A DNA stretch of 64,000 nt from Bacteroidales bacterium. GTDB taxonomy: Bacteria; Bacteroidota; Bacteroidia; Bacteroidales; UBA3824. The notes below the pieces were generated by a model. That model was not told where the DNA came from. It was given only the letters and a program-made list of their open reading frames with translations, and made no database searches. Every line of letters starts with the position of its first letter. Within the stretch, counting starts at the first letter, position 1. Shown piece by piece: positions 1-64,000 of this stretch. A program made the position numbers and the translations under genes. The stretch spans positions 1-64,000 of the forward strand of contig JAFXUC010000124.1 of NCBI GenBank assembly GCA_017535325.1, in the 5' to 3' direction.

Positions 1-1
1 A

Positions 2-529
2 ACAGGCTGCGCTTTCGGCTGTATCGGTCTCGGCGACTGCGAAAGCGTCTGTCAGTTCGGCGCAATCAAAGTCAACAGCGAAACAGGACTCCCGGTGGTC
101 AACGAAGAAAAATGTACCGGCTGCGGAGCATGCGTGAAAGCCTGTCCGAAAATCGTCATCGAACTCAGGAAAAAGGCTGTCAAATACAGAAAAGTTTACG
201 TATCGTGCGTTAACAAGGACAAAGGCGCAACCGCTAAAAAAGCCTGCTCAAAAGCTTGTATCGGCTGCGGAAAATGCGCAAAAACCTGTCCCTTCGGCGC
301 AATCACAGTGGAAAACAACCTCGCGTACATCGATTTTGAAAAGTGCAAAATGTGCCGCAAATGTGTCGTTGAATGTCCCACGGGCGCAATCAGAGAAGAA
401 AATTTCCCGCCGAGAAAACCAAAGGAGGAAGCACCGAAACAACTTAACACTCCTACCGGTGCTGACAAGGTTGAACCCGTTAAAGAACCCGAAAAAATCA
501 ATTTAGAAAAACCCTCAGATAACAAATAA
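2..529 (+). CDS. rnfB: RnfB, ferredoxin-rich subunit of the Rnf complex (5' end outside window)
   Basis: Electron-transfer subunit of the membrane-bound Rnf (ferredoxin:NAD+ oxidoreductase) complex. The reading frame is open from base 2, so only the C-terminal part is seen. It carries repeated 4Fe-4S motifs: a CIGLGDC segment, then CTGCGACVKACP, CIGCGKCAKTCP and CKMCRKCVVECP, followed by a polar, Pro/Glu/Lys-rich tail of about 40 residues. The stop is one base before the rnfC start, which marks the start of the rnfBCDGEA operon. The N-terminal membrane anchor lies outside the window. Identity is firm because of the cysteine pattern and the following genes. Confidence 0.95.
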   Translation, partial: TGCAFGCIGLGDCESVCQFGAIKVNSETGLPVVNEEKCTGCGACVKACPKIVIELRKKAVKYRKVYVSCVNKDKGATAKKACSKACIGCGKCAKTCPFGAITVENNLAYIDFEKCKMCRKCVVECPTGAIREENFPPRKPKEEAPKQLNTPTGADKVEPVKEPEKINLEKPSDNK

Positions 530-530
530 C

Positions 531-1868
531 ATGGAATTTAAGACATTTAATAAAGGCGGAGTCCACCCCGCCGACAAAAAATTAACGGCCGGCGTTGCAA
601 TCAAACCGCTCGCAATTCCCGCTGCGGTTACGATTCCATGCGCCCAGCATATCGGCGCACCTGCCGAAATCATCGTTCAGAAAGGCGACAAAGTCAAAGT
701 CGGACAGTTGATTGCAAAGGCCAACGGCTTTGTTTCAGCCAACATTCACTCCTCGGTAAGCGGAACGGTAAAAAATATCGGTCCTTGTCCCGACCCGTCA
801 GGAAACCCGAAAATGGCTGTAACGATTCAGGTTGAGGGCGACGAATGGGACGAGTCAATTGACCGCACACCCGATTTGAAGCGCAATATCGACGACTTGA
901 AACCCGAAGACATTATCAACAAGGTTCATGACGCGGGAATCGTCGGAATGGGCGGCGCAACTTTCCCCACAAAAGTAAAACTTTCAGTTCCGCTCGGCAA
1001 AAAAGCCGAAGCCGTCATCATCAACGCCGTAGAATGTGAGCCGTACCTCACAGCCGACCACCGTGTCATGTTAGAAAAAGGTGAAGAGTTGATGATTGGT
1101 ACTCAACTGATTATGAAAGCCGTCAACTGTGAAAACGCTTACATCGGCATCGAGGCAAACAAACCTGACGCAATTAAGCATTTGACAGAAATTTCGTCAA
1201 AATATCCGGGCATCAAAGTTGTTCCCTTGAAACTGAAATATCCCCAAGGCTCAGAAAAACATTTGATTGCGGCTGTAACCGGCAGAGAAGTTCCTTCGGG
1301 ACGTCTTCCGATTGACGTAGGCGCGGTTGTTGACAACGCGGGAACGGCGGTTGCAATTTATGAGGCTGTTATGAAAAACAAGCCGCTTTTTGAAAGAATC
1401 GTAACCGTTACGGGCGACTCGGTAAAAAATCCCGGCAACTTTTTGGTAAGACTCGGAACACCGATCAGCGCACTTATTGAGGCTGTCGGCGGTCTGCCCG
1501 AAGACACCGGAAAAATAATTTCAGGCGGTCCTATGATGGGAAAGGCGATTACGACACTTGACATTCCCGTCGCAAAAGGCACCTCAGGAGTTCTCGTTTT
1601 GCCGGAAAGCCTTGCTCACAGAGGCGAGCCGGAAAACTGTATCCGCTGCGGAAAGTGCGTTGACGCCTGCCCGATGGGATTAGAGCCTTATTTATTAGCG
1701 GCTCTTGCAAAACGCAAAAACTTTGAAGAACTTGAAAACAACCACGTTACGGACTGTATCGAATGCGGTTGCTGCGTTTTCAGTTGTCCGTCAAACCGTC
1801 CGATTTTGGACTTTGTAAGGTTCGGCAAACAGTCGGTTATGAAAATTATCAGATCACGTAAAAAATAA
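531..1868 (+). CDS. rnfC: RnfC, NADH/FMN-binding subunit of the Rnf complex
   Basis: Peripheral subunit thought to carry the NAD(H) site and FMN and to pass electrons through two 4Fe-4S clusters. The glycine-rich segment GMGGATFPT lies near residue 141. Two ferredoxin motifs lie near residues 370 (CIRCGKCVDACP) and 409 (CIECGCCVFSCP). At 445 residues it is the short form, lacking the long repetitive C-terminal tail of the E. coli RsxC type. The start follows the rnfB stop with one base between, so translation is probably coupled. Confidence is high from motifs and gene order. Confidence 0.97.
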   Translation: MEFKTFNKGGVHPADKKLTAGVAIKPLAIPAAVTIPCAQHIGAPAEIIVQKGDKVKVGQLIAKANGFVSANIHSSVSGTVKNIGPCPDPSGNPKMAVTIQVEGDEWDESIDRTPDLKRNIDDLKPEDIINKVHDAGIVGMGGATFPTKVKLSVPLGKKAEAVIINAVECEPYLTADHRVMLEKGEELMIGTQLIMKAVNCENAYIGIEANKPDAIKHLTEISSKYPGIKVVPLKLKYPQGSEKHLIAAVTGREVPSGRLPIDVGAVVDNAGTAVAIYEAVMKNKPLFERIVTVTGDSVKNPGNFLVRLGTPISALIEAVGGLPEDTGKIISGGPMMGKAITTLDIPVAKGTSGVLVLPESLAHRGEPENCIRCGKCVDACPMGLEPYLLAALAKRKNFEELENNHVTDCIECGCCVFSCPSNRPILDFVRFGKQSVMKIIRSRKK

Positions 1869-1888
1869 ATTTTTTAACAGAGATAAAA

Positions 1889-2851
1889 ATGAGTAATTTA
1901 TTAACAATATCGCCTTCACCGCACGCAAAAGGCAAAGACACGGTAAAGACGCTCATGGGCGGCGTTTTAATCGCTCTTGCACCGGCTTTTCTGTGTTCGC
2001 TGTACTTTTTCGGTCTTGGCGCACTGATAACTACCTTAGTATCAGTTGTTTCATGCGTACTTTTTGAATGGCTGATAACAAAATTCATATTAAAGCAAAC
2101 TCCAAAAATTGCCGATTTAAGTGCGGTTTTAACAGGAGTTCTTTTGGCGTTCAATCTTCCGAGCAACATTTCGCCGTTTATCGTGATGTTCGGCGCGTTA
2201 ATCGCAATCGGCGTCGGCAAAATGAGTTTCGGCGGTTTGGGTCAAAATCCTTTCAACCCTGCTTTGGTGGGACGTGTTTTCCTTTTGATTTCGTTCCCCG
2301 TTCAGATGACGGGCGCGTGGCCGAAACCGATTGAATCGCGTTGGCAATATTTGGACGCGGTTACGGGCGCAACCCCGATGTCTTACACGGAGTTAGGAAA
2401 AGTTAACATGGCGGATATGTTTTTCGGCGGTGTCGGCGGCTCGCTCGGTGAAGTTGCAGCGTTAGCACTGATTCTCGGCGGCATTTTCTTAATCGTCAGA
2501 AAGATAATCACTTGGCATATTCCTGTCAGCATTTTAGTTACAGTCTTGATTATCACTTCGATAGCATACTTGACAGATCCCGAAAAATTCGCTAATCCGC
2601 TTTATCATTTGCTGGGCGGCGGTTTGCTTTTGGGCGCAATTTTCATGGCGACGGACTACGTTACAAGCCCGATGTCAGACAAAGGAAAACTGATTTACGG
2701 TTTCGGAATCGGACTTTTGACGGTTGTAATCCGTCTCTGGGGCAGTTATCCGGAAGGAATGTCGTTCGCAATTCTGATTATGAACGCTTTGACCCCGATT
2801 ATTAACAAATATGTCAAACCCACACGTTTCGGCGTGGTAAAAACCAAGTAA
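1889..2851 (+). CDS. rnfD: RnfD, membrane subunit with covalently bound flavin
   Basis: Integral membrane subunit of Rnf (320 residues, about nine hydrophobic segments), homologous to NqrB. The sequence VTGATP near residue 162 matches the flavinylation motif at which an ApbE-type enzyme attaches FMN to a threonine; no apbE is in this window. The conserved block NPFNPALVGR precedes it. Twenty bases separate it from rnfC and two from rnfG. It forms part of the ion-translocating core with RnfA and RnfE. Confidence 0.97.
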   Translation: MSNLLTISPSPHAKGKDTVKTLMGGVLIALAPAFLCSLYFFGLGALITTLVSVVSCVLFEWLITKFILKQTPKIADLSAVLTGVLLAFNLPSNISPFIVMFGALIAIGVGKMSFGGLGQNPFNPALVGRVFLLISFPVQMTGAWPKPIESRWQYLDAVTGATPMSYTELGKVNMADMFFGGVGGSLGEVAALALILGGIFLIVRKIITWHIPVSILVTVLIITSIAYLTDPEKFANPLYHLLGGGLLLGAIFMATDYVTSPMSDKGKLIYGFGIGLLTVVIRLWGSYPEGMSFAILIMNALTPIINKYVKPTRFGVVKTK

Positions 2852-2853
2852 TC

Positions 2854-3495
2854 ATGATTGACAAAAAAAATCCTACAATAGTTCAAATGATTGCCGTCCT
2901 ATTAATTGTAGCGGCGGTTTGTTCGGCGGGGGTTGCGGCGGTTTATGCCATGACAAAGGACACGATTGCCGAAACCAACGCAAAAAAACTTCAAAAGTCT
3001 TTGTCGGAGGTTTTGCCTCAGTACGATATGACTGACACTCTGACAATTACGACGGGCGACACAAAAGCGTTCTGTTATATCGCCAAAAAAGACGGCGCGG
3101 TTGTCGGTTACGCTATAAAGGCTTCAAACACAAACGGTTACAACGGTTTGGTTGAGGTTTTGACGGGTTTTGACAAGGACGGAAAAATCATCAACACCTC
3201 GGCAACGGTTCTCAACGAGACGCCGGGTCTTGGTCAGAAAGCCTTAGAGCCGAAATTTGCCGATCAGTTCAAAGGTTTTGAACCGTCAAAAAAGACTTTG
3301 AAAGTTAAGAAAGACGGCGGCGACGTTGATGCGATTTCGGCGGCAACAATAACGTCAAGGGCTTATACTTTGGCGGTTCAGCAGGCTTTCAACGCGCTTC
3401 AAACGCACCTCGGCAATAAAGTTGACACAAATTCAGGCGCAACCTCGTCAGCAAACAAAAACGCTGACGAACGTGAAATAGAGAACGATAAATAA
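2854..3495 (+). CDS. rnfG: RnfG, flavoprotein subunit of the Rnf complex
   Basis: Single-span membrane protein (213 residues) with an FMN-binding domain on the outer face, related to NqrC. The N-terminal hydrophobic segment covers residues 8-30. The flavinylation site reads DAISAATITS near residues 160-169, with alanine where many homologues have glycine (SGAT). The C-terminal 30 residues are polar and Asn/Ser-rich. The gene is followed by a 110-base gap with an inverted repeat before rnfE, the only sizeable break in the operon. Confidence 0.96.
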   Translation: MIDKKNPTIVQMIAVLLIVAAVCSAGVAAVYAMTKDTIAETNAKKLQKSLSEVLPQYDMTDTLTITTGDTKAFCYIAKKDGAVVGYAIKASNTNGYNGLVEVLTGFDKDGKIINTSATVLNETPGLGQKALEPKFADQFKGFEPSKKTLKVKKDGGDVDAISAATITSRAYTLAVQQAFNALQTHLGNKVDTNSGATSSANKNADEREIENDK

Positions 3496-3496
3496 A

Positions 3497-3586
3497 TTGA
3501 CAATTGACAATGAACAATTGACAATTAAAAATTAAAAATCTAAAAGTTGAAAAAAAATTGTCAATTGTCAATTATCAATTGTCAAT
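3497..3586. repeat. Inverted array of TTGACAATT units inside the rnf operon
   Basis: The left arm (3497-3526) holds three copies of a TTGACAATT-type unit and the right arm (3557-3586) holds the reverse complement, with an A-rich 30-base spacer. The arms could form a long imperfect hairpin in the rnfG-rnfE mRNA. It looks like a dispersed simple repeat, not a standard terminator, because rnfE and rnfA continue on the same strand. The effect on expression is unknown. Confidence 0.7.
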
Positions 3587-3605
3587 TAAAAAAAATTATA
3601 AAGAT

Positions 3606-4205
3606 ATGAGTAAATTATCAATATTAACAAAAGGTCTCATAAAAGAGAATCCGGCGTTGATTCTGATTCTTGGTATGTGTCCGACTTTGGGCGTTACCTC
3701 GTCGGCGATTAACGGTCTTGGAATGGGACTTGCGACGACGTTTGTGATTTTGCTTTCAAACGTCATCATCTCCGTTATAAAAAATCTGATTCCCGACAAC
3801 GTGCATATTCCGGCGTACATTGTCGTAATTGCCTCGCTTGTAACTATTTTGCAGCAGTTGTTGAAGGCGTATCTTCCGGCTTTGGACGAGAGCCTCGGAC
3901 TGTTTATTCCGCTTATCGTGGTCAACTGTATCGTCCTCGGACGTGCGGAGGCTTTTGCGAGCAAAAACGGCGTTGTGGATTCCGCGCTTGACGGCTTGGG
4001 TATGGGCTTGGGCTTTACGCTGGCGTTGACTGTTTTGGGTGCGGTTCGTGAGGTTTTGGGTTCGGGTTCTATTTTCAACCTGAAATTTTACGAAGGCGAC
4101 GGCATAATCGGTTTTGTGCTGGCTCCGGGAGCGTTTTTGGTGTTGGGATATTTGGTAGCCGTTACCAAAAAACTGTCTAAAAAACTTGACAAAAAGGAGG
4201 AATAA
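3606..4205 (+). CDS. rnfE: RnfE, membrane subunit of the Rnf complex
   Basis: Integral membrane protein of 199 residues with about six hydrophobic segments, homologous to NqrD; with RnfA it makes the pseudo-symmetric ion channel. Motifs include the early NPALILILGMCPTLGVT block and the VNCIVLGRAEAFA block. The start chosen is the ATG at 3606 (MSKLSIL), since an upstream in-frame start would translate the repeat sequence. The stop is three bases before rnfA. Confidence 0.96.
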   Translation: MSKLSILTKGLIKENPALILILGMCPTLGVTSSAINGLGMGLATTFVILLSNVIISVIKNLIPDNVHIPAYIVVIASLVTILQQLLKAYLPALDESLGLFIPLIVVNCIVLGRAEAFASKNGVVDSALDGLGMGLGFTLALTVLGAVREVLGSGSIFNLKFYEGDGIIGFVLAPGAFLVLGYLVAVTKKLSKKLDKKEE

Positions 4206-4208
4206 ACC

Positions 4209-4781
4209 ATGGATTACGTAATTATAATAATTTCGTCGATTTTCGTTAACAACGTAGTTTTAGCGAAATTTTTGGGAATTTGTCCGTTCATGGGCGTTTC
4301 CAACAAGGTAAACACTGCGCTCGGCATGTCGGGAGCGGTAGCGTTTGTGATGGTAATTGCCACGCTTGTAACGTTTTACATTCAGAAATTATTGGTATCG
4401 TTAGGCATTGACTTTATGCAGACGATAGCCTTTATTTTGGTGATTGCCTCATTGGTTCAGATGGTGGAACTGGTTTTGAAAAAGGTTTCGCCGTCGCTTT
4501 ATCAGGCACTCGGAATCTTTTTGCCGCTTATCACAACAAACTGTACTGTTCTTGGCGTTGCAATTGAAGTTGCGGGCAAAGCGACATACGGTCCGGCTGA
4601 GGCAGCGGTTTACGCGCTTTCAAACGCGATAGGCTACGGCTTGGCGTTGACGATTTTTGCGGGCTTGCGTGAGCAGTTGGAACTTTCAGAAGTTCCGGAA
4701 GGCATGCGCGGCGTTCCAATCGCGTTCATAACGGCAGGAATTTTAGCAATGGCGTTTATGGGTTTCGCAGGATTGGCGTGA
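4209..4781 (+). CDS. rnfA: RnfA, membrane subunit of the Rnf complex
   Basis: Integral membrane protein of 190 residues, homologous to NqrE and a paralogue of RnfE. The N-terminus VNNVVLAKFLGICPFMGVS and the later TTNCTVLGVA block are typical. It is the last rnf gene; after it the sequence changes to an inverted-repeat element and a toxin-antitoxin remnant. All six rnf subunit genes are therefore represented, with only rnfB cut by the window edge. Confidence 0.97.
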   Translation: MDYVIIIISSIFVNNVVLAKFLGICPFMGVSNKVNTALGMSGAVAFVMVIATLVTFYIQKLLVSLGIDFMQTIAFILVIASLVQMVELVLKKVSPSLYQALGIFLPLITTNCTVLGVAIEVAGKATYGPAEAAVYALSNAIGYGLALTIFAGLREQLELSEVPEGMRGVPIAFITAGILAMAFMGFAGLA

Positions 4782-4816
4782 GGGAAAATTTTTAACAACG
4801 GAAAAAATATAAGGAA

Positions 4817-4934
4817 TTGTCTAAAAAGCACACGGGCGAAAAATTTTTCGCCCCTACAATGGCGTACAACAACGTGCAACCGTGTAGGGGCGAAAAATTT
4901 TTCGCCCGTTGCATCGTTTTATCTTTTTAGACAA
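4817..4934. mobile_element. Short nested inverted-repeat element (MITE- or REP-like)
   Basis: A 118-base unit bounded by a perfect 12-base inverted repeat, TTGTCTAAAAAG at 4817-4828 and its complement at 4923-4934. Inside are two 26-base arms, 4833-4858 and 4883-4908, that are exact reverse complements, and each arm contains the palindrome GGGCGAAAAATTTTTCGCCC. It encodes nothing. Its right end abuts the higB remnant, whose N-terminal half is missing. No transposase or RAYT gene is in the window, so any movement would be in trans. Clear target duplications were not seen. Confidence 0.7.
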
Positions 4935-5138
4935 ACTATTGTAATTTGGTGTCAGATATTGCGCAAAAAAATAGCCAAACAAGTTCGCGATTTAAGGATA
5001 CCTCCCGGCAACCGCCTTGAATCTCTTTATGATAACTTGGACGGTTTTTGGTCAATCCGAATAAACGACCAATGGAGAATTATTTTTCAATTTGATAATG
5101 GAGGAGCAAAAAATGTTGAAATCACCGACTACCACTAA
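4935..5138 (+). pseudogene. higB: Truncated HigB/RelE-type toxin remnant
   Basis: In the frame that ends at the TAA at 5136-5138 the translation contains DLRIPPGNRLESL, SIRINDQWRIIF and VEITDYH, the diagnostic C-terminal half of HigB mRNA interferases. The N-terminal half, expected as about 45 residues starting with MI.SF.D, is absent; the open frame runs back into the inverted-repeat element with no ATG. The 3' end overlaps higA, as in intact higBA operons. The likely outcome is a dead toxin, unless the inserted repeat supplies a new start (for example the TTG at 4959). Confidence 0.8.
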
Positions 5139-5427
5139 TAAATTACCGAATGTGCATCCGGGAGACGTTTTGAAAGAAGAATTTCTTCTTCCAATGAATG
5201 TTTCTGTCGGTTTGCTGTCTGATTTGACGAAAATTCCTGAATCAAAAATCATCAAGATTATCAATGGAGAATCAGCAATAACCGCAGGAATAGCAATTCG
5301 GTTGTCAAGATTTTTTGGCACTACGTCTGAGTTTTGGCTCAATCTTCAAAATCTTTATGACTTGGAGGAAGAAAACAGCAAACACAAAGTGGAGTTTGAG
5401 AAAATCAAAATGTATCAATACGCATAA
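5113..5427 (+). CDS. higA: HigA-type antitoxin, HTH DNA-binding
   Basis: Small XRE-type protein of the HigA family: it begins near PNVHPGDVLKEEFL and has a helix-turn-helix region covering LSDLTKIPESKIIKIINGESAIT, then the typical ALRLSRFFGTTSEFW-like block (here AIRLSRFFGTTSEFW) and LQNLYDLE. The ATG at 5113 is preferred because GGAGG lies nine bases upstream; ATG 5098 is also in frame. It overlaps the higB remnant by 26 bases. In intact systems HigA neutralises HigB and represses the operon. With the toxin truncated this may be an orphan antitoxin. Confidence 0.85.
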   Translation: MLKSPTTTNKLPNVHPGDVLKEEFLLPMNVSVGLLSDLTKIPESKIIKIINGESAITAGIAIRLSRFFGTTSEFWLNLQNLYDLEEENSKHKVEFEKIKMYQYA

Positions 5428-5480
5428 AACGTCAAAGCGGCAGTCATAACTTCCCGCGTGCAATGCGGGTAATTTCCTAC

Positions 5481-5519
5481 AAAAAAAGCGCAGCCCAGAA
5501 AAATACGGAACTGCGCTTT
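5481..5519 (-). terminator. Intrinsic terminator for the minus-strand lipoprotein gene
   Basis: AAAGCGCAG (5485-5493) pairs perfectly with CTGCGCTTT (5511-5519). Read on the minus strand the stem is followed by a run of T (5481-5487). It lies 25 bases past the stop of the gene at 5544-6170. Confidence 0.75.
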
Positions 5520-5543
5520 CATATTTAATATTAATGTTCGGAA

Positions 5544-6170
5544 TTATTTTTTCGTCAATGTAAACTCAAAAACAACCTTTTGTTTAGCATCTTCTTTTGC
5601 TTCCTCCTCTGTGTAGCCGGCTGCTACAAGAAGTTCTGCTAACGCATCTTCTGTCTCTTCATCAAGTGAAGCATCCAACACTTCTTCCATTGTAGAATAG
5701 ATGTAAAATTCCAATTTCTTATTTGAAGCGATATAGCCGCCGCCATAAGTTTTGGTTTCGCCTTCAAGATGATAACCAGAATAATTAGTGAAATGAACAT
5801 CATCAACGGTTGTAGCCTCAACATCAAAAACAAAGCCGTTTGAGGCTTCTCTAATGTTGTTTAAGAGGAATTTATCACCGTCAAAATTTACAAGCAGTTT
5901 ATTGGAACCGTCTTTTGAAACTGATGCCGTACCGGTGATTTTGAAATCATTTTCATCTAATTTTTCGCCAAGAGCCTCTGCTAATTCAGAAAGTTCGGAT
6001 GCAAACGAAACCAATTTGCCTTCATCTTCAACATACAAGGTCGTAGTAATAGAGTAATTTCCGATTGCTTGTTCTCTTACATCGGTATCTTCTTCGTCAT
6101 CGTTGCAAGCGGTGAATCCCAATGCCGTTACCATAACGAGCATTGCAAATAAAAATCTAAATTTTTTCAT
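5544..6170 (-). CDS. Unknown lipoprotein
   Basis: I do not recognise a named family. The 208-residue product starts with a lipoprotein signal (MKKFRFLFAMLVMVTALGFTAC), with the lipobox cysteine near residue 22 followed by NDDEED, an acidic stretch common in surface-exposed Bacteroidota lipoproteins. The rest alternates polar and hydrophobic residues in a way that suggests a beta-sandwich or calycin-like fold, and the C-terminal 40 residues are Glu-rich and helical. It is separated from the next gene upstream by 22 bases and may be co-transcribed with it. Function unknown. Confidence 0.75.
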   Translation of the reverse strand: MKKFRFLFAMLVMVTALGFTACNDDEEDTDVREQAIGNYSITTTLYVEDEGKLVSFASELSELAEALGEKLDENDFKITGTASVSKDGSNKLLVNFDGDKFLLNNIREASNGFVFDVEATTVDDVHFTNYSGYHLEGETKTYGGGYIASNKKLEFYIYSTMEEVLDASLDEETEDALAELLVAAGYTEEEAKEDAKQKVVFEFTLTKK

Positions 6171-6192
6171 AGTTAATTTTTAAATTTATTGA

Positions 6193-6783
6193 TTATTTGA
6201 ATTTTATAACTGATGCTCTGTCTACACCTCCGGTTGAAAAATTTAAAATCACACCAGATGCGTTAGGTTGGTCTTTCACGGCTTTTTTTACTAATTTATC
6301 TCTAATTGCCTGATATTGTGAAGACCATGCCATAAAATTCGATTCGCGATCAATTATATCATATTCATTGACAGGTTCACAGTCAGTAAAAATATATAAG
6401 CCGTTTACTTTGTTTGCTCTGGCAAGCGCAAGATTGTCTTTATCCTGACCATCTTTGAATTTTATTATAATCGCACGGTCAGTACCTCCCTGAGCCATAC
6501 TGATAACAACACCGTCACAATTTGGATAATCCTTGACGGCTTTTTTTATCAACTTGTTACGAATTTCGTTAAATTGTCCAGTCCAAGACATATTTGATTT
6601 TACGCGGTCAAGAATGTCATACTCAGAAATCGGCTCATTGTCGCAAAAAGCATAAATACCGTTGTTTTTCTGAACCCTTGCAACACCTTTGTCATTTTGT
6701 TGCGCGAATGCCGAAACGCTCATTGATAGCAATACTGTCAAAATCAACAGTTTGCCGACTAAATTTTTGAATATCTTTTTCAT
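6193..6783 (-). CDS. Secreted protein made of two tandem repeats
   Basis: A 196-residue product with a signal peptide ending near AFAQ (residues 25-28). The mature part is an internal duplication: residues about 33-108 and 118-196 share the order NG-Y-F-(C/T)D-(N/C)EP-(I/V)-(S/N)EYDI-(L/I)DR, then MxWxxQ, IRxKLxKKAVKD, PN, GV, GG-DRA and IKFK. Each unit is about 75 residues with an alpha/beta character. I know no name for the repeat. It may be co-expressed with the lipoprotein downstream. A -7 box lies at 6822-6829. Confidence 0.75.
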   Translation of the reverse strand: MKKIFKNLVGKLLILTVLLSMSVSAFAQQNDKGVARVQKNNGIYAFCDNEPISEYDILDRVKSNMSWTGQFNEIRNKLIKKAVKDYPNCDGVVISMAQGGTDRAIIIKFKDGQDKDNLALARANKVNGLYIFTDCEPVNEYDIIDRESNFMAWSSQYQAIRDKLVKKAVKDQPNASGVILNFSTGGVDRASVIKFK

Positions 6784-6821
6784 AATTTCAATTAAAATTT
6801 TGTTATTAATTTTTTAGGCAA

Positions 6822-6829
6822 CAAAAATA
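6822..6829 (-). promoter_or_regulatory. Bacteroidota -7 box for the duplicated secreted protein
   Basis: TATTTTTG on the minus strand matches TAnnTTTG, 38 bases before the ATG at 6783. No clear -33 box was seen. Confidence 0.5.
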
Positions 6830-6900
6830 TAACACATTTTTCGTAACGACAAAGAATTATCCTCGGAATTTCTTAATGAAAACCTCCAAAATTTTGGAGA

Positions 6901-7113
6901 TTAACAGCCGTTTAAATCTTCGGAAAGGTCTTTAAAGAAATCGTGGTTCAGTACTTTGGATATTGTTTTAAGAAGTTCGGTATCAATAGTTGAACTCTGG
7001 AAAATATTATAACAAGTTGATTCAGAACGGTTTATTTGCTTTGCGAACCAAACTTTTGTCCGCCCTTGACGCTCAAGTTCTTCTTTGATTAATTTCCCGA
7101 TATGTACACTCAT
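6901..7113 (-). CDS. Small helix-turn-helix DNA-binding protein
   Basis: A 70-residue protein starting MSVHIGKLIKEELERQG, with a helix-turn-helix region VWFAKQINRSESTCYNIFQSS. It resembles short XRE-like regulators widespread in Bacteroidales that begin with the same MSVHIGKLI sequence. The ATG at 7113 is preferred; in-frame starts at 7161 and 7185 would add a basic leader that does not look like part of the domain. It stands alone, with a long upstream region (7114-7492) that holds no convincing gene. Its targets are unknown. Confidence 0.75.
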   Translation of the reverse strand: MSVHIGKLIKEELERQGRTKVWFAKQINRSESTCYNIFQSSTIDTELLKTISKVLNHDFFKDLSEDLNGC

Positions 7114-7492
7114 AGTCTGAAAAAAAATTCGTCGTCTGATAAGATTCCGTTTTTCAGACATAATATAAAAAAGGCGTGGAATCACTTATTTCTGCCCGTT
7201 CCACTCTCTGAGGCTTCGCAATACCCGATTTGTCAAAACGAGCAGCGAATCCTCACGCCGTAAGTATAATAAAGGCATACAAAAACATTGCATACCGATA
7301 CTATCTACCCACGACATTTATCGCTGCTATATTTCAGACAAATCTTTTGAAAGTTGCGAATTTTCAGAGAGTCAAAAACATAGCGTAAATAAACGCCAAA
7401 CAAATTTTTATACGCAAATGTAAAAAGTATTTTAGAAATGTGCAAAAAAAGTTTTGGGGATTTTATTAAAGGCTACGATTAAGGCGTTTGTT
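7114..7492 (-). other. Long non-coding region upstream of the HTH gene, possible RNA leader
   Basis: About 380 bases separate this HTH gene from the HXXEE gene. I see no convincing protein: the short frames have neither family motifs nor normal starts. The GC-richer core (about 7190-7370) contrasts with the AT-rich sequence after it and contains direct repeats of GCATAC (near 7275 and 7291). From memory, blocks like this occur upstream of MSVHIGKLI genes in Bacteroidales, but I cannot verify that here. A structured leader RNA or a decayed repeat are both possible. Confidence 0.35.
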
Positions 7493-8005
7493 TTATTTCT
7501 TCTTCTTTCCCCACCACTCTGACAATTTATGCGCTACAAAAACATTTACCGCCGCCAAAATTCCGCCAGACACAATCCACACGACAGAAAGCCTTTTTGA
7601 AAACATCTCCACGCTTAATGCAATAAAATAACAACTCACCGGCAGACAAATAATACTTGTAATAAGTGCCGGAATGTATTTTCTGATGACAACCGCCTGA
7701 CCTATATGCACAAGAAAATGAACCGCAACACCGATATACACGCCAAGCCAAAGATTTAGAAAAATATCGCAACTTTCCACCGCTAACGCCGCAATACTCA
7801 GCGCGATAAACAGCACCAACTCTTCATAAACCGCAAGGGCAAAACCTTCGGTTGTGCAATTTTCAATGATTTTTTTGGCACGCGGAATTTTTGAAATTAT
7901 AAATTGCTTGTTTTCGCGCAAAAAAGACTTCATACCGACAATTTCCTCCATGTCGTGAAAAATGAAAACTATCGGAAGCGAAAGGATTAAAATTGATGTC
8001 TGCAT
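7493..8005 (-). CDS. HXXEE-domain membrane protein
   Basis: A 170-residue, very hydrophobic protein with four or five membrane segments. It has the motifs that define the HXXEE family: FHDMEE near residue 17, YEEL near residue 60 and HFLVHIGQA near residues 96-104. The conserved His and Glu residues suggest a metal site or an in-membrane enzyme, but the family has no established function. The C-terminus is lysine-rich (GKKKK), a likely cytoplasmic tail. It lies 60 bases downstream of comEC and may share its transcript. Confidence 0.8.
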   Translation of the reverse strand: MQTSILILSLPIVFIFHDMEEIVGMKSFLRENKQFIISKIPRAKKIIENCTTEGFALAVYEELVLFIALSIAALAVESCDIFLNLWLGVYIGVAVHFLVHIGQAVVIRKYIPALITSIICLPVSCYFIALSVEMFSKRLSVVWIVSGGILAAVNVFVAHKLSEWWGKKKK

Positions 8006-8065
8006 ATCTAAAACTTGCTTTATACGCGAAATTAAAAAGTATTTTAGAAATGTACAAAAAAAGTG

Positions 8066-10090
8066 TCAATACTTCCACAAAAATTCAGAATTTTTTCCGT
8101 CAACAAACACGCCTTGACCTGTGTAAATAATCTTTTGCGGTGAAAAAATGTTTTTTAAGCGTAGTGAATCTGCCTTTATATTTTTTGTAACAATCAGATA
8201 GTCAACATTTAGTCCGCCTGACTCCAAAACTTCCAACTGATTGTAATTGTCAAGTACAAAAACTTTTTTGCCGGAGGAGATAAAACCAAAATCCGATATG
8301 TTTTGCAAAGAATTCGTCAGCAAAACCCGCACTTTTTCCAAACCTTTTAATTTGGCAAAATCATAAACCGGTGTCAAATTGACTTTCTGTTTTGAAACTA
8401 AAACCGTACAACTGTCAGAATTTGAAAAACTTATACACGTTTCGCGGTCTCTGTTCCAAACAATCAGACAGTCATCTTTTTGGCGCGCTTTTGAAAAAAT
8501 ACCGCTGAAAACAACACACGTTAAAACCGTCAAAAGCGAAATTTTAAGACTCCGCACCTTTTTGTAAATCAGAAACAAAACAAAGAAAAACACCGCAATA
8601 TAAAGCAAAACCGCCGAAGTTTTCGTCATAAAAATATCTTCAACGCAACTTCCGGGCAGGTTTTCAATCCACGTTACCGAGTTGATGAGGAGTTTCAGCA
8701 AAAAATTCAGGACGGCTGCAATATATGAAAAACCGCCCGTCAAAAGCAGCAAAACCGCCGAAACCATAATCAAAAAAGCCACTGGAATTACAATCAGGTT
8801 TGTCAGCATAAAATACATTGGAAACTGATGGAAAGTGCTGATACTCAGTACTGCCGTCCCGATTTGCGCTGCTAACGAAACCAAAAGGATTCCGATAAAA
8901 TAATTTGCGGATTTTTTCCAAACCACAACCCAAAAGCCGTCCTTTACAAAATTTCTTTCAAAATAAAAAATATCTTCCAATATCGGAACGACAGCAACAA
9001 TCGATAAAACTGCAAAATAACTTAACAAAAAGCCTATATTAAATAACAACTGCGGTTCAAAAACTAATAAAACAAACGCTGAAAATGCTAATGTCGTATA
9101 TATTGACGATGCCCTGTTGAGAGCCTGAGCCAATGCCGCCAACGAAAACATCAACGCTGACCGGCAGACACTCGGCGAAAAACCCGTTATCGCCGCAAAA
9201 AGCCACAGCAAGGAAACCGTAATCAAAAATTTTAAATATTTTCCTTTTTTGGAACGATCCAAAGAATTTAATAAAACGTTGATAATCAGTAAAATAATTC
9301 CCGTATGAAGTCCTGAAACCGCTAAAATATGCATTGAGCCGCTTTTCTGAAAAGCCGTAACGGTTTCTTCGTCCAAGTCGGCTTTGTAACCGAGCGTAAG
9401 TGCTTCTAATACGGACAGTTTCTGAACCCCGAAACCGCAATTTTTATAAATGGAAAGAAGTTTTTCGCGGAGTTTAGAACCGTAAAAACGGAAGTTTTTT
9501 TGATAGCCTTTTTGCAGAATTTTGAAACAGCCTTTTTTCAAATAAACGCTGCAATAAATTCCCTGACGGGCAGAATATTCCGCAAAATCAAATTCCAAAG
9601 GATTGCCGCTGCTTTTAATCGGTTGAAAATCAGATACAAAACCCATTAAATCGCCACATTCCGGAAGTTCTGCCGCCTTGTCAAAATACGCCAAAATTTT
9701 ATACTTTTTTCCGCTAAGGCTGTCCACAACCGAAAGTGTGGTTTTGAAACTTTTGCTTTTTTCTTCCAACGGCATTTCTACGACGGCGTATTTTATTTTG
9801 TTGTCAAAATGCTGAATGTCAGGTTTTTCTGCTTTTTGAAAGTTGACGATAAAAATTCCGAAAAACACCCAAAGAAACCAAAATGAGAAGCCGCTGAGAA
9901 AAGAAAATTTGTGTTTCAGCCGTTTTAAAAAGCAGAAACATAAAAGCGATAAAAAAAATGCGGTGCCGCAGAGTCCCGCCAAAATTCCGAAAGAAAAATT
10001 TTCTTCCAAAATGATTCCCGCAACCGTTCCGCATAAAACCCGGACAATCGGAAAATCATTCAAACTTTTGGCAAACGACCTCTGTGGCAT
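8066..10090 (-). CDS. comEC: ComEC/Rec2-family membrane protein
   Basis: Integral inner-membrane protein of the ComEC family, which forms the channel for single-stranded DNA in natural competence. The N-terminal third has a soluble OB-like part after the first spans; the central competence domain has about ten spans and the signature ILAVSGLHTGI near residue 250. At 674 residues it keeps only about 130 residues after the last span, where other homologues have a metallo-beta-lactamase domain; no HxHxDH motif is present. This fits the short Bacteroidota form. It is 14 bases downstream of the porin gene. Confidence 0.92.
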   Translation of the reverse strand: MPQRSFAKSLNDFPIVRVLCGTVAGIILEENFSFGILAGLCGTAFFLSLLCFCFLKRLKHKFSFLSGFSFWFLWVFFGIFIVNFQKAEKPDIQHFDNKIKYAVVEMPLEEKSKSFKTTLSVVDSLSGKKYKILAYFDKAAELPECGDLMGFVSDFQPIKSSGNPLEFDFAEYSARQGIYCSVYLKKGCFKILQKGYQKNFRFYGSKLREKLLSIYKNCGFGVQKLSVLEALTLGYKADLDEETVTAFQKSGSMHILAVSGLHTGIILLIINVLLNSLDRSKKGKYLKFLITVSLLWLFAAITGFSPSVCRSALMFSLAALAQALNRASSIYTTLAFSAFVLLVFEPQLLFNIGFLLSYFAVLSIVAVVPILEDIFYFERNFVKDGFWVVVWKKSANYFIGILLVSLAAQIGTAVLSISTFHQFPMYFMLTNLIVIPVAFLIMVSAVLLLLTGGFSYIAAVLNFLLKLLINSVTWIENLPGSCVEDIFMTKTSAVLLYIAVFFFVLFLIYKKVRSLKISLLTVLTCVVFSGIFSKARQKDDCLIVWNRDRETCISFSNSDSCTVLVSKQKVNLTPVYDFAKLKGLEKVRVLLTNSLQNISDFGFISSGKKVFVLDNYNQLEVLESGGLNVDYLIVTKNIKADSLRLKNIFSPQKIIYTGQGVFVDGKNSEFLWKY

Positions 10091-10104
10091 CGCACTAAAT
10101 CATA

Positions 10105-11268
10105 TTAGAACGAGAACTGTAATCTTGTCTGAATAAGGTGTAACGTTCTGTCTTCGTCAAGTTTGTAATACTTCGGTTCTGCATTTGCCGGACGGTCTTT
10201 ACCTGTTGCAATAACGTAGTTGAGTTTTACGTTAAAATGCTTATTGATAATATAGTTAAGACCTAATTCAAAGTCGGTTTGTTTTCCGAAGTCATCAAGA
10301 TTAAGATAATCGAAACGACCCAAAACTTCCAAAGTTCCGGGAGCAGAAGTTGTAGGCAAGCATGTTACTTTATTATATTTCTGCTGTTCGCCGATGATTT
10401 GGTATGAAACCTGTCCCCAAAAGCCGTTGAAACTACTTGTTTTTTCTGTATTTACGCTTGCACCCATAAAGTGAGCCTCCAACAACAATTTTGTATGAAT
10501 AAACAATGCTTGTGCTTCATAACGCTCGTAATTAGGAGCATCTAAAACGCCGGTTTGAATAAGAACTGTTTGTTCCATTGAAGCCGGAACTACGCCTTTG
10601 AACGAAGGATTGTCGTCTGTTGAGCCTTTATCAGTATACAAAAATGCACCGCCGATATGAAATACCGTTGTTTCATCGTAAACAGGTCTCCAAATCAACT
10701 GTAAAGCGGCGTTAAAACCTTGATTATATTTTTTTGAATCAACATCGCCGTTAGTGTAAAGACCTGTTGAAAGGTTGAAACCGTCTGTTGTATAAAGGTA
10801 GTTAACACCGATTTTTCTTGCAGGACAGAAAGTGTAGTCAACAGACGGGTCTTCCGTAAATTTGTAGTTGATACCCGTTAATTTGATACCGTAAGGCATA
10901 AACTGATTACCGAAAGTTACTTTGCTGTGATCATTGAAACTATATTTCATAGTAACGTCGCGGAAAGAAATATTCTTTGTAGAGAAACAAACTTCCACTT
11001 TGCCTTCCCATTTGTCCTTTGTTGCAACAAAACCCAAACGAGTATCGTTTACTAAAACGGCGTTATCAACATGACCGCCCTTATACTCTTTATACGTTCC
11101 GATGTCGTTTCTGTTGAGATAAGTTCCGAAATCAAGATTTGTACGTCCTATGAATTTCAGTTTGAAATTCGGGTCGTTTTCGGGCGCAACGGTAATCTGC
11201 GCCTCTGCTTGAAGACCAAGAGCCAAAACTCCCGCCGTCAAAAACGCGTTTTTTAATAATCTTTTCAT
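10105..11268 (-). CDS. Outer-membrane porin of the OprO/OprP type
   Basis: A 387-residue beta-barrel protein with a signal peptide (cleavage after LQAEA, residues 19-23), alternating aromatic/polar strands throughout and a C-terminal phenylalanine (RLQFSF), the usual signal for Bam-dependent insertion. The domain order fits phosphate-selective porins O and P of Bacteroidota, although substrate cannot be read from sequence. A full promoter lies upstream (11319-11348). comEC follows closely on the same strand. Confidence 0.82.
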   Translation of the reverse strand: MKRLLKNAFLTAGVLALGLQAEAQITVAPENDPNFKLKFIGRTNLDFGTYLNRNDIGTYKEYKGGHVDNAVLVNDTRLGFVATKDKWEGKVEVCFSTKNISFRDVTMKYSFNDHSKVTFGNQFMPYGIKLTGINYKFTEDPSVDYTFCPARKIGVNYLYTTDGFNLSTGLYTNGDVDSKKYNQGFNAALQLIWRPVYDETTVFHIGGAFLYTDKGSTDDNPSFKGVVPASMEQTVLIQTGVLDAPNYERYEAQALFIHTKLLLEAHFMGASVNTEKTSSFNGFWGQVSYQIIGEQQKYNKVTCLPTTSAPGTLEVLGRFDYLNLDDFGKQTDFELGLNYIINKHFNVKLNYVIATGKDRPANAEPKYYKLDEDRTLHLIQTRLQFSF

Positions 11269-11318
11269 TTTTTATATATTTTAAAGTTATAATTAAAAAT
11301 CCCTCAAAAACTGAACCA

Positions 11319-11348
11319 CAAAGTTATACAAAACATTATTTACTTCAA
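11319..11348 (-). promoter_or_regulatory. Promoter of the porin gene
   Basis: On the minus strand TTG (11346-11348), 19 bases, then TAACTTTG (11319-11326), a good match to the Bacteroidota -33/-7 consensus. The start codon is about 50 bases further downstream. Confidence 0.6.
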
Positions 11349-11402
11349 ATAAATTAAAGTGCAATTCTATGTTAAAAAAAATGCAATTAAACTTTTTTTG
11401 AC

Positions 11403-11411
11403 TAACTTTGC
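11403..11411 (+). promoter_or_regulatory. -7 box placed almost on the start codon of the T9SS plug gene
   Basis: TAACTTTGC matches TAnnTTTG and ends six bases before the ATG at 11418, so transcription would begin at or next to the start codon. No -33 box was recognised at the usual distance. Confidence 0.5.
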
Positions 11412-11417
11412 ACGGTT

Positions 11418-12623
11418 ATGAAAACCATTTTTTTTATCTTGTTATTGCTGTTTACTACGGTGGTAACTTTTGCGCAAGAGTTTGTCTCTGAGGGTATTAA
11501 GACGGCGAGGATACGTCAAAGTGAAAAAGATTTTTCTTATCCTATCTGTCAGTTAGGCGGGGCGTTGGAGTTGCAGTTTGATGTTTTGGACGATAAATAC
11601 ACCGACCTTATTTATTCCGTCCGTCATTGTGATTGTAATTTTGAGCCTGACGATTTGAGTTTCAGTGAGTTTGCCGAAGGGTTCGACTTTCGCGAAATTG
11701 ACTCTTACGAAAACTCTTTCAATACGCACCAAAATTTTACGCATTACACTCTCAGAATCCCTAACAACGACTTAAAACTCTTAATCAGTGGTAATTACAT
11801 AGTTACCGTTTATGAGGACGGCGATGCGGAAAAGCCGATTCTAAGAAAGCGTTTTATGGTCTATGATTTTGCCGACAATTCTAAACTCAAAGCGGAAGTT
11901 TCACGTCCGTTTATTTCGGAATATTCATTTGATTGTCAACAAGTTGCCGTAAGATTAAAAACCGATGTCCAAACTAAGTATGTAAAAGTTTTTGCGATGC
12001 AAAACAAGGATTTTTCTACGATGAGAGAGTTGGAAGTTAGCGGTTATGCTCCGGGCGAAATACTTTACGAAAAAAACGACGGCAACAATCTTTTCAAAGG
12101 CGGTTCAGAATTTGAGTTTTTTGACGGTAAAGACGTGCATTTTAGAGCCTTAGGTATTGACGAGATAAAATACGAATACGGACTTTATTCTTACAAACTT
12201 TCGCCTTTTAAGCCTGTTGATGTTTCGTATAGTTTTCAGGAGGATTTAAACGGGGCTTATTACATAAAAAACGACAAAGGTTTTTCTCTTGATTTGGAGG
12301 CTGATTATATAAAAGTGCTTTTCAGATTGAAATACGACCGTTATACCGAAAACAAAATTATGATTCTCGGTGAGGCTTTTGACGAAAACGATGAAATGTC
12401 GTTCAATTCCGAAAGTGGTTTTTGGGAAAAAGAAGTGCTGTTAAAACAAGGACTTTATAATTTTCAATTTGTAGAAAAAACAACTGCCGGCGAAAAAAAC
12501 TTTCTCTCCGGCAGTTGGTATAATACTGAAAACGACTATTTTTTTGCGGTTTATACCACTCTTTTAAAAGACCCTGGCGATAGGCTTATGTTTGTAAAAA
12601 CCGTCAACTCGGTAAAAAAATAG
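11418..12623 (+). CDS. Type IX secretion plug protein (DUF5103 family)
   Basis: A 401-residue secreted protein with a signal peptide ending at TFAQ (residues 17-20). The order of conserved features, an N-terminal region with a CQLGGALELQFDVLDD-like strand pair, FTHYTLRIPNND, GNYIVTVYEDGD and RKRFMVYD, fits the DUF5103 family, now called T9SS plug protein, which closes the SprA translocon from the periplasmic side. No other T9SS gene is nearby, which is normal since the components are scattered. It converges on pfkA with a three-base gap. Confidence 0.82.
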   Translation: MKTIFFILLLLFTTVVTFAQEFVSEGIKTARIRQSEKDFSYPICQLGGALELQFDVLDDKYTDLIYSVRHCDCNFEPDDLSFSEFAEGFDFREIDSYENSFNTHQNFTHYTLRIPNNDLKLLISGNYIVTVYEDGDAEKPILRKRFMVYDFADNSKLKAEVSRPFISEYSFDCQQVAVRLKTDVQTKYVKVFAMQNKDFSTMRELEVSGYAPGEILYEKNDGNNLFKGGSEFEFFDGKDVHFRALGIDEIKYEYGLYSYKLSPFKPVDVSYSFQEDLNGAYYIKNDKGFSLDLEADYIKVLFRLKYDRYTENKIMILGEAFDENDEMSFNSESGFWEKEVLLKQGLYNFQFVEKTTAGEKNFLSGSWYNTENDYFFAVYTTLLKDPGDRLMFVKTVNSVKK

Positions 12624-12626
12624 CGT

Positions 12627-14027
12627 TTACTTTTTTGTTGACTTAAATTGTGGCGATGGAATCAAATATTCTACGCTTTCGTTGTCGTCGTTCAACATTC
12701 TTGGCGGCTGAGAGGTGGATTCAAGCGCACCCCACCAAAGTTCGCTTTCGAGGTTGATTCTCTTGCGTTCTTTAACGGCGGCACGGATAGGCAGAATCGT
12801 GAAAGCAGCGTTCCAGTGTCCGACTACGAAAGCCGTTTTGCCTGCCATTGCAGCGTGAACTGCGTTTTGAGCCAACTGATTGCAGAATTTTGAATCGTTG
12901 GAATTAGCAGGCGCACTCCTTATAATATAACTCGGGTCGATGTATTTTATCGTGTTCGGCAAGCCCTCTTTCTTGAACTGTTCGTGAATTTTATCTTTTA
13001 AATAAACGCCTATGTCTTTGTATTTTACGTTTCCGGAAGCGTCTTTTTCAACGTTTTCTTCCTGCTCAAAAAGAAACTGACCTGCGCCCTCAGCCACGAT
13101 TACCAAAGCGTGCTGACGTTTTATAAGGCGGTCTTTGATTTGATTGATAAGACCTTTTTCGCCGTAGAGGTCGAATTTCATTTCGGGAATGATAACAAAG
13201 TTGACATCGCCGGTTGCAAGGGTGGTGTTAGCGGCAATAAAGCCCGAATCCCTACCCATAAGTTTTACGATTGCGATACCGTTGTATGCGCCTTTTGCCT
13301 CGTTGTGAGCGTTGATACAGATGTTACTTGCCTCAGAAAACGCCGTCTCAAAACCGAAAGACTTATCAATAAAGCATATATCGTTGTCGATAGTCTTAGG
13401 TACGCAGCCGACAGCGATTTTTAGTCCGCGTCTTTCTATTTCTTCGCTGATGTCCTGAGCCGCACGCAGAGTGCCGTCGCCGCCTATACAGAAAAGAATG
13501 TTGATGTTTTCCCTCTGCAAAGTGTCAACAATTTCCTCGCTTGACTGGTCGCCGCGCGACGAACTAAGAAAACTGCCGCCCAAAACGTGGATTCTGTCAA
13601 CAATGTCCGGCGTTAAAGTTACATACGGGTGATTGTATTTTGAGATAAAGCCCTCAAAACCGTATTTTATGCCGATGACATTGTGGACGTTGTAGCGGCG
13701 GAAAAGTTGCATAACGAGACCTCTAATCACGTTGTTAAGCCCCGGACAGAGACCGCCCGCCGTAACGATTGCGACTTTTGTCTTGTTGGGCTCAAAATAA
13801 ATGAACTCTCTTGGACCGGCTTTTTCAAACGAAATAGGTATGCGTCCGGTCTCCTTGAACGCATCCAAAGCCTTTGTTGAGCCGTCGTAAAGAATCCTTT
13901 CAGACTCGTTGACGTAGTCGTAGACTTCATCGCCTATCACTTTTGACAGATGTAGCGGCGAAGGCACGTGGCATTTTCCCAAACTTTTTACGTTGAAGTC
14001 TAATGAATTTAAATCTTCTTGTGTCAT
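12627..14027 (-). CDS. pfkA: 6-phosphofructokinase, long (plant/TP0108-like) type
   Basis: Cytoplasmic glycolytic enzyme that phosphorylates fructose 6-phosphate. Motifs: GGLCPGLNNVIRG (residues about 90-102), GGDGT near 180, PKTIDNDI near 209, and MGRDSGFIA near 254. GGDG at the nucleotide site suggests ATP as donor, while PKTIDND is shared with pyrophosphate-dependent enzymes; this combination is typical of the plant-like group with an N-terminal extension of about 80 residues. Donor choice is therefore inference. It is 11 bases downstream of the secreted-protein gene at 14039-14800. Confidence 0.92.
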   Translation of the reverse strand: MTQEDLNSLDFNVKSLGKCHVPSPLHLSKVIGDEVYDYVNESERILYDGSTKALDAFKETGRIPISFEKAGPREFIYFEPNKTKVAIVTAGGLCPGLNNVIRGLVMQLFRRYNVHNVIGIKYGFEGFISKYNHPYVTLTPDIVDRIHVLGGSFLSSSRGDQSSEEIVDTLQRENINILFCIGGDGTLRAAQDISEEIERRGLKIAVGCVPKTIDNDICFIDKSFGFETAFSEASNICINAHNEAKGAYNGIAIVKLMGRDSGFIAANTTLATGDVNFVIIPEMKFDLYGEKGLINQIKDRLIKRQHALVIVAEGAGQFLFEQEENVEKDASGNVKYKDIGVYLKDKIHEQFKKEGLPNTIKYIDPSYIIRSAPANSNDSKFCNQLAQNAVHAAMAGKTAFVVGHWNAAFTILPIRAAVKERKRINLESELWWGALESTSQPPRMLNDDNESVEYLIPSPQFKSTKK

Positions 14028-14038
14028 ATTATAAGGTT

Positions 14039-14800
14039 TTATTTAAAGAAAATGATTTTCTGTTTTCCGCAGGTTGCCGAGCCGAATCTTGCAAAATGGT
14101 AACAAACTTCCAGCATTGCCTGAACAGAGAACGGTTTGATTTCGGGATTCAAAACCTGTGTGTCGAGTTTCGCGATACCGTACGGAGTGCCGTCTTTGTA
14201 GATGCTCTTTGTGCAGTAAGATGCTCTGAGACCGAGACTTACGATTACCCTATCGCCGTTGTAAGGTGAAAAACCACAACCGAAAACAAGGCTCGTAAAC
14301 TTGTCATTGAAGTGTGCGCTTACGTCTTCGCCTTCTGTGGTGACTTTTATGCCTGCCGCTTCAATGCGGTCAGCATCTCTTGTAAAGTCTTTTGCCGTTG
14401 AAAACTTGGGACCGAGTTCGCAGTAAAAGCCGTATTCTCCGGTGTAACGCGCCAAAAGCAAAAAGTCAGTTGTTTTCATGTCAAAATTGCTGGTGAGTTT
14501 TTCGTCGCCGTCGTTGAAATTGTTTTTGGGTTTGTAATCCGCACTCAAAAATTCCACTGACGCGCCGATTTTGTCAACAAAAACAACGCCCAATCGTCCG
14601 CCGACCGAATAAGACGGAGCCATAGGTTCATACTCCAATTTTCCGTTTTGAACGTCATTTTTCTGTTTGCAAAGGAAAATAGAATTTCCGTAACCGCCTT
14701 TTACAGCAATTGAAATCCAGTTCGGCGCACCGCCGCCGCGTTGTGCATATCCGCCAAAGGATATGACAGTTAATAAGATAATAGTTAAGACTTTTTTCAT
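14039..14800 (-). CDS. Secreted protein, probable small outer-membrane beta-barrel
   Basis: A 253-residue product with a signal peptide (MKKVLTIILLTVISFGGYAQ) and a mature part rich in alternating strands: GGYGNSIFLC, YSVGGRLGVVFVDKIGASVEFLS, FDMKTTDFLLLARYTGEYGFYCELGPKF and VIVSLGLRASY. This resembles the eight-stranded OmpW/PorT-like barrels of Bacteroidota. The ATG at 14800 was chosen because it begins the signal peptide; a start at 14830 would add ten residues before it. Function unknown. Confidence 0.72.
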   Translation of the reverse strand: MKKVLTIILLTVISFGGYAQRGGGAPNWISIAVKGGYGNSIFLCKQKNDVQNGKLEYEPMAPSYSVGGRLGVVFVDKIGASVEFLSADYKPKNNFNDGDEKLTSNFDMKTTDFLLLARYTGEYGFYCELGPKFSTAKDFTRDADRIEAAGIKVTTEGEDVSAHFNDKFTSLVFGCGFSPYNGDRVIVSLGLRASYCTKSIYKDGTPYGIAKLDTQVLNPEIKPFSVQAMLEVCYHFARFGSATCGKQKIIFFK

Positions 14801-14864
14801 ATTAATAAAATTTAAAAAACAAAAATTCAACCGCGAATATAGTACAAATATTATGAATATTATT

Positions 14865-14873
14865 TAATTTTGC
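14865..14873 (+). promoter_or_regulatory. -7 box of the CPBP protease gene
   Basis: TAATTTTGC matches the Bacteroidota -7 consensus and ends 16 bases before the ATG at 14890. Confidence 0.5.
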
Positions 14874-14889
14874 AAAAATTTTTTTCAAG

Positions 14890-15753
14890 ATGAATCAGTT
14901 TTTTGAAAACAGAGGCTTTTGGTTCAGGTTTTTAACGCTGATAGTCATAGCGTTAACGGCTGTTTTTATGGCAGTAACCTTCGGGACTGTTTTTGCCTCG
15001 TTATTTTTCGGAACTGACAAAATCGCCTCGCATCACATAGATACCGTCTTGTTTTTGCAGGCGTTTGTCTCTGTCGGGCTGTTTGTTGCGCCGCCTTTGG
15101 TGTATGCAAAGGTCTTTGACGAGTCTCTGACGCTGAAAAACAAGCCGAAACTTTTGTCAGCGGTTTTGTGCGTTGCTATAATGGCGGTTTCGATGCCGTT
15201 TTGCAGTTTTTTGGAAGAGTTGAACTTGCACATGAAACTGCCCGTTTGGCTTTCGGGCTTGGAAGACTGGATGCGCGCTCAGGAAAACAACGCTAAAGAA
15301 TTGACGGACATGCTGTTAGGAAACAGAGAACCCAAATATCTGCTTTTGAATATTTTGGTAATAGCACTGATTCCGGCACTTGGCGAAGAACTTTTTTTCA
15401 GGGGGGTAATTCAGGACAGTCTTTTGTTTAAGACCTCGAAAATAAGGGGCTGGCTTTGCGTTTTGATAACGGGAGCGGTTTTCAGTGCGATACATTTGCA
15501 GTTTTTCGGTTTTTTGCCGAGGTTTTTTCTCGGAGCGGTTTTGGGGCTGATGCTGCTGATGACAAAAAGTATTTGGACTTCAATTTTGTGCCATTTTTGC
15601 AACAATGCATTTGCAGTGTTGGCGGCGGGATATTTTTCAACGGAAAAAATGAATGACGTTCCGCAGATTTTCGAGTTCAAAAGCGTAATTATAATAAGTG
15701 CGGTTTTAACGGCGTTTTTATTTTGGCAGTTGAAAAAAATTGAGGATAAATAA
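14890..15753 (+). CDS. CPBP-family intramembrane glutamic protease
   Basis: A 287-residue protein with about seven or eight membrane spans and the Abi/CAAX-protease signature: EELFFRG near residues 166-172 (motif EExxxR), FSAIHLQFF near residue 198 and SILCHFCNNAF near residue 235, which supply the catalytic glutamates and histidines. Members process prenylated or membrane proteins, or act in peptide self-immunity; the substrate here is unknown. Its own promoter is directly upstream. Confidence 0.88.
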   Translation: MNQFFENRGFWFRFLTLIVIALTAVFMAVTFGTVFASLFFGTDKIASHHIDTVLFLQAFVSVGLFVAPPLVYAKVFDESLTLKNKPKLLSAVLCVAIMAVSMPFCSFLEELNLHMKLPVWLSGLEDWMRAQENNAKELTDMLLGNREPKYLLLNILVIALIPALGEELFFRGVIQDSLLFKTSKIRGWLCVLITGAVFSAIHLQFFGFLPRFFLGAVLGLMLLMTKSIWTSILCHFCNNAFAVLAAGYFSTEKMNDVPQIFEFKSVIIISAVLTAFLFWQLKKIEDK

Positions 15754-15822
15754 TTTTTTTATTTCGCCAAAATTTTAAATATTTGCATTTTGATATTTTA
15801 AAAATTTGAAAAAACGTAAAAA

Positions 15823-16086
15823 ATGGCGGTACAAAAAAATGTAAAAAAACATCATAACGGCACTGACGCAAAACTGCTTATACGCAAGCACCGTCAGAGT
15901 TTTATGCTTAACGAACTTGAATTACAGGCACTTACCAAGTATTTCAAAAAATACAAAGTAAAAAATCACGCAAAATTTTTGCGCGAAACCGTTATGACTG
16001 CCGTCATAAAAAGATTTGAAGACGACTATCCGAGACTTTTTGAGGATTCGGACAGCCAAAACAAGGAAAACACAATACAATTTTAA
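15823..16086 (+). CDS. Small basic protein of unknown function
   Basis: An 87-residue protein, basic in its first half (QKNVKKHHNG, IRKHRQ) and acidic at the end. The central LNELELQALTKYFKKYKVKNHAKFLRETVMTAVIKRFE fits a ribbon-helix-helix-like or short helical DNA-binding fold, as in small regulators or MobC-like accessory proteins, but no decisive motif is present. The next gene begins 19 bases later, so the two may be co-transcribed. Confidence 0.6.
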   Translation: MAVQKNVKKHHNGTDAKLLIRKHRQSFMLNELELQALTKYFKKYKVKNHAKFLRETVMTAVIKRFEDDYPRLFEDSDSQNKENTIQF

Positions 16087-16104
16087 ATATTAATACAGAT
16101 TAAA

Positions 16105-17019
16105 ATGATGAAAAAACTTCTATTAAGTTTGGTCTTATTGACCTTTATAAGCACAGTGTTTGCACAGAGCAACCGCGAATGGTGGAACAAACTTACTCCG
16201 GCTTGGAAAAAAATCTTCCTTGAAGCCGAGTTCAAAGGCAAGGACATCGAACCGACCGACGAGCAGTTGGAGGCGATGATTACCAACCTTCCCAATGTAA
16301 ACTGCGCCGGCAACAAGGAAATCACCGATCTCAAACCTCTTGCAAGGTTGAAGGCTCTTAAAGTGCTTGACTGCTCAAACACAACGATTAAGACACTTGA
16401 AGGCATTGAGGGCATCATCAACCTTACGGAATTGAACTGTTCAAACAACGACAACTTGAATTCTCTTATTCCGGTTGCCAATTTGAAAAACCTCGTATCC
16501 TTGAACTGCGGAAACACGATGGTAAAATCTCTTGCGCCTCTTGCAAACCTTATCAACTTGAAGACGTTGGACGTACATTTCTGTACTGTCAACAACCTCT
16601 CGCAACTTAGCGCGCTTACAAAACTTACGAGCCTTGACGTTTCAAAAAACCACAGTCTCTATTCTATTATGGGTATAGAAAAACTTACAAACCTCATAAC
16701 TTTTGACTGCTCGGAAACCTGCGTTGAAGATTTGAGTCCGCTTCAAAACCTCAAATCGTTGGAAAACATCAACATTTCAAACACCAAGGTAAAAACTTTG
16801 CGTCCCTTGCAGATGATTCGCACGATTCACGACATCGACTTTTCCGACACGAGGATTTCGGCTGCAAGTTTTGACTATTTTTACGCTCACTATGCTATTG
16901 CTATGCTCAGGGGCAGAAATTTGGAAGTAACGCAAAAAGAAATCGACGATTTTACGGCTACGTTTTCTAAGAAGAATCCTAACTGCACGATTGTTTTAAC
17001 CGCAGTTTCGAGACAATAA
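16105..17019 (+). CDS. Secreted leucine-rich-repeat protein
   Basis: A 304-residue protein with a signal peptide (cleavage after VFAQ, about residue 19). Residues about 65-265 form about nine repeats of 22-23 residues with the pattern LxxLxxLxxLNCSNTxIxxL, as in the internalin type of LRR. An N-terminal cap contains WWNKLTPAWKKIFL. No sorting signal is evident at the C-terminus. Such proteins usually bind other proteins; the partner is unknown. Two ATG codons sit side by side (16105, 16108). Confidence 0.85.
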   Translation: MMKKLLLSLVLLTFISTVFAQSNREWWNKLTPAWKKIFLEAEFKGKDIEPTDEQLEAMITNLPNVNCAGNKEITDLKPLARLKALKVLDCSNTTIKTLEGIEGIINLTELNCSNNDNLNSLIPVANLKNLVSLNCGNTMVKSLAPLANLINLKTLDVHFCTVNNLSQLSALTKLTSLDVSKNHSLYSIMGIEKLTNLITFDCSETCVEDLSPLQNLKSLENINISNTKVKTLRPLQMIRTIHDIDFSDTRISAASFDYFYAHYAIAMLRGRNLEVTQKEIDDFTATFSKKNPNCTIVLTAVSRQ

Positions 17020-17053
17020 AGATTTTTGATTTTTTTAAAAGCAAAAACAAAAA

Positions 17054-17090
17054 AAAGAGGTTGCCGTGATTTTTTTCCGGCAGCCTCTTT
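17054..17090. terminator. Bidirectional terminator between the LRR and cold-shock genes
   Basis: A 13-base stem (17054-17066 with 17078-17090, one mismatch) flanked by A-runs on the left and T-runs on the right. It sits between convergent genes and can serve both. Confidence 0.8.
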
Positions 17091-17116
17091 AATTTTTTCA
17101 ACTCCTTTTGGAACTA

Positions 17117-17338
17117 TTACGATGCAACGGCAACGTTGGTAGCCTGAGGGCCGCGTTTGCCTTCGGTAATTTCAAAAGTTACTTTCTGGTCAGCCAAAAG
17201 ATTGACTTTCTTGTTGTTGACATTTTTTACGCCAGTATAGTGGACGAAAATGTCGTTTCCTTCGTCGGTTTCAATAAAACCGAACCCCTTAGTGGTGTCA
17301 TACCACTTTACCTTTCCGGTACGTGTAAGTTGAGCCAT
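17117..17338 (-). CDS. Cold-shock protein (CspA family)
   Basis: A 73-residue single-stranded nucleic-acid binding protein with the cold-shock OB-fold. RNP1 is KGFGFIE and RNP2 is DIFVHYTGV; the start GKVKWYDTTKGFGFI is canonical. The ATG at 17338 gives the usual length. Its -7 box (17371-17379) overlaps the divergent promoter of the Omp85 gene. Cold shock or growth-phase control is known for the family but not shown here. Confidence 0.95.
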   Translation of the reverse strand: MAQLTRTGKVKWYDTTKGFGFIETDEGNDIFVHYTGVKNVNNKKVNLLADQKVTFEITEGKRGPQATNVAVAS

Positions 17339-17359
17339 TTTGTTATTGTATTTTTTAGT

Positions 17360-17379
17360 TAACTTTGTCTGCAAAATTA
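17360..17379. promoter_or_regulatory. Overlapping divergent promoters of the cold-shock and Omp85 genes
   Basis: TAACTTTG (17360-17367) faces right and TAATTTTGC (17371-17379, minus strand) faces left, only three bases apart. If both are used, each polymerase would cover the other's start point, so the two promoters could exclude each other. Confidence 0.5.
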
Positions 17380-17417
17380 AGAAAATAATTTTTAAAAACA
17401 AAAAAAACGTTACTTTT

Positions 17418-18776
17418 ATGTTAAAAAAAATCACTATTTCACTTTTTTTTATACTTTACTTAACTGTCGCAGAGAAAGTAACAGGTCAGAATTTATTTTA
17501 TAAAAACTTTGCAGTCAAATCTTTGGACAGCGTGAAGTTTGAAAAAACGGTTGAAAAAATTATTTTCAAAAAAGCCTGTCTCGGATACCCTTTTTGCAGA
17601 TTTTCGGCTGATTCCGTTATAAAAAAAGGCGGCAAAAAACTCGGAGTGTACTATATACTTGACCTCCAAGAGCAGGTTTTCATCAAAAATATCTACGTTG
17701 CCGGCAAAAGAAAACCGTCCAAAGAATATATTTACAACTTAACCGGCATAAAACCCGGCGGAAAATACAACGAAAAAAAAATCAGAAATCTCGGCAAAAT
17801 ACTTTCCTTTGAACCGCTGCTTGAAGTTATAAAGGAGAGCGGTACGGAGTTTTTTCAAGACGGCGCAGACTTGTTTTTGTATGTCAACGCGCTTAAAACC
17901 AACCGTTTGAAAGCCGCTGCCGCCTTAAATTACGACGAGATTTCTCAAAAATACTGTCTTCTTGGCAATGCGGAAACCGAACTGAAAAACAACTTTCTAA
18001 AAGGTGAGGAAATTTCTTTTTCGTGGACGGGTTACAACAGAAAATCGCAGACTTTGGATTTCTGTCTCAAAATTCCGGCAGTTTTTAAAAGTCCCGTAAC
18101 CCAAAAACTGAGTCTCTCATTAATAAAAACTGACACTTTGTGTCTTAACGTCAGATGTGTGCCTCAGTTTTTTTTCAAGACCGGAAGTTTTGTCGAGACG
18201 GGAATTTTTGCGGATTTCAGAAAAATAATTCCGTCCTCAAAAGACAATTTCCTTAACATAACCGACTCAAAAACAATGCTTTTCGGAGTGGAAACACTTA
18301 TAAAAAACGGCGGTTTTACGCTTAAAAATTCTTTTTCGTTCGGAGAAAGAAACAAAAAAAACATTGCGGAAGTTTTTGCTGAGGTAAAACACGAAAAAAA
18401 CTTTTTCAACAATTTTTTTTACGTCTTAAAAGCCGGGGCTGAGGCAATGATGACAAAAGAAGATGTCAACTTTTATGAAAAATATCCCTTGGGTGGACTT
18501 CAAAGCATACGCGGATACGATAAAAACCAGTTTTATGCCGGTCGTTATGTTTTAATTAACAGTGATTTAGGGTATAATATTGGGGAAAACTGCGCTTTTT
18601 CGGTTTTTTATGATATTTGTTTTCATAATGAGAAAAATTCGGGGTTCGGACCTTCTTTCAGACTTTCAAATTCTTCTTACGAAATCAATTTTGCCTACGC
18701 AATACCTTGTTATGACAAAAAAATTCAAACATTGAGGGCTGCTAAATTTCACATTTTCATTACTTTAAAAATTTAA
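17418..18776 (+). CDS. Omp85/BamA-superfamily outer-membrane protein
   Basis: A 452-residue protein with a signal peptide (to about residue 23), one or two POTRA-like segments (residues about 25-150, including GIKPGGKYNEKKIRNLGKIL) and a C-terminal barrel. The sequence GGLQSIRGYDKNQFYAGR near residue 360 is the conserved L6 RGY motif of Omp85 proteins. It is shorter than BamA, so it is more like TamA or a surface-protein transporter. Cargo is unknown. ATG 17418 was chosen because the signal peptide begins there. Confidence 0.82.
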   Translation: MLKKITISLFFILYLTVAEKVTGQNLFYKNFAVKSLDSVKFEKTVEKIIFKKACLGYPFCRFSADSVIKKGGKKLGVYYILDLQEQVFIKNIYVAGKRKPSKEYIYNLTGIKPGGKYNEKKIRNLGKILSFEPLLEVIKESGTEFFQDGADLFLYVNALKTNRLKAAAALNYDEISQKYCLLGNAETELKNNFLKGEEISFSWTGYNRKSQTLDFCLKIPAVFKSPVTQKLSLSLIKTDTLCLNVRCVPQFFFKTGSFVETGIFADFRKIIPSSKDNFLNITDSKTMLFGVETLIKNGGFTLKNSFSFGERNKKNIAEVFAEVKHEKNFFNNFFYVLKAGAEAMMTKEDVNFYEKYPLGGLQSIRGYDKNQFYAGRYVLINSDLGYNIGENCAFSVFYDICFHNEKNSGFGPSFRLSNSSYEINFAYAIPCYDKKIQTLRAAKFHIFITLKI

Positions 18777-18812
18777 TCAAAAAAAAAGTTTTTAAAATTA
18801 AACAAAAATACC

Positions 18813-18821
18813 TATTTTTGC
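18813..18821 (+). promoter_or_regulatory. -7 box of the small lipoprotein gene
   Basis: TATTTTTGC fits TAnnTTTG and lies 40 bases before the ATG at 18862. Confidence 0.5.
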
Positions 18822-18861
18822 GTTTAATAAGTTAAAAGTAAACTTTAAATCACGTTAACTT

Positions 18862-18990
18862 ATGAAAAAATCATTACTCATAATCGCATTGGCAGTAGCA
18901 GCAAGCCTTATTTCGTCATGCAGACCTTCAAGGCCTTCGTGTCCGGCATATTCGGCTGTCTGCACTTCTGCCGCAGAATTAGCAAAATAA
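18862..18990 (+). CDS. Very small lipoprotein (42 residues)
   Basis: ATG at 18862 opens a frame reading MKKSLLIIALAVAASLISSC, a clear lipoprotein signal with lipobox cysteine at residue 20, followed by a 22-residue Ser/Pro/Ala-rich mature peptide ending ELAK. It has its own promoter and stops five bases before the next gene, so the two are probably co-transcribed. Short lipoproteins of this kind are common and easily missed. Function unknown. Confidence 0.7.
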   Translation: MKKSLLIIALAVAASLISSCRPSRPSCPAYSAVCTSAAELAK

Positions 18991-18995
18991 AGAAC

Positions 18996-19766
18996 ATGAA
19001 AACGCTGTGCCTCGTACTTTTGCTGTCGTTTTGGGCGGGCAGTGCCGTTTTTGCGCAAGGCGAAATCGACACCGAAAGAAAAGTTTTAATCCGTAACGAA
19101 TGGTCTTTTGCCATCAGCGCACGGACTGACGGTTTGGAATTTGATTACAGAAGCGGAAAATTTGTTGACCTGTACAAGAAGAATCTATGGGACTGCGGGT
19201 TGGGGTTTATAAAACACCCGCAACAATACAGGGCTGCAAATCCTTACGTTACAGGTTACGGACAGTATTGTTTCGGCAAAAAAAATTTTTGTTTCGATGT
19301 ATTCTATTCACGGGGCCGGCAGCGTTCTTTATTCCAAAAGCAGGATCTTAACAGTGTAGAAATCAGAATGTTTTATTTCGCCGGTGTGTCGCTCGCGTTT
19401 CTAAAACCGATATACTACGAAATATATTACGACCAAAATACCGTGGAGTCGGAGAAATTCGACCCCGTAAATCATTATGCCACAATAACATTAGGTACGT
19501 CAAGTTTTGCGAAAGGTTTTGACGAAATTTCCGTTGTTCCGGGTGCATATATAAAGGCGGGACTTAGCGTTGAGTTCGGGAAATCCGATAAAAAACTCGC
19601 TGCATTGGAGGCTGGCGGCAAACTTTCCGCCTACGTCAAAGAACTTGAAATTATGGCACAGGACAAAAATTATCAGTTTTTGGGGAGTCTTTTCGTTGCA
19701 ATCAGATTCGGCAGAGTCTATCATGGTGCTCAGTATGAGTATCTTAACGATTACGAAGATTATTAA
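18996..19766 (+). CDS. Secreted protein, probable outer-membrane beta-barrel
   Basis: A 256-residue product with a signal peptide (MKTLCLVLLLSFWAGSAVFA, then QGE). Alternating aromatic strands (WSFAISARTDGLEFDYR, KNFCFDVFYSRG, YQFLGSLFVAIRFGRVYHGAQY) suggest a small barrel. I recall similar proteins as conserved hypotheticals in Bacteroidota but cannot name a function. It follows the 42-residue lipoprotein by five bases, suggesting a two-gene unit. ATG 18996 starts the signal peptide. Confidence 0.72.
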   Translation: MKTLCLVLLLSFWAGSAVFAQGEIDTERKVLIRNEWSFAISARTDGLEFDYRSGKFVDLYKKNLWDCGLGFIKHPQQYRAANPYVTGYGQYCFGKKNFCFDVFYSRGRQRSLFQKQDLNSVEIRMFYFAGVSLAFLKPIYYEIYYDQNTVESEKFDPVNHYATITLGTSSFAKGFDEISVVPGAYIKAGLSVEFGKSDKKLAALEAGGKLSAYVKELEIMAQDKNYQFLGSLFVAIRFGRVYHGAQYEYLNDYEDY

Positions 19767-19768
19767 CG

Positions 19769-19789
19769 AATTAAACTTAACGTTTAATT
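19769..19789. terminator. Short AT-rich hairpin after the beta-barrel gene
   Basis: AATTAAAC (19769-19776) and GTTTAATT (19782-19789) form a perfect 8-base stem with a five-base loop, just past the stop at 19766. It is weak and lacks a good T-run. The rest of the gap to 19870 holds nothing that I recognise. Confidence 0.4.
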
Positions 19790-19870
19790 TGTTGAAATGG
19801 CAAGATTTTTGTTAAAAAGTACAGTATAATAGGAAAAGATGCGTATTTTGCAAAAATTAATCTAAAAAAG

Positions 19871-19902
19871 TTGCATAATTCATTTTTAACATATATTTTT
19901 GC
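19871..19902 (+). promoter_or_regulatory. Promoter of the M23 peptidase gene
   Basis: TTG (19871-19873), 20 bases, then TATTTTTGC (19894-19902): a near-ideal Bacteroidota -33/-7 promoter. The ATG follows at 19991, leaving a leader of about 80 bases. Confidence 0.65.
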
Positions 19903-19990
19903 AACCGATTTAGGGATATAGAAATGAGTAATCTTTTCCTAATATAAAAAAGGAAAATATTTATTTGTTTTGGGAACTAATATTTTTAAT

Positions 19991-20959
19991 ATGAAAGATA
20001 AGTATAAACTTAATTTAAAAACATTAAAATTTGAACGTCAAGAAGGAGTCATTGAAGACTTTATCGTAAAAAAAATATTGCCGAGATTCGCGTTCACGGT
20101 GATTTTGGGCATTTCATTAGGAATTGCCGCTACCTATTATATAGGTTCACCTGCCGAAAGAGAAGCACTTTCTGAAACCCAAAGGTTAAACGAACTATAC
20201 AAGACCATAAACAACAAGTTGCGCAATGCCTTGGTTGAGTTGACCAATATTCAGAAACATGACGAAGGTTATAGAAATGTATTCCAGCAGGATTCAGTTC
20301 CTAAGAGTCTTAGAGCGGCCGGATTCGGCGGTACAGACAGATATGCCAATCTGAAAAAATATGCGAATTCCGAAATTATGGTTTCGTCCGCATATAACGT
20401 AGACAAAATGATTAGCACACTTAAAGTTCAGGTACAATCATTTGACGAGATAATAAAATACGTAAAAGATAAGGAAAAAATGCTTGCCTGCATTCCTTCC
20501 ATTCAACCAATTGCAGTAAAAGACCTTATCAGATACGGTTCTCCTTTCGGTTACAGATTTCACCCGATTTTACACATATACAGAATGCACGCCGGTGTTG
20601 ACCTGACGGCAAAAGAAGGTACGCCTATTCATGCCACCGGTCAGGGACGGGTAATTGAGGCAGGAGTACAGAGCGGTTACGGAAATGTCGTAAAAATAGA
20701 TCACGGTTATGGTTATACCACTGTATACGCGCACATGAGCAAGATTGCTGCTAAACGCGGACAAAAAGTTAACAGAGGCGACGTTATAGGTTATGTAGGT
20801 TGTACGGGTCTTTCAACAAGTCCGCACTGCCATTACGAAGTAAGACTTCACGGCAAACCGATAGAACCGATGAACTTCTACAAAGTTGATATGACTGAGG
20901 ATGAGTACCAGACATTCTTGGAAGCATCACAGGATTTGGCTTTCGGAGACAACGATTAA
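19991..20959 (+). CDS. M23-family (LytM-type) peptidoglycan endopeptidase
   Basis: A 322-residue protein with one N-terminal membrane span (residues about 27-50), a helical stalk, and a C-terminal M23 domain. Zinc ligands appear in HAGVD (HxxxD, near residue 203) and in SPHCHYEVR (HxH, near residue 278); the core GYGNVVKIDHGYGYTTVYAHM is typical. It would cut peptide cross-links in the periplasm or regulate amidases. It stands alone between a promoter and a strong terminator. A TTG at 19970 is a less likely start. Confidence 0.92.
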   Translation: MKDKYKLNLKTLKFERQEGVIEDFIVKKILPRFAFTVILGISLGIAATYYIGSPAEREALSETQRLNELYKTINNKLRNALVELTNIQKHDEGYRNVFQQDSVPKSLRAAGFGGTDRYANLKKYANSEIMVSSAYNVDKMISTLKVQVQSFDEIIKYVKDKEKMLACIPSIQPIAVKDLIRYGSPFGYRFHPILHIYRMHAGVDLTAKEGTPIHATGQGRVIEAGVQSGYGNVVKIDHGYGYTTVYAHMSKIAAKRGQKVNRGDVIGYVGCTGLSTSPHCHYEVRLHGKPIEPMNFYKVDMTEDEYQTFLEASQDLAFGDND

Positions 20960-20977
20960 TTGTACTTCCGAAATACC

Positions 20978-21013
20978 AAAAAGCCCGGCACCGGTTCAAG
21001 GTTCGGGCTTTTT
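20978..21013 (+). terminator. Intrinsic terminator of the M23 peptidase gene
   Basis: AAAAAGCCCG (20978-20987) pairs with CGGGCTTTTT (21004-21013), followed by further T residues to 21017. It lies 19 bases past the stop. Confidence 0.85.
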
Positions 21014-21091
21014 TTTTGAAAAGATAATGCTGTTTTAAGCATTTTGGCACAGATTTTATTAATATTATTATAAAAACAAATTACATTTATC

Positions 21092-21613
21092 ATGATAAAC
21101 AATCAGAAAAGCCACATTATAAAAATCTTTGTCTTTGGCACACTGCTCAAAGGACAACGCTTTGATTTTTATATGGGCGGCAGCACTTACGGCGGAAAAT
21201 ATTACACCCGCGGACAACTGATGATGGCCGAAAATGGAAGCGTATACATTGACGTTGCTGACCATACGGCGTATACAAAAGGTGAAGTTTATTACGTAGA
21301 TTACAGTTGTCTTCAAAGAATCAACCACTTGGAATCGCGTTCGGGAGAATTTCCGAAAGGTTACGACTTAACCCTGATTCCGACATGGTCGATAGAAAAA
21401 AACGGCGACTTTAATTTCGACCTCGACAAGAGCGAACTCTGTTTCTACTACCGCCGCAGAAACGAACCTATAAAAATTTTGGGCGGTGATTACTCAAAGC
21501 ACAAAGACCCCGTTGAGGAAATCGGAGTTTATCTCGGTAACGAGAAAATGAAGATTCTTACTCCCGAAGACGTGGTAAACTGCGTAAAACAGGATATGAG
21601 AATAGATTTTTAA
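21092..21613 (+). CDS. Gamma-glutamylcyclotransferase (GGCT/AIG2)-like protein
   Basis: A 173-residue cytoplasmic protein. FVFGTLLKGQ near residue 12 matches the conserved YGTLxxG substrate loop of the GGCT fold, and GEVYYVDYSCLQRINHLES near residues 67-85 matches the second conserved region, including the glutamate used as general base. The C-terminal third (after DLTLIP) is longer and charged. Members cleave gamma-glutamyl amino acids or amines; substrate unknown. The NRAMP gene follows after 28 bases. Confidence 0.75.
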   Translation: MINNQKSHIIKIFVFGTLLKGQRFDFYMGGSTYGGKYYTRGQLMMAENGSVYIDVADHTAYTKGEVYYVDYSCLQRINHLESRSGEFPKGYDLTLIPTWSIEKNGDFNFDLDKSELCFYYRRRNEPIKILGGDYSKHKDPVEEIGVYLGNEKMKILTPEDVVNCVKQDMRIDF

Positions 21614-21641
21614 AAAAAAGAAATTTTATAAACAATTTGAA

Positions 21642-23015
21642 ATGGGCAAAGCATTAACAAACGTAAAAAACAGAATCTTAAACATTCTGTTTTGGTCAAT
21701 AATTTCCGCCGCTTTTATCGGTCCGGGAACTGTTACCACGGCTACAAAAGCGGGTGCTGATTTTCAGTTCCAACTTTTGTGGGCTTTGTCTTTTTCAACT
21801 TTGGCGTGTCTTGTACTTCAAGAGGCGAGCGCAAGAGCCACAATCTATTCCAAAATGAATTTGGGTCAGGCGATAAAATTCCATTTTTCAGGAAGCAAAG
21901 CGCAGGTTCCCGTTTTGGTGATGATTGTCGGCGCGATAATTTTGGGCTGTGCCGCATACGAGACAGGCAATATTTTAGGCTCGGTAGAAGGACTTTCGCT
22001 TGTCTTCACCAATGTTGACAAGAGGCTCTTTGTGGCTGCGATAGCCCTTATTGCGGGTCTTGCCCTCAGCCTTAAATCACTGAGGTCAATGGCAAACTTT
22101 ATGGGAAGTTTCGTGTTTATTATGGGCGCAACTTTCATAACGACAGCCGTTTTCGCAAAGCCTCCGATTGAGGAAATCTTAAAAGGAATGATCGTTCCTT
22201 CTTTTCCGAATACCTCCGGCGCGGGACTTTTGGTTTTGGGACTTGTCGGCACAACGGTCGTGCCTTACGACTTGTTTCTCGGTTCCAACGTCGTCCAGAA
22301 AGACACAACCGTAAAGGATATGCGCATCGGTATTTCGGCTGCGGTAATTTTGGGCGGTTTTATTTCGATGGCAATTTTGAGTGTGGGTACTGAAATGACA
22401 CGCGGTTTAACGCCAGAGGCTGTCAAAAACCTCGGTTTCTCATACAAACTTCTCTCTCAAACCCTTGTTATAAATATCGGAGAGTGGGCGTTGTACATTT
22501 TCGGTTTCGGCATGTTTGCGGCAGGTTTTACGAGTGCGATTACCTCGCCTCTTGCTTCCGCGCTTACGGCAAGGAGCATTTTTGCAAAACGCAACGAAGA
22601 CGGCACGCCTAAAAATCCGAACGCTTTTCAGTGGGTCGCATATTTGGTTTTGGCAATCGGTATCATTTTGGGGTTTTTGCAAATTAAACCCGTACCCGCG
22701 ATAGTTGCCGCACAAGCCTTCAACGGTTTTATTCTGCCGTTTGTCAGCATTTTCCTTTTCATGGTCGTAAACGACAAAAAGGTGATGGGAAAGGAACATT
22801 TGAACGGCCCTGTGTCAAATATCCTGATGATAATCGTTACCTGGGTAACGCTGATTTTAGGAATTGTCAATGTCGTAAAAGCGGCTTCGACTGCCATCGG
22901 CTTTACTTTCGGGGCTGACGATTTGTTTTTGACCGCAGGCGTTTTGTCTCTTATAATCACCGTGCTTATCACAATCCACATTTACAGAAAAAGAAAAAGA
23001 TCTCTTTTAGAATAA
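21642..23015 (+). CDS. NRAMP-superfamily transporter with non-standard metal-site motifs
   Basis: An 11-12 span membrane protein (457 residues) with the LeuT-like inverted repeat of the NRAMP (SLC11) family. In standard metal transporters span 1 has DPGN and span 6 has MPHN. Here span 1 reads IGPGTVTTATKAG (near residue 26) and span 6 reads VVPYDLFLGSN (near residue 211). The loss of the aspartate, asparagine and methionine ligands makes manganese or iron transport doubtful; a different ion or solute is possible. The EamA gene follows after one base. Confidence 0.85.
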   Translation: MGKALTNVKNRILNILFWSIISAAFIGPGTVTTATKAGADFQFQLLWALSFSTLACLVLQEASARATIYSKMNLGQAIKFHFSGSKAQVPVLVMIVGAIILGCAAYETGNILGSVEGLSLVFTNVDKRLFVAAIALIAGLALSLKSLRSMANFMGSFVFIMGATFITTAVFAKPPIEEILKGMIVPSFPNTSGAGLLVLGLVGTTVVPYDLFLGSNVVQKDTTVKDMRIGISAAVILGGFISMAILSVGTEMTRGLTPEAVKNLGFSYKLLSQTLVINIGEWALYIFGFGMFAAGFTSAITSPLASALTARSIFAKRNEDGTPKNPNAFQWVAYLVLAIGIILGFLQIKPVPAIVAAQAFNGFILPFVSIFLFMVVNDKKVMGKEHLNGPVSNILMIIVTWVTLILGIVNVVKAASTAIGFTFGADDLFLTAGVLSLIITVLITIHIYRKRKRSLLE

Positions 23016-23016
23016 A

Positions 23017-23904
23017 ATGTCCCGGAAAATACTTTTTCATTCCTTGGCACTGATAACATCGCTTATCTGGGGCTCAACGTTTGCCGTTAGCAAAGTTTTG
23101 CTCAACAACGGACTTTCTCCTGCCGGAATAATGACACTCAGGTTTTTGCTTGCATACTTTTTGATGCTGCCTTTTGCGCACAAACATTTGATTTCAAAAA
23201 GTTGGAAAGACGAATTAAGGTTTCTTCTTTGCGGACTTTCTGGCGGCTCGTTGTACTTTTTGTCAGAAAACACAGCCGTAGAACTGACATCAGCCTCCTC
23301 AACGGTCGCGCTTTTGGTATGTCTGACACCGGTGTTTACCGCACTTGCCAATTTTTTTGTGTACAGAGACGAAAAACTTTCAAAACGGTTTTTGGGCGGT
23401 TCGTTGGTTGCACTGACGGGGACGGCGTTGGTGGTTTTCAACGGGGTTTTTGTCCTTGACGACAATCCGCTTGTTATAATTTTGAGTATCAGTGCGGGAC
23501 TTTGCTGGACTGTATATTCGTTGGTGCTGAGAAAATTGGAAAACAACTACTCGTCAGACACCATTACAAGAAAAGTTTTTTTCTGGGGCGTGGTAACGAT
23601 GGCGGTTTATTTCTTGTTTTTTCCGAAAAACACGCCGGTGGAAACTCTGCTGAAACCCGAAGTCGCGTTTTGTCTGATATTTTTGGCAGTGATAGCCTCG
23701 CTCGGCTGTTTTTTGGTTTGGAACATGGTCATAAAAAGAATCGGAGTTGTACCCGCTTCCAACTATTTGTTCTTTAATCCGGTCTCTGCACTCATTACGG
23801 CGCACATAGTTTTGGACGAAAACATAACAATCTACGCAATAATAGGCTGTACGCTCATAATTACGGGTGTTTACCTCTGTAACCGTCGCAGTGCAAAAAA
23901 CTAA
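23017..23904 (+). CDS. EamA-family (drug/metabolite superfamily) exporter
   Basis: A 295-residue protein with about ten spans in two EamA repeats. ITSLIWGSTFAVSKVLL in repeat 1 and ISAGLCWTVYSLVLRK in repeat 2 are the expected domain starts, and SNYLFFNPVSALI is near the end. Members export amino acids or metabolites; the substrate is not predictable. It is separated from the NRAMP gene by one base and so is very likely co-transcribed with it. Confidence 0.9.
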   Translation: MSRKILFHSLALITSLIWGSTFAVSKVLLNNGLSPAGIMTLRFLLAYFLMLPFAHKHLISKSWKDELRFLLCGLSGGSLYFLSENTAVELTSASSTVALLVCLTPVFTALANFFVYRDEKLSKRFLGGSLVALTGTALVVFNGVFVLDDNPLVIILSISAGLCWTVYSLVLRKLENNYSSDTITRKVFFWGVVTMAVYFLFFPKNTPVETLLKPEVAFCLIFLAVIASLGCFLVWNMVIKRIGVVPASNYLFFNPVSALITAHIVLDENITIYAIIGCTLIITGVYLCNRRSAKN

Positions 23905-23958
23905 AAGTCAGTGCATTAAAAAAAAATACAAAAAAAACATAAAAAAAACTTCAAAAAA

Positions 23959-23990
23959 TTTGGCAGTTATCAAAATTCTCTCTACCTTTG
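23959..23990 (+). promoter_or_regulatory. Promoter of the tRNA-Val genes
   Basis: TTG (23959-23961), 20 bases, TACCTTTGC (23982-23990), a strong match to the -33/-7 consensus, about 60 bases before the first tRNA. Confidence 0.7.
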
Positions 23991-24049
23991 CATCGTCAAA
24001 ATAAGAGAAACAAACACCTCTTAAAGACAATAAGTTCTTAAAAAATAAT

Positions 24050-24124
24050 GGGAGTATAGCTCAGTTGGTTCAGAGCATCTGCCTTACAAGCAGAGGGTCA
24101 TAGGTTCGAATCCTGTTACTCCCA
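24050..24124 (+). tRNA. tRNA-Val (anticodon TAC), copy 1
   Basis: A complete cloverleaf: acceptor GGGAGTA with TACTCCC, D-arm AGCTC...GAGC, anticodon loop CTTACAA (anticodon TAC, reads GUA and related valine codons), T-loop TTCGAAT. CCA is not encoded. Discriminator base A. Confidence 0.95.
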
Positions 24125-24166
24125 CATAATTTTTCTCGTAGTTTTTATTTGATTAGTAAAACTTTT

Positions 24167-24241
24167 GGGAGTATAGCTCAGTTGGTTCAGAGCATCTGCC
24201 TTACAAGCAGAGGGTCATAGGTTCGAATCCTGTTACTCCCA
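24167..24241 (+). tRNA. tRNA-Val (anticodon TAC), copy 2
   Basis: Identical in all 75 bases to copy 1, starting 117 bases further on. The 42-base spacer is AT-rich and has no promoter that I can see, so both are probably cut from one transcript. Confidence 0.95.
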
Positions 24242-24274
24242 CTTTCTCAAATTCTTAAAATTTAAAGTTGTTGT

Positions 24275-24315
24275 AGCAGCCCGCTGTTCATAAAGAAGAG
24301 CAGGCTGCTTTTTTT
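24275..24315 (+). terminator. Terminator of the tRNA-Val unit
   Basis: An 11-base stem with one mismatch (24275-24285 with 24299-24309) followed by seven T residues. It lies 33 bases past the second tRNA and 15 bases before the ThrE-type gene. Confidence 0.8.
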
Positions 24316-24329
24316 ACGGGGTATGTGTA

Positions 24330-25151
24330 ATGGAGACTAATCAATATGACAACAATATGTCGGAAGCCTTGGAAGTCGCAACAAAAGCCGGTTACATTCT
24401 TTTGGAAAACGGCGCGGAAATTTCAAGAGTGGAAGAAACAATGAACCGCATTGCAAAATATTTCGGCGTTGACACGGGTAATTATTACGTTTTGAGCAAC
24501 GGAATTTTTACGACCGGCAATTCGCGCAAACTCAAAAAAAACAATCCTAACCTGCTTTCCGAGCAGTTCGCAGACGTAAAATATATTCCGCTGAGAGGTT
24601 CAAGGTTGGACAAAGTGGTGGCAGTCAATCAGTTGTCCCGCGATATAGAAGCGGGAAAATACACGATAGAGTCAGCCGGAGAAAAACTCGACGAAATCAG
24701 CAAAATGCCGTTTGTCAAAAACTGGTTTCAAGTGCTTTCCTCAGGAATCGGCAGCGGATTTTTCTGCTCGATTTTCGGCGGCGGACTCCGAGACTGTCTC
24801 GTCTCGACATTTGCCGGTCTGATTTTGTGGCTTTTTGTCCTCAAAGTAAGCGCGCCGCACATGTCAAAACTTTTGGGCAACATGGCAGGCTCGTTTTTGT
24901 CAACGTCTTTTTGTATCATTGCCGTCAACGCCGGACTCGGTGTAAGTCTGAGTCATACGATAATCGGCGCGGTAATACCGCTCGTGCCGGGTGTGGCTTT
25001 TACAATCGGAATCAGGGATATTGTCGGGGAAGACTATCTGGCAGGTACGACACGGCTTGTTGACGCCTGCGTGGTGTTTTTCGGAATTGCAATGGGCGTT
25101 GCCGCCGCACTGCTGATTTTTAATAAAATTTTCGGAGGGTTGGAATTATGA
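24330..25151 (+). CDS. Threonine/serine exporter family, ThrE N-terminal-domain protein
   Basis: A 273-residue protein of the ThrE/DUF1212 family. The N-terminal cytoplasmic part (residues about 1-120) has the conserved ILLENGAEISRVEETMNRIAKYFG segment; the rest has about five spans, including LVPGVAFTIGIRDIVGEDYLAGTTRL. In Corynebacterium the two halves are one ThrE protein; here they are two genes overlapping by four bases. Export of threonine and serine is inferred from the family only. Confidence 0.88.
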   Translation: METNQYDNNMSEALEVATKAGYILLENGAEISRVEETMNRIAKYFGVDTGNYYVLSNGIFTTGNSRKLKKNNPNLLSEQFADVKYIPLRGSRLDKVVAVNQLSRDIEAGKYTIESAGEKLDEISKMPFVKNWFQVLSSGIGSGFFCSIFGGGLRDCLVSTFAGLILWLFVLKVSAPHMSKLLGNMAGSFLSTSFCIIAVNAGLGVSLSHTIIGAVIPLVPGVAFTIGIRDIVGEDYLAGTTRLVDACVVFFGIAMGVAAALLIFNKIFGGLEL

Positions 25152-25648
25152 CGGAAAGTTTTGATATGATAACGCAGACTGTTTGGTTTCAGTTTTTGTC
25201 AGGATATTTCGGGACGATAGCCTTTGCAATTTTGTTCGGCGTGCCGAAACAGTTTTACAATACGGGCGGAATTGTCGGCGCGGCAGGCTGGATTACGTGC
25301 TTTGTTTTGACCAAACACTGCGGTTTTTCGCCCTTTGCAAGCAATTTTTGCGCCTCGGTGGTCATAACGTTTTTGTCGCGGTGTTTTGCCGTTATCAAAA
25401 AATGCCCTGTTACGGTGTTCAGAATCAGCGGTTTGTTGCCGTTGGTGCCTGGAATAGGAATTTATTGGACAATTTATTACATGATTTCCGACAATTTTTC
25501 AAAGGCATTTGAAACGGGTATCATCGCGCTGAAAGTTTTAGCGGCGATAATTATGGGAATGGTAATCGTCTCAGGTATTCCGAACAAGGTTTTCAAAACT
25601 TTGTTCTCTCCACGCCGCGCCCAAAATCATCGCTCCGCCGAATCCTAA
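25148..25648 (+). CDS. Threonine/serine exporter family, ThrE C-terminal-domain protein
   Basis: A 166-residue membrane protein with four or five spans (DUF3815/ThrE C-terminal half). Motifs include GVPKQFYNTGGIVGAAGW and LPLVPGIGIYWTIY. It starts inside the stop of the previous gene (ATGA overlap) and would form a heteromeric exporter with it. Its last 26 codons overlap the 3' end of the TenI-like gene on the opposite strand. Confidence 0.87.
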   Translation: MTESFDMITQTVWFQFLSGYFGTIAFAILFGVPKQFYNTGGIVGAAGWITCFVLTKHCGFSPFASNFCASVVITFLSRCFAVIKKCPVTVFRISGLLPLVPGIGIYWTIYYMISDNFSKAFETGIIALKVLAAIIMGMVIVSGIPNKVFKTLFSPRRAQNHRSAES

Positions 25649-26137
25649 GTTTTTTACAAGAGGAAGTGACTCGCTTGTAACGCCGCCCAATGCGTAAACT
25701 TTTTCGTCGATAACGCCTTGATTTTTTAAGTTTTTCAACTCTTCAAGCGTAAACTTGGAGTTGTATCCTTTTTTGGAAACGCTGTCAAAAATCGGGCTTA
25801 AACTTACATAATCAAAATTGTCTTTTTCTTGGATAACTTCTTCTATGGAATGTAACGATTTTGAAACCGTTCCCGAAAAGTTTTCGGGCGGTTGCGGGTT
25901 GCGGGAGTTAAGATGCACGCCTTTCAGACCGTATTTTTCCGCTAACGAAAAACAGTCATGAAGAACGATACGGTTATAAAACTGCGGCTCAATCTGTTTT
26001 ATAAGATTTTCATAATCAGATAGTTGTGCGCCGGGTTTACGCAAATGCAAAGTCTCTAAACCCTCTGAAAAAAACTTGTTAATAAAAAACGCTTCCCCTG
26101 AAAAAAATTCGGGAAGCGTTATAATGATTATTTTCAT
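25571..26137 (-). CDS. TenI/ThiE-like protein of the thiamine cluster
   Basis: A 188-residue TIM-barrel protein related to thiamine phosphate synthase and TenI. It has LHLRKPG (near residue 31), GVHLNSRN (near residue 72), YVSLSPIFDSVSKKGY (residues about 108-123) and YALGGVTSESL. It lacks the full phosphate-binding and Mg-binding set of ThiE, which fits TenI, an aromatising isomerase of the thiazole. It is the last gene of the thi operon (four-base overlap with thiH) and its 3' end overlaps the exporter gene by 78 bases. Confidence 0.78.
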   Translation of the reverse strand: MKIIIITLPEFFSGEAFFINKFFSEGLETLHLRKPGAQLSDYENLIKQIEPQFYNRIVLHDCFSLAEKYGLKGVHLNSRNPQPPENFSGTVSKSLHSIEEVIQEKDNFDYVSLSPIFDSVSKKGYNSKFTLEELKNLKNQGVIDEKVYALGGVTSESLPLVKNLGFGGAMILGAAWREQSFENLVRNT

Positions 26138-27267
26138 GCCGTCATCTTTTCGTGGTCAAAACAAGCGTCCCAGTCTTTCCAAACGGGTTCGCGTCCGAGG
26201 CTTTTTAATGACGAAATAATCTCGTCAGCCGTTCTCTCGTCGTTGACAGTAAACTGGTCAAGGGCCTGAGGATAAGTGTAATAACCGCCCGGATTGGTCT
26301 TTGACTGCGCACTCATAGTTGTAACGCCCAAAGTTGCCATGTTGTCGCGGATTTTTGCGGGCTCGCGCGTTGAATACGAAATGTCAACGTCATGGTCAAA
26401 AATTCTCATCGCAAAGGTTATTTGCGCCAACTGCCGGTCTGTCATAATGACATTCGGCTGAAAACCCTCGTTTTCGGCAGGTCTCATTCTCGGAAAATTT
26501 ACCGAATATTTTGTTTTCCAATAATGTTTTTCCAAATATCTCAAATGATAAGCCATCATCGTAATATCGGTGCGGAACTCTTTTTCAAGACCGATTAAAA
26601 CGCCCATTCCGATTGAATGTACATTTGCCTGACCCATGCGGTCAAAACCGTTGACCCTCCACTCGAAATTCGACTTCATACCTTTGGGGTGGTAAAGTTT
26701 GTAGTTTTTCTCGTTGTAAGTCTCCTGAAAACAGATAACGCCGTTCATGCCGTGGTGTGTCAGCATTGCGTAATCCTCTGTGCTTAAAGGCATTACCTCG
26801 ATTTTGAGGTTTGAGAAATACGGCTTTGCAATGTCCAAAGCGCGGGCGATATAGTTTGCGTCGGCTTTTGCGGGATTTTCGCCCGTAACGAGAAGAATAT
26901 TTTCAAACGGCGCGATTCTTTTTATCGCTTTGTACTCGTTTTCGATTTGCTCTTCCGTTAAGATTGTGCGGGGCATTTTGTTTTGAATGTGGAAACCGCA
27001 ATACACGCAAGAGTTTGTGCATGAGTTGGTTATGTAAAGCGGAATAAACATCGAAACCGTTTTCCCGAACCTTTCCAGCGTGTACTTTCTTGAAAGTGCG
27101 GCCATCTGTTCCAAAAACGGCTCTGCGGCGGGAGAAATCATCGCCATAAAATCTTCAACGTCGCAACGCTGCTTGCTCAAAGCACGCTTTACATCGTTTT
27201 CAGTTTTTGAATAAATTTTCCCGGTAACCTCGTCCCAGGAAATCTTTTGTATTTCGTCGTAAAACAT
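26134..27267 (-). CDS. thiH: 2-iminoacetate synthase ThiH (tyrosine lyase)
   Basis: A 377-residue radical SAM enzyme that splits tyrosine into dehydroglycine and p-cresol to supply the thiazole ring. The cluster motif CTNSCVYCGF (CxxxCxxC) lies near residues 87-96, followed by ILLVTGENP. It is the oxygen-sensitive route, consistent with an anaerobic lifestyle. It lies seven bases after thiG and overlaps the TenI-like gene by four bases. Confidence 0.95.
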   Translation of the reverse strand: MFYDEIQKISWDEVTGKIYSKTENDVKRALSKQRCDVEDFMAMISPAAEPFLEQMAALSRKYTLERFGKTVSMFIPLYITNSCTNSCVYCGFHIQNKMPRTILTEEQIENEYKAIKRIAPFENILLVTGENPAKADANYIARALDIAKPYFSNLKIEVMPLSTEDYAMLTHHGMNGVICFQETYNEKNYKLYHPKGMKSNFEWRVNGFDRMGQANVHSIGMGVLIGLEKEFRTDITMMAYHLRYLEKHYWKTKYSVNFPRMRPAENEGFQPNVIMTDRQLAQITFAMRIFDHDVDISYSTREPAKIRDNMATLGVTTMSAQSKTNPGGYYTYPQALDQFTVNDERTADEIISSLKSLGREPVWKDWDACFDHEKMTA

Positions 27268-27274
27268 TTTTCTT

Positions 27275-28054
27275 TTAATTTAAAAAACTTGTCAGCGGAG
27301 AAGACGCCTGAGCAACTGAGTTGTAAGAAACATCGCCGAGACCGGAAAGAAACGCCTCTCTGCCCGCTTCAACTGCTTTTTTGAAAGCGACAGCCATTTT
27401 TACGGGATCGCCGGCAACTGCAATCGCAGTGTTGACAAGACACGCCGAGGCTCCGAGTTCCATCGCCCAAGCCGCGTGTGAAGGCGCACCGATTCCGGCG
27501 TCAACAACCACGGGAACGGTTGCCTCTTCAATTATTATTTTCAAAAAGTCAACGGTTCTGAGGCCTCTGTTTGTGCCAATCGGCGCACCGAGCGGCATAA
27601 CGGCAGCCGCGCCAGCCTCTTCCAACTGTTTGCACAAAACAGGGTCAGCCTGACAATACGGAAGAACCACAAAACCGAGTTTTACAAGTTCTTCGGTGGC
27701 TTTCAGAGTCTCAACCGTGTCGGGCAGCAAATAACGCGGGTCGGGGTGGATTTCAAGTTTCAAAAAGTTGGTGCCGAAAGCCTCTCTCGACATCTGAGCC
27801 GCAAAAACCGCCTCTTTCGCATTTCTTACGCCCGAAGTGTTCGGAAGAAGTTGAATGGATTTGTCCTTTACGATGTTGCTTAAAAGGTCATCGTTTTCGT
27901 CTTGAAGTTCAACCCTTTTCATGGCTACTGTAACCATTTGGGTTTCTGAGGCTTTTATTGATTCAGCCATCAATTTGTTGTCGGAAAACTTGCCTGTTCC
28001 GAGAAAAAGTCTTGACGAAAATTCCTTTCCGCCGATTATTAATTTATCATTCAT
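27275..28054 (-). CDS. thiG: Thiazole synthase ThiG
   Basis: A 259-residue TIM-barrel enzyme that builds the thiazole phosphate from deoxyxylulose phosphate, dehydroglycine and ThiS thiocarboxylate. Motifs: [12 protein letters not shown] at the start, [60 protein letters not shown] and [21 protein letters not shown]. It overlaps thiE by four bases, showing coupled translation. Confidence 0.97.
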
Positions 28055-28671
28055 TTTTTCAGTATTTTTAATATCGTTTTCATTTCGCTGACAGGGTCTT
28101 GGGCGTTCAGCACCGCACCCGAAAGCGCGATTCCGCTTATTCCCGTCTGCATAATTTGAGGAATGTCCTCTTTTAAAATGCCGCCTATTGCAACTACCGG
28201 AATGTTGATTCCGCCCTGTTTCATTCGGTTAACAATCTCTTTATAGCCTTCAAGTCCCAAAACGGGGCTTAAATTTTTCTTTGTCGTCGTAAACCTGAAA
28301 GGTCCGCAGCCGATATAATCCGCACCTTTATTATAAGCGTTTTCAACGTCGTCAAAAGTGTTGGCTGTTGCCCCGATGATGCAATCTTTGCCGAGAATCC
28401 TGCGGGCGGTGTCTACGGGCATGTCATTTTTGCCGAGGTGAACGCCGTCAGCACCGATAATTTTTACCAGAGAAACATGGTCGTCAACAATAAAAGTGGC
28501 TTGAAATTCTACGCAAAGTTTTTTTACCTCTTTTGCCGTGCTGATGATTTCGTCGTCCGGGGCGTCTTTCATGCGCAGTTGAACCCAGCGGCAACCGCCT
28601 TCGAGGGCAAGTTTTATGCCGTCAAGGTAAGAAAATCTTGCGTTCTGGTGTGAAATAAACTGTATCATCAT
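28051..28671 (-). CDS. thiE: Thiamine phosphate synthase ThiE
   Basis: A 206-residue TIM-barrel enzyme joining the pyrimidine and thiazole moieties. Motifs: VQLRMKD near residue 35, [24 protein letters not shown] (residues about 62-85), [28 protein letters not shown] and IPVVAIGGI. It lies between thiS and thiG, overlapping both by four bases. Confidence 0.95.
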
Positions 28672-28865
28672 CCGCCCGAAGCCGCTTTAATAATTAATAT
28701 ATCATCGTTTTCCTTTAAGAGCGTTTCCGCCCATTTTTCCCGCGTAACCATCTGGTAATTAACGGCAAGCGCAACGCCTGAGTCCGGCAGTCCCAACTCT
28801 TTTGAGAGTCCGGCAACCGTTGTGGAAAGCGTTTCATGCGCATTTGAATTAATGGTTATTTTCAT
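28668..28865 (-). CDS. thiS: Sulfur carrier protein ThiS
   Basis: A 65-residue ubiquitin-like sulfur carrier ending in GG (AASGG), where the C-terminal glycine is adenylated and thiocarboxylated. ATG 28865 gives the normal length (MKITINSNAHETL). It is the first gene of thiS-E-G-H-tenI. No thiF (adenylating enzyme) or thiC is present here, and no TPP riboswitch sequence fits in the short upstream region. Confidence 0.93.
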   Translation of the reverse strand: MKITINSNAHETLSTTVAGLSKELGLPDSGVALAVNYQMVTREKWAETLLKENDDILIIKAASGG

Positions 28866-28891
28866 AATAAAATACGTGTTTTCAAGAAACA

Positions 28892-28899
28892 CAAAGGTA
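28892..28899 (-). promoter_or_regulatory. -7 box of the thi operon
   Basis: TACCTTTG on the minus strand, 26 bases before the thiS ATG. This placement leaves a leader of about 20 bases, too short for a TPP riboswitch. Confidence 0.5.
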
Positions 28900-28936
28900 C
28901 GAATTTTTTTTAAAAAAGAAAACAACCAAAAAATAT

Positions 28937-28967
28937 TTGCACCGTTCAGAGTTTTTTTCTACATTTG
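28937..28967 (+). promoter_or_regulatory. Promoter of the TPM-like membrane protein gene
   Basis: TTG (28937-28939), 20 bases, TACATTTG (28960-28967). The ATG follows at 28991. Confidence 0.55.
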
Positions 28968-28990
28968 ACACTCGAAAAAATGGCGGAAAT

Positions 28991-29623
28991 ATGCTGCAAA
29001 TTAAAGATTTTGACAAAGATTTTAAGACGCGTCTTTACAATTTGGTAGGCGAAATTGAGAACAACACGGCAACCGAAGCCGTCGTTATGATAAAACAGTC
29101 GTCAGGACACTATTTTATATATTCATTGGCGGCTGCGGGAATGTTTTTTGTTGTTTTGCTGACATATTTTATGCTCTCGCCGATAGAATACGACCCGTAT
29201 CTGATGTACACGTTTTCGTTTTTTGCGTCTGTGATACTGCTTGTCGCGCTGACGTTTGTTTCTGATTTTCAGCGGATTATAATCCCGAAAAAAATCAGGC
29301 GGAAAAACACGGAAATACATGCGCGGGCTGTTTTTCAAAAGGCGGGAATGTACAAGACAGTGAACAATTCGGCGTTTTTGGTTTATTACTCGCTGAAAGA
29401 AAAGGAAGTCTGTTTTCTTCCCGATTTTGGAATTTCGCTTCTCATGGAGGACAGCGCAATCAGGGAAATAGAAAAAATCCTGAAAAAACCGTTTGAGAGT
29501 GCCGCCCCGAAAGAGGAAATTTTGAAGGCTTTGAAAGATATTATTCCGGTACTTGCAAAATATTTACCGTCCAAAGGCAAGGAGGTCAACGAATTGCCTG
29601 ATGATTTGGACATAGATTTATAG
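28991..29623 (+). CDS. TPM-like domain protein split by a membrane hairpin
   Basis: A 210-residue protein. Residues 1-35 begin like a TPM domain (IENNTATEAVVMIK), then two membrane spans follow (about 40-62 and 70-92), after which the domain resumes: ARAVFQKAGMYKTVNNSAFLVYYSLKEKEVCFLPDFGI. TPM proteins are linked to photosystem repair in plants and to phosphatase-like folds in bacteria; no activity can be claimed. ATG 28991 fits the A-rich leader. The OB-fold lipoprotein gene follows after 20 bases. Confidence 0.68.
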   Translation: MLQIKDFDKDFKTRLYNLVGEIENNTATEAVVMIKQSSGHYFIYSLAAAGMFFVVLLTYFMLSPIEYDPYLMYTFSFFASVILLVALTFVSDFQRIIIPKKIRRKNTEIHARAVFQKAGMYKTVNNSAFLVYYSLKEKEVCFLPDFGISLLMEDSAIREIEKILKKPFESAAPKEEILKALKDIIPVLAKYLPSKGKEVNELPDDLDIDL

Positions 29624-29643
29624 TAACTAAAATTAAAAAGAAT

Positions 29644-30222
29644 ATGAAATTAAACAGAAGAACAGTTGCCGCGTTGATGATTTGCGGCGTAATGGCAATG
29701 TCTGCTTGCAGCGGCAACGGCGGCAAATCTGCTGCCGAACAGAATGTCAACCAAAAGGCAAGCCAGCAACTTGAAACGGAAGGCGCAATGACTCCGCGCA
29801 GAATTGTTGAAAGCGGCGAAAGTATTGAGGGCAAAACAGTTGTAGTTATGGGCAAAGTAACTCATGTCTGCACACAGTCCGGCAAAAAATGTTTTCTCCA
29901 AGGCAGCGACGACAGCACGTACACAATGCAGATTTTGTACGGCGGCGAAATTGACACTTTTCCCCGCGAGTTGATGTACAAAAATCTTGTTGTGGAGGGC
30001 GTTGTAAAAATCAACAAAATATCAAAAGAAAAAATTTTGAAAAGCGAAGAAAACGCCAAGGAAAGAATGCCGGAAGACACCTCTACAAAAGAAAACTGTA
30101 TGATTATGGAACGCTGCCACAGCGTTATGAATCAGACTGCTAAAATGAAAGCCTATATGGAGGAGCATAATACGGATTATTATCCCGTTTTTTATGTTGA
30201 AGGCAGAAAATTCCTTAATTAA
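29644..30222 (+). CDS. Lipoprotein with a probable OB-fold domain
   Basis: A 192-residue lipoprotein: signal MKLNRRTVAALMICGVMAMSAC with the lipobox cysteine at residue 22. Residues about 55-120 (IVESGESIEGKTVVVMGKVTHVC ... VVEGVVKINKISKE) look like an OB-fold, as in periplasmic stress or heme-chaperone-like domains. A cysteine pair (CTQSGKKC) sits inside it. The C-terminal 50 residues are helical and Lys/Glu-rich with another cysteine pair. Function unknown. Confidence 0.68.
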   Translation: MKLNRRTVAALMICGVMAMSACSGNGGKSAAEQNVNQKASQQLETEGAMTPRRIVESGESIEGKTVVVMGKVTHVCTQSGKKCFLQGSDDSTYTMQILYGGEIDTFPRELMYKNLVVEGVVKINKISKEKILKSEENAKERMPEDTSTKENCMIMERCHSVMNQTAKMKAYMEEHNTDYYPVFYVEGRKFLN

Positions 30223-30242
30223 GATAACAAAACATTCCTGAG

Positions 30243-31133
30243 ATGGAACACGTAATAGAATGTAACAATCTTACCCATTATTACGGTAAGAGGTTGATTT
30301 ACAAAGATTTGAACTTTAATGTACCCAAAGGCCGGATACTCGGTCTTTTGGGTAAAAACGGTACGGGCAAAACCACCACAATCAACATTTTGAGCGGATA
30401 TTTGAAGCCTTACAGCGGCGAATGTCTGATTTTCAACCAGCCCGCAAACGCGATAGATCCGGCAGTAAGAAAAAAAATCGGACTGCTGATAGAGGGTCAT
30501 GTTCAGTATCAGTTTATGAATATTGAGCAGATAGAAAAGTTCTATTCGGCATTTTTTCCGGGACAGTGGAAAAAAGAGGCGTATTACGAACTGATGAAAA
30601 AACTCAAAGTGGCTCCAAAGCAGAAAATCAACAAGATGAGTAACGGTCAGCGTTCGCAAGTGGCTCTCGGACTGATACTTGCGCAAAATCCTGAACTGCT
30701 GGTTCTTGATGATTTTTCGCTTGGTCTTGACCCCGGTTACCGCCGTCTGTTTGTGGAATATCTCAGGGATTACGCCAAAAGCGAAAACAAAACCGTTTTT
30801 CTTACCTCCCATATAATTCAGGACATGGAACAACTCATAGACGACTGTATTATAATGGATTACGGTAAGATTTTGGTTCAAATGCCGGTCAATGACCTCT
30901 TGAACAAAATCAAGAAATACAGATGTTATGTTTCTGAAAGGCAGGAAGTTCCCGAAACTATTGACGGACTTTTCCACCCGGAGAAAAATAAAATCATTCT
31001 TGAATTTTTCTCGTTTGAAAATCAAGAGGATACGGAAGAAATTCTGTGGCAGCAGAAAATCGAGTTCAAAGGTCTTAAAAGCGAAACCGTAAATTTGGAA
31101 GACGCTTTTATCGGTTTGACCGGCAAATATTAA
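30243..31133 (+). CDS. ABC transporter ATP-binding protein without a partner permease
   Basis: A 296-residue ABC ATPase of the multidrug/CcmA-like type. Walker A is GKNGTGKTT (near residue 38), the signature is SNGQ instead of SGGQ, and Walker B is LLVLDDFSLGLD, with aspartate in place of the catalytic glutamate. The H-loop (TSHI) is present. About 90 residues follow the core domain. No permease is adjacent, so it either works with one encoded elsewhere or has a non-transport role. Confidence 0.88.
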   Translation: MEHVIECNNLTHYYGKRLIYKDLNFNVPKGRILGLLGKNGTGKTTTINILSGYLKPYSGECLIFNQPANAIDPAVRKKIGLLIEGHVQYQFMNIEQIEKFYSAFFPGQWKKEAYYELMKKLKVAPKQKINKMSNGQRSQVALGLILAQNPELLVLDDFSLGLDPGYRRLFVEYLRDYAKSENKTVFLTSHIIQDMEQLIDDCIIMDYGKILVQMPVNDLLNKIKKYRCYVSERQEVPETIDGLFHPEKNKIILEFFSFENQEDTEEILWQQKIEFKGLKSETVNLEDAFIGLTGKY

Positions 31134-31140
31134 AAACGCT

Positions 31141-32040
31141 TTAATCCTCGACCCAGACCAACGCACACACTTCTATTGTGATAAAAATGTCGTTGTCTGG
31201 TGCGGGGTTTTCTAATCCGAGATACCACAGTGCGCCTTCGTCAACGGGCTCGTCAACATCAACAATGCCGCTGTTGATATTCATACGGGTGGCGTCTGTA
31301 AAATATTCAAACGAGCCGCTCTTGTCGCAAAAGACATCAAGGTTCGGGTCGTCTTTGATTAGAAAGATGTTGCAGTCGATGTCGCCGGCGGGTACGTAAA
31401 GAGAACTCATCGCATCGGAGTTGACACCGTATTCAGCGTCCACGCAGCGGCTCAGAGCGTCATAAAAGCGCAGATTGGGCGCAACATTCGGCTGCCAAGT
31501 GGCTGATACGGCGTAAAACCACCTTTCAGTGTTTACCGGAAGTTTTACCGAAAGGAAATTCCTGTTGTTGGCATCTCCGGTGTAATTGAGACCGTGAACA
31601 GTCATCAGCGTTTGACTTACAACTGATTTCAATATATAGTAACCGTGATTTGAGCCGCTGAGATTAAGTTCGACGCTTTTGGTGTCGCCGTCCTTAACTG
31701 TTACCGCTACATATTCGATACAACGGTCGTTTCTGTCGAAAACTGCAAAATAATACACCGCATCGTCGTCATAAAACTCCACGTCGAAAGTTACTTCGCC
31801 ATAATTGTCGCTGACAGCATCGCCGTCAGCATAAAAAGGCTTAAAAAAACTTGATTCGGGAGCGTGCCGTGATTCAAACATGTACACTGTCTCGTTTTCC
31901 AAATGTGCTGAGCGGTCTTTAACGGTGATGTGGATACGTGCCGTTCCACGGTTGCCCCAGTCATCGCCGCAAGACGAAACTGTAAACAATACGCCAATCA
32001 AAACACAAATAAATAGATAAAATTTCTGTCTCATAATCAA
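31141..32040 (-). CDS. Unknown lipoprotein with beta-rich domains
   Basis: A 299-residue product (297 if the second ATG at 32034 is used) with a lipoprotein signal ending in VSSC. The mature part is rich in Asp, Tyr and Val and looks like one or more beta-sandwich domains (ARIHITVKDRSAHLENETVYMFE ... YGEVTFDVEFYDDDAVYYFAVFD). It resembles no family I can name. It converges on the ABC ATPase with a seven-base gap. A -7 box lies at 32065-32073. Confidence 0.7.
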   Translation of the reverse strand: MIMRQKFYLFICVLIGVLFTVSSCGDDWGNRGTARIHITVKDRSAHLENETVYMFESRHAPESSFFKPFYADGDAVSDNYGEVTFDVEFYDDDAVYYFAVFDRNDRCIEYVAVTVKDGDTKSVELNLSGSNHGYYILKSVVSQTLMTVHGLNYTGDANNRNFLSVKLPVNTERWFYAVSATWQPNVAPNLRFYDALSRCVDAEYGVNSDAMSSLYVPAGDIDCNIFLIKDDPNLDVFCDKSGSFEYFTDATRMNINSGIVDVDEPVDEGALWYLGLENPAPDNDIFITIEVCALVWVED

Positions 32041-32064
32041 ATAGATTTGGTTAGATATATAGAT

Positions 32065-32073
32065 GCAAAAATA
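32065..32073 (-). promoter_or_regulatory. -7 box of the unknown lipoprotein gene
   Basis: TATTTTTGC on the minus strand, 24 bases before the ATG at 32040. Confidence 0.5.
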
Positions 32074-32089
32074 TAAAAAAATTGAAAAA

Positions 32090-32800
32090 TTATAATTTTT
32101 TATAGAAATCTTTTGTAATTTGCTGAAAACAATCCGAATATTTTCTGTTTTTTTCGTAAATGACTATTTTACTGTATTTTACCGGCAAAATCTGCTTGGA
32201 AAAGGTTAAAATTACTCTAAAAGGCGGTACATTCCGTTTGGAATAAACAGTGATTTTTTTGCATAAATGTAATTTGCTCAGAGCGCAAAGTCTTACAAAA
32301 TCAAGACTTTTGTCAAAAGGAATTATGACAGAGAAAAATCCGTTTTCAGAGATTATTTCTTTTACGCCAAGAATCATTTTTTCAAACGGCAAAGAATCTG
32401 TATGCCGTGCAAAATTTCTTTTGTAATCGTTTGATTTGAAAGCGTTTTCAAAAAACGGCGGATTGGAAATTATGTAACCGTATTTTTCGCCGCAGGTTTT
32501 GTAAAATGTCAAAAAATCGCCGTGAAAAATTTTTATTCTGTCGGAAAATTTTGAGTTTTTTACGTTTTCAACGGCTTGGAGATAAGCGTCGTTGTCTATT
32601 TCTACGGCAGTGATTTTTGCGGCGGATTTTTGCGCCGCCATAAGTGAGAGAAGTCCCGTTCCAGTGCCGATGTCAAGAATGTTTTCAGCGTTTTCAAAAT
32701 TGCAGCACGCTCCGAACAAAACGCCGTCGGTAGAGATTTTCATCGCGGTATTGTCTTGATTTATAGAGAATTGCTGAAAATGAAAAACTGTGGCGGACAT
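32090..32800 (-). CDS. trmN6: tRNA1(Val) (adenine37-N6)-methyltransferase, TrmN6 type
   Basis: A 236-residue class I SAM methyltransferase. The SAM motif is ILDIGTGTGLLSLMAAQK (near residue 41) and the N6-adenine catalytic motif is ISNPPFFENAFKSND (near residue 110). Start features FQQFSINQDNTAMKISTDGVLFGA are characteristic of the YfiC/TrmN6 family, which methylates A37 of tRNA-Val. The tRNA-Val genes of this window are 8 kb away. Confidence 0.93.
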   Translation of the reverse strand: MSATVFHFQQFSINQDNTAMKISTDGVLFGACCNFENAENILDIGTGTGLLSLMAAQKSAAKITAVEIDNDAYLQAVENVKNSKFSDRIKIFHGDFLTFYKTCGEKYGYIISNPPFFENAFKSNDYKRNFARHTDSLPFEKMILGVKEIISENGFFSVIIPFDKSLDFVRLCALSKLHLCKKITVYSKRNVPPFRVILTFSKQILPVKYSKIVIYEKNRKYSDCFQQITKDFYKKL

Positions 32801-32856
32801 AAACTAAATATTTTTCGGAAAAAGACTTTCCAAATATTTTTTTTCAGAATTGTTCA

Positions 32857-33240
32857 TTACTTTGTTTGTTTTTGACATACACCAAGTCGCAGCCATTGTA
32901 TATGACGGTGTTTATAGGTTGGTTCAGTCAGCATAAGTTCATCAATAAATTTTATAATTTTTGACCCTAACTCTACTATTTTATAATATGTGGGGTTCAT
33001 GGCGAGATTGCGTCCCGAATACACGCACGTCTCCCGCCACCACTGTTCGTAAAGCGTTTCAAAACGCTCACGCAGACCGGCGGTGCGCTCATGCTCGGTG
33101 TTGAGACTGCTTATAAGGCGGCTTTGCTCGTCAAACGGTATCGTCATAAACAATGCCATTATCTGTGATGCCGCGTTCGGTGTTTGTGTAGATGTCAACA
33201 TATCGTCGTGTTTTGGGCGCAAATATATAAAATTTTTCAA
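32857..33240 (-). CDS. Unknown small protein
   Basis: A 127-residue protein with no signal peptide and no recognised motif; Arg, Glu, Trp and Tyr are frequent (RFETLYEQWWRETCVYSGRNL). It is mostly helical by composition. It overlaps the TIGR02757 gene by four bases, so coupled translation is likely if ATG 33240 is used; a second ATG at 33201 would lose the overlap. Function unknown. Confidence 0.6.
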   Translation of the reverse strand: MKNFIYLRPKHDDMLTSTQTPNAASQIMALFMTIPFDEQSRLISSLNTEHERTAGLRERFETLYEQWWRETCVYSGRNLAMNPTYYKIVELGSKIIKFIDELMLTEPTYKHRHIQWLRLGVCQKQTK

Positions 33241-34007
33241 AACTTGTCAAAAATTCCAAGCCCGAAAAGCGCGAAATCGTATTTTACGGGGTCGTCAGCG
33301 TCAAATTTTCTTAACGCCGAAGTTATCTCCTCAACCGTTTTCCAATCGTTTTGACGGCGTGTTATAAGACCGAGTTTTCTGCCGGTGTTTGCCGTGTGAG
33401 TATCAAGGGGCAACATCAACGCCGAAGACGGAATGTCCCAAAGCCCGAAATGTACACCCGCCTTATCTTTTCGACAAAGCCACATAAGGTACATATTGAG
33501 ACGTTTTCCCGCCGCGCCGCGCTCAACGTCAGCAATGTGCTTTTGCGTTCTCAGCGGAAAATCACATTCAAAAAACACTTTTCTAAACTCTATTAAAGTG
33601 TCTTTTATGTTTTGGGACTTTTTGAAAGCGTTTTCAAAAACAGTTTTCAAACCGCCGTGATTCTGATAAATATTCTTCAATGCCGCCAAAGTGTACAGAA
33701 AATCAGCGTGTTGAAAAGTACGGTGAACAAAATTTGGAATTTTGTCCGCTGCTTTTTCGTCAAAATTCATAATGAAATTATACGGCGAATTTCCCGTGAT
33801 TTCAATCATTTTTTTGGCGTTTTTGATAATCATTTCGCGGCGTCCCCATGCAATCAACGATGACAAAAAGCCCGAAATCTCGATGTCTTCGCGCTGAGAA
33901 AACAAGTGCGGAATCTGCACCGGATCGCTTGAAATAAATTCAGGCGTGTCGTACTGACGGTATTTTTCGTCCAAAAAATCTTTCAATTCTTGAAAACTCA
34001 AATTCAT
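33237..34007 (-). CDS. TIGR02757 (DUF2400) family protein
   Basis: A 256-residue cytoplasmic protein. Blocks DPVQIPHLFSQREDIEISGFLSSLIAWGRREMIIKNAKK, FVHRTFQHADF and LDTHTANTGRKLGL match the TIGR02757/DUF2400 family, which is conserved in Bacteroidota and Epsilonproteobacteria but has no proven function; a distant relation to HhH-type DNA glycosylases has been suggested. It has a -7 box at 34027-34035 and overlaps the following small gene. Confidence 0.85.
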   Translation of the reverse strand: MNLSFQELKDFLDEKYRQYDTPEFISSDPVQIPHLFSQREDIEISGFLSSLIAWGRREMIIKNAKKMIEITGNSPYNFIMNFDEKAADKIPNFVHRTFQHADFLYTLAALKNIYQNHGGLKTVFENAFKKSQNIKDTLIEFRKVFFECDFPLRTQKHIADVERGAAGKRLNMYLMWLCRKDKAGVHFGLWDIPSSALMLPLDTHTANTGRKLGLITRRQNDWKTVEEITSALRKFDADDPVKYDFALFGLGIFDKF

Positions 34008-34026
34008 AGCGGTTGTAATTTTTTCT

Positions 34027-34035
34027 GCAAAAGTA
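34027..34035 (-). promoter_or_regulatory. -7 box of the TIGR02757 gene
   Basis: TACTTTTGC on the minus strand, 19 bases before the ATG at 34007. Confidence 0.55.
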
Positions 34036-34039
34036 CAAA

Positions 34040-34072
34040 AAAATCCGCATCATCAAAGACGATGCGGATTTT
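34040..34072. terminator. Strong hairpin in a divergent promoter gap
   Basis: A perfect 12-base stem (34040-34051 with 34061-34072) flanked by A and T runs looks exactly like a bidirectional intrinsic terminator, but the genes on both sides start here rather than end. Confidence 0.65.
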
Positions 34073-34111
34073 TATCTTTCCTTTTTCAAATAAATTTATG
34101 AAAAAGTTAAT

Positions 34112-34147
34112 GCAAACGATTGAACAAACGTTTGCGGAATCGTTTGC
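34112..34147. promoter_or_regulatory. Large palindromic operator upstream of the susC-like gene
   Basis: GCAAACGATT (34112-34121) and AATCGTTTGC (34138-34147) form a perfect inverted repeat centred on a second perfect palindrome, CAAACGTTTG (34125-34134). All half-sites share CAAACG, the core recognised by LacI/GalR-family regulators. It lies about 55 bases upstream of the -7 box. The regulator is not encoded in this window. Confidence 0.75.
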
Positions 34148-34202
34148 GTAAGTTTTTATTGTGAAACTTTAATAAAAATTAACGAAACATTTGTTTTGAG
34201 AG

Positions 34203-34211
34203 TAATTTTGC
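34203..34211 (+). promoter_or_regulatory. -7 box of the susCDE-like operon
   Basis: TAATTTTGC fits TAnnTTTG. The leader to the ATG at 34274 is about 60 bases. No convincing -33 box was seen, which fits an activated promoter. Confidence 0.55.
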
Positions 34212-34273
34212 AGTGTCAAGAGATGACATTTTCTTTAATAAGAAACCTAAATTTAATAAAAAAACGTATAAAT

Positions 34274-37200
34274 ATGAAAAGTAAACTGTTAAAAACAAAA
34301 CTGCCGCTGAAATTCTGGGCGTTGCTCCTCGCAATGCTTGTCAGCGGAAGTGCTTTTTCACAAAAAATCAACGTGAAAGGGCAGGTTGTAGACGCAGCCG
34401 GTGAAAGTATTATCGGTGCGACCGTCAGAGTTATCGGAACTACCGCAGGTACGATTACAGACCTCGACGGTAATTTTATGCTTGAAGCCGATTCAAAAGA
34501 CAGCCTTGCCGTCTCCTATATCGGTTACAGCGAAGTCGTAGTAAAAGCCGCTGAAAACCTGCACATCGTTTTGCAGGAAGACACCAAAGAAATGGACGAG
34601 GTTGTCGTAATCGGTTACGGAAAAGTTAAGAAAAACGACCTCACAGGCTCTGTAACGGCAATCAGTGCCGACAAAATGGTCCGCGGCGCGGCAACCTCTG
34701 CTACCGACCTCCTCGCAGGAAAAGCCGCAGGCGTAAGCGTTATCAGCGACGGCGGTGCTCCCGGAGCAGGCGCAACTATCAGAATCAGAGGCGGTTCGTC
34801 AATGTCAGCCTCCAACAATCCCCTTGTCGTAATTGACGGCGTGGCTGTCGATGACGGCGGTATCGACGGTATGAGCAACCCGCTCGCAACCGTTCACCCC
34901 AACGACATCGAAACCTTTACTATCTTAAAAGACGCTTCCGCAACCGCAATTTACGGTTCAAGGGCTTCCAACGGCGTGATTATCATCACCACCAAAAAAG
35001 GTAAAAGCGGAAAACCCAGAGTAAGTTATGCCGGAACGGTGTCTGTCAGCACAAAACGCAACGACATCGACATTATGGACGCAGCAGAGTTCAAGAGTTT
35101 TGTTCTTGAAAAATTCGGCGCGGACAGCGAAAAGGCTGGCGCACTCGGAAATGCAAGCACCGACTGGTGGAACGAAATTTTCCGCACTTCCGTAAGCACC
35201 GACCACAACATCAGCGTTTCGGGAACTGTTAAAAATCTTCCTTACCGCGTATCCGTCGGCTACACCAACGAAAACGGTATTCTCAAAACCTCCAACATGG
35301 AACGTCTGACAGGTGCTGTAAGCCTTTCGCCGACTTTCTTCGACAAAAAACTCAGTATTTCGGTCAACGTAAAAGGCATCAGCAACAAAAACCAGTTCGG
35401 CTCTACCGACGCTATCGGAATGGCATCTCAGTTCGACCCGACACAGCCCGTAAAAATGGACGGCAACAAATACGGCAACGGCTGGTTTACGTACATGAAA
35501 GAGGACGGTTCGGCACCTATCGACATCGCCCTTACCAATCCCGTTTCAATACTTGAAGAGCAGACCGACGAGTCTACCGTTTTACGCAGTATCGGCAACA
35601 TTCAGGCTGACTACAAATTCCATTTTCTCCCTGATTTGAGATTCAACGTCAATCTCGGTTATGACGTGTCAAAGAGCGACGGCGAAAAAACTATCAACGA
35701 CAATGCCCCGATGACTTGGAGCAGCGGAAGTTTCAAAACCGGTTTCGGCGAAAACACCGATTATTATCACAAGAAAACCAATGGACTTTTTGAAAGTTAT
35801 TTGGATTATGACAAAACTTTCGGCGTTCACGCTTTGGACGTAATGGCGGGATATTCTTGGCAGCATTTCTATTCTGACAAGGGAACCAAATATCCGTACT
35901 CAGAGGCTAAGGCAAAAGAGACCGGCAAAGAATATTACAAAGACGAATACTCTTACGAAACAGAAAACTATTTAGTTTCATTTTTCGGCAGGTTGAACTA
36001 CACACTTTTGGACCGTTACCTTTTGACCTTCACTTTGAGGGACGACGGTTCTTCACGCTTCCATAAAGACAACCGTTGGGGCTTGTTCCCGTCAGCGGCT
36101 TTTGCTTGGAAAATCAGCGACGAGGCTTTCCTTAAAAACAGCGACGTTCTCTCAGACTTAAAACTCCGTTTGGGTTACGGTGTAACGGGTCAGCAGAACC
36201 TTACTGTTGACGGTCCTAACGACTATCCGTACATGGCGCGTTACAAATACTCCGAGGCGGGCGCAAGTTATTATTTCGGCGACACGCAGTACCGTCTTAT
36301 CGCTCCTCAGGCTTACGACCAGAATCTTAAATGGGAAGAGACCAAAACTCTCAACGCCGGACTCGACTTCGGTTTCTTGAAAGGCAGGTTTGAAGGTTCT
36401 TTGGACTTTTATATCCGCAAAACGAGCAACCTCTTGAACTCGGTAACCGTTTCGGCAGGAACCAACTTTTCAAACCAACTTCTTACCAATGTCGGCGAAC
36501 TTGAAAACCGCGGCGTGGAGTTCTCTCTTACAGCTCACGTAATCAACAAAAAAGACATTGAATGGGCTTTGAGTTACAATATTTCGTACAACAAAAACGA
36601 AATCTCAAAACTTACGATTAACGACGATCCCGCTTACAAAGGCGTTATCCACGGCGGCATAGAAGGCGGTACAGGTCATAACATTCAAATCAACGCTGTC
36701 GGCAAGCCTTACAACTCGTTCTATGTTTACGAGCAGATGTACGACGAAAACGGCAACCCGGTAGAAGACGCATACGTTGACCAGAACGGCGACGGCAAAA
36801 TCGACGAGGACGACCTCAAAATTTTCAAAAAATCCGCTCCCGATGTTATCATGGGCTTGTCTTCGCAGTTCAGTTACAAAAACTGGTTTTTCAACTTTGC
36901 AATGCGTGCGGCAATCGGCAACTACGTTTACAACAACGTAAAATCCAACCGCGAGGCTTGGGACGGCTCTCAGATGTTTGACCCGTCGGGTTTCTTGAAA
37001 AACAGAATCTCAACCGCGCCTGAGACCAATTTCAAAAACGGCCAGTACAAGTCAAGTTATTATATCGAAAACGCTTCGTTTTTGAGAATGGACAACATGA
37101 CTTTGGGTTACAATTTCCGCAAGATTTTCAACACGACCCAGAACGCAAAAGTTTACTTCACGGTTCAGAATCCGTTTGTCATCACCAAGTACAGCGGACT

Positions 37201-37288
37201 TGACCCCGAAATCAGCGGCGAAGGTATCGACAGAAACATTTATCCGCGTCCTGTAACTTTTATGTTAGGCGTTAATCTTAATTTCTAA
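34274..37288 (+). CDS. susC: SusC/RagA-type TonB-dependent transporter
   Basis: A 1004-residue outer-membrane receptor. After the signal peptide (to SAFSQ, near residue 34) comes a carboxypeptidase-D-like domain (VKGQVVDAAGESIIGATVRVIGT ... DLDGNFML), then a TonB box region (EVVVIGYGKVKKNDLTGSV), the plug with LKDASATAIYGSRASNGVIIITTKKG, and a 22-strand barrel ending in MLGVNLNF. The glycan is not shown, but the SusE-type gene downstream hints at starch or another alpha-glucan. ATG 34274 begins the signal peptide. Confidence 0.97.
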   Translation: MKSKLLKTKLPLKFWALLLAMLVSGSAFSQKINVKGQVVDAAGESIIGATVRVIGTTAGTITDLDGNFMLEADSKDSLAVSYIGYSEVVVKAAENLHIVLQEDTKEMDEVVVIGYGKVKKNDLTGSVTAISADKMVRGAATSATDLLAGKAAGVSVISDGGAPGAGATIRIRGGSSMSASNNPLVVIDGVAVDDGGIDGMSNPLATVHPNDIETFTILKDASATAIYGSRASNGVIIITTKKGKSGKPRVSYAGTVSVSTKRNDIDIMDAAEFKSFVLEKFGADSEKAGALGNASTDWWNEIFRTSVSTDHNISVSGTVKNLPYRVSVGYTNENGILKTSNMERLTGAVSLSPTFFDKKLSISVNVKGISNKNQFGSTDAIGMASQFDPTQPVKMDGNKYGNGWFTYMKEDGSAPIDIALTNPVSILEEQTDESTVLRSIGNIQADYKFHFLPDLRFNVNLGYDVSKSDGEKTINDNAPMTWSSGSFKTGFGENTDYYHKKTNGLFESYLDYDKTFGVHALDVMAGYSWQHFYSDKGTKYPYSEAKAKETGKEYYKDEYSYETENYLVSFFGRLNYTLLDRYLLTFTLRDDGSSRFHKDNRWGLFPSAAFAWKISDEAFLKNSDVLSDLKLRLGYGVTGQQNLTVDGPNDYPYMARYKYSEAGASYYFGDTQYRLIAPQAYDQNLKWEETKTLNAGLDFGFLKGRFEGSLDFYIRKTSNLLNSVTVSAGTNFSNQLLTNVGELENRGVEFSLTAHVINKKDIEWALSYNISYNKNEISKLTINDDPAYKGVIHGGIEGGTGHNIQINAVGKPYNSFYVYEQMYDENGNPVEDAYVDQNGDGKIDEDDLKIFKKSAPDVIMGLSSQFSYKNWFFNFAMRAAIGNYVYNNVKSNREAWDGSQMFDPSGFLKNRISTAPETNFKNGQYKSSYYIENASFLRMDNMTLGYNFRKIFNTTQNAKVYFTVQNPFVITKYSGLDPEISGEGIDRNIYPRPVTFMLGVNLNF

Positions 37289-37309
37289 ACATTTAATTTA
37301 TAAAAGATT

Positions 37310-38917
37310 ATGAAAAGCATTAATAGAAAATTCAGATATATTCTTCCTGTTGCGGCAATAGGAACATTCCTTGGTTTTTCGTCTTGCGTAAAGGATTTGG
37401 ACACTATTCCCTTGGACGAAAAAGAACTTGTCTCGGAAGTGGTTTTCGGCAGCACTCTTGACGCTTACAGCGAGAGTCTTGCCAAGATATACGCCGGTCT
37501 TGCCCTCGGCGGCAACAAGGGCGGCGACGAAGAACAGGACGTTGTCGGCATTGACGGCGGTTCTCAGGCATCTTTCCTGCGCGTTATGTGGAATATGCAG
37601 GAACTCGCCTCCGACATTGCTCACTGTTGTTGGAACGACCCCGGAATCCCTGATTTCAATCATATTTCTTGGTCGGCTTCAAGTCCTTGGATAAAAGGCT
37701 CTTATTTCAGGCTTTTTTATCAAATCAATCTTTGCAACGCCTTTTTGAGGGAGACTGACGAAGGCACGCTCTCTTCACGCGGCTGTGCACAGGACGTTAT
37801 CAGCAAGGTAAAAGTTTACAGAGGCGAGGCAAAATTCTTACGCGCTCTTATGTATCTGTATGCTCTTGACTTTTACAGAAACGTGCCTTTTGTTACCGAA
37901 GAAAGCACTGTCGGCAGCGGAAGTCCCGAACAGATTCAGGCAAAAGACCTTTTTGACTATGTTGAAAAACAACTTCTTGAAAGCGCGGAAGAAATGGCAG
38001 ACCCCAAACCGGGTTTTTCAGAGAATTACGGACACGCCAACAAAGCGGCTGCATGGGCTGCGCTTACAAGGCTTTATCTCAACGCCAAAGTTTATATCAA
38101 CGTAGAAAAAAACACTGAATGTATCACTTATTGTCAGAAGATTTTTGAGGCGGGCTACAAACTCGAACCCGTTTACGCCGATATGTTCAAGGCTGACAAC
38201 GACAAATCCCTTGAAATGATTTTCCCCGTCCGTTACGAAGGCGACCAAACCATGACTTGGGGCGGAATGACGGCTCTTTTGTGTTGGGGTTCAGGCGATT
38301 ATCAGACCGAAACTAACGCCAAAGGTGCATGGCAAGGAGTTAGAGCAAAATCTTCGTTCTTCAACATTTTTGACCGCGAGGACGGCAAGGCTCAGGATTC
38401 GCGTATGGCAATGCTCCGTCTTGACGGCACTTCAAGCAACGAAATCACTGACGAGGCTTCTTTCAAAAACAACGGTATTCCCGTTACGAAATTTTACAAC
38501 GTTTACAAAGACGGAAGTTTGCCGCCTTCGAGCGAGGCTTATACAGATTTTCCGCTTTTCCGTTTGGGCGAAATTTACCTGAACATGGCGGAAGCGCAAC
38601 TCCGCGCGGGCAGTGAGGCAAACGCCTTGAAATACGTCAACGAACTCCGCGAGAGAGCCGGAATCTCTTCACCGCTCGGAAAACTCGACCTTGATTTTCT
38701 CTGCGATGAAAGGGCAAGGGAACTCTTTTACGAGGCTCAACGCCGCACCGACCTCATCCGTTTCGGCAAATACACCACGGGTTACAACTGGCCCTGGAAA
38801 GGCGGCGTGGCTCAGGGAAAAGACGTTCCGAACTATTACTCGGTTTTCCCGATTCCCTCTGACGATATGGGCAGCAATCTTAATCTTAAACAAAACGAAG
38901 GTTATTCCGAAAACTAA
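37310..38917 (+). CDS. susD: SusD/RagB-type glycan-binding lipoprotein
   Basis: A 535-residue surface lipoprotein with the lipobox near residue 24 (LGFSSCVKD). TPR-like helices and the conserved C-terminal block (FRLGEIYLNMAEAQLRAG, YVNELRERAG, LDFLCDERARELFYEAQRRTDLIRFGKYT) are typical of SusD. It forms the lid on the SusC transporter. Twenty-one bases separate it from susC and twelve from the SusE-type gene. Confidence 0.97.
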   Translation: MKSINRKFRYILPVAAIGTFLGFSSCVKDLDTIPLDEKELVSEVVFGSTLDAYSESLAKIYAGLALGGNKGGDEEQDVVGIDGGSQASFLRVMWNMQELASDIAHCCWNDPGIPDFNHISWSASSPWIKGSYFRLFYQINLCNAFLRETDEGTLSSRGCAQDVISKVKVYRGEAKFLRALMYLYALDFYRNVPFVTEESTVGSGSPEQIQAKDLFDYVEKQLLESAEEMADPKPGFSENYGHANKAAAWAALTRLYLNAKVYINVEKNTECITYCQKIFEAGYKLEPVYADMFKADNDKSLEMIFPVRYEGDQTMTWGGMTALLCWGSGDYQTETNAKGAWQGVRAKSSFFNIFDREDGKAQDSRMAMLRLDGTSSNEITDEASFKNNGIPVTKFYNVYKDGSLPPSSEAYTDFPLFRLGEIYLNMAEAQLRAGSEANALKYVNELRERAGISSPLGKLDLDFLCDERARELFYEAQRRTDLIRFGKYTTGYNWPWKGGVAQGKDVPNYYSVFPIPSDDMGSNLNLKQNEGYSEN

Positions 38918-38929
38918 TTTTTTTAGACC

Positions 38930-40510
38930 ATGAAAGCATTTAATAAATATTTCATCATACCGGCGGCAATGATGTTTGCCTTTGCCGCCTGCGAGGACGA
39001 AAAAACGCCCGTTCTCGAACTTGTTAAAAAAGCGGGTTTCAACCAGTTTGAAAAATCCGAGGTGGTAATCAATAAAAACAACCTTTCGGAAAAGTTTCCG
39101 AAAATCAGTTGGACTCCCGCCGATTACAACGGCGCGGCTGTAAGTTACTCCGTAAAAATGAAAAACGGCAGCGGCAAAGAAGTCGTTCTTGGCGAGACAA
39201 CGGACTGTTTTCTCGAACTTGACAATTCGGCTGTAAACTCTCTGCTTGCCGAGGCGGGCGCATATCCGGGCAAAGCGGCAGAATGTACGTTTTCGTTGGA
39301 GTCTTCGGCGGCCGGCGGCGTTAAAACCGACGTTGCGGAAAACACCGTCAGCATAAAAGTTACCGCTTACGATTCCAAATCCGAAAACATCGACTGGCCT
39401 TTTGCATACGTTGCAGTCGGTTATCCGAATTTCGACTTTGAAAAATCGTTCTTAATCGGCGACCCAGACGGCGACGGCGTTTATCAGGGTTATGTCAACA
39501 TTCCCGAAGGCACGGGCAGTTCTTTTGCGGTGCTTGACGGCAAAACGATGGAGGTTATCTCTCAGGACAACACCCTGAATCCCGAAACCAACACCGGTTT
39601 CTTGGAGATAAAAGCCGGCACTGACGGCAGCGTTGAAGTCGGCGACAAAACCGAATGGGGACTTATCGGCAGCGCGACTTCCGGCAGTTGGGACAAAGAC
39701 ACAAAAATGGACTTTGACGTTTCAACAGGACTTTGGACGGCTGTTACTTCCCTTACCGACGGCGAGTTTAAATTCCGTGCCAACGGCGGCTGGGACATCA
39801 ACCTCGGCGGCAGCGCGGAAGAACTCACTTACGGCGGCGACAACCTGAAAGTTCCCTCGGCTCACGCTTACATCGTTACCCTTAACCTCGTAAACGCAGG
39901 AAAATACACTTACACGATGGAAGAGACCGAAATCGAACTTTCGAGCGAATTTTTAACAGTTCCGGGTTCGTTTAACGGTTGGAACAATCAAACCAAAGAT
40001 TATCGTGTAACATCTGCTGCCCGCGACTTTGTATTTTCAAATACGCTTTATATCGGAGAAGACAATGCGGAATTTAAGTTCTACGATGACGCTTCGGGCG
40101 CATGGATAGGCATTGCCGGCGACAAGGCTGACGACGGCAGTTTCAAAATCGGCGACGGCGACAACATAAAACTTGACAAGGCAGGTTATTACAAAATGAC
40201 TGTTGACCAGAAAAAGATGACTGCGACGGTCATTGCAACAGGCTGGGAGTTAATCGGCAGCGCAATAGAGCCTTACGATTGGAGCGCAGGTATTGTGATG
40301 GATTATGACGCCGCCACCAAAACTTGGTCAAAAACCCTTACCGTAAACAGCGGCGAATACAAATTCCGCTGGGCAGGCGCATGGGACGTTAATTTCGGCG
40401 GTGCGCTTACCGGTCTTGAACAGGACGGCGCAAACCTCAACATTTCGGCTGGAACTTACAAATTTGTTCTTGATCCGGAAAAGAAAACTGCAACCGTAAC
40501 AGCGCAATAG
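38930..40510 (+). CDS. SusE/SusF-like starch-binding lipoprotein
   Basis: A 526-residue lipoprotein (lipobox cysteine in FAACED, residue 21). The N-terminal Ig-like SusE domain (about 30-145) is followed by carbohydrate-binding-like domains: about 155-240, 243-335 (WGLIGSAT ... GEFKFRANGGWDINLGG), 338-430 (VPGSFNGWNNQ) and 435-526 (WELIGSAIEPYDW ... GEYKFRWAGAWDVNFGG). The repeated WDxNxGG and FKFR motifs match the SusE/SusF family, which holds starch at the cell surface. No amylase or SusR gene is present in the window. Confidence 0.92.
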   Translation: MKAFNKYFIIPAAMMFAFAACEDEKTPVLELVKKAGFNQFEKSEVVINKNNLSEKFPKISWTPADYNGAAVSYSVKMKNGSGKEVVLGETTDCFLELDNSAVNSLLAEAGAYPGKAAECTFSLESSAAGGVKTDVAENTVSIKVTAYDSKSENIDWPFAYVAVGYPNFDFEKSFLIGDPDGDGVYQGYVNIPEGTGSSFAVLDGKTMEVISQDNTLNPETNTGFLEIKAGTDGSVEVGDKTEWGLIGSATSGSWDKDTKMDFDVSTGLWTAVTSLTDGEFKFRANGGWDINLGGSAEELTYGGDNLKVPSAHAYIVTLNLVNAGKYTYTMEETEIELSSEFLTVPGSFNGWNNQTKDYRVTSAARDFVFSNTLYIGEDNAEFKFYDDASGAWIGIAGDKADDGSFKIGDGDNIKLDKAGYYKMTVDQKKMTATVIATGWELIGSAIEPYDWSAGIVMDYDAATKTWSKTLTVNSGEYKFRWAGAWDVNFGGALTGLEQDGANLNISAGTYKFVLDPEKKTATVTAQ

Positions 40511-40537
40511 AACTTTTTTACAGTTCATTTATATATC

Positions 40538-40575
40538 GGGGGACTTTTCGGTAAAGCCGAATCCCCCTTTTTTAT
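40538..40575 (+). terminator. Terminator of the susCDE-like operon
   Basis: GGGGGA ... TTCGG / CCGAAT ... CCCCC (40538-40567) forms an interrupted stem followed by a T-run. It is 27 bases past the SusE-type stop. Confidence 0.75.
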
Positions 40576-41597
40576 TTTTCCGAAGTTATTTTTTCAACAT
40601 CTTGAAGAAACAAATCAAAATCGCTTCTGTAAAGTTTGTCTTGAATTACGCGGTACTTTTCAAATTCGCTTTCGGCAAACGATTTTGCAATTTCAGCGGT
40701 AACTTTGCCTTTATCGTTTAAAATTTCCATCTCGTTAAAATCCAAAAACTTATTCACCCGTTTTGCCCAATCTTCCATTGTCATCGGGATTTTGCGCTGA
40801 GCCTGAAATTCCGCATAGTCAAGATACATTGTTACAATACGCTCAAGTTGTTTTAACTCGTCTTTTGAAAGGTAATTTTTAGCGATGCTGACATCAGATT
40901 TTTCGATTTTACCGTCGGGTGCTTTGCGCCAACTTGTAAGTCCCATGTGGACTTTTTCTGCATTAGCCCGTTCCATTATCAGTTCGGCGGCTGTATGGCG
41001 GTGTATTGCCCAATGGAGTTTGTTTTGAACGCTTGCAAAAAACTTCCTCGTTGTGGCGGCGTTTTTGTCGTAATCCACGCTTGTAGCGTATATGTCGGTG
41101 ATTTTTTGATAAAATTTGCGCTCCGACATACGGATTTCGCGGATTTCTTCAAGCAAATTTTCAAAATATTGCTCATCAAAGATTTGACCGTTTTCAAGGC
41201 GTTGTTTGTCAAGTACATAGCCTTGAATCGTAAAAGTTTTCAAAACTTTTGTCGCCCATTGCCTGAACTGTGTTGCCCGAAGTGAATTTACCCTATATCC
41301 GACCGAAATTATCGCATCAAGATTGTAAAATTTTGTGTTGTAGTTTTTTCCGTCAGCGGCAGTTTGTCGGAATTTCCGACAAACTGAATTTTCATCAAGT
41401 TCTTTTTCGTCGAATATTGCGTTCAAATGTTCGGCAATAGTAGAGCGGCCTTTATCAAAAAGCCTTGATATTCCGTCCTGTGTAAGCCATACATTTTCGT
41501 CTTGAACGCGCACTTCTATTGTGTCCTGCGAATTTTGTTTGGTAAAAACCAAAAAATCCGCTGTACTGTTGCGTATTTGTAATGTTTTTTCGGTCAT
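40572..41597 (-). CDS. RhuM-family protein
   Basis: A 341-residue protein of the RhuM (virulence RhuM) family: IEVRVQDENVWLTQDGISRLFDKGRSTIAEHLNAIF is the N-terminal winged-helix-like DNA-binding region, followed by FRQTAADGKNYNTKFYNLDAIISVGYRVNSLRATQFRQWATKVL. The family is found on pathogenicity islands and other mobile DNA, with no proven biochemical role. It sits 13 bases downstream of the lolD-like gene, where it could use that operon's transcript; its Asp/Glu-rich C-terminal half ends at the sus terminator. Confidence 0.87.
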   Translation of the reverse strand: MTEKTLQIRNSTADFLVFTKQNSQDTIEVRVQDENVWLTQDGISRLFDKGRSTIAEHLNAIFDEKELDENSVCRKFRQTAADGKNYNTKFYNLDAIISVGYRVNSLRATQFRQWATKVLKTFTIQGYVLDKQRLENGQIFDEQYFENLLEEIREIRMSERKFYQKITDIYATSVDYDKNAATTRKFFASVQNKLHWAIHRHTAAELIMERANAEKVHMGLTSWRKAPDGKIEKSDVSIAKNYLSKDELKQLERIVTMYLDYAEFQAQRKIPMTMEDWAKRVNKFLDFNEMEILNDKGKVTAEIAKSFAESEFEKYRVIQDKLYRSDFDLFLQDVEKITSEK

Positions 41598-41610
41598 ATT
41601 ACAAAAAAAA

Positions 41611-42264
41611 TTAATCCTCTATTTTCCCGTCTTTAATCCTGATAATTCTGTCGCTCATTGCGGCAAAATTTTCGTCGTGCGTTACGATTACAAACGTCTT
41701 TTTAAAAGTGTCCCTGAGACTAAAAAGCAGGGTGTGAAGTTCTTCTCGGTTTTTAGAATCGAGGTTTCCGGATGGTTCGTCGGCAAAAATCACTTCCGGG
41801 TCGTTGATTAATGACCTCGCAATGGCAACCCTTTGCTGCTCGCCGCCTGAAAGTTCTTTCGGCTTGTGGCTTACGCGCTCCGAAAGGTTGAGAAACTTCA
41901 AAAGTTCCAATGCGCGTTTTTCGGTTTCCTTTTGATTTTTTCCGCCGATAAGAGCCGGTATGCAGACGTTTTCAAGAGCCGTAAACTCCGGCAGAAGGTG
42001 GTGAAACTGAAACACAAAACCGATGTTTTTGTTGCGGAACTCCGCCAACTTTTTGCCCGAAAGTTTGCCCGCGTCAACTCCGCCGATGTTTACCTCGCCC
42101 GAATCGGCTTTCAAAAGTGTTCCGGCAATTTGCAGTAGCGTGGTTTTTCCCGCACCCGAAGCCCCGACAATAGACACAATTTTGGAGTCTTCAATCGTAA
42201 GGTTGATGCCTTTTAAGACTTCCAACTGTCCGAAACTTTTTTTTATATCTTTTAAAATTATCAT
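41611..42264 (-). CDS. LolD-like ABC ATPase
   Basis: A 217-residue ABC ATPase of the MacB/LolD type. Walker A is GASGAGKTT (near residue 34), the signature is [15 protein letters not shown] and Walker B is [12 protein letters not shown]. The permease subunits are not adjacent, which is common in Bacteroidota. In Lol systems it drives release of lipoproteins from the inner membrane. It overlaps the cyclotransferase gene upstream by four bases. Confidence 0.88.
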
Positions 42265-43367
42265 TTTGCTTGGTCAATTATTTGAATTTCAAACAGTTTA
42301 GGCCAGTTTTTGCCCGTAATAAACAGCCTTTTGCCTTTTTCGTCGTATGCAATGCCGTTCAGGACGTCAGTGTTAGACTCTCTGAGTGTTGACGGCAAAA
42401 GATTTGTCAACTCTATGTAACTCAACACTTTGCCGCTGTGATAATCTATTTCGGCGATTAAATCCGACTGATAAATGTTGGCGTAAAGCCTTCCGTCTAT
42501 CATTTCGGTTTCGTTCAGCATTTTAACAGGTCCCAGATTGTCGTAAACCTGAATGTATTTTACTGATGAAAAATTGTTTTTTTCGAGGAAATAGACATTT
42601 TCGCTGCCGTCGGTAAGCAGCAGAGTGTCATTGTAATACGTCAAGCCCCAGCCTTCGGTCGCAACATCAAAATCACGGAGTTTTTCAAAAGTTTTTTTGT
42701 CGTAAACAAAGCCTTTGTGATTTTGCCATGTCAGTTGAACGAGTTTGTCGTCCATGATTGTAAGACCTTCGCCGAAATATTCCTCTTCAAGAATGTAACT
42801 TTGAAGCACTTCGCCGTTTTCCGGTTTTACTTTCCTGAGCGACGATTTTTTCTTTAAGCCCGTTGACTCGTAAAAAACTCCGTCCTCGTATTGAAGTCCC
42901 TGCGTATAAGCCTGATTGTCATGATTATACGTTTTTAAGACTTTGAAAGTTTTGCGTTTGGGGACAATATCGGAATGAAGTTTTACTGATGAGCCGAGAT
43001 ATTCTGATTTTCCGTCTTTAAAAACCTGAACCGTTACAGGCACGATGCCGCATCTGAAATTTTTTGTGTCAATTGTCAGCGAAGTTTCATCGGTGTTTAG
43101 AGAGGCAAACTTCCTGCCGTCAACGCTTACCGATGCAGAGTCAAAATCCACGCCTTTGTCTTTAACAATGTCAAGCGAAAATTTGTCAGAAATCTTGCCG
43201 ATGGAATTTTCGTCCAAGTTGCTGAGTTTCAGCGAAAAATTTTTCTCCTGATGAGGCTGTGGCTGGTTTTGCGGCTGGTTTTGGTTTTTGTTTTCCTGAC
43301 CGTTTTGTCCGCATGAAAAAAGCAGTGCGGAAGAAGAAAACAGCAATATTTTGTTGAAAAAGTTCAT
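42261..43367 (-). CDS. Glutaminyl-peptide cyclotransferase (QC) lipoprotein
   Basis: A 368-residue lipoprotein (lipobox in LLFSCGQN, near residue 19) with an N-terminal Gln/Asn-rich linker and a five-bladed propeller QC domain. [48 protein letters not shown] and [25 protein letters not shown] are the family signature blocks. The enzyme makes N-terminal pyroglutamate on exported proteins, which in Bacteroidota often follow signal peptides ending in Q. It is in one operon with sixA and the lolD-like gene. Confidence 0.92.
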
Positions 43368-43373
43368 TTTTTT

Positions 43374-43859
43374 CTATAAATTTTTAGGTGAAATTACATA
43401 TTCCAAATTAAAAATCCCGTAAACGGCTTCGTTCCAGTCGTTTATGTCTGCGCTCATGGCGGCAAAGTTTGCGGTATCGAGATAAACCCTCTCGTCAGTA
43501 AAGTCTGAGACCAACTTTGACCATGTGGGATTATGACCGACCAACAAGACGCTGTCAGCCTTGTTGTCAATATCTTGAATGATTCTGAGAATTTCCTTTT
43601 GATAATCGAAATAGAAACTTTCTTCAAAGATTATTTCGCCGGAGAATCCCGTTTTGTTTTTGATGATTTCGGCTGTCTGATAGGCGCGTTTTGCAGGCGA
43701 ACTGAGGATTTTGTCGAATTTAATATTTTTGTTTATGATTTCGGCGGCGACTTTTTTTGCCTCGTTGATGCCTAAATAACTGATAATCCTGTCTTTGTCT
43801 TCGACATTGTCATCGTTCCAACTTGCTTTTGCGTGCCTTAATAAATACAGTTTTTTCAT
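43374..43859 (-). CDS. sixA: SixA-type histidine phosphatase
   Basis: A 161-residue protein starting MKKLYLLRHAKASWND, the RHG phosphatase motif of the SixA branch. HNPTWSKLVSDF supplies the second catalytic histidine. SixA dephosphorylates phospho-histidine domains in two-component or PTS relays. Its start is 98 bases from that of iorA on the other strand, and a -7 box (43882-43890) lies in the shared gap. Confidence 0.9.
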   Translation of the reverse strand: MKKLYLLRHAKASWNDDNVEDKDRIISYLGINEAKKVAAEIINKNIKFDKILSSPAKRAYQTAEIIKNKTGFSGEIIFEESFYFDYQKEILRIIQDIDNKADSVLLVGHNPTWSKLVSDFTDERVYLDTANFAAMSADINDWNEAVYGIFNLEYVISPKNL

Positions 43860-43881
43860 ATTCTCTCTCTATTTTCAAACC

Positions 43882-43890
43882 GCAAAAATA
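43882..43890 (-). promoter_or_regulatory. -7 box of the sixA operon
   Basis: TATTTTTGC on the minus strand, 22 bases before the sixA ATG. Confidence 0.55.
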
Positions 43891-43921
43891 AAAAATATTA
43901 CGAAAAGTAAAAAATATTTAT

Positions 43922-43929
43922 TACCTTTG
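43922..43929 (+). promoter_or_regulatory. -7 box of the iorAB operon
   Basis: TACCTTTG, 27 bases before the iorA ATG at 43957. Confidence 0.6.
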
Positions 43930-43956
43930 GGGCATAAAAAATACAATTCATTTCTG

Positions 43957-45540
43957 ATGGAAAAAACATTATTACTTGGGGACGAGGCTGTTGCTTTGGG
44001 AGCGATATACGCCGGATTGTCAGGCGTTTACGCTTACCCTGGAACTCCGTCCACCGAAATTACCGAATTTATTCAAAACAATCCCCTTTCCAAAGAAAGG
44101 AAGATTCACTCCCGTTGGTGCACCAACGAAAAAACCGCTATGGAAGCCGCTCTCGGTATGTCTTACGCCGGAAAAAGAGCGTTGGTTTGTATGAAACACG
44201 TCGGCATGAACGTCTGCGCCGACGCTTTTGTAAATTCCGCTGTTACAGGCGTTAACGGCGGTCTCGTGGTGCTTGCCGCCGACGACCCGTCAATGCATTC
44301 AAGCCAAAACGAGCAGGATTCAAGATTTTACGGCAAGTTTGCCATGATTCCCGTTTTTGAGCCGTCAAACCAGCAGGAAGCCTTCGACATGATGTCCATT
44401 GCATTTGACCTCAGCGAAAGACTCAAAGAGCCTGTTTTGATGAGAGTTGTAACAAGACTCGCACATTCAAGGGCGGCGGTTGAAATCTCGGACATTAAAC
44501 CCGAAAACGCTTTCAATCCGTCAACTTCACGCGGCTGGGTTTTGCTGCCCGGAATCGCAAAAAAACAGTACGCCGCTTTAATCGAAAAGCAGCCCGAAAT
44601 GAAAGCCGTTGCCGAAAATTCCAAGTTCAACCGTTTTGAAGACGGCGGCAGTTCGTTGGCTGTAATTGCGTGCGGTATCGGTTACAACTATGTTAAGGAA
44701 GCCGCTGCAAACTTCATGTCGGGTTTAAAAATATTAAAAATCTCTCAATATCCTCTGCCGGAAAAAGCCGTTCTTTCGCTGACAAAGGACTGCAAAAAAA
44801 TCCTCGTTGTGGAAGACGGACAACCCGTTGTGGAAGAAGACGTTAAGAGAGTTGTCGGCGACAAGGCGGAAGTTCTCGGACGTCTGACCGGAGATTTGCC
44901 GCGTCAGGGCGAACTCAATCCCGACAACGTTGCAAAAGCCTTGGGCGCAAAAGTTGAAACCGAGTTTGAGCAGGGCAAAAATCTCGCGGCAAGACCTCCG
45001 CAACTTTGTCAGGGCTGCGGACACAGAGACGTTTACGGTGCGTTAAAAGAGGTTATCACAAAATATGAAAACGCAAGGGTTTTCGGCGATATAGGTTGTT
45101 ATACGTTGGGCGCGTTGCCGCCGTTTCAAGCATTGGCAAGTTGCGTTGACATGGGCGCGTCAATCACAATGGCAAAAGGCGCGGCTGACGCGGGACTGTT
45201 CCCCTCAATTGCGGTTATCGGCGACTCTACTTTCACACATTCGGGAATGACGGGCTTGTTGGACGCTGTTAACGAAAAGGCAAACATAACCGTAATAATA
45301 TCAGATAATCTGACAACGGGAATGACCGGCGGTCAGGACTCTGCGGGCTTAAACAAATACGAAGCAATTTGTATCGGTTTGGGCGTTGAACCTGAGCATG
45401 TTAGAGTTGTTGTTCCGATGCCGAAAAACATGCCGGAAATCACAAGAATCATCGAAGAAGAAATCAATTATAACGGCGTTTCGGTTATAATTCCCCGCCG
45501 CGAATGTATGCAAACCCTTAAAAGACACAAGAAAAAATGA
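43957..45540 (+). CDS. iorA: Indolepyruvate:ferredoxin oxidoreductase, alpha subunit
   Basis: A 527-residue thiamine-diphosphate enzyme that converts aryl pyruvates to aryl-acetyl-CoA and reduces ferredoxin. AYPGTPSTEITEF at the start and CQGCGHRDVYGALKEV near residue 350 (the ThDP half) are diagnostic, followed by FGDIGCYTLGALPPF and GDSTFTHSGMTGLLDAV. The C-terminal ferredoxin domain found in longer homologues is absent, as expected for a 530-residue form. It overlaps iorB by four bases. ATG 43957 follows the promoter. Confidence 0.95.
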   Translation: MEKTLLLGDEAVALGAIYAGLSGVYAYPGTPSTEITEFIQNNPLSKERKIHSRWCTNEKTAMEAALGMSYAGKRALVCMKHVGMNVCADAFVNSAVTGVNGGLVVLAADDPSMHSSQNEQDSRFYGKFAMIPVFEPSNQQEAFDMMSIAFDLSERLKEPVLMRVVTRLAHSRAAVEISDIKPENAFNPSTSRGWVLLPGIAKKQYAALIEKQPEMKAVAENSKFNRFEDGGSSLAVIACGIGYNYVKEAAANFMSGLKILKISQYPLPEKAVLSLTKDCKKILVVEDGQPVVEEDVKRVVGDKAEVLGRLTGDLPRQGELNPDNVAKALGAKVETEFEQGKNLAARPPQLCQGCGHRDVYGALKEVITKYENARVFGDIGCYTLGALPPFQALASCVDMGASITMAKGAADAGLFPSIAVIGDSTFTHSGMTGLLDAVNEKANITVIISDNLTTGMTGGQDSAGLNKYEAICIGLGVEPEHVRVVVPMPKNMPEITRIIEEEINYNGVSVIIPRRECMQTLKRHKKK

Positions 45541-46106
45541 AAAAAGATTTAATTCTTTGCGGTGTGGGCGGACAAGGTATCCTCTCTATCGCAACCGTTA
45601 TAGGCGAGGCAGCAACAAAAGCTGGCATTTTCTTAAAACAGGCGGAAGTTCACGGTATGAGTCAGAGGGGCGGCGACGTTCAAAGCAATTTAAGGCTCTC
45701 AACGACAGAGATTTATTCGGACTTGATTCCGCTTGGAAAGGCTGATTTGATAATTTCGATGGAGCCGATGGAAGTTTTGCGCTACCTGCCTTACATCAAC
45801 AAATCGTCTTGGATTGTAACAAATTCAAAACCGTTTGTCAACATTCCCGATTATCCGGAAGAAGGAAAACTTTTTGCGGAGTTGGACACTCTGCCCAACA
45901 TCAAAAAACTTGACATTGAGGAAGTTGCAAAAAGCATTATGATGCCCAAATCTGCAAACATGGTGCTTCTTGGAATGGCTGCAAAGTATATTGAAATTGT
46001 CAGTGTCGAGCAGTTGAAAGAGGCTATTAAGACAGTTTTTGCCCGCAAAGGCGATGCAATCGTCGAGGCAAATTTAAAAGCGTTTGAAGAAGGAATGAAA
46101 AATTAA
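45537..46106 (+). CDS. iorB: Indolepyruvate:ferredoxin oxidoreductase, beta subunit
   Basis: A 189-residue subunit of the gamma-domain type (GVGGQGILSIATVIGEAATKAG, VHGMSQRGGDVQSNLR), partner of IorA. The start overlaps the iorA stop. A terminator follows it, after which three unrelated nuclease-family genes come before paaK. Confidence 0.95.
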   Translation: MKKDLILCGVGGQGILSIATVIGEAATKAGIFLKQAEVHGMSQRGGDVQSNLRLSTTEIYSDLIPLGKADLIISMEPMEVLRYLPYINKSSWIVTNSKPFVNIPDYPEEGKLFAELDTLPNIKKLDIEEVAKSIMMPKSANMVLLGMAAKYIEIVSVEQLKEAIKTVFARKGDAIVEANLKAFEEGMKN

Positions 46107-46133
46107 AGACATTATTCCTTGGGTTGAAAAATT

Positions 46134-46175
46134 ATTCCCGAAGAATTTCTTTTTGAAATTTTCGGGAATTTTTTT
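46134..46175 (+). terminator. Terminator after iorAB
   Basis: ATTCCCGAA (46134-46142) pairs with TTCGGGAAT (46161-46169), followed by a T-run. The next promoter (46175-46183) overlaps the end of this run. Confidence 0.8.
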
Positions 46176-46183
46176 ATTTTTGC
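46175..46183 (+). promoter_or_regulatory. -7 box of the first nuclease-family gene
   Basis: TATTTTTGC within a 56-base region (46143-46198) that recurs at 48372-48430 upstream of the third nuclease-family gene. Confidence 0.6.
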
Positions 46184-46207
46184 GGCAAAACTAAAAAACT
46201 ATCCGCC

Positions 46208-47134
46208 ATGGTAACAATAGCAAACGCGATATACGATTCAGTTTTTAAATATCTGATGCAGGACACAAAAGCGGCAAGTGTGCTTTTGGGTGCTTTGCTC
46301 GGCACAAAGGTTGTTGACCTGAAAATGAAAAACAACGAGTATGCCGTAAAAGCCAAAAACAGACTTGACGTTTTGCGTATAGATTTTTCTGCGACAATTC
46401 TTGATAAAAACAGTAACAAAAAACTGATAACCATCGAGTTACAAAACGCATACTTAAAAAGTGAGGTGATGCGTTTCAGGAAATATTTGGCGGAACAATA
46501 CAAGGACAAAAACAATTTTCTTGAAAAAGACGGCAGAAAAGTTCCTGTTCCTATTGTTACGATTTACATTTTAGGACATCCGTGTTGCGACAAACAAGAG
46601 CCTGTAATTTACGGAAATCCTGAATTTTACAATGCGGAACATCAAAAACTTGAAGACCTTTTTGACAGTGATTTTATCAACGGTTTGATTCATCATTTGA
46701 TAATTGTTCAAGTTCCGTTTCTAAAACTCAACGCAAAAACCAAAGTTGAAAAATATTTGGACTTTTTGAACCAGTTGCATAAAATTGACAAAACCAAGAA
46801 AACCTCTCATTTATTGAGAGTTGACGACGAAAACATCGATGAAGATTACCATTTGATAGTCCGTCGTTTGGAGCAAGCGTGTGCAGACGAAGAAGTCCGC
46901 AAAACAATGGAAGTAGAAGACGAACTCAACGAAGATATTGAAAGTTGGAACGCCACAGAAATGAAATTGCGGGAACAATTACAAGAAAAAGATTCGCAGT
47001 TACAAGAAAAAGATTCGCAACTTAACGCAGTTTTGTCTGCCTCAGTGAAAGCGTTTGCATCGCAGGGTATGTCTTTGGAAGATATTTCAAAGATTTTGAA
47101 AATTTCAGTGGACGAAATAGAAAAACTGAAATGA
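46208..47134 (+). CDS. Rpn-like PD-(D/E)XK nuclease-family protein
   Basis: A 308-residue protein of the PD-(D/E)XK transposase-like (Rpn/DUF4351-type) family. DSVFKYLMQD at the start and RIDFSATILDKNSNKKLITIELQNA near residues 58-82, with Asp and ELQ, are the nuclease signature. Residues about 255-275 repeat LQEKDSQ twice (coiled coil), and the end ASQGMSLEDISKILKISVDEIEKL is a helix-turn-helix-like motif common to this family. It may promote recombination. It lies 24 bases before the next nuclease gene. Confidence 0.85.
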   Translation: MVTIANAIYDSVFKYLMQDTKAASVLLGALLGTKVVDLKMKNNEYAVKAKNRLDVLRIDFSATILDKNSNKKLITIELQNAYLKSEVMRFRKYLAEQYKDKNNFLEKDGRKVPVPIVTIYILGHPCCDKQEPVIYGNPEFYNAEHQKLEDLFDSDFINGLIHHLIIVQVPFLKLNAKTKVEKYLDFLNQLHKIDKTKKTSHLLRVDDENIDEDYHLIVRRLEQACADEEVRKTMEVEDELNEDIESWNATEMKLREQLQEKDSQLQEKDSQLNAVLSASVKAFASQGMSLEDISKILKISVDEIEKLK

Positions 47135-47158
47135 GTATCAATAAAAAATGTATGCAAA

Positions 47159-48364
47159 ATGGAACTAAACGATGAAAAACTTTTGCAAATAGCGAAAGAT
47201 TTGTACAAATTATATACGGAGGAAAAAGAATCTTTACCTTACTCATTGAATTTAGTCTATGAACTCCGCGATTATGAAAACGCACATTCGCGGATACTTC
47301 GTGGATTATTACAATATAATCGTAAGGGATGTTTCCCTATTTTGCAATCATTTATTGAACGTGTTAAAGAAATTGCAGATTGCAATGTTGATATTAGGAT
47401 AAAGAAGCCTGAATTAACAAATGAGGAGCATAATATTGATTTACTTATTAAGGAAAAAAAATCTTATGCTATAATAGTCGAGAATAAAATATGGAATGCT
47501 CGTGACCAAAACAAACAAATAGAAAGATATGTGGATTATGTAAAGGATTTGGGTATTCCCAAAAGAAAAATTTTTGTCATTTATTTGACCCAAGACGGAC
47601 AAAAAGAAATATCTGACAATAGTTTGACACCAATGGTTCAAAAAATTCTTGGATGTACCAATAGAAGCAAGAGGCGTTTCATACCTATGAATTATAAATA
47701 TGATATTATGCCATGGCTTGAAGAACTCCTAAGAAACAAGTATATTCAAGATGAACCTTTATTACAGTCAGCAGTTATTCAATATGTTGATTATCTTAAA
47801 ATACTATTTGATGCACGCAAAGAAGATATAGAAATTGAAAATAAATTAGAAGAAAAACTTATGAACGACCTTAATATAAAATCCATTCAAGAACTATTGC
47901 AAACGAGGAATGAAGTGGACAAATTACAAGAGATTGTTACAAATACAACAGATAATAAAATCGAAGAATTATGCAAGAAAAAGATATATAATGTTCTTAA
48001 AAGGAGAGGTTATGAAATAAAAAAAATTGTGTTTCAATATGATTCTTTTGACCTTGAAATTCAAGTCCCCAAATGGGAAAAATGTTGGTGGTCAATAGAA
48101 AATGATGAAAATGAAAGTAACAAACTTTTCTTCGGTATTTGGAAAGATCCCCAAAAAACAATCGCAAAAAAATATATAAAAAAATTAGAATATGTTTTTG
48201 ATAATGTCCAAGACGAAGGATATATTGGATGGGAATGGTTTGGTGAATATGAATTGAATGATGAATTTTGGCTTAATATTGAAACTCATTCAACAAAATT
48301 TGTCAATGCAATTGTGAGAGATTTAGAGAGAATACGAGAAAATACAGAAGAATTAAATTTGTAA
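47159..48364 (+). CDS. PD-(D/E)XK nuclease-superfamily protein (PDDEXK_4-like)
   Basis: A 401-residue protein. EEHNIDLLIKEKKSYAIIVENKIWN (near residues 87-113) gives the core Asp and the ExK motif (VENK) of the PDDEXK_4 family, followed by a Gln-rich IERYVDYV helix. The second half is helical and ends with a domain shared with that family. Its codon use is visibly richer in A and T than that of the neighbouring genes, a sign of separate transfer. Function unknown; defence or phage-related roles are known for the family. Confidence 0.8.
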   Translation: MELNDEKLLQIAKDLYKLYTEEKESLPYSLNLVYELRDYENAHSRILRGLLQYNRKGCFPILQSFIERVKEIADCNVDIRIKKPELTNEEHNIDLLIKEKKSYAIIVENKIWNARDQNKQIERYVDYVKDLGIPKRKIFVIYLTQDGQKEISDNSLTPMVQKILGCTNRSKRRFIPMNYKYDIMPWLEELLRNKYIQDEPLLQSAVIQYVDYLKILFDARKEDIEIENKLEEKLMNDLNIKSIQELLQTRNEVDKLQEIVTNTTDNKIEELCKKKIYNVLKRRGYEIKKIVFQYDSFDLEIQVPKWEKCWWSIENDENESNKLFFGIWKDPQKTIAKKYIKKLEYVFDNVQDEGYIGWEWFGEYELNDEFWLNIETHSTKFVNAIVRDLERIRENTEELNL

Positions 48365-48407
48365 ATACTGAGAATTGTTTCTTTTTGAAATTTTCTAAAA
48401 ATTTTTT

Positions 48408-48416
48408 TATATTTGC
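48408..48416 (+). promoter_or_regulatory. -7 box of the AAA-ATPase/nuclease gene
   Basis: TATATTTGC in a 59-base region (48372-48430) nearly identical to the promoter region at 46143-46198; both continue as GCGGCAAAACT. Confidence 0.6.
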
Positions 48417-48442
48417 GGCAAAACTTAAAAAAGGTCAGAACT

Positions 48443-50002
48443 ATGGCAGCACCTCATAAATATCCTACCGGACGCGCGGATTTTGAGTCAATTATCAACG
48501 AGGGTTTTCTTTACGTTGACAAGACGGAGAGAATGTACGAAATGATTGGCGACAGAAAATTCGTATTTCTTTCACGTCCGAGACGGTTTGGAAAGTCATT
48601 ATTGGTTAATACTTTACGCGCTTATTTCGAGGGGAAAAAAGAACTTTTCAAAGGTCTTAAAATTTCTCAATACGAAAAAGACTGGATTCAATATCCCGTG
48701 ATTGCGTTTGATATGTCGGCGGTAAAAGACGAAACGATTGCCGATATGCCAAAGGCAATAGGACTGCAATTTGAAGAATTTGAAAAGAAATATTCCATAC
48801 CTGTTGACAGGACTTTAAGTAACGGAGTACGTCTTTTAAATTTTATAAAAAGTGTCAAGGCACAGACCGGCAAAAACGTTGTAGTCCTCATTGATGAATA
48901 TGACGCGCCGCTCAACGCACATCTTCACGACGGAAAACTCAGCGAAGTAAAAGCAATCTTACAAAATCTCTATCAGCAGTTGAAAGTTTGCGAAAAAGAC
49001 GAGCGTTTTGTTTTTATAACGGGAATTTCAAAATTTTCGCAGGTTTCGATTTTTTCCACAATCAACAACCTTGAAAAAATTGCAATGTTGGATGAATATT
49101 CAGACCTTTGCGGCATAACAAAGAACGAACTTCTGACTTATTTCAAGGAAGATATTGAAATGCTGGCTGAAAAATTCAAGTGCAGTTTTGAAGAAATAAT
49201 CGAAAAGTTGAAATTTCAGTACGACGGCTATCATTTCAGCGAAAATTCGCCTGATATTTTCAACCCGACAAGCATTTTGACGGCTTTCAAGGAAAAGAAA
49301 CTTGACAATCATTGGTTTGAAACCGCAACGTCAAGTTATATTATAGAACATCTTAAACGTCATCATGCTGATATTCTGAAACTTGTACCCAAAAAGTTAT
49401 TCAAGGAGGATTTTGATGTTTCGCCCGAAGATTATGACAGTCTTTGGCCTATACTTTATCAGGCAGGTTATCTGACAATCAAGGATTTTGACGAAGAACG
49501 CTGTGTTTTTACTCTGGATTATCCTAACAATGAGGTTCGTATAGGCATGATGCAGAATATGCTGAAATACTATTTTCCGCAAAATCTTTCATCAGGAAAG
49601 ATGTCAATGCAGCAGTTTTATTTTGCCTTGAAAGCCGGTCAGATTGACGAGGCGATGACTTATTTAAAAGACTTTTTGTCTGAAATTCCCAATATCTTGA
49701 ACAATAAAGAGGAAAAGCATTTTCAAACGATTTTGTACGTGCTTTTTACGTGGCTTGGTTTTTACACGGAAGTTGAGGTCAATACGGCGGTCGGACGCAC
49801 TGATGTTGTCATAAAAAATCCGAAAAACATTTTTGTCATTGAACTTAAAGTTGACGGTTCTGCACAGGAAGCGTTAGACCAAATCAACTCCAAAAACTAT
49901 CTGATACCTTATAAATATGACGGCCGCACGGTTGTAAAAATCGGCGTGAATATTTCCTCCGAAAATAATGTCAGAACAATTACGGAGTGGAAAGCAGAGT
50001 AA
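48443..50002 (+). CDS. AAA-ATPase-like protein with C-terminal PD-(D/E)XK domain
   Basis: A 519-residue protein of the PF09820 type. FVFLSRPRRFGKSLLVNTL (near residues 35-53) is the Walker A region, VVLIDEYDAPL the Walker B. A C-terminal domain with VGRTDVVIKNPKNIFVIELKVDG (near residues 450-475) carries Asp and ELK of the PDDEXK_9 nuclease fold. Such genes are found in many copies in Bacteroidota and look selfish or defensive. ATG 48443 gives the start MAAPHKYPTG; the upstream in-frame start at 48413 lies at the promoter. Confidence 0.88.
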   Translation: MAAPHKYPTGRADFESIINEGFLYVDKTERMYEMIGDRKFVFLSRPRRFGKSLLVNTLRAYFEGKKELFKGLKISQYEKDWIQYPVIAFDMSAVKDETIADMPKAIGLQFEEFEKKYSIPVDRTLSNGVRLLNFIKSVKAQTGKNVVVLIDEYDAPLNAHLHDGKLSEVKAILQNLYQQLKVCEKDERFVFITGISKFSQVSIFSTINNLEKIAMLDEYSDLCGITKNELLTYFKEDIEMLAEKFKCSFEEIIEKLKFQYDGYHFSENSPDIFNPTSILTAFKEKKLDNHWFETATSSYIIEHLKRHHADILKLVPKKLFKEDFDVSPEDYDSLWPILYQAGYLTIKDFDEERCVFTLDYPNNEVRIGMMQNMLKYYFPQNLSSGKMSMQQFYFALKAGQIDEAMTYLKDFLSEIPNILNNKEEKHFQTILYVLFTWLGFYTEVEVNTAVGRTDVVIKNPKNIFVIELKVDGSAQEALDQINSKNYLIPYKYDGRTVVKIGVNISSENNVRTITEWKAE

Positions 50003-50005
50003 ATT

Positions 50006-50035
50006 TTGGGGTTTATCAGAAAAAATGTAACTTTG
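50006..50035 (+). promoter_or_regulatory. Promoter of paaK
   Basis: TTG (50006-50008), 19 bases, TAACTTTG (50028-50035). It starts just past the stop of the ATPase gene, so paaK does not need read-through. Confidence 0.6.
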
Positions 50036-50060
50036 TCGAAAATAAATTTTAAACAAAATA

Positions 50061-51377
50061 ATGGATAACAATTCGGAATATTTACATCCGGAATTAGAGA
50101 CGCTGAGCGTTTCTGAAATTCGGGATTTGCAGTTCAAACGGCTCAAAGACACCCTTAACCGTTGCATGAACTCGGAATTTTACAAAAAACGTTTTCAAGA
50201 ATGTGGTTTAACGGTTGACGACATCAAAACCTTGGACGACTTGAAAAAAATCCCTTTCACCACAAAACAGGATTTAAGGGACAATTATCCTTTCGGTCTG
50301 CGCAGCGTTCCTCTTGAAAAATGCGTGCGCCTTCACTCGTCAAGCGGTACGACCGGCAATCCGACCGTTATTCTTCACTCTCAAAAAGATTTGGACGAAT
50401 GGGCAAACGCCGTTGCGAGATGCCTTTGGATGGTGGGTTTGAGACCTAATGACGTGTTCCAAAACTCTTCGGGTTACGGAATGTTCACGGGCGGTTTGGG
50501 CTTTCAGTACGGTGCTGAAAAACTCGGTATGCTGACCGTTCCCGCCGCAGCCGGCAACACGTTGAGACAAATCAAATTTATAAAAGATTTCGGCACGACG
50601 GCAATCCACGCCATTCCCTCGTATGTAACACGTATTAAAGAAGTTATGGATCAGACAGGCGTTGATCCGAAGCGCGATACCAAGTTGAAAACCCTCGTTA
50701 TCGGCGCGGAACCTCACTCCGAAGAACAGCGCAAAAGAATTGAAAAAATGCTCGGCGTAAAAGCCTACAATTCTTTCGGAATGTCAGAAATGTGCGGACC
50801 CGGCGTGGCTTTTGAATGTAAAGAGCAAAACGGTCTTCATATTTGGGAGGATTATTACATCGTTGAAATCGTCAATCCTGACACTCTTGAACCCGTTCCC
50901 GAAGGCGAAATCGGCGAACTCGTTTTAACAACCCTCAACCGCGAGGCAATGCCGCTTCTTCGTTACCGTACCCGCGACCTCACGCGCATTTTGGGGCATG
51001 ACTGTCCGTGCGGAAGACATCACGTCAGACTCGACAGAATGAAAGGCCGCTCTGACGATATGATTGTTCTCAGGGGCGTTAACATTTTCCCGATTCAAAT
51101 CGAAACGATTTTGATGAACTTCAAAGAATTGTCTACCAACTACTTAATAACGCTGACAACTGACGGCGACAACGACAACATGACCGTTGAAGTGGAGTTG
51201 GAAGAACTTTTCACGGACGATTATTCGAGGTTGGAAAAACTCACGAAAGACATCACAAGGGCTTTAAAAGACGAAATTCTGTTAACGCCGAGGGTAAAAC
51301 TTGTTGCAAAGGGAACTTTACCCGTTTCGGAAGGAAAAGCGGTTCGCGTTGTGGACAACAGAAAAGTTTATGAATAA
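50061..51377 (+). CDS. paaK: Phenylacetate-CoA ligase
   Basis: A 438-residue AMP-forming acyl-CoA synthetase. SSSGTTGNPTV near residue 93 is the P-loop, FGMSEMCGPG and YRTRDLTRI near the middle and LDRMKGRSDDMIVLRGVNIFP are the PaaK-specific blocks. In Bacteroidota it works next to IorAB as the last step of aryl-acetate activation or of aryl-CoA-linked ATP formation. The ACT-domain gene follows after 13 bases. Confidence 0.95.
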   Translation: MDNNSEYLHPELETLSVSEIRDLQFKRLKDTLNRCMNSEFYKKRFQECGLTVDDIKTLDDLKKIPFTTKQDLRDNYPFGLRSVPLEKCVRLHSSSGTTGNPTVILHSQKDLDEWANAVARCLWMVGLRPNDVFQNSSGYGMFTGGLGFQYGAEKLGMLTVPAAAGNTLRQIKFIKDFGTTAIHAIPSYVTRIKEVMDQTGVDPKRDTKLKTLVIGAEPHSEEQRKRIEKMLGVKAYNSFGMSEMCGPGVAFECKEQNGLHIWEDYYIVEIVNPDTLEPVPEGEIGELVLTTLNREAMPLLRYRTRDLTRILGHDCPCGRHHVRLDRMKGRSDDMIVLRGVNIFPIQIETILMNFKELSTNYLITLTTDGDNDNMTVEVELEELFTDDYSRLEKLTKDITRALKDEILLTPRVKLVAKGTLPVSEGKAVRVVDNRKVYE

Positions 51378-51390
51378 AAAAGGTATAATT

Positions 51391-51810
51391 ATGACTATCA
51401 ATCAATTATCAATATTTATAGAGAACAAATCCGGAGCATTGATAAAGGTGTTGGATTTGTTGAGCCAGGAGGGCGTTCAGATTATCGCTTCAACGATTGC
51501 CGACACTTCGGAGTTTGGCATTTACAGGGTTATCTGCAACGAGCCGTCAAAGGCGTATAACATTCTGAAAAACAATAATATAAACGTACAATTAACGGAC
51601 GTTCTTGCGGTTCAGATAGAGGACGAGCCCGGCAAGGCGGCTCACGTTATTGACCTTTTCACTAAGGCAGGCGTAAACGTTGCGTATATGTACAGTTTTC
51701 TTTTCAAAGGCAAAGGTGTTTTGATTCTGAAAGTCAATCCTTTGGACAAGGCGAAAGAAATCATAATGCTTGAAAAAATCAGTTTTGTTACGACCGAGGA
51801 TTTGAAGTAG
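51391..51810 (+). CDS. Tandem ACT-domain protein
   Basis: A 139-residue protein with two ACT domains (MTINQLSIFIENKSGALIKVLDLLSQEGVQI and VLAVQIEDEPGKAAHVIDLFTKAGVNVAYMY). It probably binds an amino acid and regulates the ior/paa pathway. The ATG at 51391 starts at the domain; an ATG at 51370 would add seven residues. The gene is followed by a hairpin repeat. Confidence 0.9.
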   Translation: MTINQLSIFIENKSGALIKVLDLLSQEGVQIIASTIADTSEFGIYRVICNEPSKAYNILKNNNINVQLTDVLAVQIEDEPGKAAHVIDLFTKAGVNVAYMYSFLFKGKGVLILKVNPLDKAKEIIMLEKISFVTTEDLK

Positions 51811-51811
51811 G

Positions 51812-51876
51812 TTTTTGATTTTTATGTGCGGAAAAATCGCAAAACTTCATATTTTTCCGCACGTAAGAATCAAAAA
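51812..51876. repeat. Hairpin repeat, copy 1
   Basis: Two 26-base arms (51812-51837 and 51851-51876) that are near-perfect reverse complements, with a 13-base loop. The arms share the core ATGTGCGGAAAAAT. It lies one base past the ACT gene's stop and could also end transcription of paaK-ACT. The same sequence recurs at 52633-52690. The right arm overlaps the last bases of the DUF2442 gene. Confidence 0.75.
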
Positions 51877-52280
51877 TTTTTCAAAGCGTTTACGATTTTA
51901 TTAAACCTTTCTGGCGAAGGCTTTTTAATACCGTAAATATATTTTTGAAGCAAAGTTTTATGAATGCCTGCACCGGCGGCGACTGCATTTAAATTCGTAT
52001 CGGGGTATTTCTTGAAAATTTTTGCGGTATCGTTGTCATAGTCGGGTTCTTGCGTTTCATAAAAACTTTCGATTGAAATATCTTCGTCAATATCCGGCCA
52101 GTGAATTTCATCTGCATAAAGTCCGATTTCAAAACGTTGCCGCTGAGTTTCAGAAGCCTCTTTTAAAAGCGGAAAAGCCTCCAACGGACGGCTCAAAACG
52201 TTTGCTTTGTCCGTCTTAATATAAATGCGGTTGTCAGAAAACCAGACTTTTATAATTTTTTCGTCCATAATTTTATTCAT
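51870..52280 (-). CDS. DUF2442-domain protein with C-terminal HTH
   Basis: A 136-residue protein. The first part (IKVWFSDNRIYIKTDKANVLSRPLEAFPLLKEASETQRQRFEI) is the DUF2442 domain; the end (NLNAVAAGAGIHKTLLQKYIYGIKKPSPERFNKIVNAL) is an XRE-like helix-turn-helix. ATG 52280 overlaps the stop of the DUF4160 gene. The pair DUF4160-DUF2442 is widespread and often suggested to be a toxin-antitoxin-like unit, but this is not proven. Confidence 0.82.
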   Translation of the reverse strand: MNKIMDEKIIKVWFSDNRIYIKTDKANVLSRPLEAFPLLKEASETQRQRFEIGLYADEIHWPDIDEDISIESFYETQEPDYDNDTAKIFKKYPDTNLNAVAAGAGIHKTLLQKYIYGIKKPSPERFNKIVNALKNF

Positions 52281-52506
52281 CAAAATATTCGTGCCACGAC
52301 TTTATAATATCTTCTTTGTATTGTTTTACGGCATCAACGGCGCGTTTCAAATCTTTCGGTTTAATGCCTTTGTTTTCAACAACTTCCGCTGTTTCTACAA
52401 CAATTTTCGCCCGACCGTCGCCGTTGGAAACATGAATGTGAACCGGCAAATGTTCGTCGGAATAAAAATAAAAGCGTAAACCAAATAAAAATAAAATTGT
52501 CGGCAT
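52273..52506 (-). CDS. DUF4160-family protein
   Basis: A 77-residue protein with the DUF4160 signature: MPTILFLFGLRFYFYSDEHLPVHIHVSNGDGRAKI, with the His-Ile-His pair in HLPVHIHV. It is followed by the DUF2442 gene with an eight-base overlap, and the two are almost certainly translated together. Proposed to be the partner of a toxin-antitoxin-like module; no activity is established. Confidence 0.85.
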   Translation of the reverse strand: MPTILFLFGLRFYFYSDEHLPVHIHVSNGDGRAKIVVETAEVVENKGIKPKDLKRAVDAVKQYKEDIIKSWHEYFDE

Positions 52507-52540
52507 AATTACATATTGATTTGAAAACTAAAAACTTTTG

Positions 52541-52631
52541 AGCGGGAAACAAGGCTCGAACTCGTATCCTCGCGATTACATATCGCGCGCTCTTCCATTG
52601 GAGAATAAATACTCCATTAAGCTATTCCCGC
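52541..52631 (-). tRNA. Abnormal tRNA-like sequence 1 (anticodon position TGT)
   Basis: Acceptor GCGGGAA/TTCCCGC, T-arm (ACGAG-TTCGAGC-CTTGT), anticodon stem CGCGA/TCGCG and D-stem GCTT/GAGC all pair. But the D-loop is 26 bases instead of 8-11 because it contains a small hairpin (TGGAG ... CTCCA), and base 33, normally T, is A (loop TATGTAA). With the normal register the anticodon is TGT. Whether it is a working tRNA is doubtful. Confidence 0.55.
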
Positions 52632-52632
52632 A

Positions 52633-52690
52633 TTTTTTATGTGCGCAAAAATACTAACTTTTCCGATTTTTCCGCACATAAAAATCAAAA
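52633..52690. repeat. Hairpin repeat, copy 2
   Basis: Left arm TTTTTTATGTGCGCAAAAAT (52633-52652) and right arm (52666-52690) match the element at 51812-51876; the right arm is the reverse complement of that copy's left arm over about 25 bases. It directly abuts the tRNA-like sequence 1. The two copies enclose the DUF4160/DUF2442 pair. Confidence 0.75.
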
Positions 52691-52704
52691 TTTTCTAAAA
52701 AACT

Positions 52705-52766
52705 ACAAAAGTCGTATCACTTTTGTAAAAACTTTTGCAAAAGTCATATCACTTTTGTAAATTTGC
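52705..52766 (+). promoter_or_regulatory. Paired operators and promoter of the DUF4143 ATPase gene
   Basis: Two dyads, ACAAAAGT-N6-ACTTTTGT (52705-52726) and GCAAAAGT-N6-ACTTTTGT (52737-52758), are spaced 32 bases centre to centre. The second abuts a -7 box TAAATTTGC (52758-52766), seven bases before the ATG at 52773. This is the layout expected for a tightly repressed gene. Confidence 0.7.
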
Positions 52767-52772
52767 GGCATT

Positions 52773-54125
52773 ATGAAACGGGACATTTTAGACAAATTAA
52801 TTGAATGGAAAAACAGCGGCAGACGAAAACCGCTGATTCTTTCCGGTGTGCGTCAGTGCGGTAAAACTCATACCCTCAGAGAGTTCGGTGAAAAATATTT
52901 TAAAAACGTCTGCTATATAAACTTTGAGGCTGACAGCAAGTTTGCAGCCGTTTTTGATTACGATTATGACACAGAACGTATTGTAAACGAAATTTCGCTG
53001 CTTAGAAACTGCAAAATCACTGACGGCGAAACCCTTTTGATTTTTGATGAAATTCAGGAGGCTCCACGCGCAATCACCGCTTTGAAATATTTTTGTGAAA
53101 ACCGTCCCGGACTTCATCTCGCGTGCGCAGGTTCGCTGCTTGGTGTCGCGCTGAAACATCAAAATATTTCGTTCCCTGTCGGTAAAGTCAACAGAATCAA
53201 GATGTTGCCTATGAATTTTAAAGAGTTTGTTACTGCTGTTGACGGCGAACAATATATAAAATTGTTTTCTTCGTGGCCTCTTGGCAGAGAAATTCCGCCG
53301 GTTTATACCCAAAAATTAGAACGTCTGCTGAAAGAATATTACGTTGTCGGCGGTATGCCTGAGGCTGTCAAGGAATACGCTGAAACTAAAAATTTTGAAA
53401 CCGTCGCACAGATTCAGGACGAAATTTTGGCGGATTATGCCGATGATTTTTCAAAACACGCGCCTGTTTCCGAAATCGAAAAAATCCGTTTGGTTTGGGA
53501 TTCCGTGCCGAAACAGTTGGCAAAGGAGAACAACAAATTTGTCTTTTCGCACGTCAAAGAGGGCAAACGCGCTCACGAGTTGGAAGGCGCGTTGCAATGG
53601 CTCAAAAATGCCGGATTGGTACATCTTGTTGAACTCGTTCAAAACGCTGAAAGTCCGCTTTCTGCATACGCCGACGCTACATATTTCAAGGTTTACGCTT
53701 CGGATGTCGGACTGCTTTGCCGACGTCTTGGAATGGGCTATAAAAATTATTTTGAGGACGGCGGGCTTCAAACCGCTTTCAAAGGCGCGGTTACGGAAAA
53801 TTATGTTTTGAACGAACTTTTGAACCTTTCTTATCAGCCGTATTTTTGGCGGTCGGGCAACAGTGCCGAACTGGATTTTTTGTTTGACAATTCCGGAGAA
53901 GTGATTCCCGTAGAAGTCAAGGCGGCAACCAATACTCAGGCAAAGAGTTACAAACAGTTTTGTAAAAAATTCAAGGTGAAAAGCGGTTTTAAACTGTCAC
54001 TCAAAAACATCGCTGTCAACGACTGTGAAGGTACTGCGACAATCAGTCTTCCGTTGTATTTGCAGTGGAATATGAAAAGCTTTTTGTGCGGGGAGCAGGA
54101 GTCGAACCCGGCGTTTCAACCTTAA
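52773..54125 (+). CDS. DUF4143-type AAA ATPase with PD-(D/E)XK-like end
   Basis: A 450-residue protein. Walker A is GVRQCGKTHT (near residue 20), Walker B is LLIFDEIQEAP (near residue 88). The DUF4143 region follows, and a C-terminal FWRSGNSAELDFLFDNSGEVIPVEVKAAT (near residues 370-400) has Asp and EVK of a nuclease fold. A normal end would be near LPLYLQWNM; the last 13 residues (FLCGEQESNPAFQP) are read from a tRNA-like sequence on the other strand (54087-54159), showing that the original 3' end was lost or replaced. Confidence 0.85.
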   Translation: MKRDILDKLIEWKNSGRRKPLILSGVRQCGKTHTLREFGEKYFKNVCYINFEADSKFAAVFDYDYDTERIVNEISLLRNCKITDGETLLIFDEIQEAPRAITALKYFCENRPGLHLACAGSLLGVALKHQNISFPVGKVNRIKMLPMNFKEFVTAVDGEQYIKLFSSWPLGREIPPVYTQKLERLLKEYYVVGGMPEAVKEYAETKNFETVAQIQDEILADYADDFSKHAPVSEIEKIRLVWDSVPKQLAKENNKFVFSHVKEGKRAHELEGALQWLKNAGLVHLVELVQNAESPLSAYADATYFKVYASDVGLLCRRLGMGYKNYFEDGGLQTAFKGAVTENYVLNELLNLSYQPYFWRSGNSAELDFLFDNSGEVIPVEVKAATNTQAKSYKQFCKKFKVKSGFKLSLKNIAVNDCEGTATISLPLYLQWNMKSFLCGEQESNPAFQP

Positions 54126-54159
54126 CTAAGTTGTGTTCTATCCACTGAACTATCCCCAC
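54087..54159 (-). tRNA. Abnormal tRNA-like sequence 2 (anticodon position GTT)
   Basis: A 73-base cloverleaf: GTGGGGA/TCCCCGC (one G-T pair), D-arm GTTC-AGTGGATA-GAAC, anticodon stem CAACT/GGTTG and loop TAGTTAA (anticodon GTT, base 33 is A not T), T-arm with a mismatch in its first pair. The D-arm is Arg-like while the anticodon is that of Asn. A normal length, so possibly functional, but the A33 and the T-stem mismatch are unusual. Confidence 0.5.
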
Positions 54160-54178
54160 AAAGGATAAGAAAAAATTG

Positions 54179-54305
54179 AGCGGGAAACAAGATTCGAACT
54201 CGTGTCTTCCGCACATACTACTTATATGAAGTGTTTATCAAAATAAATAATATGTGCGGTGCTCTAACCATTGGCAGAAATGCTCTGCCACTAAGCTATT
54301 CCCGC
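54179..54305 (-). tRNA. Abnormal tRNA-like sequence 3 (expanded anticodon and D arms)
   Basis: Ends match sequence 1 (GCGGGAA/TTCCCGC, T-arm ACGAG-TTCGAAT-CTTGT). The D-loop is 28 bases and holds a hairpin GGCAG-AGCATTT-CTGCC. The anticodon stem CCGCA/TGCGG encloses 41 bases, partly paired, instead of 7, so no anticodon can be assigned. This is either a decayed tRNA or a tRNA-like RNA of another role. Confidence 0.5.
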
Positions 54306-54370
54306 ATTTTTAAGTTGCGGCGCAAAAATAGAACTAATTTTTGTCTTTACAAAATTTGCCGAAAGTTTTT

Positions 54371-54402
54371 TTGTAATATTTTGAAATTCGTGCTACCTTT
54401 GC
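54371..54402 (+). promoter_or_regulatory. Promoter of the aminotransferase gene
   Basis: TTG (54371-54373), 20 bases, TACCTTTGC (54394-54402), a strong -33/-7 match, about 30 bases before the ATG at 54434. Confidence 0.65.
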
Positions 54403-54433
54403 AGCAAATTAAACTTATTTGCAAAAAATTGTA

Positions 54434-55726
54434 ATGGACAGAAGCATTGTAAATCAGACGATTAAAGAAATGGGGCTTGAAGATTTTTCAAGCGTTACAA
54501 TCCGCGACATCGCAAAACTTTCCAAAAAACTTGAAGCGGTAACCGGCGAAAAATTCGTTCATTTGGAAATGGGCGTTCCGGGTTTGAAACCTTCAGAAAT
54601 CGGTGTCAACGCCGAAATCGAAGCCCTGAAAAACAACTGCGCACAGACTTACGCACCAAACGACGGAATCCCCGAAATCAAAAACGCCGCATCAAAATTC
54701 GTTAAAGCGTTCATTGACTTGGACATAGACCCGCTTTGCTGTATGCCGACCACGGGTTCGATGCAGGGAACGTTTGCGGTTTTTACGACCTTGAAACATG
54801 CCGACCCGAAAAAAGATACGGTTTTGTTTCTTCACCCCGGCTTTCCCGTTCAGACAACGCAGTGCGAGGTTATCGGTCTGAAAACCAAAGGTTTGGATAT
54901 TTATAATTACCGTGGCGAAAAACTTATTGAAGCCTTGGAGAAAATTCTCTCGGAAGGCGGCGTGTGCGGACTTGTTTACTCAAATCCCAACAATCCGTCA
55001 TGGGTTTGTTTTACTGCCGAGGAGTTAAAAGGAATTGGCAAATTGGCAACCAAATTTGATGTGGTTGTTTTGGAAGATTTGGCATATTTTGCGATGGATT
55101 TCCGCAAAGATTTGTCAAAACCGTTTACTGCGCCTTTTCAGCCGTCGGTCGGAAAATATACAGACAATTACGTGCTAAGTATTTCAGGTTCAAAGGCTTT
55201 CTCGTATGCTGGACAGAGAATCGGCGTAAGTTGCATTTCAAACGCGCTTTATCATAGAAAGTTTGAAAATTTATCAGAAAAATTCGGCGTTGCAGAGTTC
55301 GGTAACTTTATGGCTAACAGAGTTTTATATACGTTGTCAAGCGGCGTAACACATTCCACTCAGTATGCTATGGCGGCGATGATGAACGCGGCAAGCGAAG
55401 GCAGATATAATTTCTTAGCGGACGTTAAAGAATACGGCAGACGCGCCAAATTTATGAAAGACGTTTTGCTCGAAAACGGTTTTTACTTGGTTTACGACAA
55501 CGACATGGGCGAGCCTTTGGCGGACGGATTTTATTTCACGGTTCAGTATCCTGACATGACGGCTGTCGAACTGACAAAAGAACTGATGTTTTACGGCGTT
55601 TCTGTTTTTCCGCTCAACACGATGGGGTCAAACGAACAGGGCGTAAGAATCTGCACGTCGTTTTTCCACGAAAGCCTGCAAAGCGCGTTCAAGGAGAGAA
55701 TCGAAAAATTCAGAAAGGAACACTAA
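54434..55726 (+). CDS. PLP-dependent aminotransferase, class I/II
   Basis: A 430-residue fold-type I enzyme. Features in order: HLEMGVPGLKP near the start, TGSMQGTFAVF (cofactor phosphate region), YSNPNNPSW near residue 190, LEDLAYFAMD (aspartate that binds the pyridine nitrogen) and SISGSKAFSYAGQRIG with the Schiff-base lysine near residue 257. The substrate is unknown. It stops 76 bases before the KS-CLF gene, which has its own promoter, so it may or may not belong to the polyene cluster. Confidence 0.9.
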   Translation: MDRSIVNQTIKEMGLEDFSSVTIRDIAKLSKKLEAVTGEKFVHLEMGVPGLKPSEIGVNAEIEALKNNCAQTYAPNDGIPEIKNAASKFVKAFIDLDIDPLCCMPTTGSMQGTFAVFTTLKHADPKKDTVLFLHPGFPVQTTQCEVIGLKTKGLDIYNYRGEKLIEALEKILSEGGVCGLVYSNPNNPSWVCFTAEELKGIGKLATKFDVVVLEDLAYFAMDFRKDLSKPFTAPFQPSVGKYTDNYVLSISGSKAFSYAGQRIGVSCISNALYHRKFENLSEKFGVAEFGNFMANRVLYTLSSGVTHSTQYAMAAMMNAASEGRYNFLADVKEYGRRAKFMKDVLLENGFYLVYDNDMGEPLADGFYFTVQYPDMTAVELTKELMFYGVSVFPLNTMGSNEQGVRICTSFFHESLQSAFKERIEKFRKEH

Positions 55727-55752
55727 TGATTTTGAACTGCGAAAATTAATTT

Positions 55753-55782
55753 TTGCAGTTCAAAATTTGTTTGTACCTTTGC
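55753..55782 (+). promoter_or_regulatory. Promoter of the polyene-type operon
   Basis: TTG (55753-55755), 18 bases, TACCTTTGC (55774-55782). The ATG of the KS-CLF gene is 20 bases further on. Confidence 0.6.
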
Positions 55783-55802
55783 ATTCGGATTTTGGCTTTA
55801 AT

Positions 55803-57434
55803 ATGTGCAAAAACATCGTCATAACAGGTTACGGCATAATTTCGGCAACGGAAATAAAGGAAATCAAACATCTTGATTTTCAAGGTTTTACGTATCCTGT
55901 CGGTGAAGTGGATTTTTCTGATTCTGAGTTAAAAAATCAATTAGAAATTGCGGAAGATAAGACCGTCAGCCGCACTGCTTTGCTCGGCATTTTTGCGGTA
56001 AAACAAGCCGCTGAAAACGCCGGTGTTTCTCTTCAAACTTCCGGCAGAAAATTTCTTGTTTCCGGGACAACGGTCGGCGGTATGGATTTGACCGAAAAAT
56101 ATTGGCAGGATATTTACAATCATGCTGATATAATGAGACAGCACGACTCAGGAAGTTGCACGGAATTAATGGGAGAATATTTCGGCTTTTTTGACGATAA
56201 GACTACTATTTCCACCGCTTGTTCGTCGGGCGCAAACGCTATTCTTTTAGGTGCGGAATTGTTGAAAGCTGACAAGGTTGACATAGTTTTTGCGGGTGGG
56301 GCAGAAGCGTTGACAAAGTTTCATTTGTCGGGATTTGCCTCGCTTATGATTTTGGACAAAGAGGTTTGCAGACCTTTTGCTGACGACCGCGCGGGATTGA
56401 ATCTCGGCGAAGGCGCGGCGTTTTTGGTTATGGAAACCGAAGAACACGCCAAAGAGCGCGGTGCAAAAATTCTGTGCCGTTTCAGCGGCGGCGGCAACGC
56501 TTGCGACGCTTTTCACCAGACGGCATCTTCACCAAACGGCGAAGGCGCATATCTCGCTATGACAGAGGCTCTTAAAAACGCCAGCTTGTCACCTGATGAC
56601 ATACAGTATGTCAACGCCCACGGAACGGGAACTGTCAACAACGACGAAAGCGAAAAAGCGGCTTTGAAAAGAGTTTTCGGCGAAAACCTGCCGCAAATCG
56701 AAAGCACAAAAAACATAACGGGTCATACCACGAGCGCGGCTGGTGCGATTGAGGCGGTTATCTGCGTTAAAAAAATTTTAGGCAATCCGGCGTTTAAAAA
56801 CGTGATGGACAACTCTTTCGGCTTTGGCGGCAACGATACATCGCTGATTTTTTCGGCGTTGGAGTTGGAGTGCGGGCATCCCTGCCCGCCAATGGCAGGC
56901 GAGGATGCCTGCACTCCACAAGTTGCGGCAAAAGTTGAATTAACCCAAGAGGACGAAATCGATGAGATAAAAAAAATCTTAAAACCTGCTGAATACCGCC
57001 GCATGGGAAAACTGTTGAAAAGTTCGCTTTTGACATCGCTCAAAGCCTTGAAACAAAGCGGCATAACTACGCCTGATGCAATCATCACGGCAACTTCGCT
57101 CGGCTGTTGGGAAAATTCCGAAAAGATTTTGGATAATTTATCAGAGCCTAAACCGACACTTTTCATGCAGAGCACTCACAACACAATCGGCTCTAACATA
57201 GCGATTTACTTAAAATGCCACGGTTACAATATCACTTATACTCAGGGTTCAGAGTCGCTTGACAAGGCGTTAAGAGACGCTAAAATGCTGCTCGAAAGCG
57301 GCAAATGCAAAAACGTACTTGTCGGACTGCATGAGGAAACCACTGAAAAATACCGCGCCTTAATGCAAAAAAACGGCGTAACGGATTTAAAATCAATTTA
57401 TTCACTGTCACTTGTCTTAACCCGGAAACTATGA
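55803..57434 (+). CDS. Fused beta-ketoacyl synthase and chain-length-factor protein
   Basis: A 543-residue protein with two parts. Residues 1-355 are a complete KS with Cys140 (TACSSG), His273 (NAHGTGT) and His308 (ITGHTTS). Residues about 385-543 match the N-terminal-type KS/chain-length-factor domain seen in aryl polyene clusters (SLGCWENSEKIL, STHNTIGSNIAIYLKCHG), lacking catalytic residues. They are joined by a linker (about 356-375) that is entirely encoded by an inserted palindrome at 56867-56917. It is the first gene of a probable KS-CLF, LolA, GT-AT, MMPL operon (four-base overlap with the next). Confidence 0.88.
   Translation: MCKNIVITGYGIISATEIKEIKHLDFQGFTYPVGEVDFSDSELKNQLEIAEDKTVSRTALLGIFAVKQAAENAGVSLQTSGRKFLVSGTTVGGMDLTEKYWQDIYNHADIMRQHDSGSCTELMGEYFGFFDDKTTISTACSSGANAILLGAELLKADKVDIVFAGGAEALTKFHLSGFASLMILDKEVCRPFADDRAGLNLGEGAAFLVMETEEHAKERGAKILCRFSGGGNACDAFHQTASSPNGEGAYLAMTEALKNASLSPDDIQYVNAHGTGTVNNDESEKAALKRVFGENLPQIESTKNITGHTTSAAGAIEAVICVKKILGNPAFKNVMDNSFGFGGNDTSLIFSALELECGHPCPPMAGEDACTPQVAAKVELTQEDEIDEIKKILKPAEYRRMGKLLKSSLLTSLKALKQSGITTPDAIITATSLGCWENSEKILDNLSEPKPTLFMQSTHNTIGSNIAIYLKCHGYNITYTQGSESLDKALRDAKMLLESGKCKNVLVGLHEETTEKYRALMQKNGVTDLKSIYSLSLVLTRKL
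56867..56917. repeat. REP-like palindrome inserted in frame in the KS-CLF gene
   Basis: Two 24-base arms (56867-56890 and 56894-56917) around AAT, matching as reverse complements in 20 of 24 positions. The insertion keeps the frame and adds about 17 residues (ECGHPCPPMAGEDACTPQ). GC content is much higher than in the host gene. Sequences of this shape occur as dispersed repeats in several bacterial phyla. Confidence 0.8.
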
Positions 57435-58000
57435 AAAAAACTTTTTTATTTTTTATTTTTGCCTGCTTTGTTTTTTCGTTTTCGTTTGCGCAAAACTCTG
57501 ACATCAAGCGGCAAATCAGCGAAAAAGCCTTGTCAATAGAAAGTCTTGAATGTGATTTTGTCCAGACAAAACATCTGAAAGTTCTTAACAACGAACTTGT
57601 CAGCCGGGGCAAAATGTATTATCTTAAAGGCGGAAAACTGCGTTGGGAATATTTGGAGCCGCAGTCCACCGTCTTTGCTATCAACGGCAAAGACGACCCG
57701 AACCGTATCAAGGCAAAGGCGGCGGCTATGATTCTTGACTTGGTAAGCGGCGGCTGTTTAAACGACGGAAGCGGTTTTGAAAGTTCTGTTGAGGAAAAAG
57801 ACGGTTTTTATTCCGTCGAACTTCTGCCAAAACGCAGGGAAATCAAAATGTTGTTTGACAAAATAACGCTTAGTTTCGATAAAAAAACGCTGCTTGTTTC
57901 AAGGGCTGAGTTAGCAGCAAAAAACACGGACGTTACTACCGTTGAGTTCAAAAATTTGCAAATCGGAGCAGACATACCCTCTGACATTTTTAAACATTAA
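57431..58000 (+). CDS. LolA-like outer-membrane lipoprotein carrier
   Basis: A 189-residue periplasmic protein with a signal peptide (to about residue 20, FAQN). The body (SLECDFVQTKHLKVLNNELVSRGKMYYLKGGKLRWEYLEPQ) matches LolA-type hydrophobic carriers. In aryl-polyene clusters a LolA-like protein carries the lipid product across the periplasm. It overlaps the KS-CLF stop by four bases. Confidence 0.85.
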   Translation: MKKTFLFFIFACFVFSFSFAQNSDIKRQISEKALSIESLECDFVQTKHLKVLNNELVSRGKMYYLKGGKLRWEYLEPQSTVFAINGKDDPNRIKAKAAAMILDLVSGGCLNDGSGFESSVEEKDGFYSVELLPKRREIKMLFDKITLSFDKKTLLVSRAELAAKNTDVTTVEFKNLQIGADIPSDIFKH

Positions 58001-58009
58001 AAAACGCTG

Positions 58010-59491
58010 ATGGAAAACCAAAGGAAACTGCTGAAAAACAGAGGAATATGCGTTGTGATACCCGTTTATAACAATGAGAGGACAATTCAGGACGTTGTAA
58101 AAAGAAGTCTCGAAAACTGCTCTGACGTGATTGTTGTAAACGACGGTAGCACCGACTCCACAGGCGTAATTTTGCGCGGAATCTCTGACATTACTTTGGT
58201 GGAATATCCCGAAAACAAAGGCAAAGGTTATGCCTTGAAATGTGGTTTTAGAAAGGCTTTGGAACTCGGTTTTTCGTATGCTATAACTCTTGACGGCGAC
58301 GGTCAGCATTTTCCCGAAGACATTGCTAAGTTTTTGAATGTCAACATAAAACACCCCGGTGCAATTATTGTCGGACATAGAAATCTTGACGGTGTGGAGC
58401 GCAGAAAGGGCAGCGGTTTTGCTAACAAATTCGCTAACTTTTGGTTCACCGTTCAGACTTTCAAAAGACTTGATACTCAGTCTGGTTTTAGACTTTATCC
58501 GATAAAAAAAATCCACGGACTTAACATATTATCAGCACGTTACGAGGCAGAATTGGAACTTTTAGTACTTTCTTCTTGGCACGGCGTTGATATTTTTGCC
58601 GTCCCGATTAACGTTGCTTATCCCGAAGATAGGGTTAGTCATTTCCGCCCCGGTCGCGACTTTATGAGAATAAGTGTGTTAAACACAATTCTATGTATTG
58701 TCGGCTTGGTTTACGCTTTACCGATAGGAATTTTAAGGTTTTTGTTTAAATATTTGAAAACTTTTTACGCCGTTTTTGTCTTCATTGTTTGCTCAGTTGT
58801 TTTTATAACGCCCGGCGTTTGGCTCTATGTCAAAATGGGAAAAATGACTGAGAAAAAGCAACTTGGACTTCACAAATTCATTCAGAATGTCGCAAAATTT
58901 ATAATGATTTGGCATGGTGTTCCAGGTGCAAAATTTTCTTTTCAAATTCACGAAAAAGCGGATTTGGATACTCCGAAAGTCATTATTTGCAACCATCAAT
59001 CGGTTTTTGACGCGGTTTGTCAACTGACACTTAATCCGAAAATAATTTTTCTGACAAATTCCCGCGTTTGGAACAATCCCTTTTACGGTTTTGTTATCCG
59101 AAACGCCGAATATTATCCCGTAACCGACGGAATCGACAAACTTATTCCTGAACTTCAAGACCTTGTGAAACGGGGATACAGCATAGCGGTTTATCCCGAA
59201 GGAACGCGCTCAACTGATTGTAAGATAGGGCGTTTTCATCAAGGCGCGTTTTACATTGCCAAACAACTCGGCGTTGATATTTTGCCGATGTGTCTTTATG
59301 GCACGGGAAAAGTTTTGCCGAAAAACGCTTGGCTGCTCAGAAAAAGCCCCGTTTACTTGGAAGTTTCTGAACCGTTTTCGCGCGAAAGACTTGATGAAAT
59401 CGGCGACGAGTTGCAGCAGGCTTCTTTTATGAGGAAAAAAATTAGAGAAAAATATTCCGAAATTTCTAATAGAATCGAACAAAATGTCTGA
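58010..59491 (+). CDS. Fused GT2 glycosyltransferase and acyltransferase
   Basis: A 493-residue protein. Residues 1-250 are a GT-A fold family 2 domain (VVIPVYNNERTIQDVV, VVNDGSTDSTG, LDGDGQHFP as the DxD site). Two or more spans follow (residues about 240-280). Residues about 300-493 are a PlsC-like acyltransferase with NHQSVFD (HxxxxD, near residue 328) and YPEGTRS (near residue 395). This fusion is typical of aryl-polyene and flexirubin clusters, where it would attach the chain to a glycolipid-like anchor. It overlaps the MMPL gene by eight bases. Confidence 0.9.
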   Translation: MENQRKLLKNRGICVVIPVYNNERTIQDVVKRSLENCSDVIVVNDGSTDSTGVILRGISDITLVEYPENKGKGYALKCGFRKALELGFSYAITLDGDGQHFPEDIAKFLNVNIKHPGAIIVGHRNLDGVERRKGSGFANKFANFWFTVQTFKRLDTQSGFRLYPIKKIHGLNILSARYEAELELLVLSSWHGVDIFAVPINVAYPEDRVSHFRPGRDFMRISVLNTILCIVGLVYALPIGILRFLFKYLKTFYAVFVFIVCSVVFITPGVWLYVKMGKMTEKKQLGLHKFIQNVAKFIMIWHGVPGAKFSFQIHEKADLDTPKVIICNHQSVFDAVCQLTLNPKIIFLTNSRVWNNPFYGFVIRNAEYYPVTDGIDKLIPELQDLVKRGYSIAVYPEGTRSTDCKIGRFHQGAFYIAKQLGVDILPMCLYGTGKVLPKNAWLLRKSPVYLEVSEPFSRERLDEIGDELQQASFMRKKIREKYSEISNRIEQNV

Positions 59492-62273
59492 CTTTATTCT
59501 TAAAGTTTATAATTTTTTGAAGGCGCACCGCTTTTTGCGGAATTTTTTACTTTTGTTTTTAACGGCTGTTTTGGTTATTTTGTCGCTAAGGCAGAAATGT
59601 AGCGAAGATATTTTTGATTTTCTCCCGGTAGAAGATGATTATAGGCACGCAATGCAAATTTATCAAAAAAATTCGGGTGCTGACCGCATTATCGGAATTT
59701 TTTCATTGAAAGATACTTCCGAGTTTTTGCCTGATGAAATTTCAGAGGCAATCGGCAGTTTTGAAGAAGTTTTGGAAAAAAATGACAAAGAAAAAATCGT
59801 CAAAAACTTGGTTTCAAGTGCGGATTTAGAAAAACTCAACTTCTTGAATGACTTTGTGTTAGATAATATCCCATTTTTTTTGAGCGATGACGATTTTTTA
59901 AGTTTTGACTCTCTTTTTTCTGCGCCTTTTTTTGTAGAAGACGGTGTTAAAAGTTTGAAACGGTCTTTGTCTTCTGGTTTTATGGATGTTTTTTCTCAAA
60001 ATTTTCAGAAAGACCCTTTGAACTTGTTTTCATCTAAGTGTCAAGGCTTTATGCAGATGACGGACGGCGCGGCGTTAGAAATTTATGACGGCCGAATTTT
60101 TTCTTCTGATATGAAATTTGCCATCGTAACCTTAACTTCTCCTTTCGGGTCGGGTGAAAGCGGAAACAACGCAAAACTTCTTGACCTTTTGGAAAATTCG
60201 GCGAATGAGGCTTTGGAAAAATTTCCTGAGGTAAAAGTGGTTTTTACGGGTGGACCTGTTATCGCCGTCGGCAATTCGTCGCAAATTCAGAGCGATACGG
60301 TTTTGTCTGTTATACTTTCCTTAATTTTGATTCTGTTTTTGCTTATAATTCAGTTTAAAAGTCTGAAAAACATATTGTTAATAGTTTTGTCAGTGGCATG
60401 GGGCTGGCTGTTTGCGTTTGGAGTTTTGTCGCTGTTAACGGACGGAATTTCAATAATTGTTGTCGGGATTTCGTCGGTGATTTTGGGAATTGCGGTCAAC
60501 TATCCGCTGCATTTTGTGGCACATCTTAATCACACGCCCGACATCAAAACCGCTCTAAAAGAGATAGTTATGCCGCTTGTTGTGGGCAACGTTACGACTG
60601 TCGGAGCGTTTTTGGCGTTAGTGCCTGCGGGGGCGGCGGCGTTAAAAGATTTGGGACTTTTCAGCGCGTTGCTGCTTATCGGGACTATTGTTTTTGTGCT
60701 TGTTTTTTTGCCGCATTTTGCGGGTGTCAGCCATGAAAAACACGGGAAAATGTTTCCCGATTTTTCGCCTGAAAAAAATCGCGGCGTTGTAATTGCGGTT
60801 TTGGTTTTGACGGCGGGGCTGCTTTTTTTCAGTTTCGGCGTTAAATTCGACTCCGATTTGAGCCACATAAATTTTATGACCGAAACGCAAAAAAACGCTT
60901 TGAAACAACTTCAAACAATGTCTGTTACAACGTCTTCTAATGAGGTTTACGCGGTTTCTTCGGGAGAGGATTTTGATGCGGCGGGGCGTTTTAACGGCGA
61001 AATTTTAAAGAATTATGACAGTTTGAAAGCGGTCGGAAAATTGTCCAAAATATCAAGTTGCCGCGACTTTTTACCGTCAACAAGCCTTCAAAAACACCGC
61101 TTGGAACTTTGGAAAAATTTTGCTCAAAAATATGCCGTAGAAATAGAAACCCGTTTAACAAAAGCCGCTGAAAACGAGGGTTTTACGGCTGGCGTTTTTG
61201 ATGATTTTTTTAAAATTTTAAAAGCGGAATATCAAGAAAAAAGTATAGAAAATTTTTCGCCGCTCATTAACAGCGTTTTTGCAAAAAATATTGTTGTTGA
61301 CACCGTAAAAAATGAATGTAATATTGTTGATATTCTGAAAGTTAACGACGGTTTTGACGGCGAAAACTTAAAACGGTTTGCAAATGTTTTTGACATAAAA
61401 TCGCTAAATTCTGCGGCGTCGGAAAGTCTTTCTGACAACTTTAATTATATCGGTTGGGCGTGCGGTGCGATTGTGTTTTTCTTTCTTTGGTTTTCGCTCG
61501 GAAGCGTTGAACTTGCGCTTTTGTCGTTTTTGCCGATGGCGGTGAGTTGGATTTGGATTTTGGGACTGATGTCGCTTTTTGACATTCAGTTCAACCTTGT
61601 GAACGTGATTTTGGCGACCTTTATTTTCGGTCAGGGCGACGATTATACGATTTTTATAACCGAGGGCTGTCAGTGGGAATACGCTTACAGGCGCAAAATG
61701 CTTTCGTCGTACAAAGAGAGCATTATAATGTCGGCGTTGATAATGTTTGCGGGGATTGGCACGCTTATTTTTGCAAAACATCCGGCTCTGTTTTCGTTGG
61801 CGCAGATAACGGTTGCGGGTATGTTTTCTGTGGTTTTCTCGGCATATATTTTTCCTCCGCTGATTTTTAAGTTTTTGGTTTCAAAAGGTGGAAAATTAAG
61901 AAAACGTCCGTTGACATTGAAGAATATTATTGTAAAAGATAGTAGCGTAAAATCATGGATAAAAGATTGTTACAGATATAAAGGTTTGGAAATTTATTAT
62001 AGTGTAAAAAAACGCTTAAAAACTTACGGAGATTTTTCTTTCAATAGTGATGTCGTGTTTTTCAAAAACAGCAAAGCGGGGGAAGTGTGCCTTTTAGCAG
62101 CGTTAAAAAATCCGCAAATAAGAGTTTTCGGATTTGAAGAAGACCCTGATAATTTGACAGTTGCAAAGATTGTTGCTGAAACGGTTGACGCCAAAAACGT
62201 AGAATTTTTACCTATGGCAGAGTTTGAAAAAATTAGGGAAAAATATCCGGCGGCAGAGGTAAAAATCCTGTGA
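59484..62273 (+). CDS. MMPL/RND-family exporter with a methyltransferase-like tail
   Basis: A 929-residue membrane protein with about twelve spans in two halves: a first half with a large extracytoplasmic loop (about 40-250) and spans near 265-420, and a second half with a loop (about 450-650) and spans near 655-800, including FGQGDDYTIFITEG. Residues about 815-929 are soluble: a segment GEVCLLAALKNPQIRVFGFEEDPDNLTVAKIV looks like a degenerate Rossmann-type SAM domain. It would move the polyene lipid across the inner membrane. The next gene is 74 bases on. Confidence 0.85.
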   Translation: MSDFILKVYNFLKAHRFLRNFLLLFLTAVLVILSLRQKCSEDIFDFLPVEDDYRHAMQIYQKNSGADRIIGIFSLKDTSEFLPDEISEAIGSFEEVLEKNDKEKIVKNLVSSADLEKLNFLNDFVLDNIPFFLSDDDFLSFDSLFSAPFFVEDGVKSLKRSLSSGFMDVFSQNFQKDPLNLFSSKCQGFMQMTDGAALEIYDGRIFSSDMKFAIVTLTSPFGSGESGNNAKLLDLLENSANEALEKFPEVKVVFTGGPVIAVGNSSQIQSDTVLSVILSLILILFLLIIQFKSLKNILLIVLSVAWGWLFAFGVLSLLTDGISIIVVGISSVILGIAVNYPLHFVAHLNHTPDIKTALKEIVMPLVVGNVTTVGAFLALVPAGAAALKDLGLFSALLLIGTIVFVLVFLPHFAGVSHEKHGKMFPDFSPEKNRGVVIAVLVLTAGLLFFSFGVKFDSDLSHINFMTETQKNALKQLQTMSVTTSSNEVYAVSSGEDFDAAGRFNGEILKNYDSLKAVGKLSKISSCRDFLPSTSLQKHRLELWKNFAQKYAVEIETRLTKAAENEGFTAGVFDDFFKILKAEYQEKSIENFSPLINSVFAKNIVVDTVKNECNIVDILKVNDGFDGENLKRFANVFDIKSLNSAASESLSDNFNYIGWACGAIVFFFLWFSLGSVELALLSFLPMAVSWIWILGLMSLFDIQFNLVNVILATFIFGQGDDYTIFITEGCQWEYAYRRKMLSSYKESIIMSALIMFAGIGTLIFAKHPALFSLAQITVAGMFSVVFSAYIFPPLIFKFLVSKGGKLRKRPLTLKNIIVKDSSVKSWIKDCYRYKGLEIYYSVKKRLKTYGDFSFNSDVVFFKNSKAGEVCLLAALKNPQIRVFGFEEDPDNLTVAKIVAETVDAKNVEFLPMAEFEKIREKYPAAEVKIL

Positions 62274-62322
62274 GAAAAGAAAGTTTTTTTATTTTATTTT
62301 CTTAAATTCGGAAAAATATATC

Positions 62323-62331
62323 TAAATTTGC
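62323..62331 (+). promoter_or_regulatory. -7 box of the second KS gene
   Basis: TAAATTTGC, 16 bases before the ATG at 62348, so the cluster has at least two promoters. Confidence 0.55.
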
Positions 62332-62347
62332 AGAAAAAATATAAGTG

Positions 62348-63571
62348 ATGAATAACCGTGTTGTAATAACGGGTATGGGTATTTGGTCGTGTTTAGGCAC
62401 TGATATTCTTTCTGTTAAAGAAGCACTTTATAATGGTAAATCAGGTATAGGACTCTGTCCCGAAAGACTTGAATACGGTTACCGTTCAGGTCTTTCGGGC
62501 ATTGTCCCTTTGCCCGTTATAACAAAAGATATGCTTAGCCGTCATATCCGTGTCGGAATGCCTGAGCATACACAATTTGCGTATATGGCTGCACGTCAAG
62601 CGTTTAATCAGGCGGGAATGGATTCTGATTATCTCGAAAAAAACGAAGTCGGCTGTATTTTCGGCAGCGATTCCTCTGCAAAAGCCGTTATCGAAACTTA
62701 CAAAACCATGGAAAACGAGCATGATACTGCAATGCTTGGTTACGGTATGGTTTTTCAGTCGATGAACTCCACCGTTACGATGAACCTCAGCACGATTTTT
62801 CATTTGAAAGGCGTTAACTTTACCGTCAGTGCGGCGTGTGCAAGCGGCAGTCATTCAATAGGTTTTGGCTATATGATGATTAAACAGGGGTTGCAGGACA
62901 TCGTGCTTTGCGGCGGCGCACAAGAAACCAATTATTATTCGATGTCTTCGTTTGACGCTTTGGGCGTGTTTTCCGTTAGACACGATGAACCGCAAAAGGC
63001 AAGCCGTCCTTTTGACAAAGACCGCGACGGACTTGTACCTTCGGGTGGAGCCGCCTCTGTTGTGCTTGAAAGTTACGAACACGCCAAAAAACGCGGTGCA
63101 AAAATTCTTGCCGAGGTTTCGGGTTACGGCTTTTCGGGCAACGGTGCAGACATTTCAAAACCGAGCGATGAGGGCTCTGTCATGGCAATGTCAAGAGCGT
63201 TGAAAGATGCTGATTTACAGCCAGATAATATTGATTACATAAATGCTCACGCTACTTCAACGCCGCAGGGCGATATGTACGAGGCAATCGCGATTGACAG
63301 ACTTTTTTCTAAAAGTCATGCCATAGTCAGTTCTACAAAATCAATGACGGGACATGAATGTTGGATGGCAGGAGTCAGCGAGACGGTTTACTCGGTTATT
63401 ATGATGCAGAATAATTTTGTTGCGCCGAATATCAATTTGGAAAACCGCGACGAATATTCCGAAAAAATTAATCTCACTTCCAAAACCGTTGATACTGAGG
63501 TGAATGTGGTTTTGAGTAATTCTTTTGGTTTCGGCGGTACAAATTCGGCGTTAGTTTTTAAAAAGATATAA
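62348..63571 (+). CDS. Beta-ketoacyl-ACP synthase (FabF-like) of the polyene-type cluster
   Basis: A 407-residue condensing enzyme with intact catalytic residues: Cys164 (SAACASGSHS), His301 (NAHATSTPQGD) and His336 (TGHECWMAG). The N-terminus VVITGMGIWSCLG and C-terminus NSFGFGGTNSALVF are standard. Being separate from the fused KS-CLF, it may act earlier or later in chain building. ATG 62348 is preferred over the GTG just before it. The methyltransferase gene begins two bases later. Confidence 0.92.
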   Translation: MNNRVVITGMGIWSCLGTDILSVKEALYNGKSGIGLCPERLEYGYRSGLSGIVPLPVITKDMLSRHIRVGMPEHTQFAYMAARQAFNQAGMDSDYLEKNEVGCIFGSDSSAKAVIETYKTMENEHDTAMLGYGMVFQSMNSTVTMNLSTIFHLKGVNFTVSAACASGSHSIGFGYMMIKQGLQDIVLCGGAQETNYYSMSSFDALGVFSVRHDEPQKASRPFDKDRDGLVPSGGAASVVLESYEHAKKRGAKILAEVSGYGFSGNGADISKPSDEGSVMAMSRALKDADLQPDNIDYINAHATSTPQGDMYEAIAIDRLFSKSHAIVSSTKSMTGHECWMAGVSETVYSVIMMQNNFVAPNINLENRDEYSEKINLTSKTVDTEVNVVLSNSFGFGGTNSALVFKKI

Positions 63572-63573
63572 AA

Positions 63574-64000
63574 ATGTATTTATCACCGGCATTGGAAAAA
63601 TATACGAAAGAGCAACTTTCGGCACGTGAGGCGCAACGTCTTGCGGAATTTATTGCTTGGGGACCGGCGGTTTTTCAAGCCTCAAGATTGATGTTAAAAT
63701 TCGGTATTTTGGATTTAATCCGCGATTCTCTTAACGGTTTGACACGGGAAGAAATTTGTCAGCAGACAAAACTTTCCGATTACGCTGTTAAATGCCTTCT
63801 TGAAGCCTCGCTCTGTATCGGAACAATTCTTGTAGACCCTGAAACAGAGAGGTTTACAATTTCAAAAGCGGGTTGGTTTTTAATCAACGACAAGGCAACG
63901 AGAGTGAATGTGGATTTCAATCACGATGTCAATTACAAAGGCTGGTTCAATCTTGAAGACTCGTTGCTTAGCGGCAAACCCGAAGGATTGAAAACTTTCG
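63574..64000 (+). CDS. SAM-dependent methyltransferase, N-terminal part (runs off the window)
   Basis: The open frame gives at least 142 residues. After a short start (MYLSPALEKYTKEQL) comes a winged-helix dimerisation domain: AEFIAWGPAVFQASRLMLKFGILDLIRD, then LTREEICQQTKLSDYAVKCLLEASLCIGTILVD and FTISKAGWFLI. This is the usual N-terminal part of small-molecule O- or C-methyltransferases. The SAM-binding part lies beyond base 64000. Genes like this occur in flexirubin and aryl polyene clusters and would methylate the aryl head. Confidence 0.82.
   Translation, partial: MYLSPALEKYTKEQLSAREAQRLAEFIAWGPAVFQASRLMLKFGILDLIRDSLNGLTREEICQQTKLSDYAVKCLLEASLCIGTILVDPETERFTISKAGWFLINDKATRVNVDFNHDVNYKGWFNLEDSLLSGKPEGLKTF

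What the first reader, a model, noticed from the sequence alone, without database searches (positions are those of the whole stretch)
52541..54305. Three tRNA-like sequences with extra arms around an ATPase gene
Seen: sequences at 52541-52631, 54087-54159 and 54179-54305, all on the minus strand, keep acceptor, D and T stems. Two of them carry a small hairpin inside the D-loop (26 and 28 bases, both ending CCAATGG), sequence 3 has 41 bases in place of the anticodon loop, and sequences 1 and 2 have A instead of T at position 33. Known: bacterial tRNAs almost never have D-loops of this size and U33 is near-universal. Inference: either decaying tRNA genes caught in a mobile island or a family of tRNA-like RNAs with another role, since the same D-loop design appears twice.
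Basis: partly seen in the sequence, partly recalled or inferred. Interest (0 to 1): 0.75.

Follow-up and report, generated by a model that had tools for sequence, protein, structure and literature searches.

The report
Non-decoding tRNA-like RNAs with added hairpins
A group of rumen bacteria carries small RNA genes that are remodelled copies of the glycine transfer RNA: the core is kept and looks transcribed, but extra hairpins replace the part that reads the genetic code, so these RNAs probably do something other than make protein.

Summary
In detail: three tRNA-like sequences (w1, w2, w3) lie where stated and are among the four weakest of 49 tRNA matches in the genome. They are not simply decaying genes. 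About 35 relatives occur in 13 of 18 genomes of the same rumen Bacteroidales genus, and none in sampled genomes of the rest of the order (295) or phylum (395). All look like remodelled tRNA-Gly. Cloverleaf core, elbow contacts and a Bacteroidetes-type promoter are kept; in w1, w3 and most relatives the D-loop carries a hairpin (loop 26-93 nt) 5' of G18G19, and the anticodon arm is replaced by varied hairpins, 17 bp in w3 (fold z -9.7). Stems show compensatory changes (6 pairs; 0 of 500 shuffles). T-stem pairs that set EF-Tu affinity are weakened in 35 of 35. Elements form arrays, exchange arms, and sit where accessory genes (toxin-antitoxin modules, ATPases) are inserted; the window's ATPase is such cargo. 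Best reading: transcribed, non-decoding RNAs on a tRNA-Gly scaffold. Processing is inferred, the cellular role is unknown, and there are no expression data. w2 is the most degraded of the three.

The parts
52541..52631 (-). w1: tRNA-like element (91 nt), tRNA-Gly type acceptor (G1-C72, C2-G71, G3-C70, U73), 26-nt D-loop with hairpin, anticodon arm CGCGAU-AUGUA-AUCGCG with A33
   Evidence: Rfam 46.5 bits; model R1 79.2 bits (w1 is in the model); fold z -2.1; A15-U48 in place of G15-C48
52600..52615 (-). w1 D-loop hairpin GGAG..CUCC
   Evidence: sequence and fold
52646..52653 (-). w1 promoter -7 element TATTTTTG (TAnnTTTG), starting 22 nt upstream of the 5' end
   Evidence: same placement at other elements and at ordinary tRNAs
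54179..54305 (-). w3: tRNA-like element (127 nt), 28-nt D-loop with hairpin and a 51-nt anticodon-arm hairpin; first of the w3-w2 array
   Evidence: Rfam 42.9 bits; R1 94.3 bits (w3 is in the model); fold z -9.0; relatives of the same type in 7 other genomes
54209..54259 (-). w3 replaced anticodon arm, 17-bp helix with a short apical hairpin
   Evidence: fold z -9.7; two pairs with compensatory change among relatives (alignment)
54273..54289 (-). w3 D-loop hairpin GGCAG..CUGCC, 5' of G18G19
   Evidence: fold z -3.4
54323..54330 (-). w3 promoter -7 element TATTTTTG, starting 25 nt upstream of the 5' end
54087..54159 (-). w2: tRNA-like element (73 nt), second in the array 3' of w3; anticodon arm CAACTTAGTTAAGGTTG is that of tRNA-Gly-GCC with C31U, U33A, C35U, C36U; one T-stem mismatch (C49.C65)
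   Evidence: relatives with a U2-A71 acceptor and the same or a similar arm in G004, G001, G008, G015, G016
52773..54125 (+). AAA_14/DUF4143 ATPase ORF; accessory cargo between w1 and w2; its frame runs into w2 antisense
   Evidence: PF13173 and PF13635; 17 DUF4143 matches in the genome
52273..52506 (-). 77-aa ORF starting 34 nt 3' of w1 on the same strand, no TAnnTTTG in between (probable co-transcript with w1)
51870..52283 (-). DUF2442 gene, next in the same direction
   Evidence: PF10387, 1.6e-14

Best explanation
The three sequences belong to a genus-restricted family of transcribed, non-decoding tRNA-like RNA genes descended from tRNA-Gly. The RNA is made from a tRNA-type Bacteroidetes promoter, singly or as a polycistronic array, and folds into a tRNA body with an intact acceptor, T arm and D/T elbow. 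By inference it is cut out by RNase P and the tRNA 3'-processing enzymes. The D-loop (5' of G18G19) and the anticodon arm are sites where extra hairpins are mounted; the arms are exchanged between copies and species. Decoding is lost (no anticodon loop, or A33 with a closed 5-nt loop) and the EF-Tu affinity pairs are weakened, so the RNAs most likely stay out of translation and act as stable structured RNAs that display hairpins, recombining together with small accessory-gene islands. Shown by sequence: the family, structure conservation, promoter motifs, arrays, arm exchange, cargo insertion. Inferred: transcription, processing, stability, staying outside translation. Not known: the cellular target; a regulatory or decoy RNA is my guess, with low confidence (about 0.25).
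For: Relatives: blastn, regular-expression scan of fetched loci, model R1 with 65-106 bits in 12 of 18 genus genomes, plus U2-A71 elements. Outside the genus nothing above 53.7 bits, which is ordinary 73-nt tRNA-Gly, and no match at E 1e-11 in 395 phylum genomes except the own one. Structure kept: 23 elements, 99.1% of cells paired, 6 pairs with two-sided change, 27 such cells, 0 of 500 shuffles as high; slid controls 37-60% paired. All 35 elements keep U8 and A14 and 34 keep the TTCGA T-loop; 51:63 is G.U or A-U in 35/35 against G-C in all five ordinary tRNA-Gly compared, and 49:65 changes from G-U to A-U in the GCGGG elements. S. aureus non-proteinogenic tRNA-Gly carry weak-EF-Tu changes at the same two positions (PMC4052509). 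TAnnTTTG begins 17-36 nt upstream of all 18 first-of-array GCGGG elements and of none of the 13 inner ones; about 0.01 expected per 12-position stretch, and many ordinary tRNAs have the same arrangement. w3 and its arm fold far better than shuffles. The inserted sequences are not dispersed repeats.
Against: No expression or processing data. The elements are related by descent and recombination, so the shuffle control overstates independence; about seven loci are independent. The perfect identity of w3 with G014 extends into the promoter and other identical runs exist nearby, so it reflects recombination as much as selection. The family is patchy (5 of 18 genomes lack it, some of them incomplete assemblies). 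w2, G001s2 and G016s2 each carry a stem mismatch. The GlyRS acceptor identity set is kept in most GCGGG elements, which could mean charging rather than a scaffold role.
Confidence: 0.66

Rival explanations
1. Glycyl donors outside translation: the RNAs are charged by GlyRS through the acceptor stem and supply glycine to a non-ribosomal transferase, like the Staphylococcus non-proteinogenic tRNA-Gly.
For: G1-C72, C2-G71, G3-C70 kept in all GCGGG elements and U73 in most; weak EF-Tu pairs in 35/35; precedent in PMC4052509.
Against: Bacterial GlyRS also uses C35 and C36 (PMC9976931), absent in w1, w2 and w3. U2-A71 elements and several A73 elements have lost acceptor identity. G18G19 is kept, unlike the S. 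aureus case. No transferase gene was recognised as a common neighbour.
Confidence: 0.12
2. DNA-level elements: the tRNA-like sequences matter mainly as recombination or insertion sites for small gene islands, and the hairpins act as DNA.
For: Cargo inserted at or near element 3' ends: G004 against G003 at two loci, HipBA in G010 against G016, the window against G014; a chimeric element (G004AB) and exchanged arms; element types shared by non-orthologous loci.
Against: No integrase gene was recognised among the neighbouring ORFs inspected; junctions share only a few bases (CTTTTT), not a copy of a tRNA 3' end; promoters and elbow conservation point to the RNA; only 1 of 17 DUF4143 matches is by an element.
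Confidence: 0.13
3. Decaying duplicated tRNA-Gly genes (pseudogenes), kept alike only by recent copying and recombination.
For: Elements adjoin tRNA-Gly genes at the suf locus; w2 has a T-stem mismatch; recombination is evident; ordinary tRNA-Gly genes are present.
Against: Compensatory changes in acceptor, D and T stems and in the w3-type arm; conserved elbow; promoters at the head of arrays; new long helices that decay would not create.
Confidence: 0.09
4. Small mobile palindromes (like Rickettsia palindromic elements) inserted into tRNA genes.
For: Hairpins inserted in loops of tRNA genes.
Against: All 8 exact copies of the w3 arm motif lie inside elements, and so do the four strong matches of the 67-nt D-loop insert. 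Arms differ in sequence but keep pairing.
Confidence: 0.03

Closest known systems
Allo-tRNAs and irregular allo-tRNA-like polycistrons (Mukai et al. 2017, as reviewed in PMC7609411)
   Same: Non-canonical tRNA bodies; polycistrons of irregular tRNA sequences; [quoted passage not shown] some not usable in translation; possible extra stem
   Different: Allo-tRNAs have a 12-bp acceptor branch (8/4 or 9/3), are Ser-type or Ala-type, and come from Clostridia, Proteobacteria and Acidobacteria. Here the body is a 7/5 tRNA-Gly in Bacteroidales; extra hairpins sit inside the D-loop and replace the anticodon arm
Non-proteinogenic tRNA-Gly of Staphylococcus aureus (PMC4052509)
   Same: tRNA-Gly copies with weakened EF-Tu pairs at 49:65 and 51:63
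   Different: The S. aureus isoacceptors have replaced G18G19 and take part in cell-wall synthesis as charged tRNAs; these keep G18G19 and have lost the Gly anticodon
tRNA-Gly(GCC) of the same genome
   Same: Acceptor, D and T arms, promoter type, no encoded CCA
   Different: Normal D-loop, 7-nt anticodon loop with U33, G49-U65 and G51-C63
Rickettsia palindromic elements (named from general knowledge)
   Same: Hairpins within genes
   Different: The inserts here are not dispersed repeats

Membership tests
tRNA (structural, Rfam RF00005) | Cloverleaf with 7-bp acceptor, 4-bp D stem, 5-bp T stem, TTCRA T-loop | tested here: met
   w2 has one T-stem mismatch
Translational (decoding) tRNA | 7-nt anticodon loop with U33 | tested here: not met
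   w1, w2: A33 with a closed 5-nt loop; w3: 17-bp helix. Exception in the family: G004E/G017E keep CUGUUAA with U33
Translational (decoding) tRNA | Charged and used on ribosomes | not testable with these tools
   needs tRNA sequencing or acylation assays
Allo-tRNA | 12-bp acceptor branch in 8/4 or 9/3 form | tested here: not met
   7-bp acceptor and 5-bp T stem throughout, few mismatches; definition from PMC7609411
Non-proteinogenic tRNA-Gly (S. aureus type) | Weak EF-Tu pairs at 49:65 and 51:63 | tested here: met
   51:63 weakened in 35/35, 49:65 A-U in the GCGGG elements
Non-proteinogenic tRNA-Gly (S. aureus type) | G18G19 replaced | tested here: not met
   GG kept at the 3' side of the D-loop
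Non-proteinogenic tRNA-Gly (S. aureus type) | Glycine anticodon (C35, C36) | tested here: not met
   absent in w1-w3
tRNA pseudogene | Uncompensated loss of pairing and of promoter | tested here: not met
   99.1% of cells paired, compensatory changes, promoters; w2 partly degraded
Palindromic mobile repeat | Insert sequence dispersed elsewhere in the genome | tested here: not met

The most novel reading that the evidence does not exclude
A new class of bacterial small RNA that uses the tRNA body as a natural scaffold for interchangeable hairpins in the D-loop and anticodon positions, made by the tRNA pathway and acting outside translation, carried and reshuffled with accessory-gene islands.
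Probability: 0.4. Interest if true: 0.8.

Novelty: new variant of a known kind. Interest (0 to 1): 0.62.

Why it matters
If transcribed and processed as inferred, these RNAs show that evolution has done with tRNA what engineers do with tRNA scaffolds: keep the body for processing and stability and hang new hairpins on it. They give a clear, testable case of how a tRNA gene leaves translation, with possible intermediates still present (G008F and G001F have a replaced anticodon arm but a normal D-loop). They would also be missed or misnamed by annotation: ARAGORN called w1 a tRNA-Trp, w2 a tRNA-Asn, and missed w3.

Tried and rejected
Phage or plasmid origin: blastn of w3+w2 against phages and plasmids gave only partial matches below 80% identity. 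The one viral-contig hit to the design's 5' sequence is an ordinary tRNA in a phage contig. ATPase as functional partner: rejected, 17 DUF4143 matches in the genome, one at an element, and other loci have other cargo. w3/G014 100% identity as proof of selection: rejected, the identical run is 265 bp and includes the promoter, and other long identical runs occur. Other Rfam families over the elements: only chance-level matches. Dispersed palindromes: rejected. The original Mukai 2017 paper was not held; a review was used. Two Pfam calls failed for wrong ORF ends, so the 77-aa ORF at 52273-52506 was not assigned to a family. Literature searches for D-loop insertions or tRNA-like families in Bacteroidetes found no description of this family; the library lacks most subscription journals.

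Full report
OBSERVATION. Rfam's tRNA model matches the three sequences at the stated places on the minus strand: 52541-52631 (46.5 bits), 54087-54159 (44.3) and 54179-54305 (42.9), all over the gathering score of 29. I call them w1, w2 and w3. In the whole genome (49 tRNA matches) they are among the four weakest. ARAGORN reports w1 as tRNA-Trp, w2 as tRNA-Asn and misses w3. The D-loops are 26 nt (w1), 8 nt (w2) and 28 nt (w3). w1 and w2 have A33, and their anticodon arms close to 6 bp with a 5-nt loop.

ORIGIN. w1 and w3 begin GCGGGAA and end TTCCCGC-U, as bacterial tRNA-Gly does (identity set U73, G1-C72, C2-G71, G3-C70, C35, C36: PMC9976931). The own tRNA-Gly(GCC) anticodon arm is CAACCTTGCCAAGGTTG; w2 has CAACTTAGTTAAGGTTG, that is C31U, U33A, C35U, C36U. 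Ordinary Gly tRNAs for GCC, TCC and CCC are present, so these three are not needed for decoding glycine.

RELATIVES. blastn of w3+w2 found strong matches in same-genus genomes, several as arrays. The loci, a regular-expression scan and R1 gave 35 elements of 72-167 nt that I compared. Covariance model R1, built from 14 of them, finds elements at 65-106 bits in 12 of 18 genus genomes; a thirteenth (G015) has only the U2-A71 type. Outside the genus the best score is 53.7 bits, an ordinary 73-nt tRNA-Gly, in 295 genomes of the order; in 395 genomes of the phylum only the own genome matches at E 1e-11. Named records with the 5' design are Bacteroidales assemblies, mostly from rumen, abomasum or omasum samples.

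DESIGN. Types: A (w3-like, long anticodon helix), B and C (D-loops of 75-93 nt forming a domain), D and E (short D hairpin, other short arms), F (normal D-loop, replaced arm), and the U2-A71 type (w2-like). The D-loop insert lies 5' of G18G19, which are kept, so the D/T elbow can form. All 35 elements keep U8 and A14 and 34 keep TTCGA. w1 has A15-U48 in place of G15-C48. In 23 elements 99.1% of stem cells are paired, six pairs have changes on both sides (27 cells), no shuffle of 500 reaches these values, and slid pairings give 37-60%. In the w3-type arm, CCGCACATA/TATGTGCGG becomes CCACACTTA/TAAGTGTGG in relatives: two compensatory pairs. Relatedness weakens these statistics; roughly seven loci are independent.

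ESCAPE FROM TRANSLATION. Ordinary tRNA-Gly compared here have G49-U65 and G51-C63. Every element has 51:63 as G.U or A-U, and the GCGGG elements have A49-U65. A review of S. aureus non-proteinogenic tRNA-Gly names exchange of the strong EF-Tu pairs G49-U65 and G51-C63 for A49-U65 and A51-U63 as a likely reason for escape (PMC4052509). With the loss of the anticodon this points away from decoding. That is inference; no binding was measured.

EXPRESSION SIGNALS. All 18 first-of-array GCGGG elements have TAnnTTTG, the Bacteroidetes -7 motif (general knowledge), beginning 17-36 nt upstream; none of the 13 inner elements has. Density predicts about 0.01 per 12-position stretch, and many ordinary tRNAs of this genome have the same arrangement. 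w1 and w3 each have TATTTTTG (52646-52653, 54323-54330). w2 has none and follows w3, as its relative follows an A element in G004. 3' of w1, on the same strand and without another TAnnTTTG, lie a 77-aa ORF (52273-52506) and a DUF2442 gene.

NEIGHBOURHOOD. Orthologous loci differ by cargo placed at or near the 3' end of an element: G003 has an element followed at once by the flank, where G004 has relBE-like genes, a second element and an ATPase; the suf locus of G004 has 2.7 kb more than G003; G010 has HipBA where G016 has none; the window has w2, the ATPase and w1 where G014 continues in the flank. Junctions share only a few bases. At the same locus G013 and G016 have a B element where the window and G014 have A. 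G004AB is a chimera of an A-type D hairpin and a B-type arm; G010D has another arm than its orthologues G016D and G011D. In G006 the aminotransferase follows the ACT gene directly, without elements. The ATPase in the window is one of 17 DUF4143 matches and is not a fixed partner.

CAVEAT. w3 and the G014 element are identical over 127 nt while the genes beside them are about 87% identical (aminotransferase 1125/1290), but the identical run is 265 bp and other long identical runs occur, so recombination explains it at least in part.

CONCLUSION. The family, its structure, promoter motifs, arrays and arm exchange are shown by sequence. That the RNAs are transcribed, processed by tRNA enzymes, stable and active outside translation is inferred. 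The partner or target is unknown; I favour a structured regulatory or decoy RNA on a tRNA scaffold, with glycyl-donor, DNA-level insertion site and pseudogene readings as rivals. They resemble, but do not belong to, allo-tRNAs (7/5, not 8/4 or 9/3).

Noticed in passing
24050-24125 and 24167-24242: Two tandem tRNA-Val(TAC) genes with identical sequence.
   Followed up: no
51870-52283 and 52273-52506 (minus): DUF2442 gene preceded by a 77-aa ORF that looks like DUF4160 (not tested); probably in one transcript with w1.
   Followed up: partly
window 54178-59981 against L080: Mosaic divergence: runs of 366, 265 and 161 identical bases in otherwise about 90% identical DNA, suggesting recombination between species.
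   Followed up: partly
L084 about 1075-1450: Tandem repeat of a unit like GTTTTTGTCAAGAGTGGT within a short ORF.
   Followed up: no
L082 4921-8159 and L085 6879-10218: w2-type elements lie beside tandem AAA-ATPase_like/PDDEXK_9 genes, about 15-20 nt from a gene end.
   Followed up: partly
47159-48361: PDDEXK_4 nuclease-like gene near an AAA-ATPase-like gene (48413-50002), outside the finding.
   Followed up: no

Follow-up and report, generated by a model that had tools for sequence, protein, structure and literature searches.

How does a palindromic repeat come to be read as protein between two domains of a single enzyme? The question is raised by a 51-nt palindrome (56867-56917, plus strand; GGAGTGCGGGCATCCCTGCCCGCCAATGGCAGGCGAGGATGCCTGCACTCC) in the 64,000-nt stretch of DNA analysed here (hereafter, the window), which lies inside a 543-codon gene (55803-57434, plus strand) whose reading frame stays open across it. 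Recomputation reproduced all that the preliminary description of this palindrome had stated, namely its 51 bases, the 20 of 24 positions that match between its 24-nt arms, its in-frame position and its high GC content (71%, vs. 46% for the host gene and 41% for the window). RNA folding of the palindrome strand gave -44.6 kcal/mol (z -7.2), and 0 of 200 dinucleotide shuffles were as stable. In Rfam the palindrome had sub-threshold microRNA matches only, which are explained by the hairpin. A second copy was not found inside the window.

The host gene encodes a 543-aa fusion of a KS with a CLF-like Ketoacyl-synt_2 part and has full-length orthologues in the genus. Pfam placed the KS domain (PF00109/PF02801, ketoacyl-synt/Ketoacyl-synt_C) at residues 51-324 (55953-56774, plus strand) and the Ketoacyl-synt_2 part (PF13723) at residues 391-539 (56973-57419, plus strand), so the palindrome does lie between the KS and CLF parts, as had been proposed. 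C140, H273 and H308 are found in the usual KS active-site motifs and are invariant columns in the alignment. The name CLF, as first given to the second part, holds only in the sense of CLF-like; the match to Ketoacyl-synt_2 is short (profile positions 20-163 of 223) and is not a full-length CLF. The locus may encode a fused KS-CLF of an aryl-polyene/DAR-type cluster: the KS and Ketoacyl-synt_2 are in one frame, with the CLF part being short, and the neighbouring genes are LolA, a GT2-acyltransferase fusion, an MMPL exporter, and a second KS. We take this neighbourhood to be compatible with an aryl-polyene or related lipid/pigment cluster. According to the orthologue alignment, the inter-domain linker codons (residues 353-377; 56859-56933, plus strand) are nearly all repeat-derived. 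The peptide predicted across the linker is LECGHPCPPMAGEDACTPQVAAK; the palindrome is read as (L)ECGHPCPPMAGEDACTP. AlphaFold, run with 7 sequences, returned a poor model (mean pLDDT 47) in which residues 354-370 form a low-confidence coil between two strands; this is compatible with a linker but proves little.

The palindrome can be resolved into two REP-like units of 22-23 nt, placed head to head in a BIME-like inverted pair; the unit has the pattern TGGARYGCRGGC-NNNCN-GCCYGC (consensus T-GGA(G/A)(T/C)GC(A/G)GGC, a ~5-nt loop, and GCC(T/C)GC). The left unit (GGAGTGCGGGCATCCCTGCCCGC; 56867-56889, plus strand) and the right unit (GGAGTGCAGGCATCCTCGCCTGC; 56895-56917, minus strand) are both exact unit matches on contig C42 of the source genome (G000). 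The element begins on its left side with a tandem TTGGAGTTGGAG (56859-56870, plus strand), a doublet that is also found 3' of a RAYT transposase gene in relatives (L213/L214/L216). Further genomic copies, for which the preliminary description had suggested a search, are numerous outside the window: the source genome holds 38 exact unit matches at ~27 sites, compared with 0 matches to a reversed control pattern. BLAST with a 76-nt stretch also returned 27 matches in this genome, the weakest of which were at chance level. Judging from its KS-CLF orthologues, the genus consists of Bacteroidales that are uncultured and were sampled mostly from rumen or other ruminant sources, and the unit is present at least once in 16 of its 18 genomes, with a maximum of 69 in G010 and counts of 41, 41, 20 and 15 in other relatives. 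Across 198 genomes from the order, just two stray single matches were obtained besides those of the source genome, at the level of the control. Judging from these searches, the unit is essentially absent from Bacteroidales outside the genus.

When both sides of the variable stem pair were left free, the pair was A-T in 87, G-C in 82 and another combination in 3 of 172 contexts, and therefore the hairpin itself is conserved as nucleic acid. TGGA(G/A)(T/C) precedes the stem in the 171 aligned units, and no GTAG, GTGG or CGTC tetranucleotide was found at the hairpin foot among them. Most copies are intergenic, single or in inverted pairs, with pairs being common; 2 of the ~27 sites in the source genome are in genes by the ORF test. 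A short hairpin unit (in the range of ~20-40 nt) in many copies, mostly extragenic and often in inverted pairs, is what is expected in REP/RAYT systems, and on sequence grounds the anatomy of the repeat is that of REP/BIME elements. A GC-rich palindrome that arose in coding sequence by chance, with no mobile repeat involved, would account for the openness of the frame but not for a genome-wide family whose control pattern has no matches, the stability of the fold, or the lack of the element in orthologues (see below); we regard it as hardly credible. No stop is present in any of the six frames in 98% of the units vs. 61% of shuffles. For the 51-mer itself, composition alone would leave the frames open in 13% of shuffles; six-frame openness is therefore helpful but is no proof of selection for coding.

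Most genomes of the genus have a full-length fused KS-CLF orthologue, and these provide a comparison at the locus itself. In the alignment, the element occupies the linker in six of them (G000, G014, G002, G011, G010, and G007), with that of G010 being an expanded version with one extra arm, and the linker of G008 retains a decayed right arm (GGCAAGGCTACCTGCACTCCAA). Eight same-genus orthologues have no trace of the element and are still fused; in six of these, the linker is 18 residues long and unrelated to the repeat. These results uphold the first reading of the locus as a repeat in a linker: the repeat is genome-wide, lies between domains in an open frame, and has orthologues without it. 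The expectation that 17 residues would be missing from homologues was borne out only as far as element-free orthologues exist, since an unrelated linker of ~18 residues stands there instead. Because these orthologues have a linker of their own, the repeat replaced or displaced a native one. An exact empty-site pair was not obtained for the KS-CLF locus. Linker sequence and length vary across the orthologues (18-33 residues; 21 in the source genome). IEVE follows the remnant in G008, has the counterpart IEIK/IEIE/IETE in element-free orthologues, and is lost in element-bearing genes. Native linker residues were thus probably trimmed after insertion, as far as the aligned sequences can tell.

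The preliminary description had also offered that the repeat arrived when the KS and CLF genes fused, thereby supplying the joining sequence. The position of the element exactly at the junction is in keeping with this, as is the observation that other families of the order often encode the two parts in separate frames (e.g., G018 and G020). However, the eight fused same-genus genomes without the repeat include the deepest branch (G016, G013). As relatives without the repeat are fused too, the repeat was not the maker of the fusion, and we consider its arrival at that time very improbable. A gene tree calculated without the linker places the carriers in two clades, with element-free clades between them, such that two changes are needed; a tree holding the carriers together, as a single-clade origin of the insertion would require, was disfavoured (AU p 0.03). 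Two insertions at one linker, one gain followed by two losses, or gene exchange are possible.

The KS-CLF gene is not the only host. An ORF test over the retrieved unit copies, followed by Pfam, revealed in-frame copies of this repeat in at least seven further gene families within the genus. In the source genome, in-frame units were found in a DUF2201 metallopeptidase-like protein (contig C77), and those with Pfam support in relatives include a TerB_N/TerB_C protein, a WD40 protein, a GT28-type glycosyltransferase, Wzy_C, and Y1_Tnp. An NRPS-like protein (L189:655-3300, L260, L261) has up to four in-frame units exactly between PP-binding (PCP) and the reductase (NAD_binding_4); one distant homologue was the only element-free one found. 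In an Lhr-like helicase (L162:741-3185, L223, L224), the in-frame units lie between DEAD and Helicase_C, their number varies among G010, G002 and G011, and element-free linkers are present in the source genome and several relatives. The Wzy_C O-antigen ligase-like gene (L116:565-2589, L265-L269) has a REP-like coding stretch with a drifting hairpin in all close homologues; no element-free form was found among those compared, and for this reason it is not counted as a shown insertion. By its sequence, the stretch may be an old insertion or a coincidence. Across hosts, the unit is read in at least five different reading frames. The in-gene sites (about 7 of 47 in G010, in addition to the two in the source genome) are a minority, much smaller than the fraction of a bacterial genome that is coding, which would be expected if insertions into genes are mostly removed.

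These hosts bear on a possible recruitment of the repeat to serve as a functional module in linkers, with its sequence, its length or an mRNA hairpin (e.g., through a translation pause) being selected for the enzyme. In-frame copies repeatedly lie between domains (KS/CLF, PCP/reductase, DEAD/Helicase_C) with varying unit number, two separate clades have the repeat in the KS-CLF linker and read it in the same frame, and the element differs between the source genome and G014 at 1 position, compared with a mean of ~7.6 per 54 nt. However, equal conservation is seen in ~8% of the gene's 54-nt windows, eight genomes have intact orthologues that lack the element, the element has decayed in G008, linker sequence and length vary freely, and the linker positions are accounted for by survivorship bias. 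Recruitment of this kind therefore seems quite unlikely to us.

With regard to the mover of the repeat, a Y1/HUH transposase of the RAYT type is a candidate. It is present in G010, G003, G017 and G008, with a fragment in G015. The RAYT-like genes (L160:1781-2677 on contig C44 of G010, L213, L214, L215) contain their own REP units in frame, between an N-terminal segment and the HUH motif, i.e., upstream of HUH. Units also flank the gene in the four relatives, where two direct and one inverted unit directly follow its stop codon. The motifs NHVH and YIHNNP are compatible with RAYT subclass 2.4 or 2.6. Because units lie inside and directly after its gene, the RAYT probably mobilises the repeat. 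The source genome (98% complete) has no match to it at E<=1e-5, and copy number does not follow the presence of the RAYT, with which it agrees only in part: there are 5-8 units in G003 and G017, which have the RAYT, and 38-41 units in G000, G002 and G007, which lack it, in a set in which several of these MAGs are incomplete.

The Y1 transposases of the source genome itself (contigs C62 and C109) were set aside as movers, as they are flanked by different palindromes. The gene on C62 (L083, 950-1400) adjoins two other palindrome families (ccgggggttcacacccccg and gccccgttggggcttt), and that on C109 (L084, 2030-2240) is near repeats of the types cggacacggttttcacaaa and gtccgcccgcc. The window also holds other repeats. 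At 4832-4909 there is a perfect 27-nt inverted repeat (ACGGGCGAAAAATTTTTCGCCCCTACA) of another palindrome family, and at 51813-52700 repeats of 57-67 nt (ATGTGCGGAAAAAT), direct and inverted, surround a 137-aa minus-strand ORF in a MITE- or IS-like arrangement. A tRNA-Trp gene (52540-52631) has a partial tRNA-like copy with its flank ~1.6 kb away (54176-54319), beside a tRNA-Asn.

In-frame palindromic insertions, translated across many unrelated proteins, are established in Rickettsia (RPEs). As described in PMC3733652, RPEs have a CGTC end, and a transposase is not known for them. Passages of the same source report intragenic GTAG/CGTC REPs in many species, often as dimers that contribute 20-30 in-frame residues to diverse proteins, and propose that they are neutral where they lie in linkers or loops. 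The transposase gene of RAYT subclass 2.4, which is abundant in Cyanobacteria and Bacteroidetes, can itself contain in-frame REPs, in most cases between HUH and Y (PMC6006769). The preliminary description had called a repeat coding between two enzyme domains rare. The palindrome does code a linker, but several further genes of the genus have this repeat in frame as well, and in-frame REPs are published (PMC6006769 and the passages on them in PMC3733652). Our family shares with REP/BIME elements and RAYT subclass 2.4 the short hairpins, the inverted pairs, the mostly intergenic setting, the flanking of a Y1 gene, and REPs in the transposase frame. It differs from the subclass in its tag (TGGAG/TGGAA, not GT[AG]G), in internal units upstream of HUH rather than between HUH and Y, and in its occurrence in several unrelated genes and in a genome without a matching RAYT. 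Published REP tags are GTAG/GTGG or CGTC (PMC6006769 and passages of PMC3733652). With the intragenic REPs described in those passages our family has in common the in-frame copies and the linker/loop setting, but it is a different family with a different tag, and a KS-CLF host was not found in the passages of PMC3733652 on intragenic REPs. With RPEs it shares in-frame palindromic insertion in unrelated genes, with translation here inferred from open frames; it is set apart by a consensus without the CGTC end and by belonging to another phylum, as far as RPEs are described in PMC3733652.

Taken together, it is very probable that a REP/BIME-like repeat specific to the genus inserted a copy into the flexible linker of a KS + Ketoacyl-synt_2 enzyme that was fused beforehand, and that this copy took the linker over. 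The repeat would be spread by the IS200-like Y1 transposase (RAYT), its probable driver, which in relatives carries repeats inside its gene and after the stop. As the unit is almost stop-free in any frame and pairs can have a length divisible by three, copies in tolerant linkers would stay translated, and gene-breaking copies would be removed by selection. The effect on the KS-CLF enzyme was presumably near-neutral, with native linker residues being trimmed later. A bolder reading, which we find rather unlikely, is that the family acts as a mobile linker cassette: transposase-borne and six-frame-open, it would insert repeatedly at inter-domain junctions, twice independently in KS-CLF, and its unit number would tune linker length or co-translational folding under selection.

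The process itself has received little notice but is known from Rickettsia RPEs, intragenic REPs, and REPs inside RAYT genes, and the present case is a clear instance of it and not a one-off. New are the repeat family, its tag, and the role of the repeat in Bacteroidales as the sequence of a linker between domains; no new kind of system follows from the tag or the host set. Our results extend in-frame REPs, together with a candidate transposase, to rumen Bacteroidales, and they caution against taking Cys/Pro-rich or Gly-Glu-Pro-Pro-Ala-type peptides of these proteomes, which are translated repeats, for domains. The KS-CLF orthologues form a natural series (no element, element, expanded, decayed) in which a mobile repeat is seen turning into protein sequence between enzyme domains, and in a genus with several such genes this series makes neutral vs. 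useful insertion directly testable.
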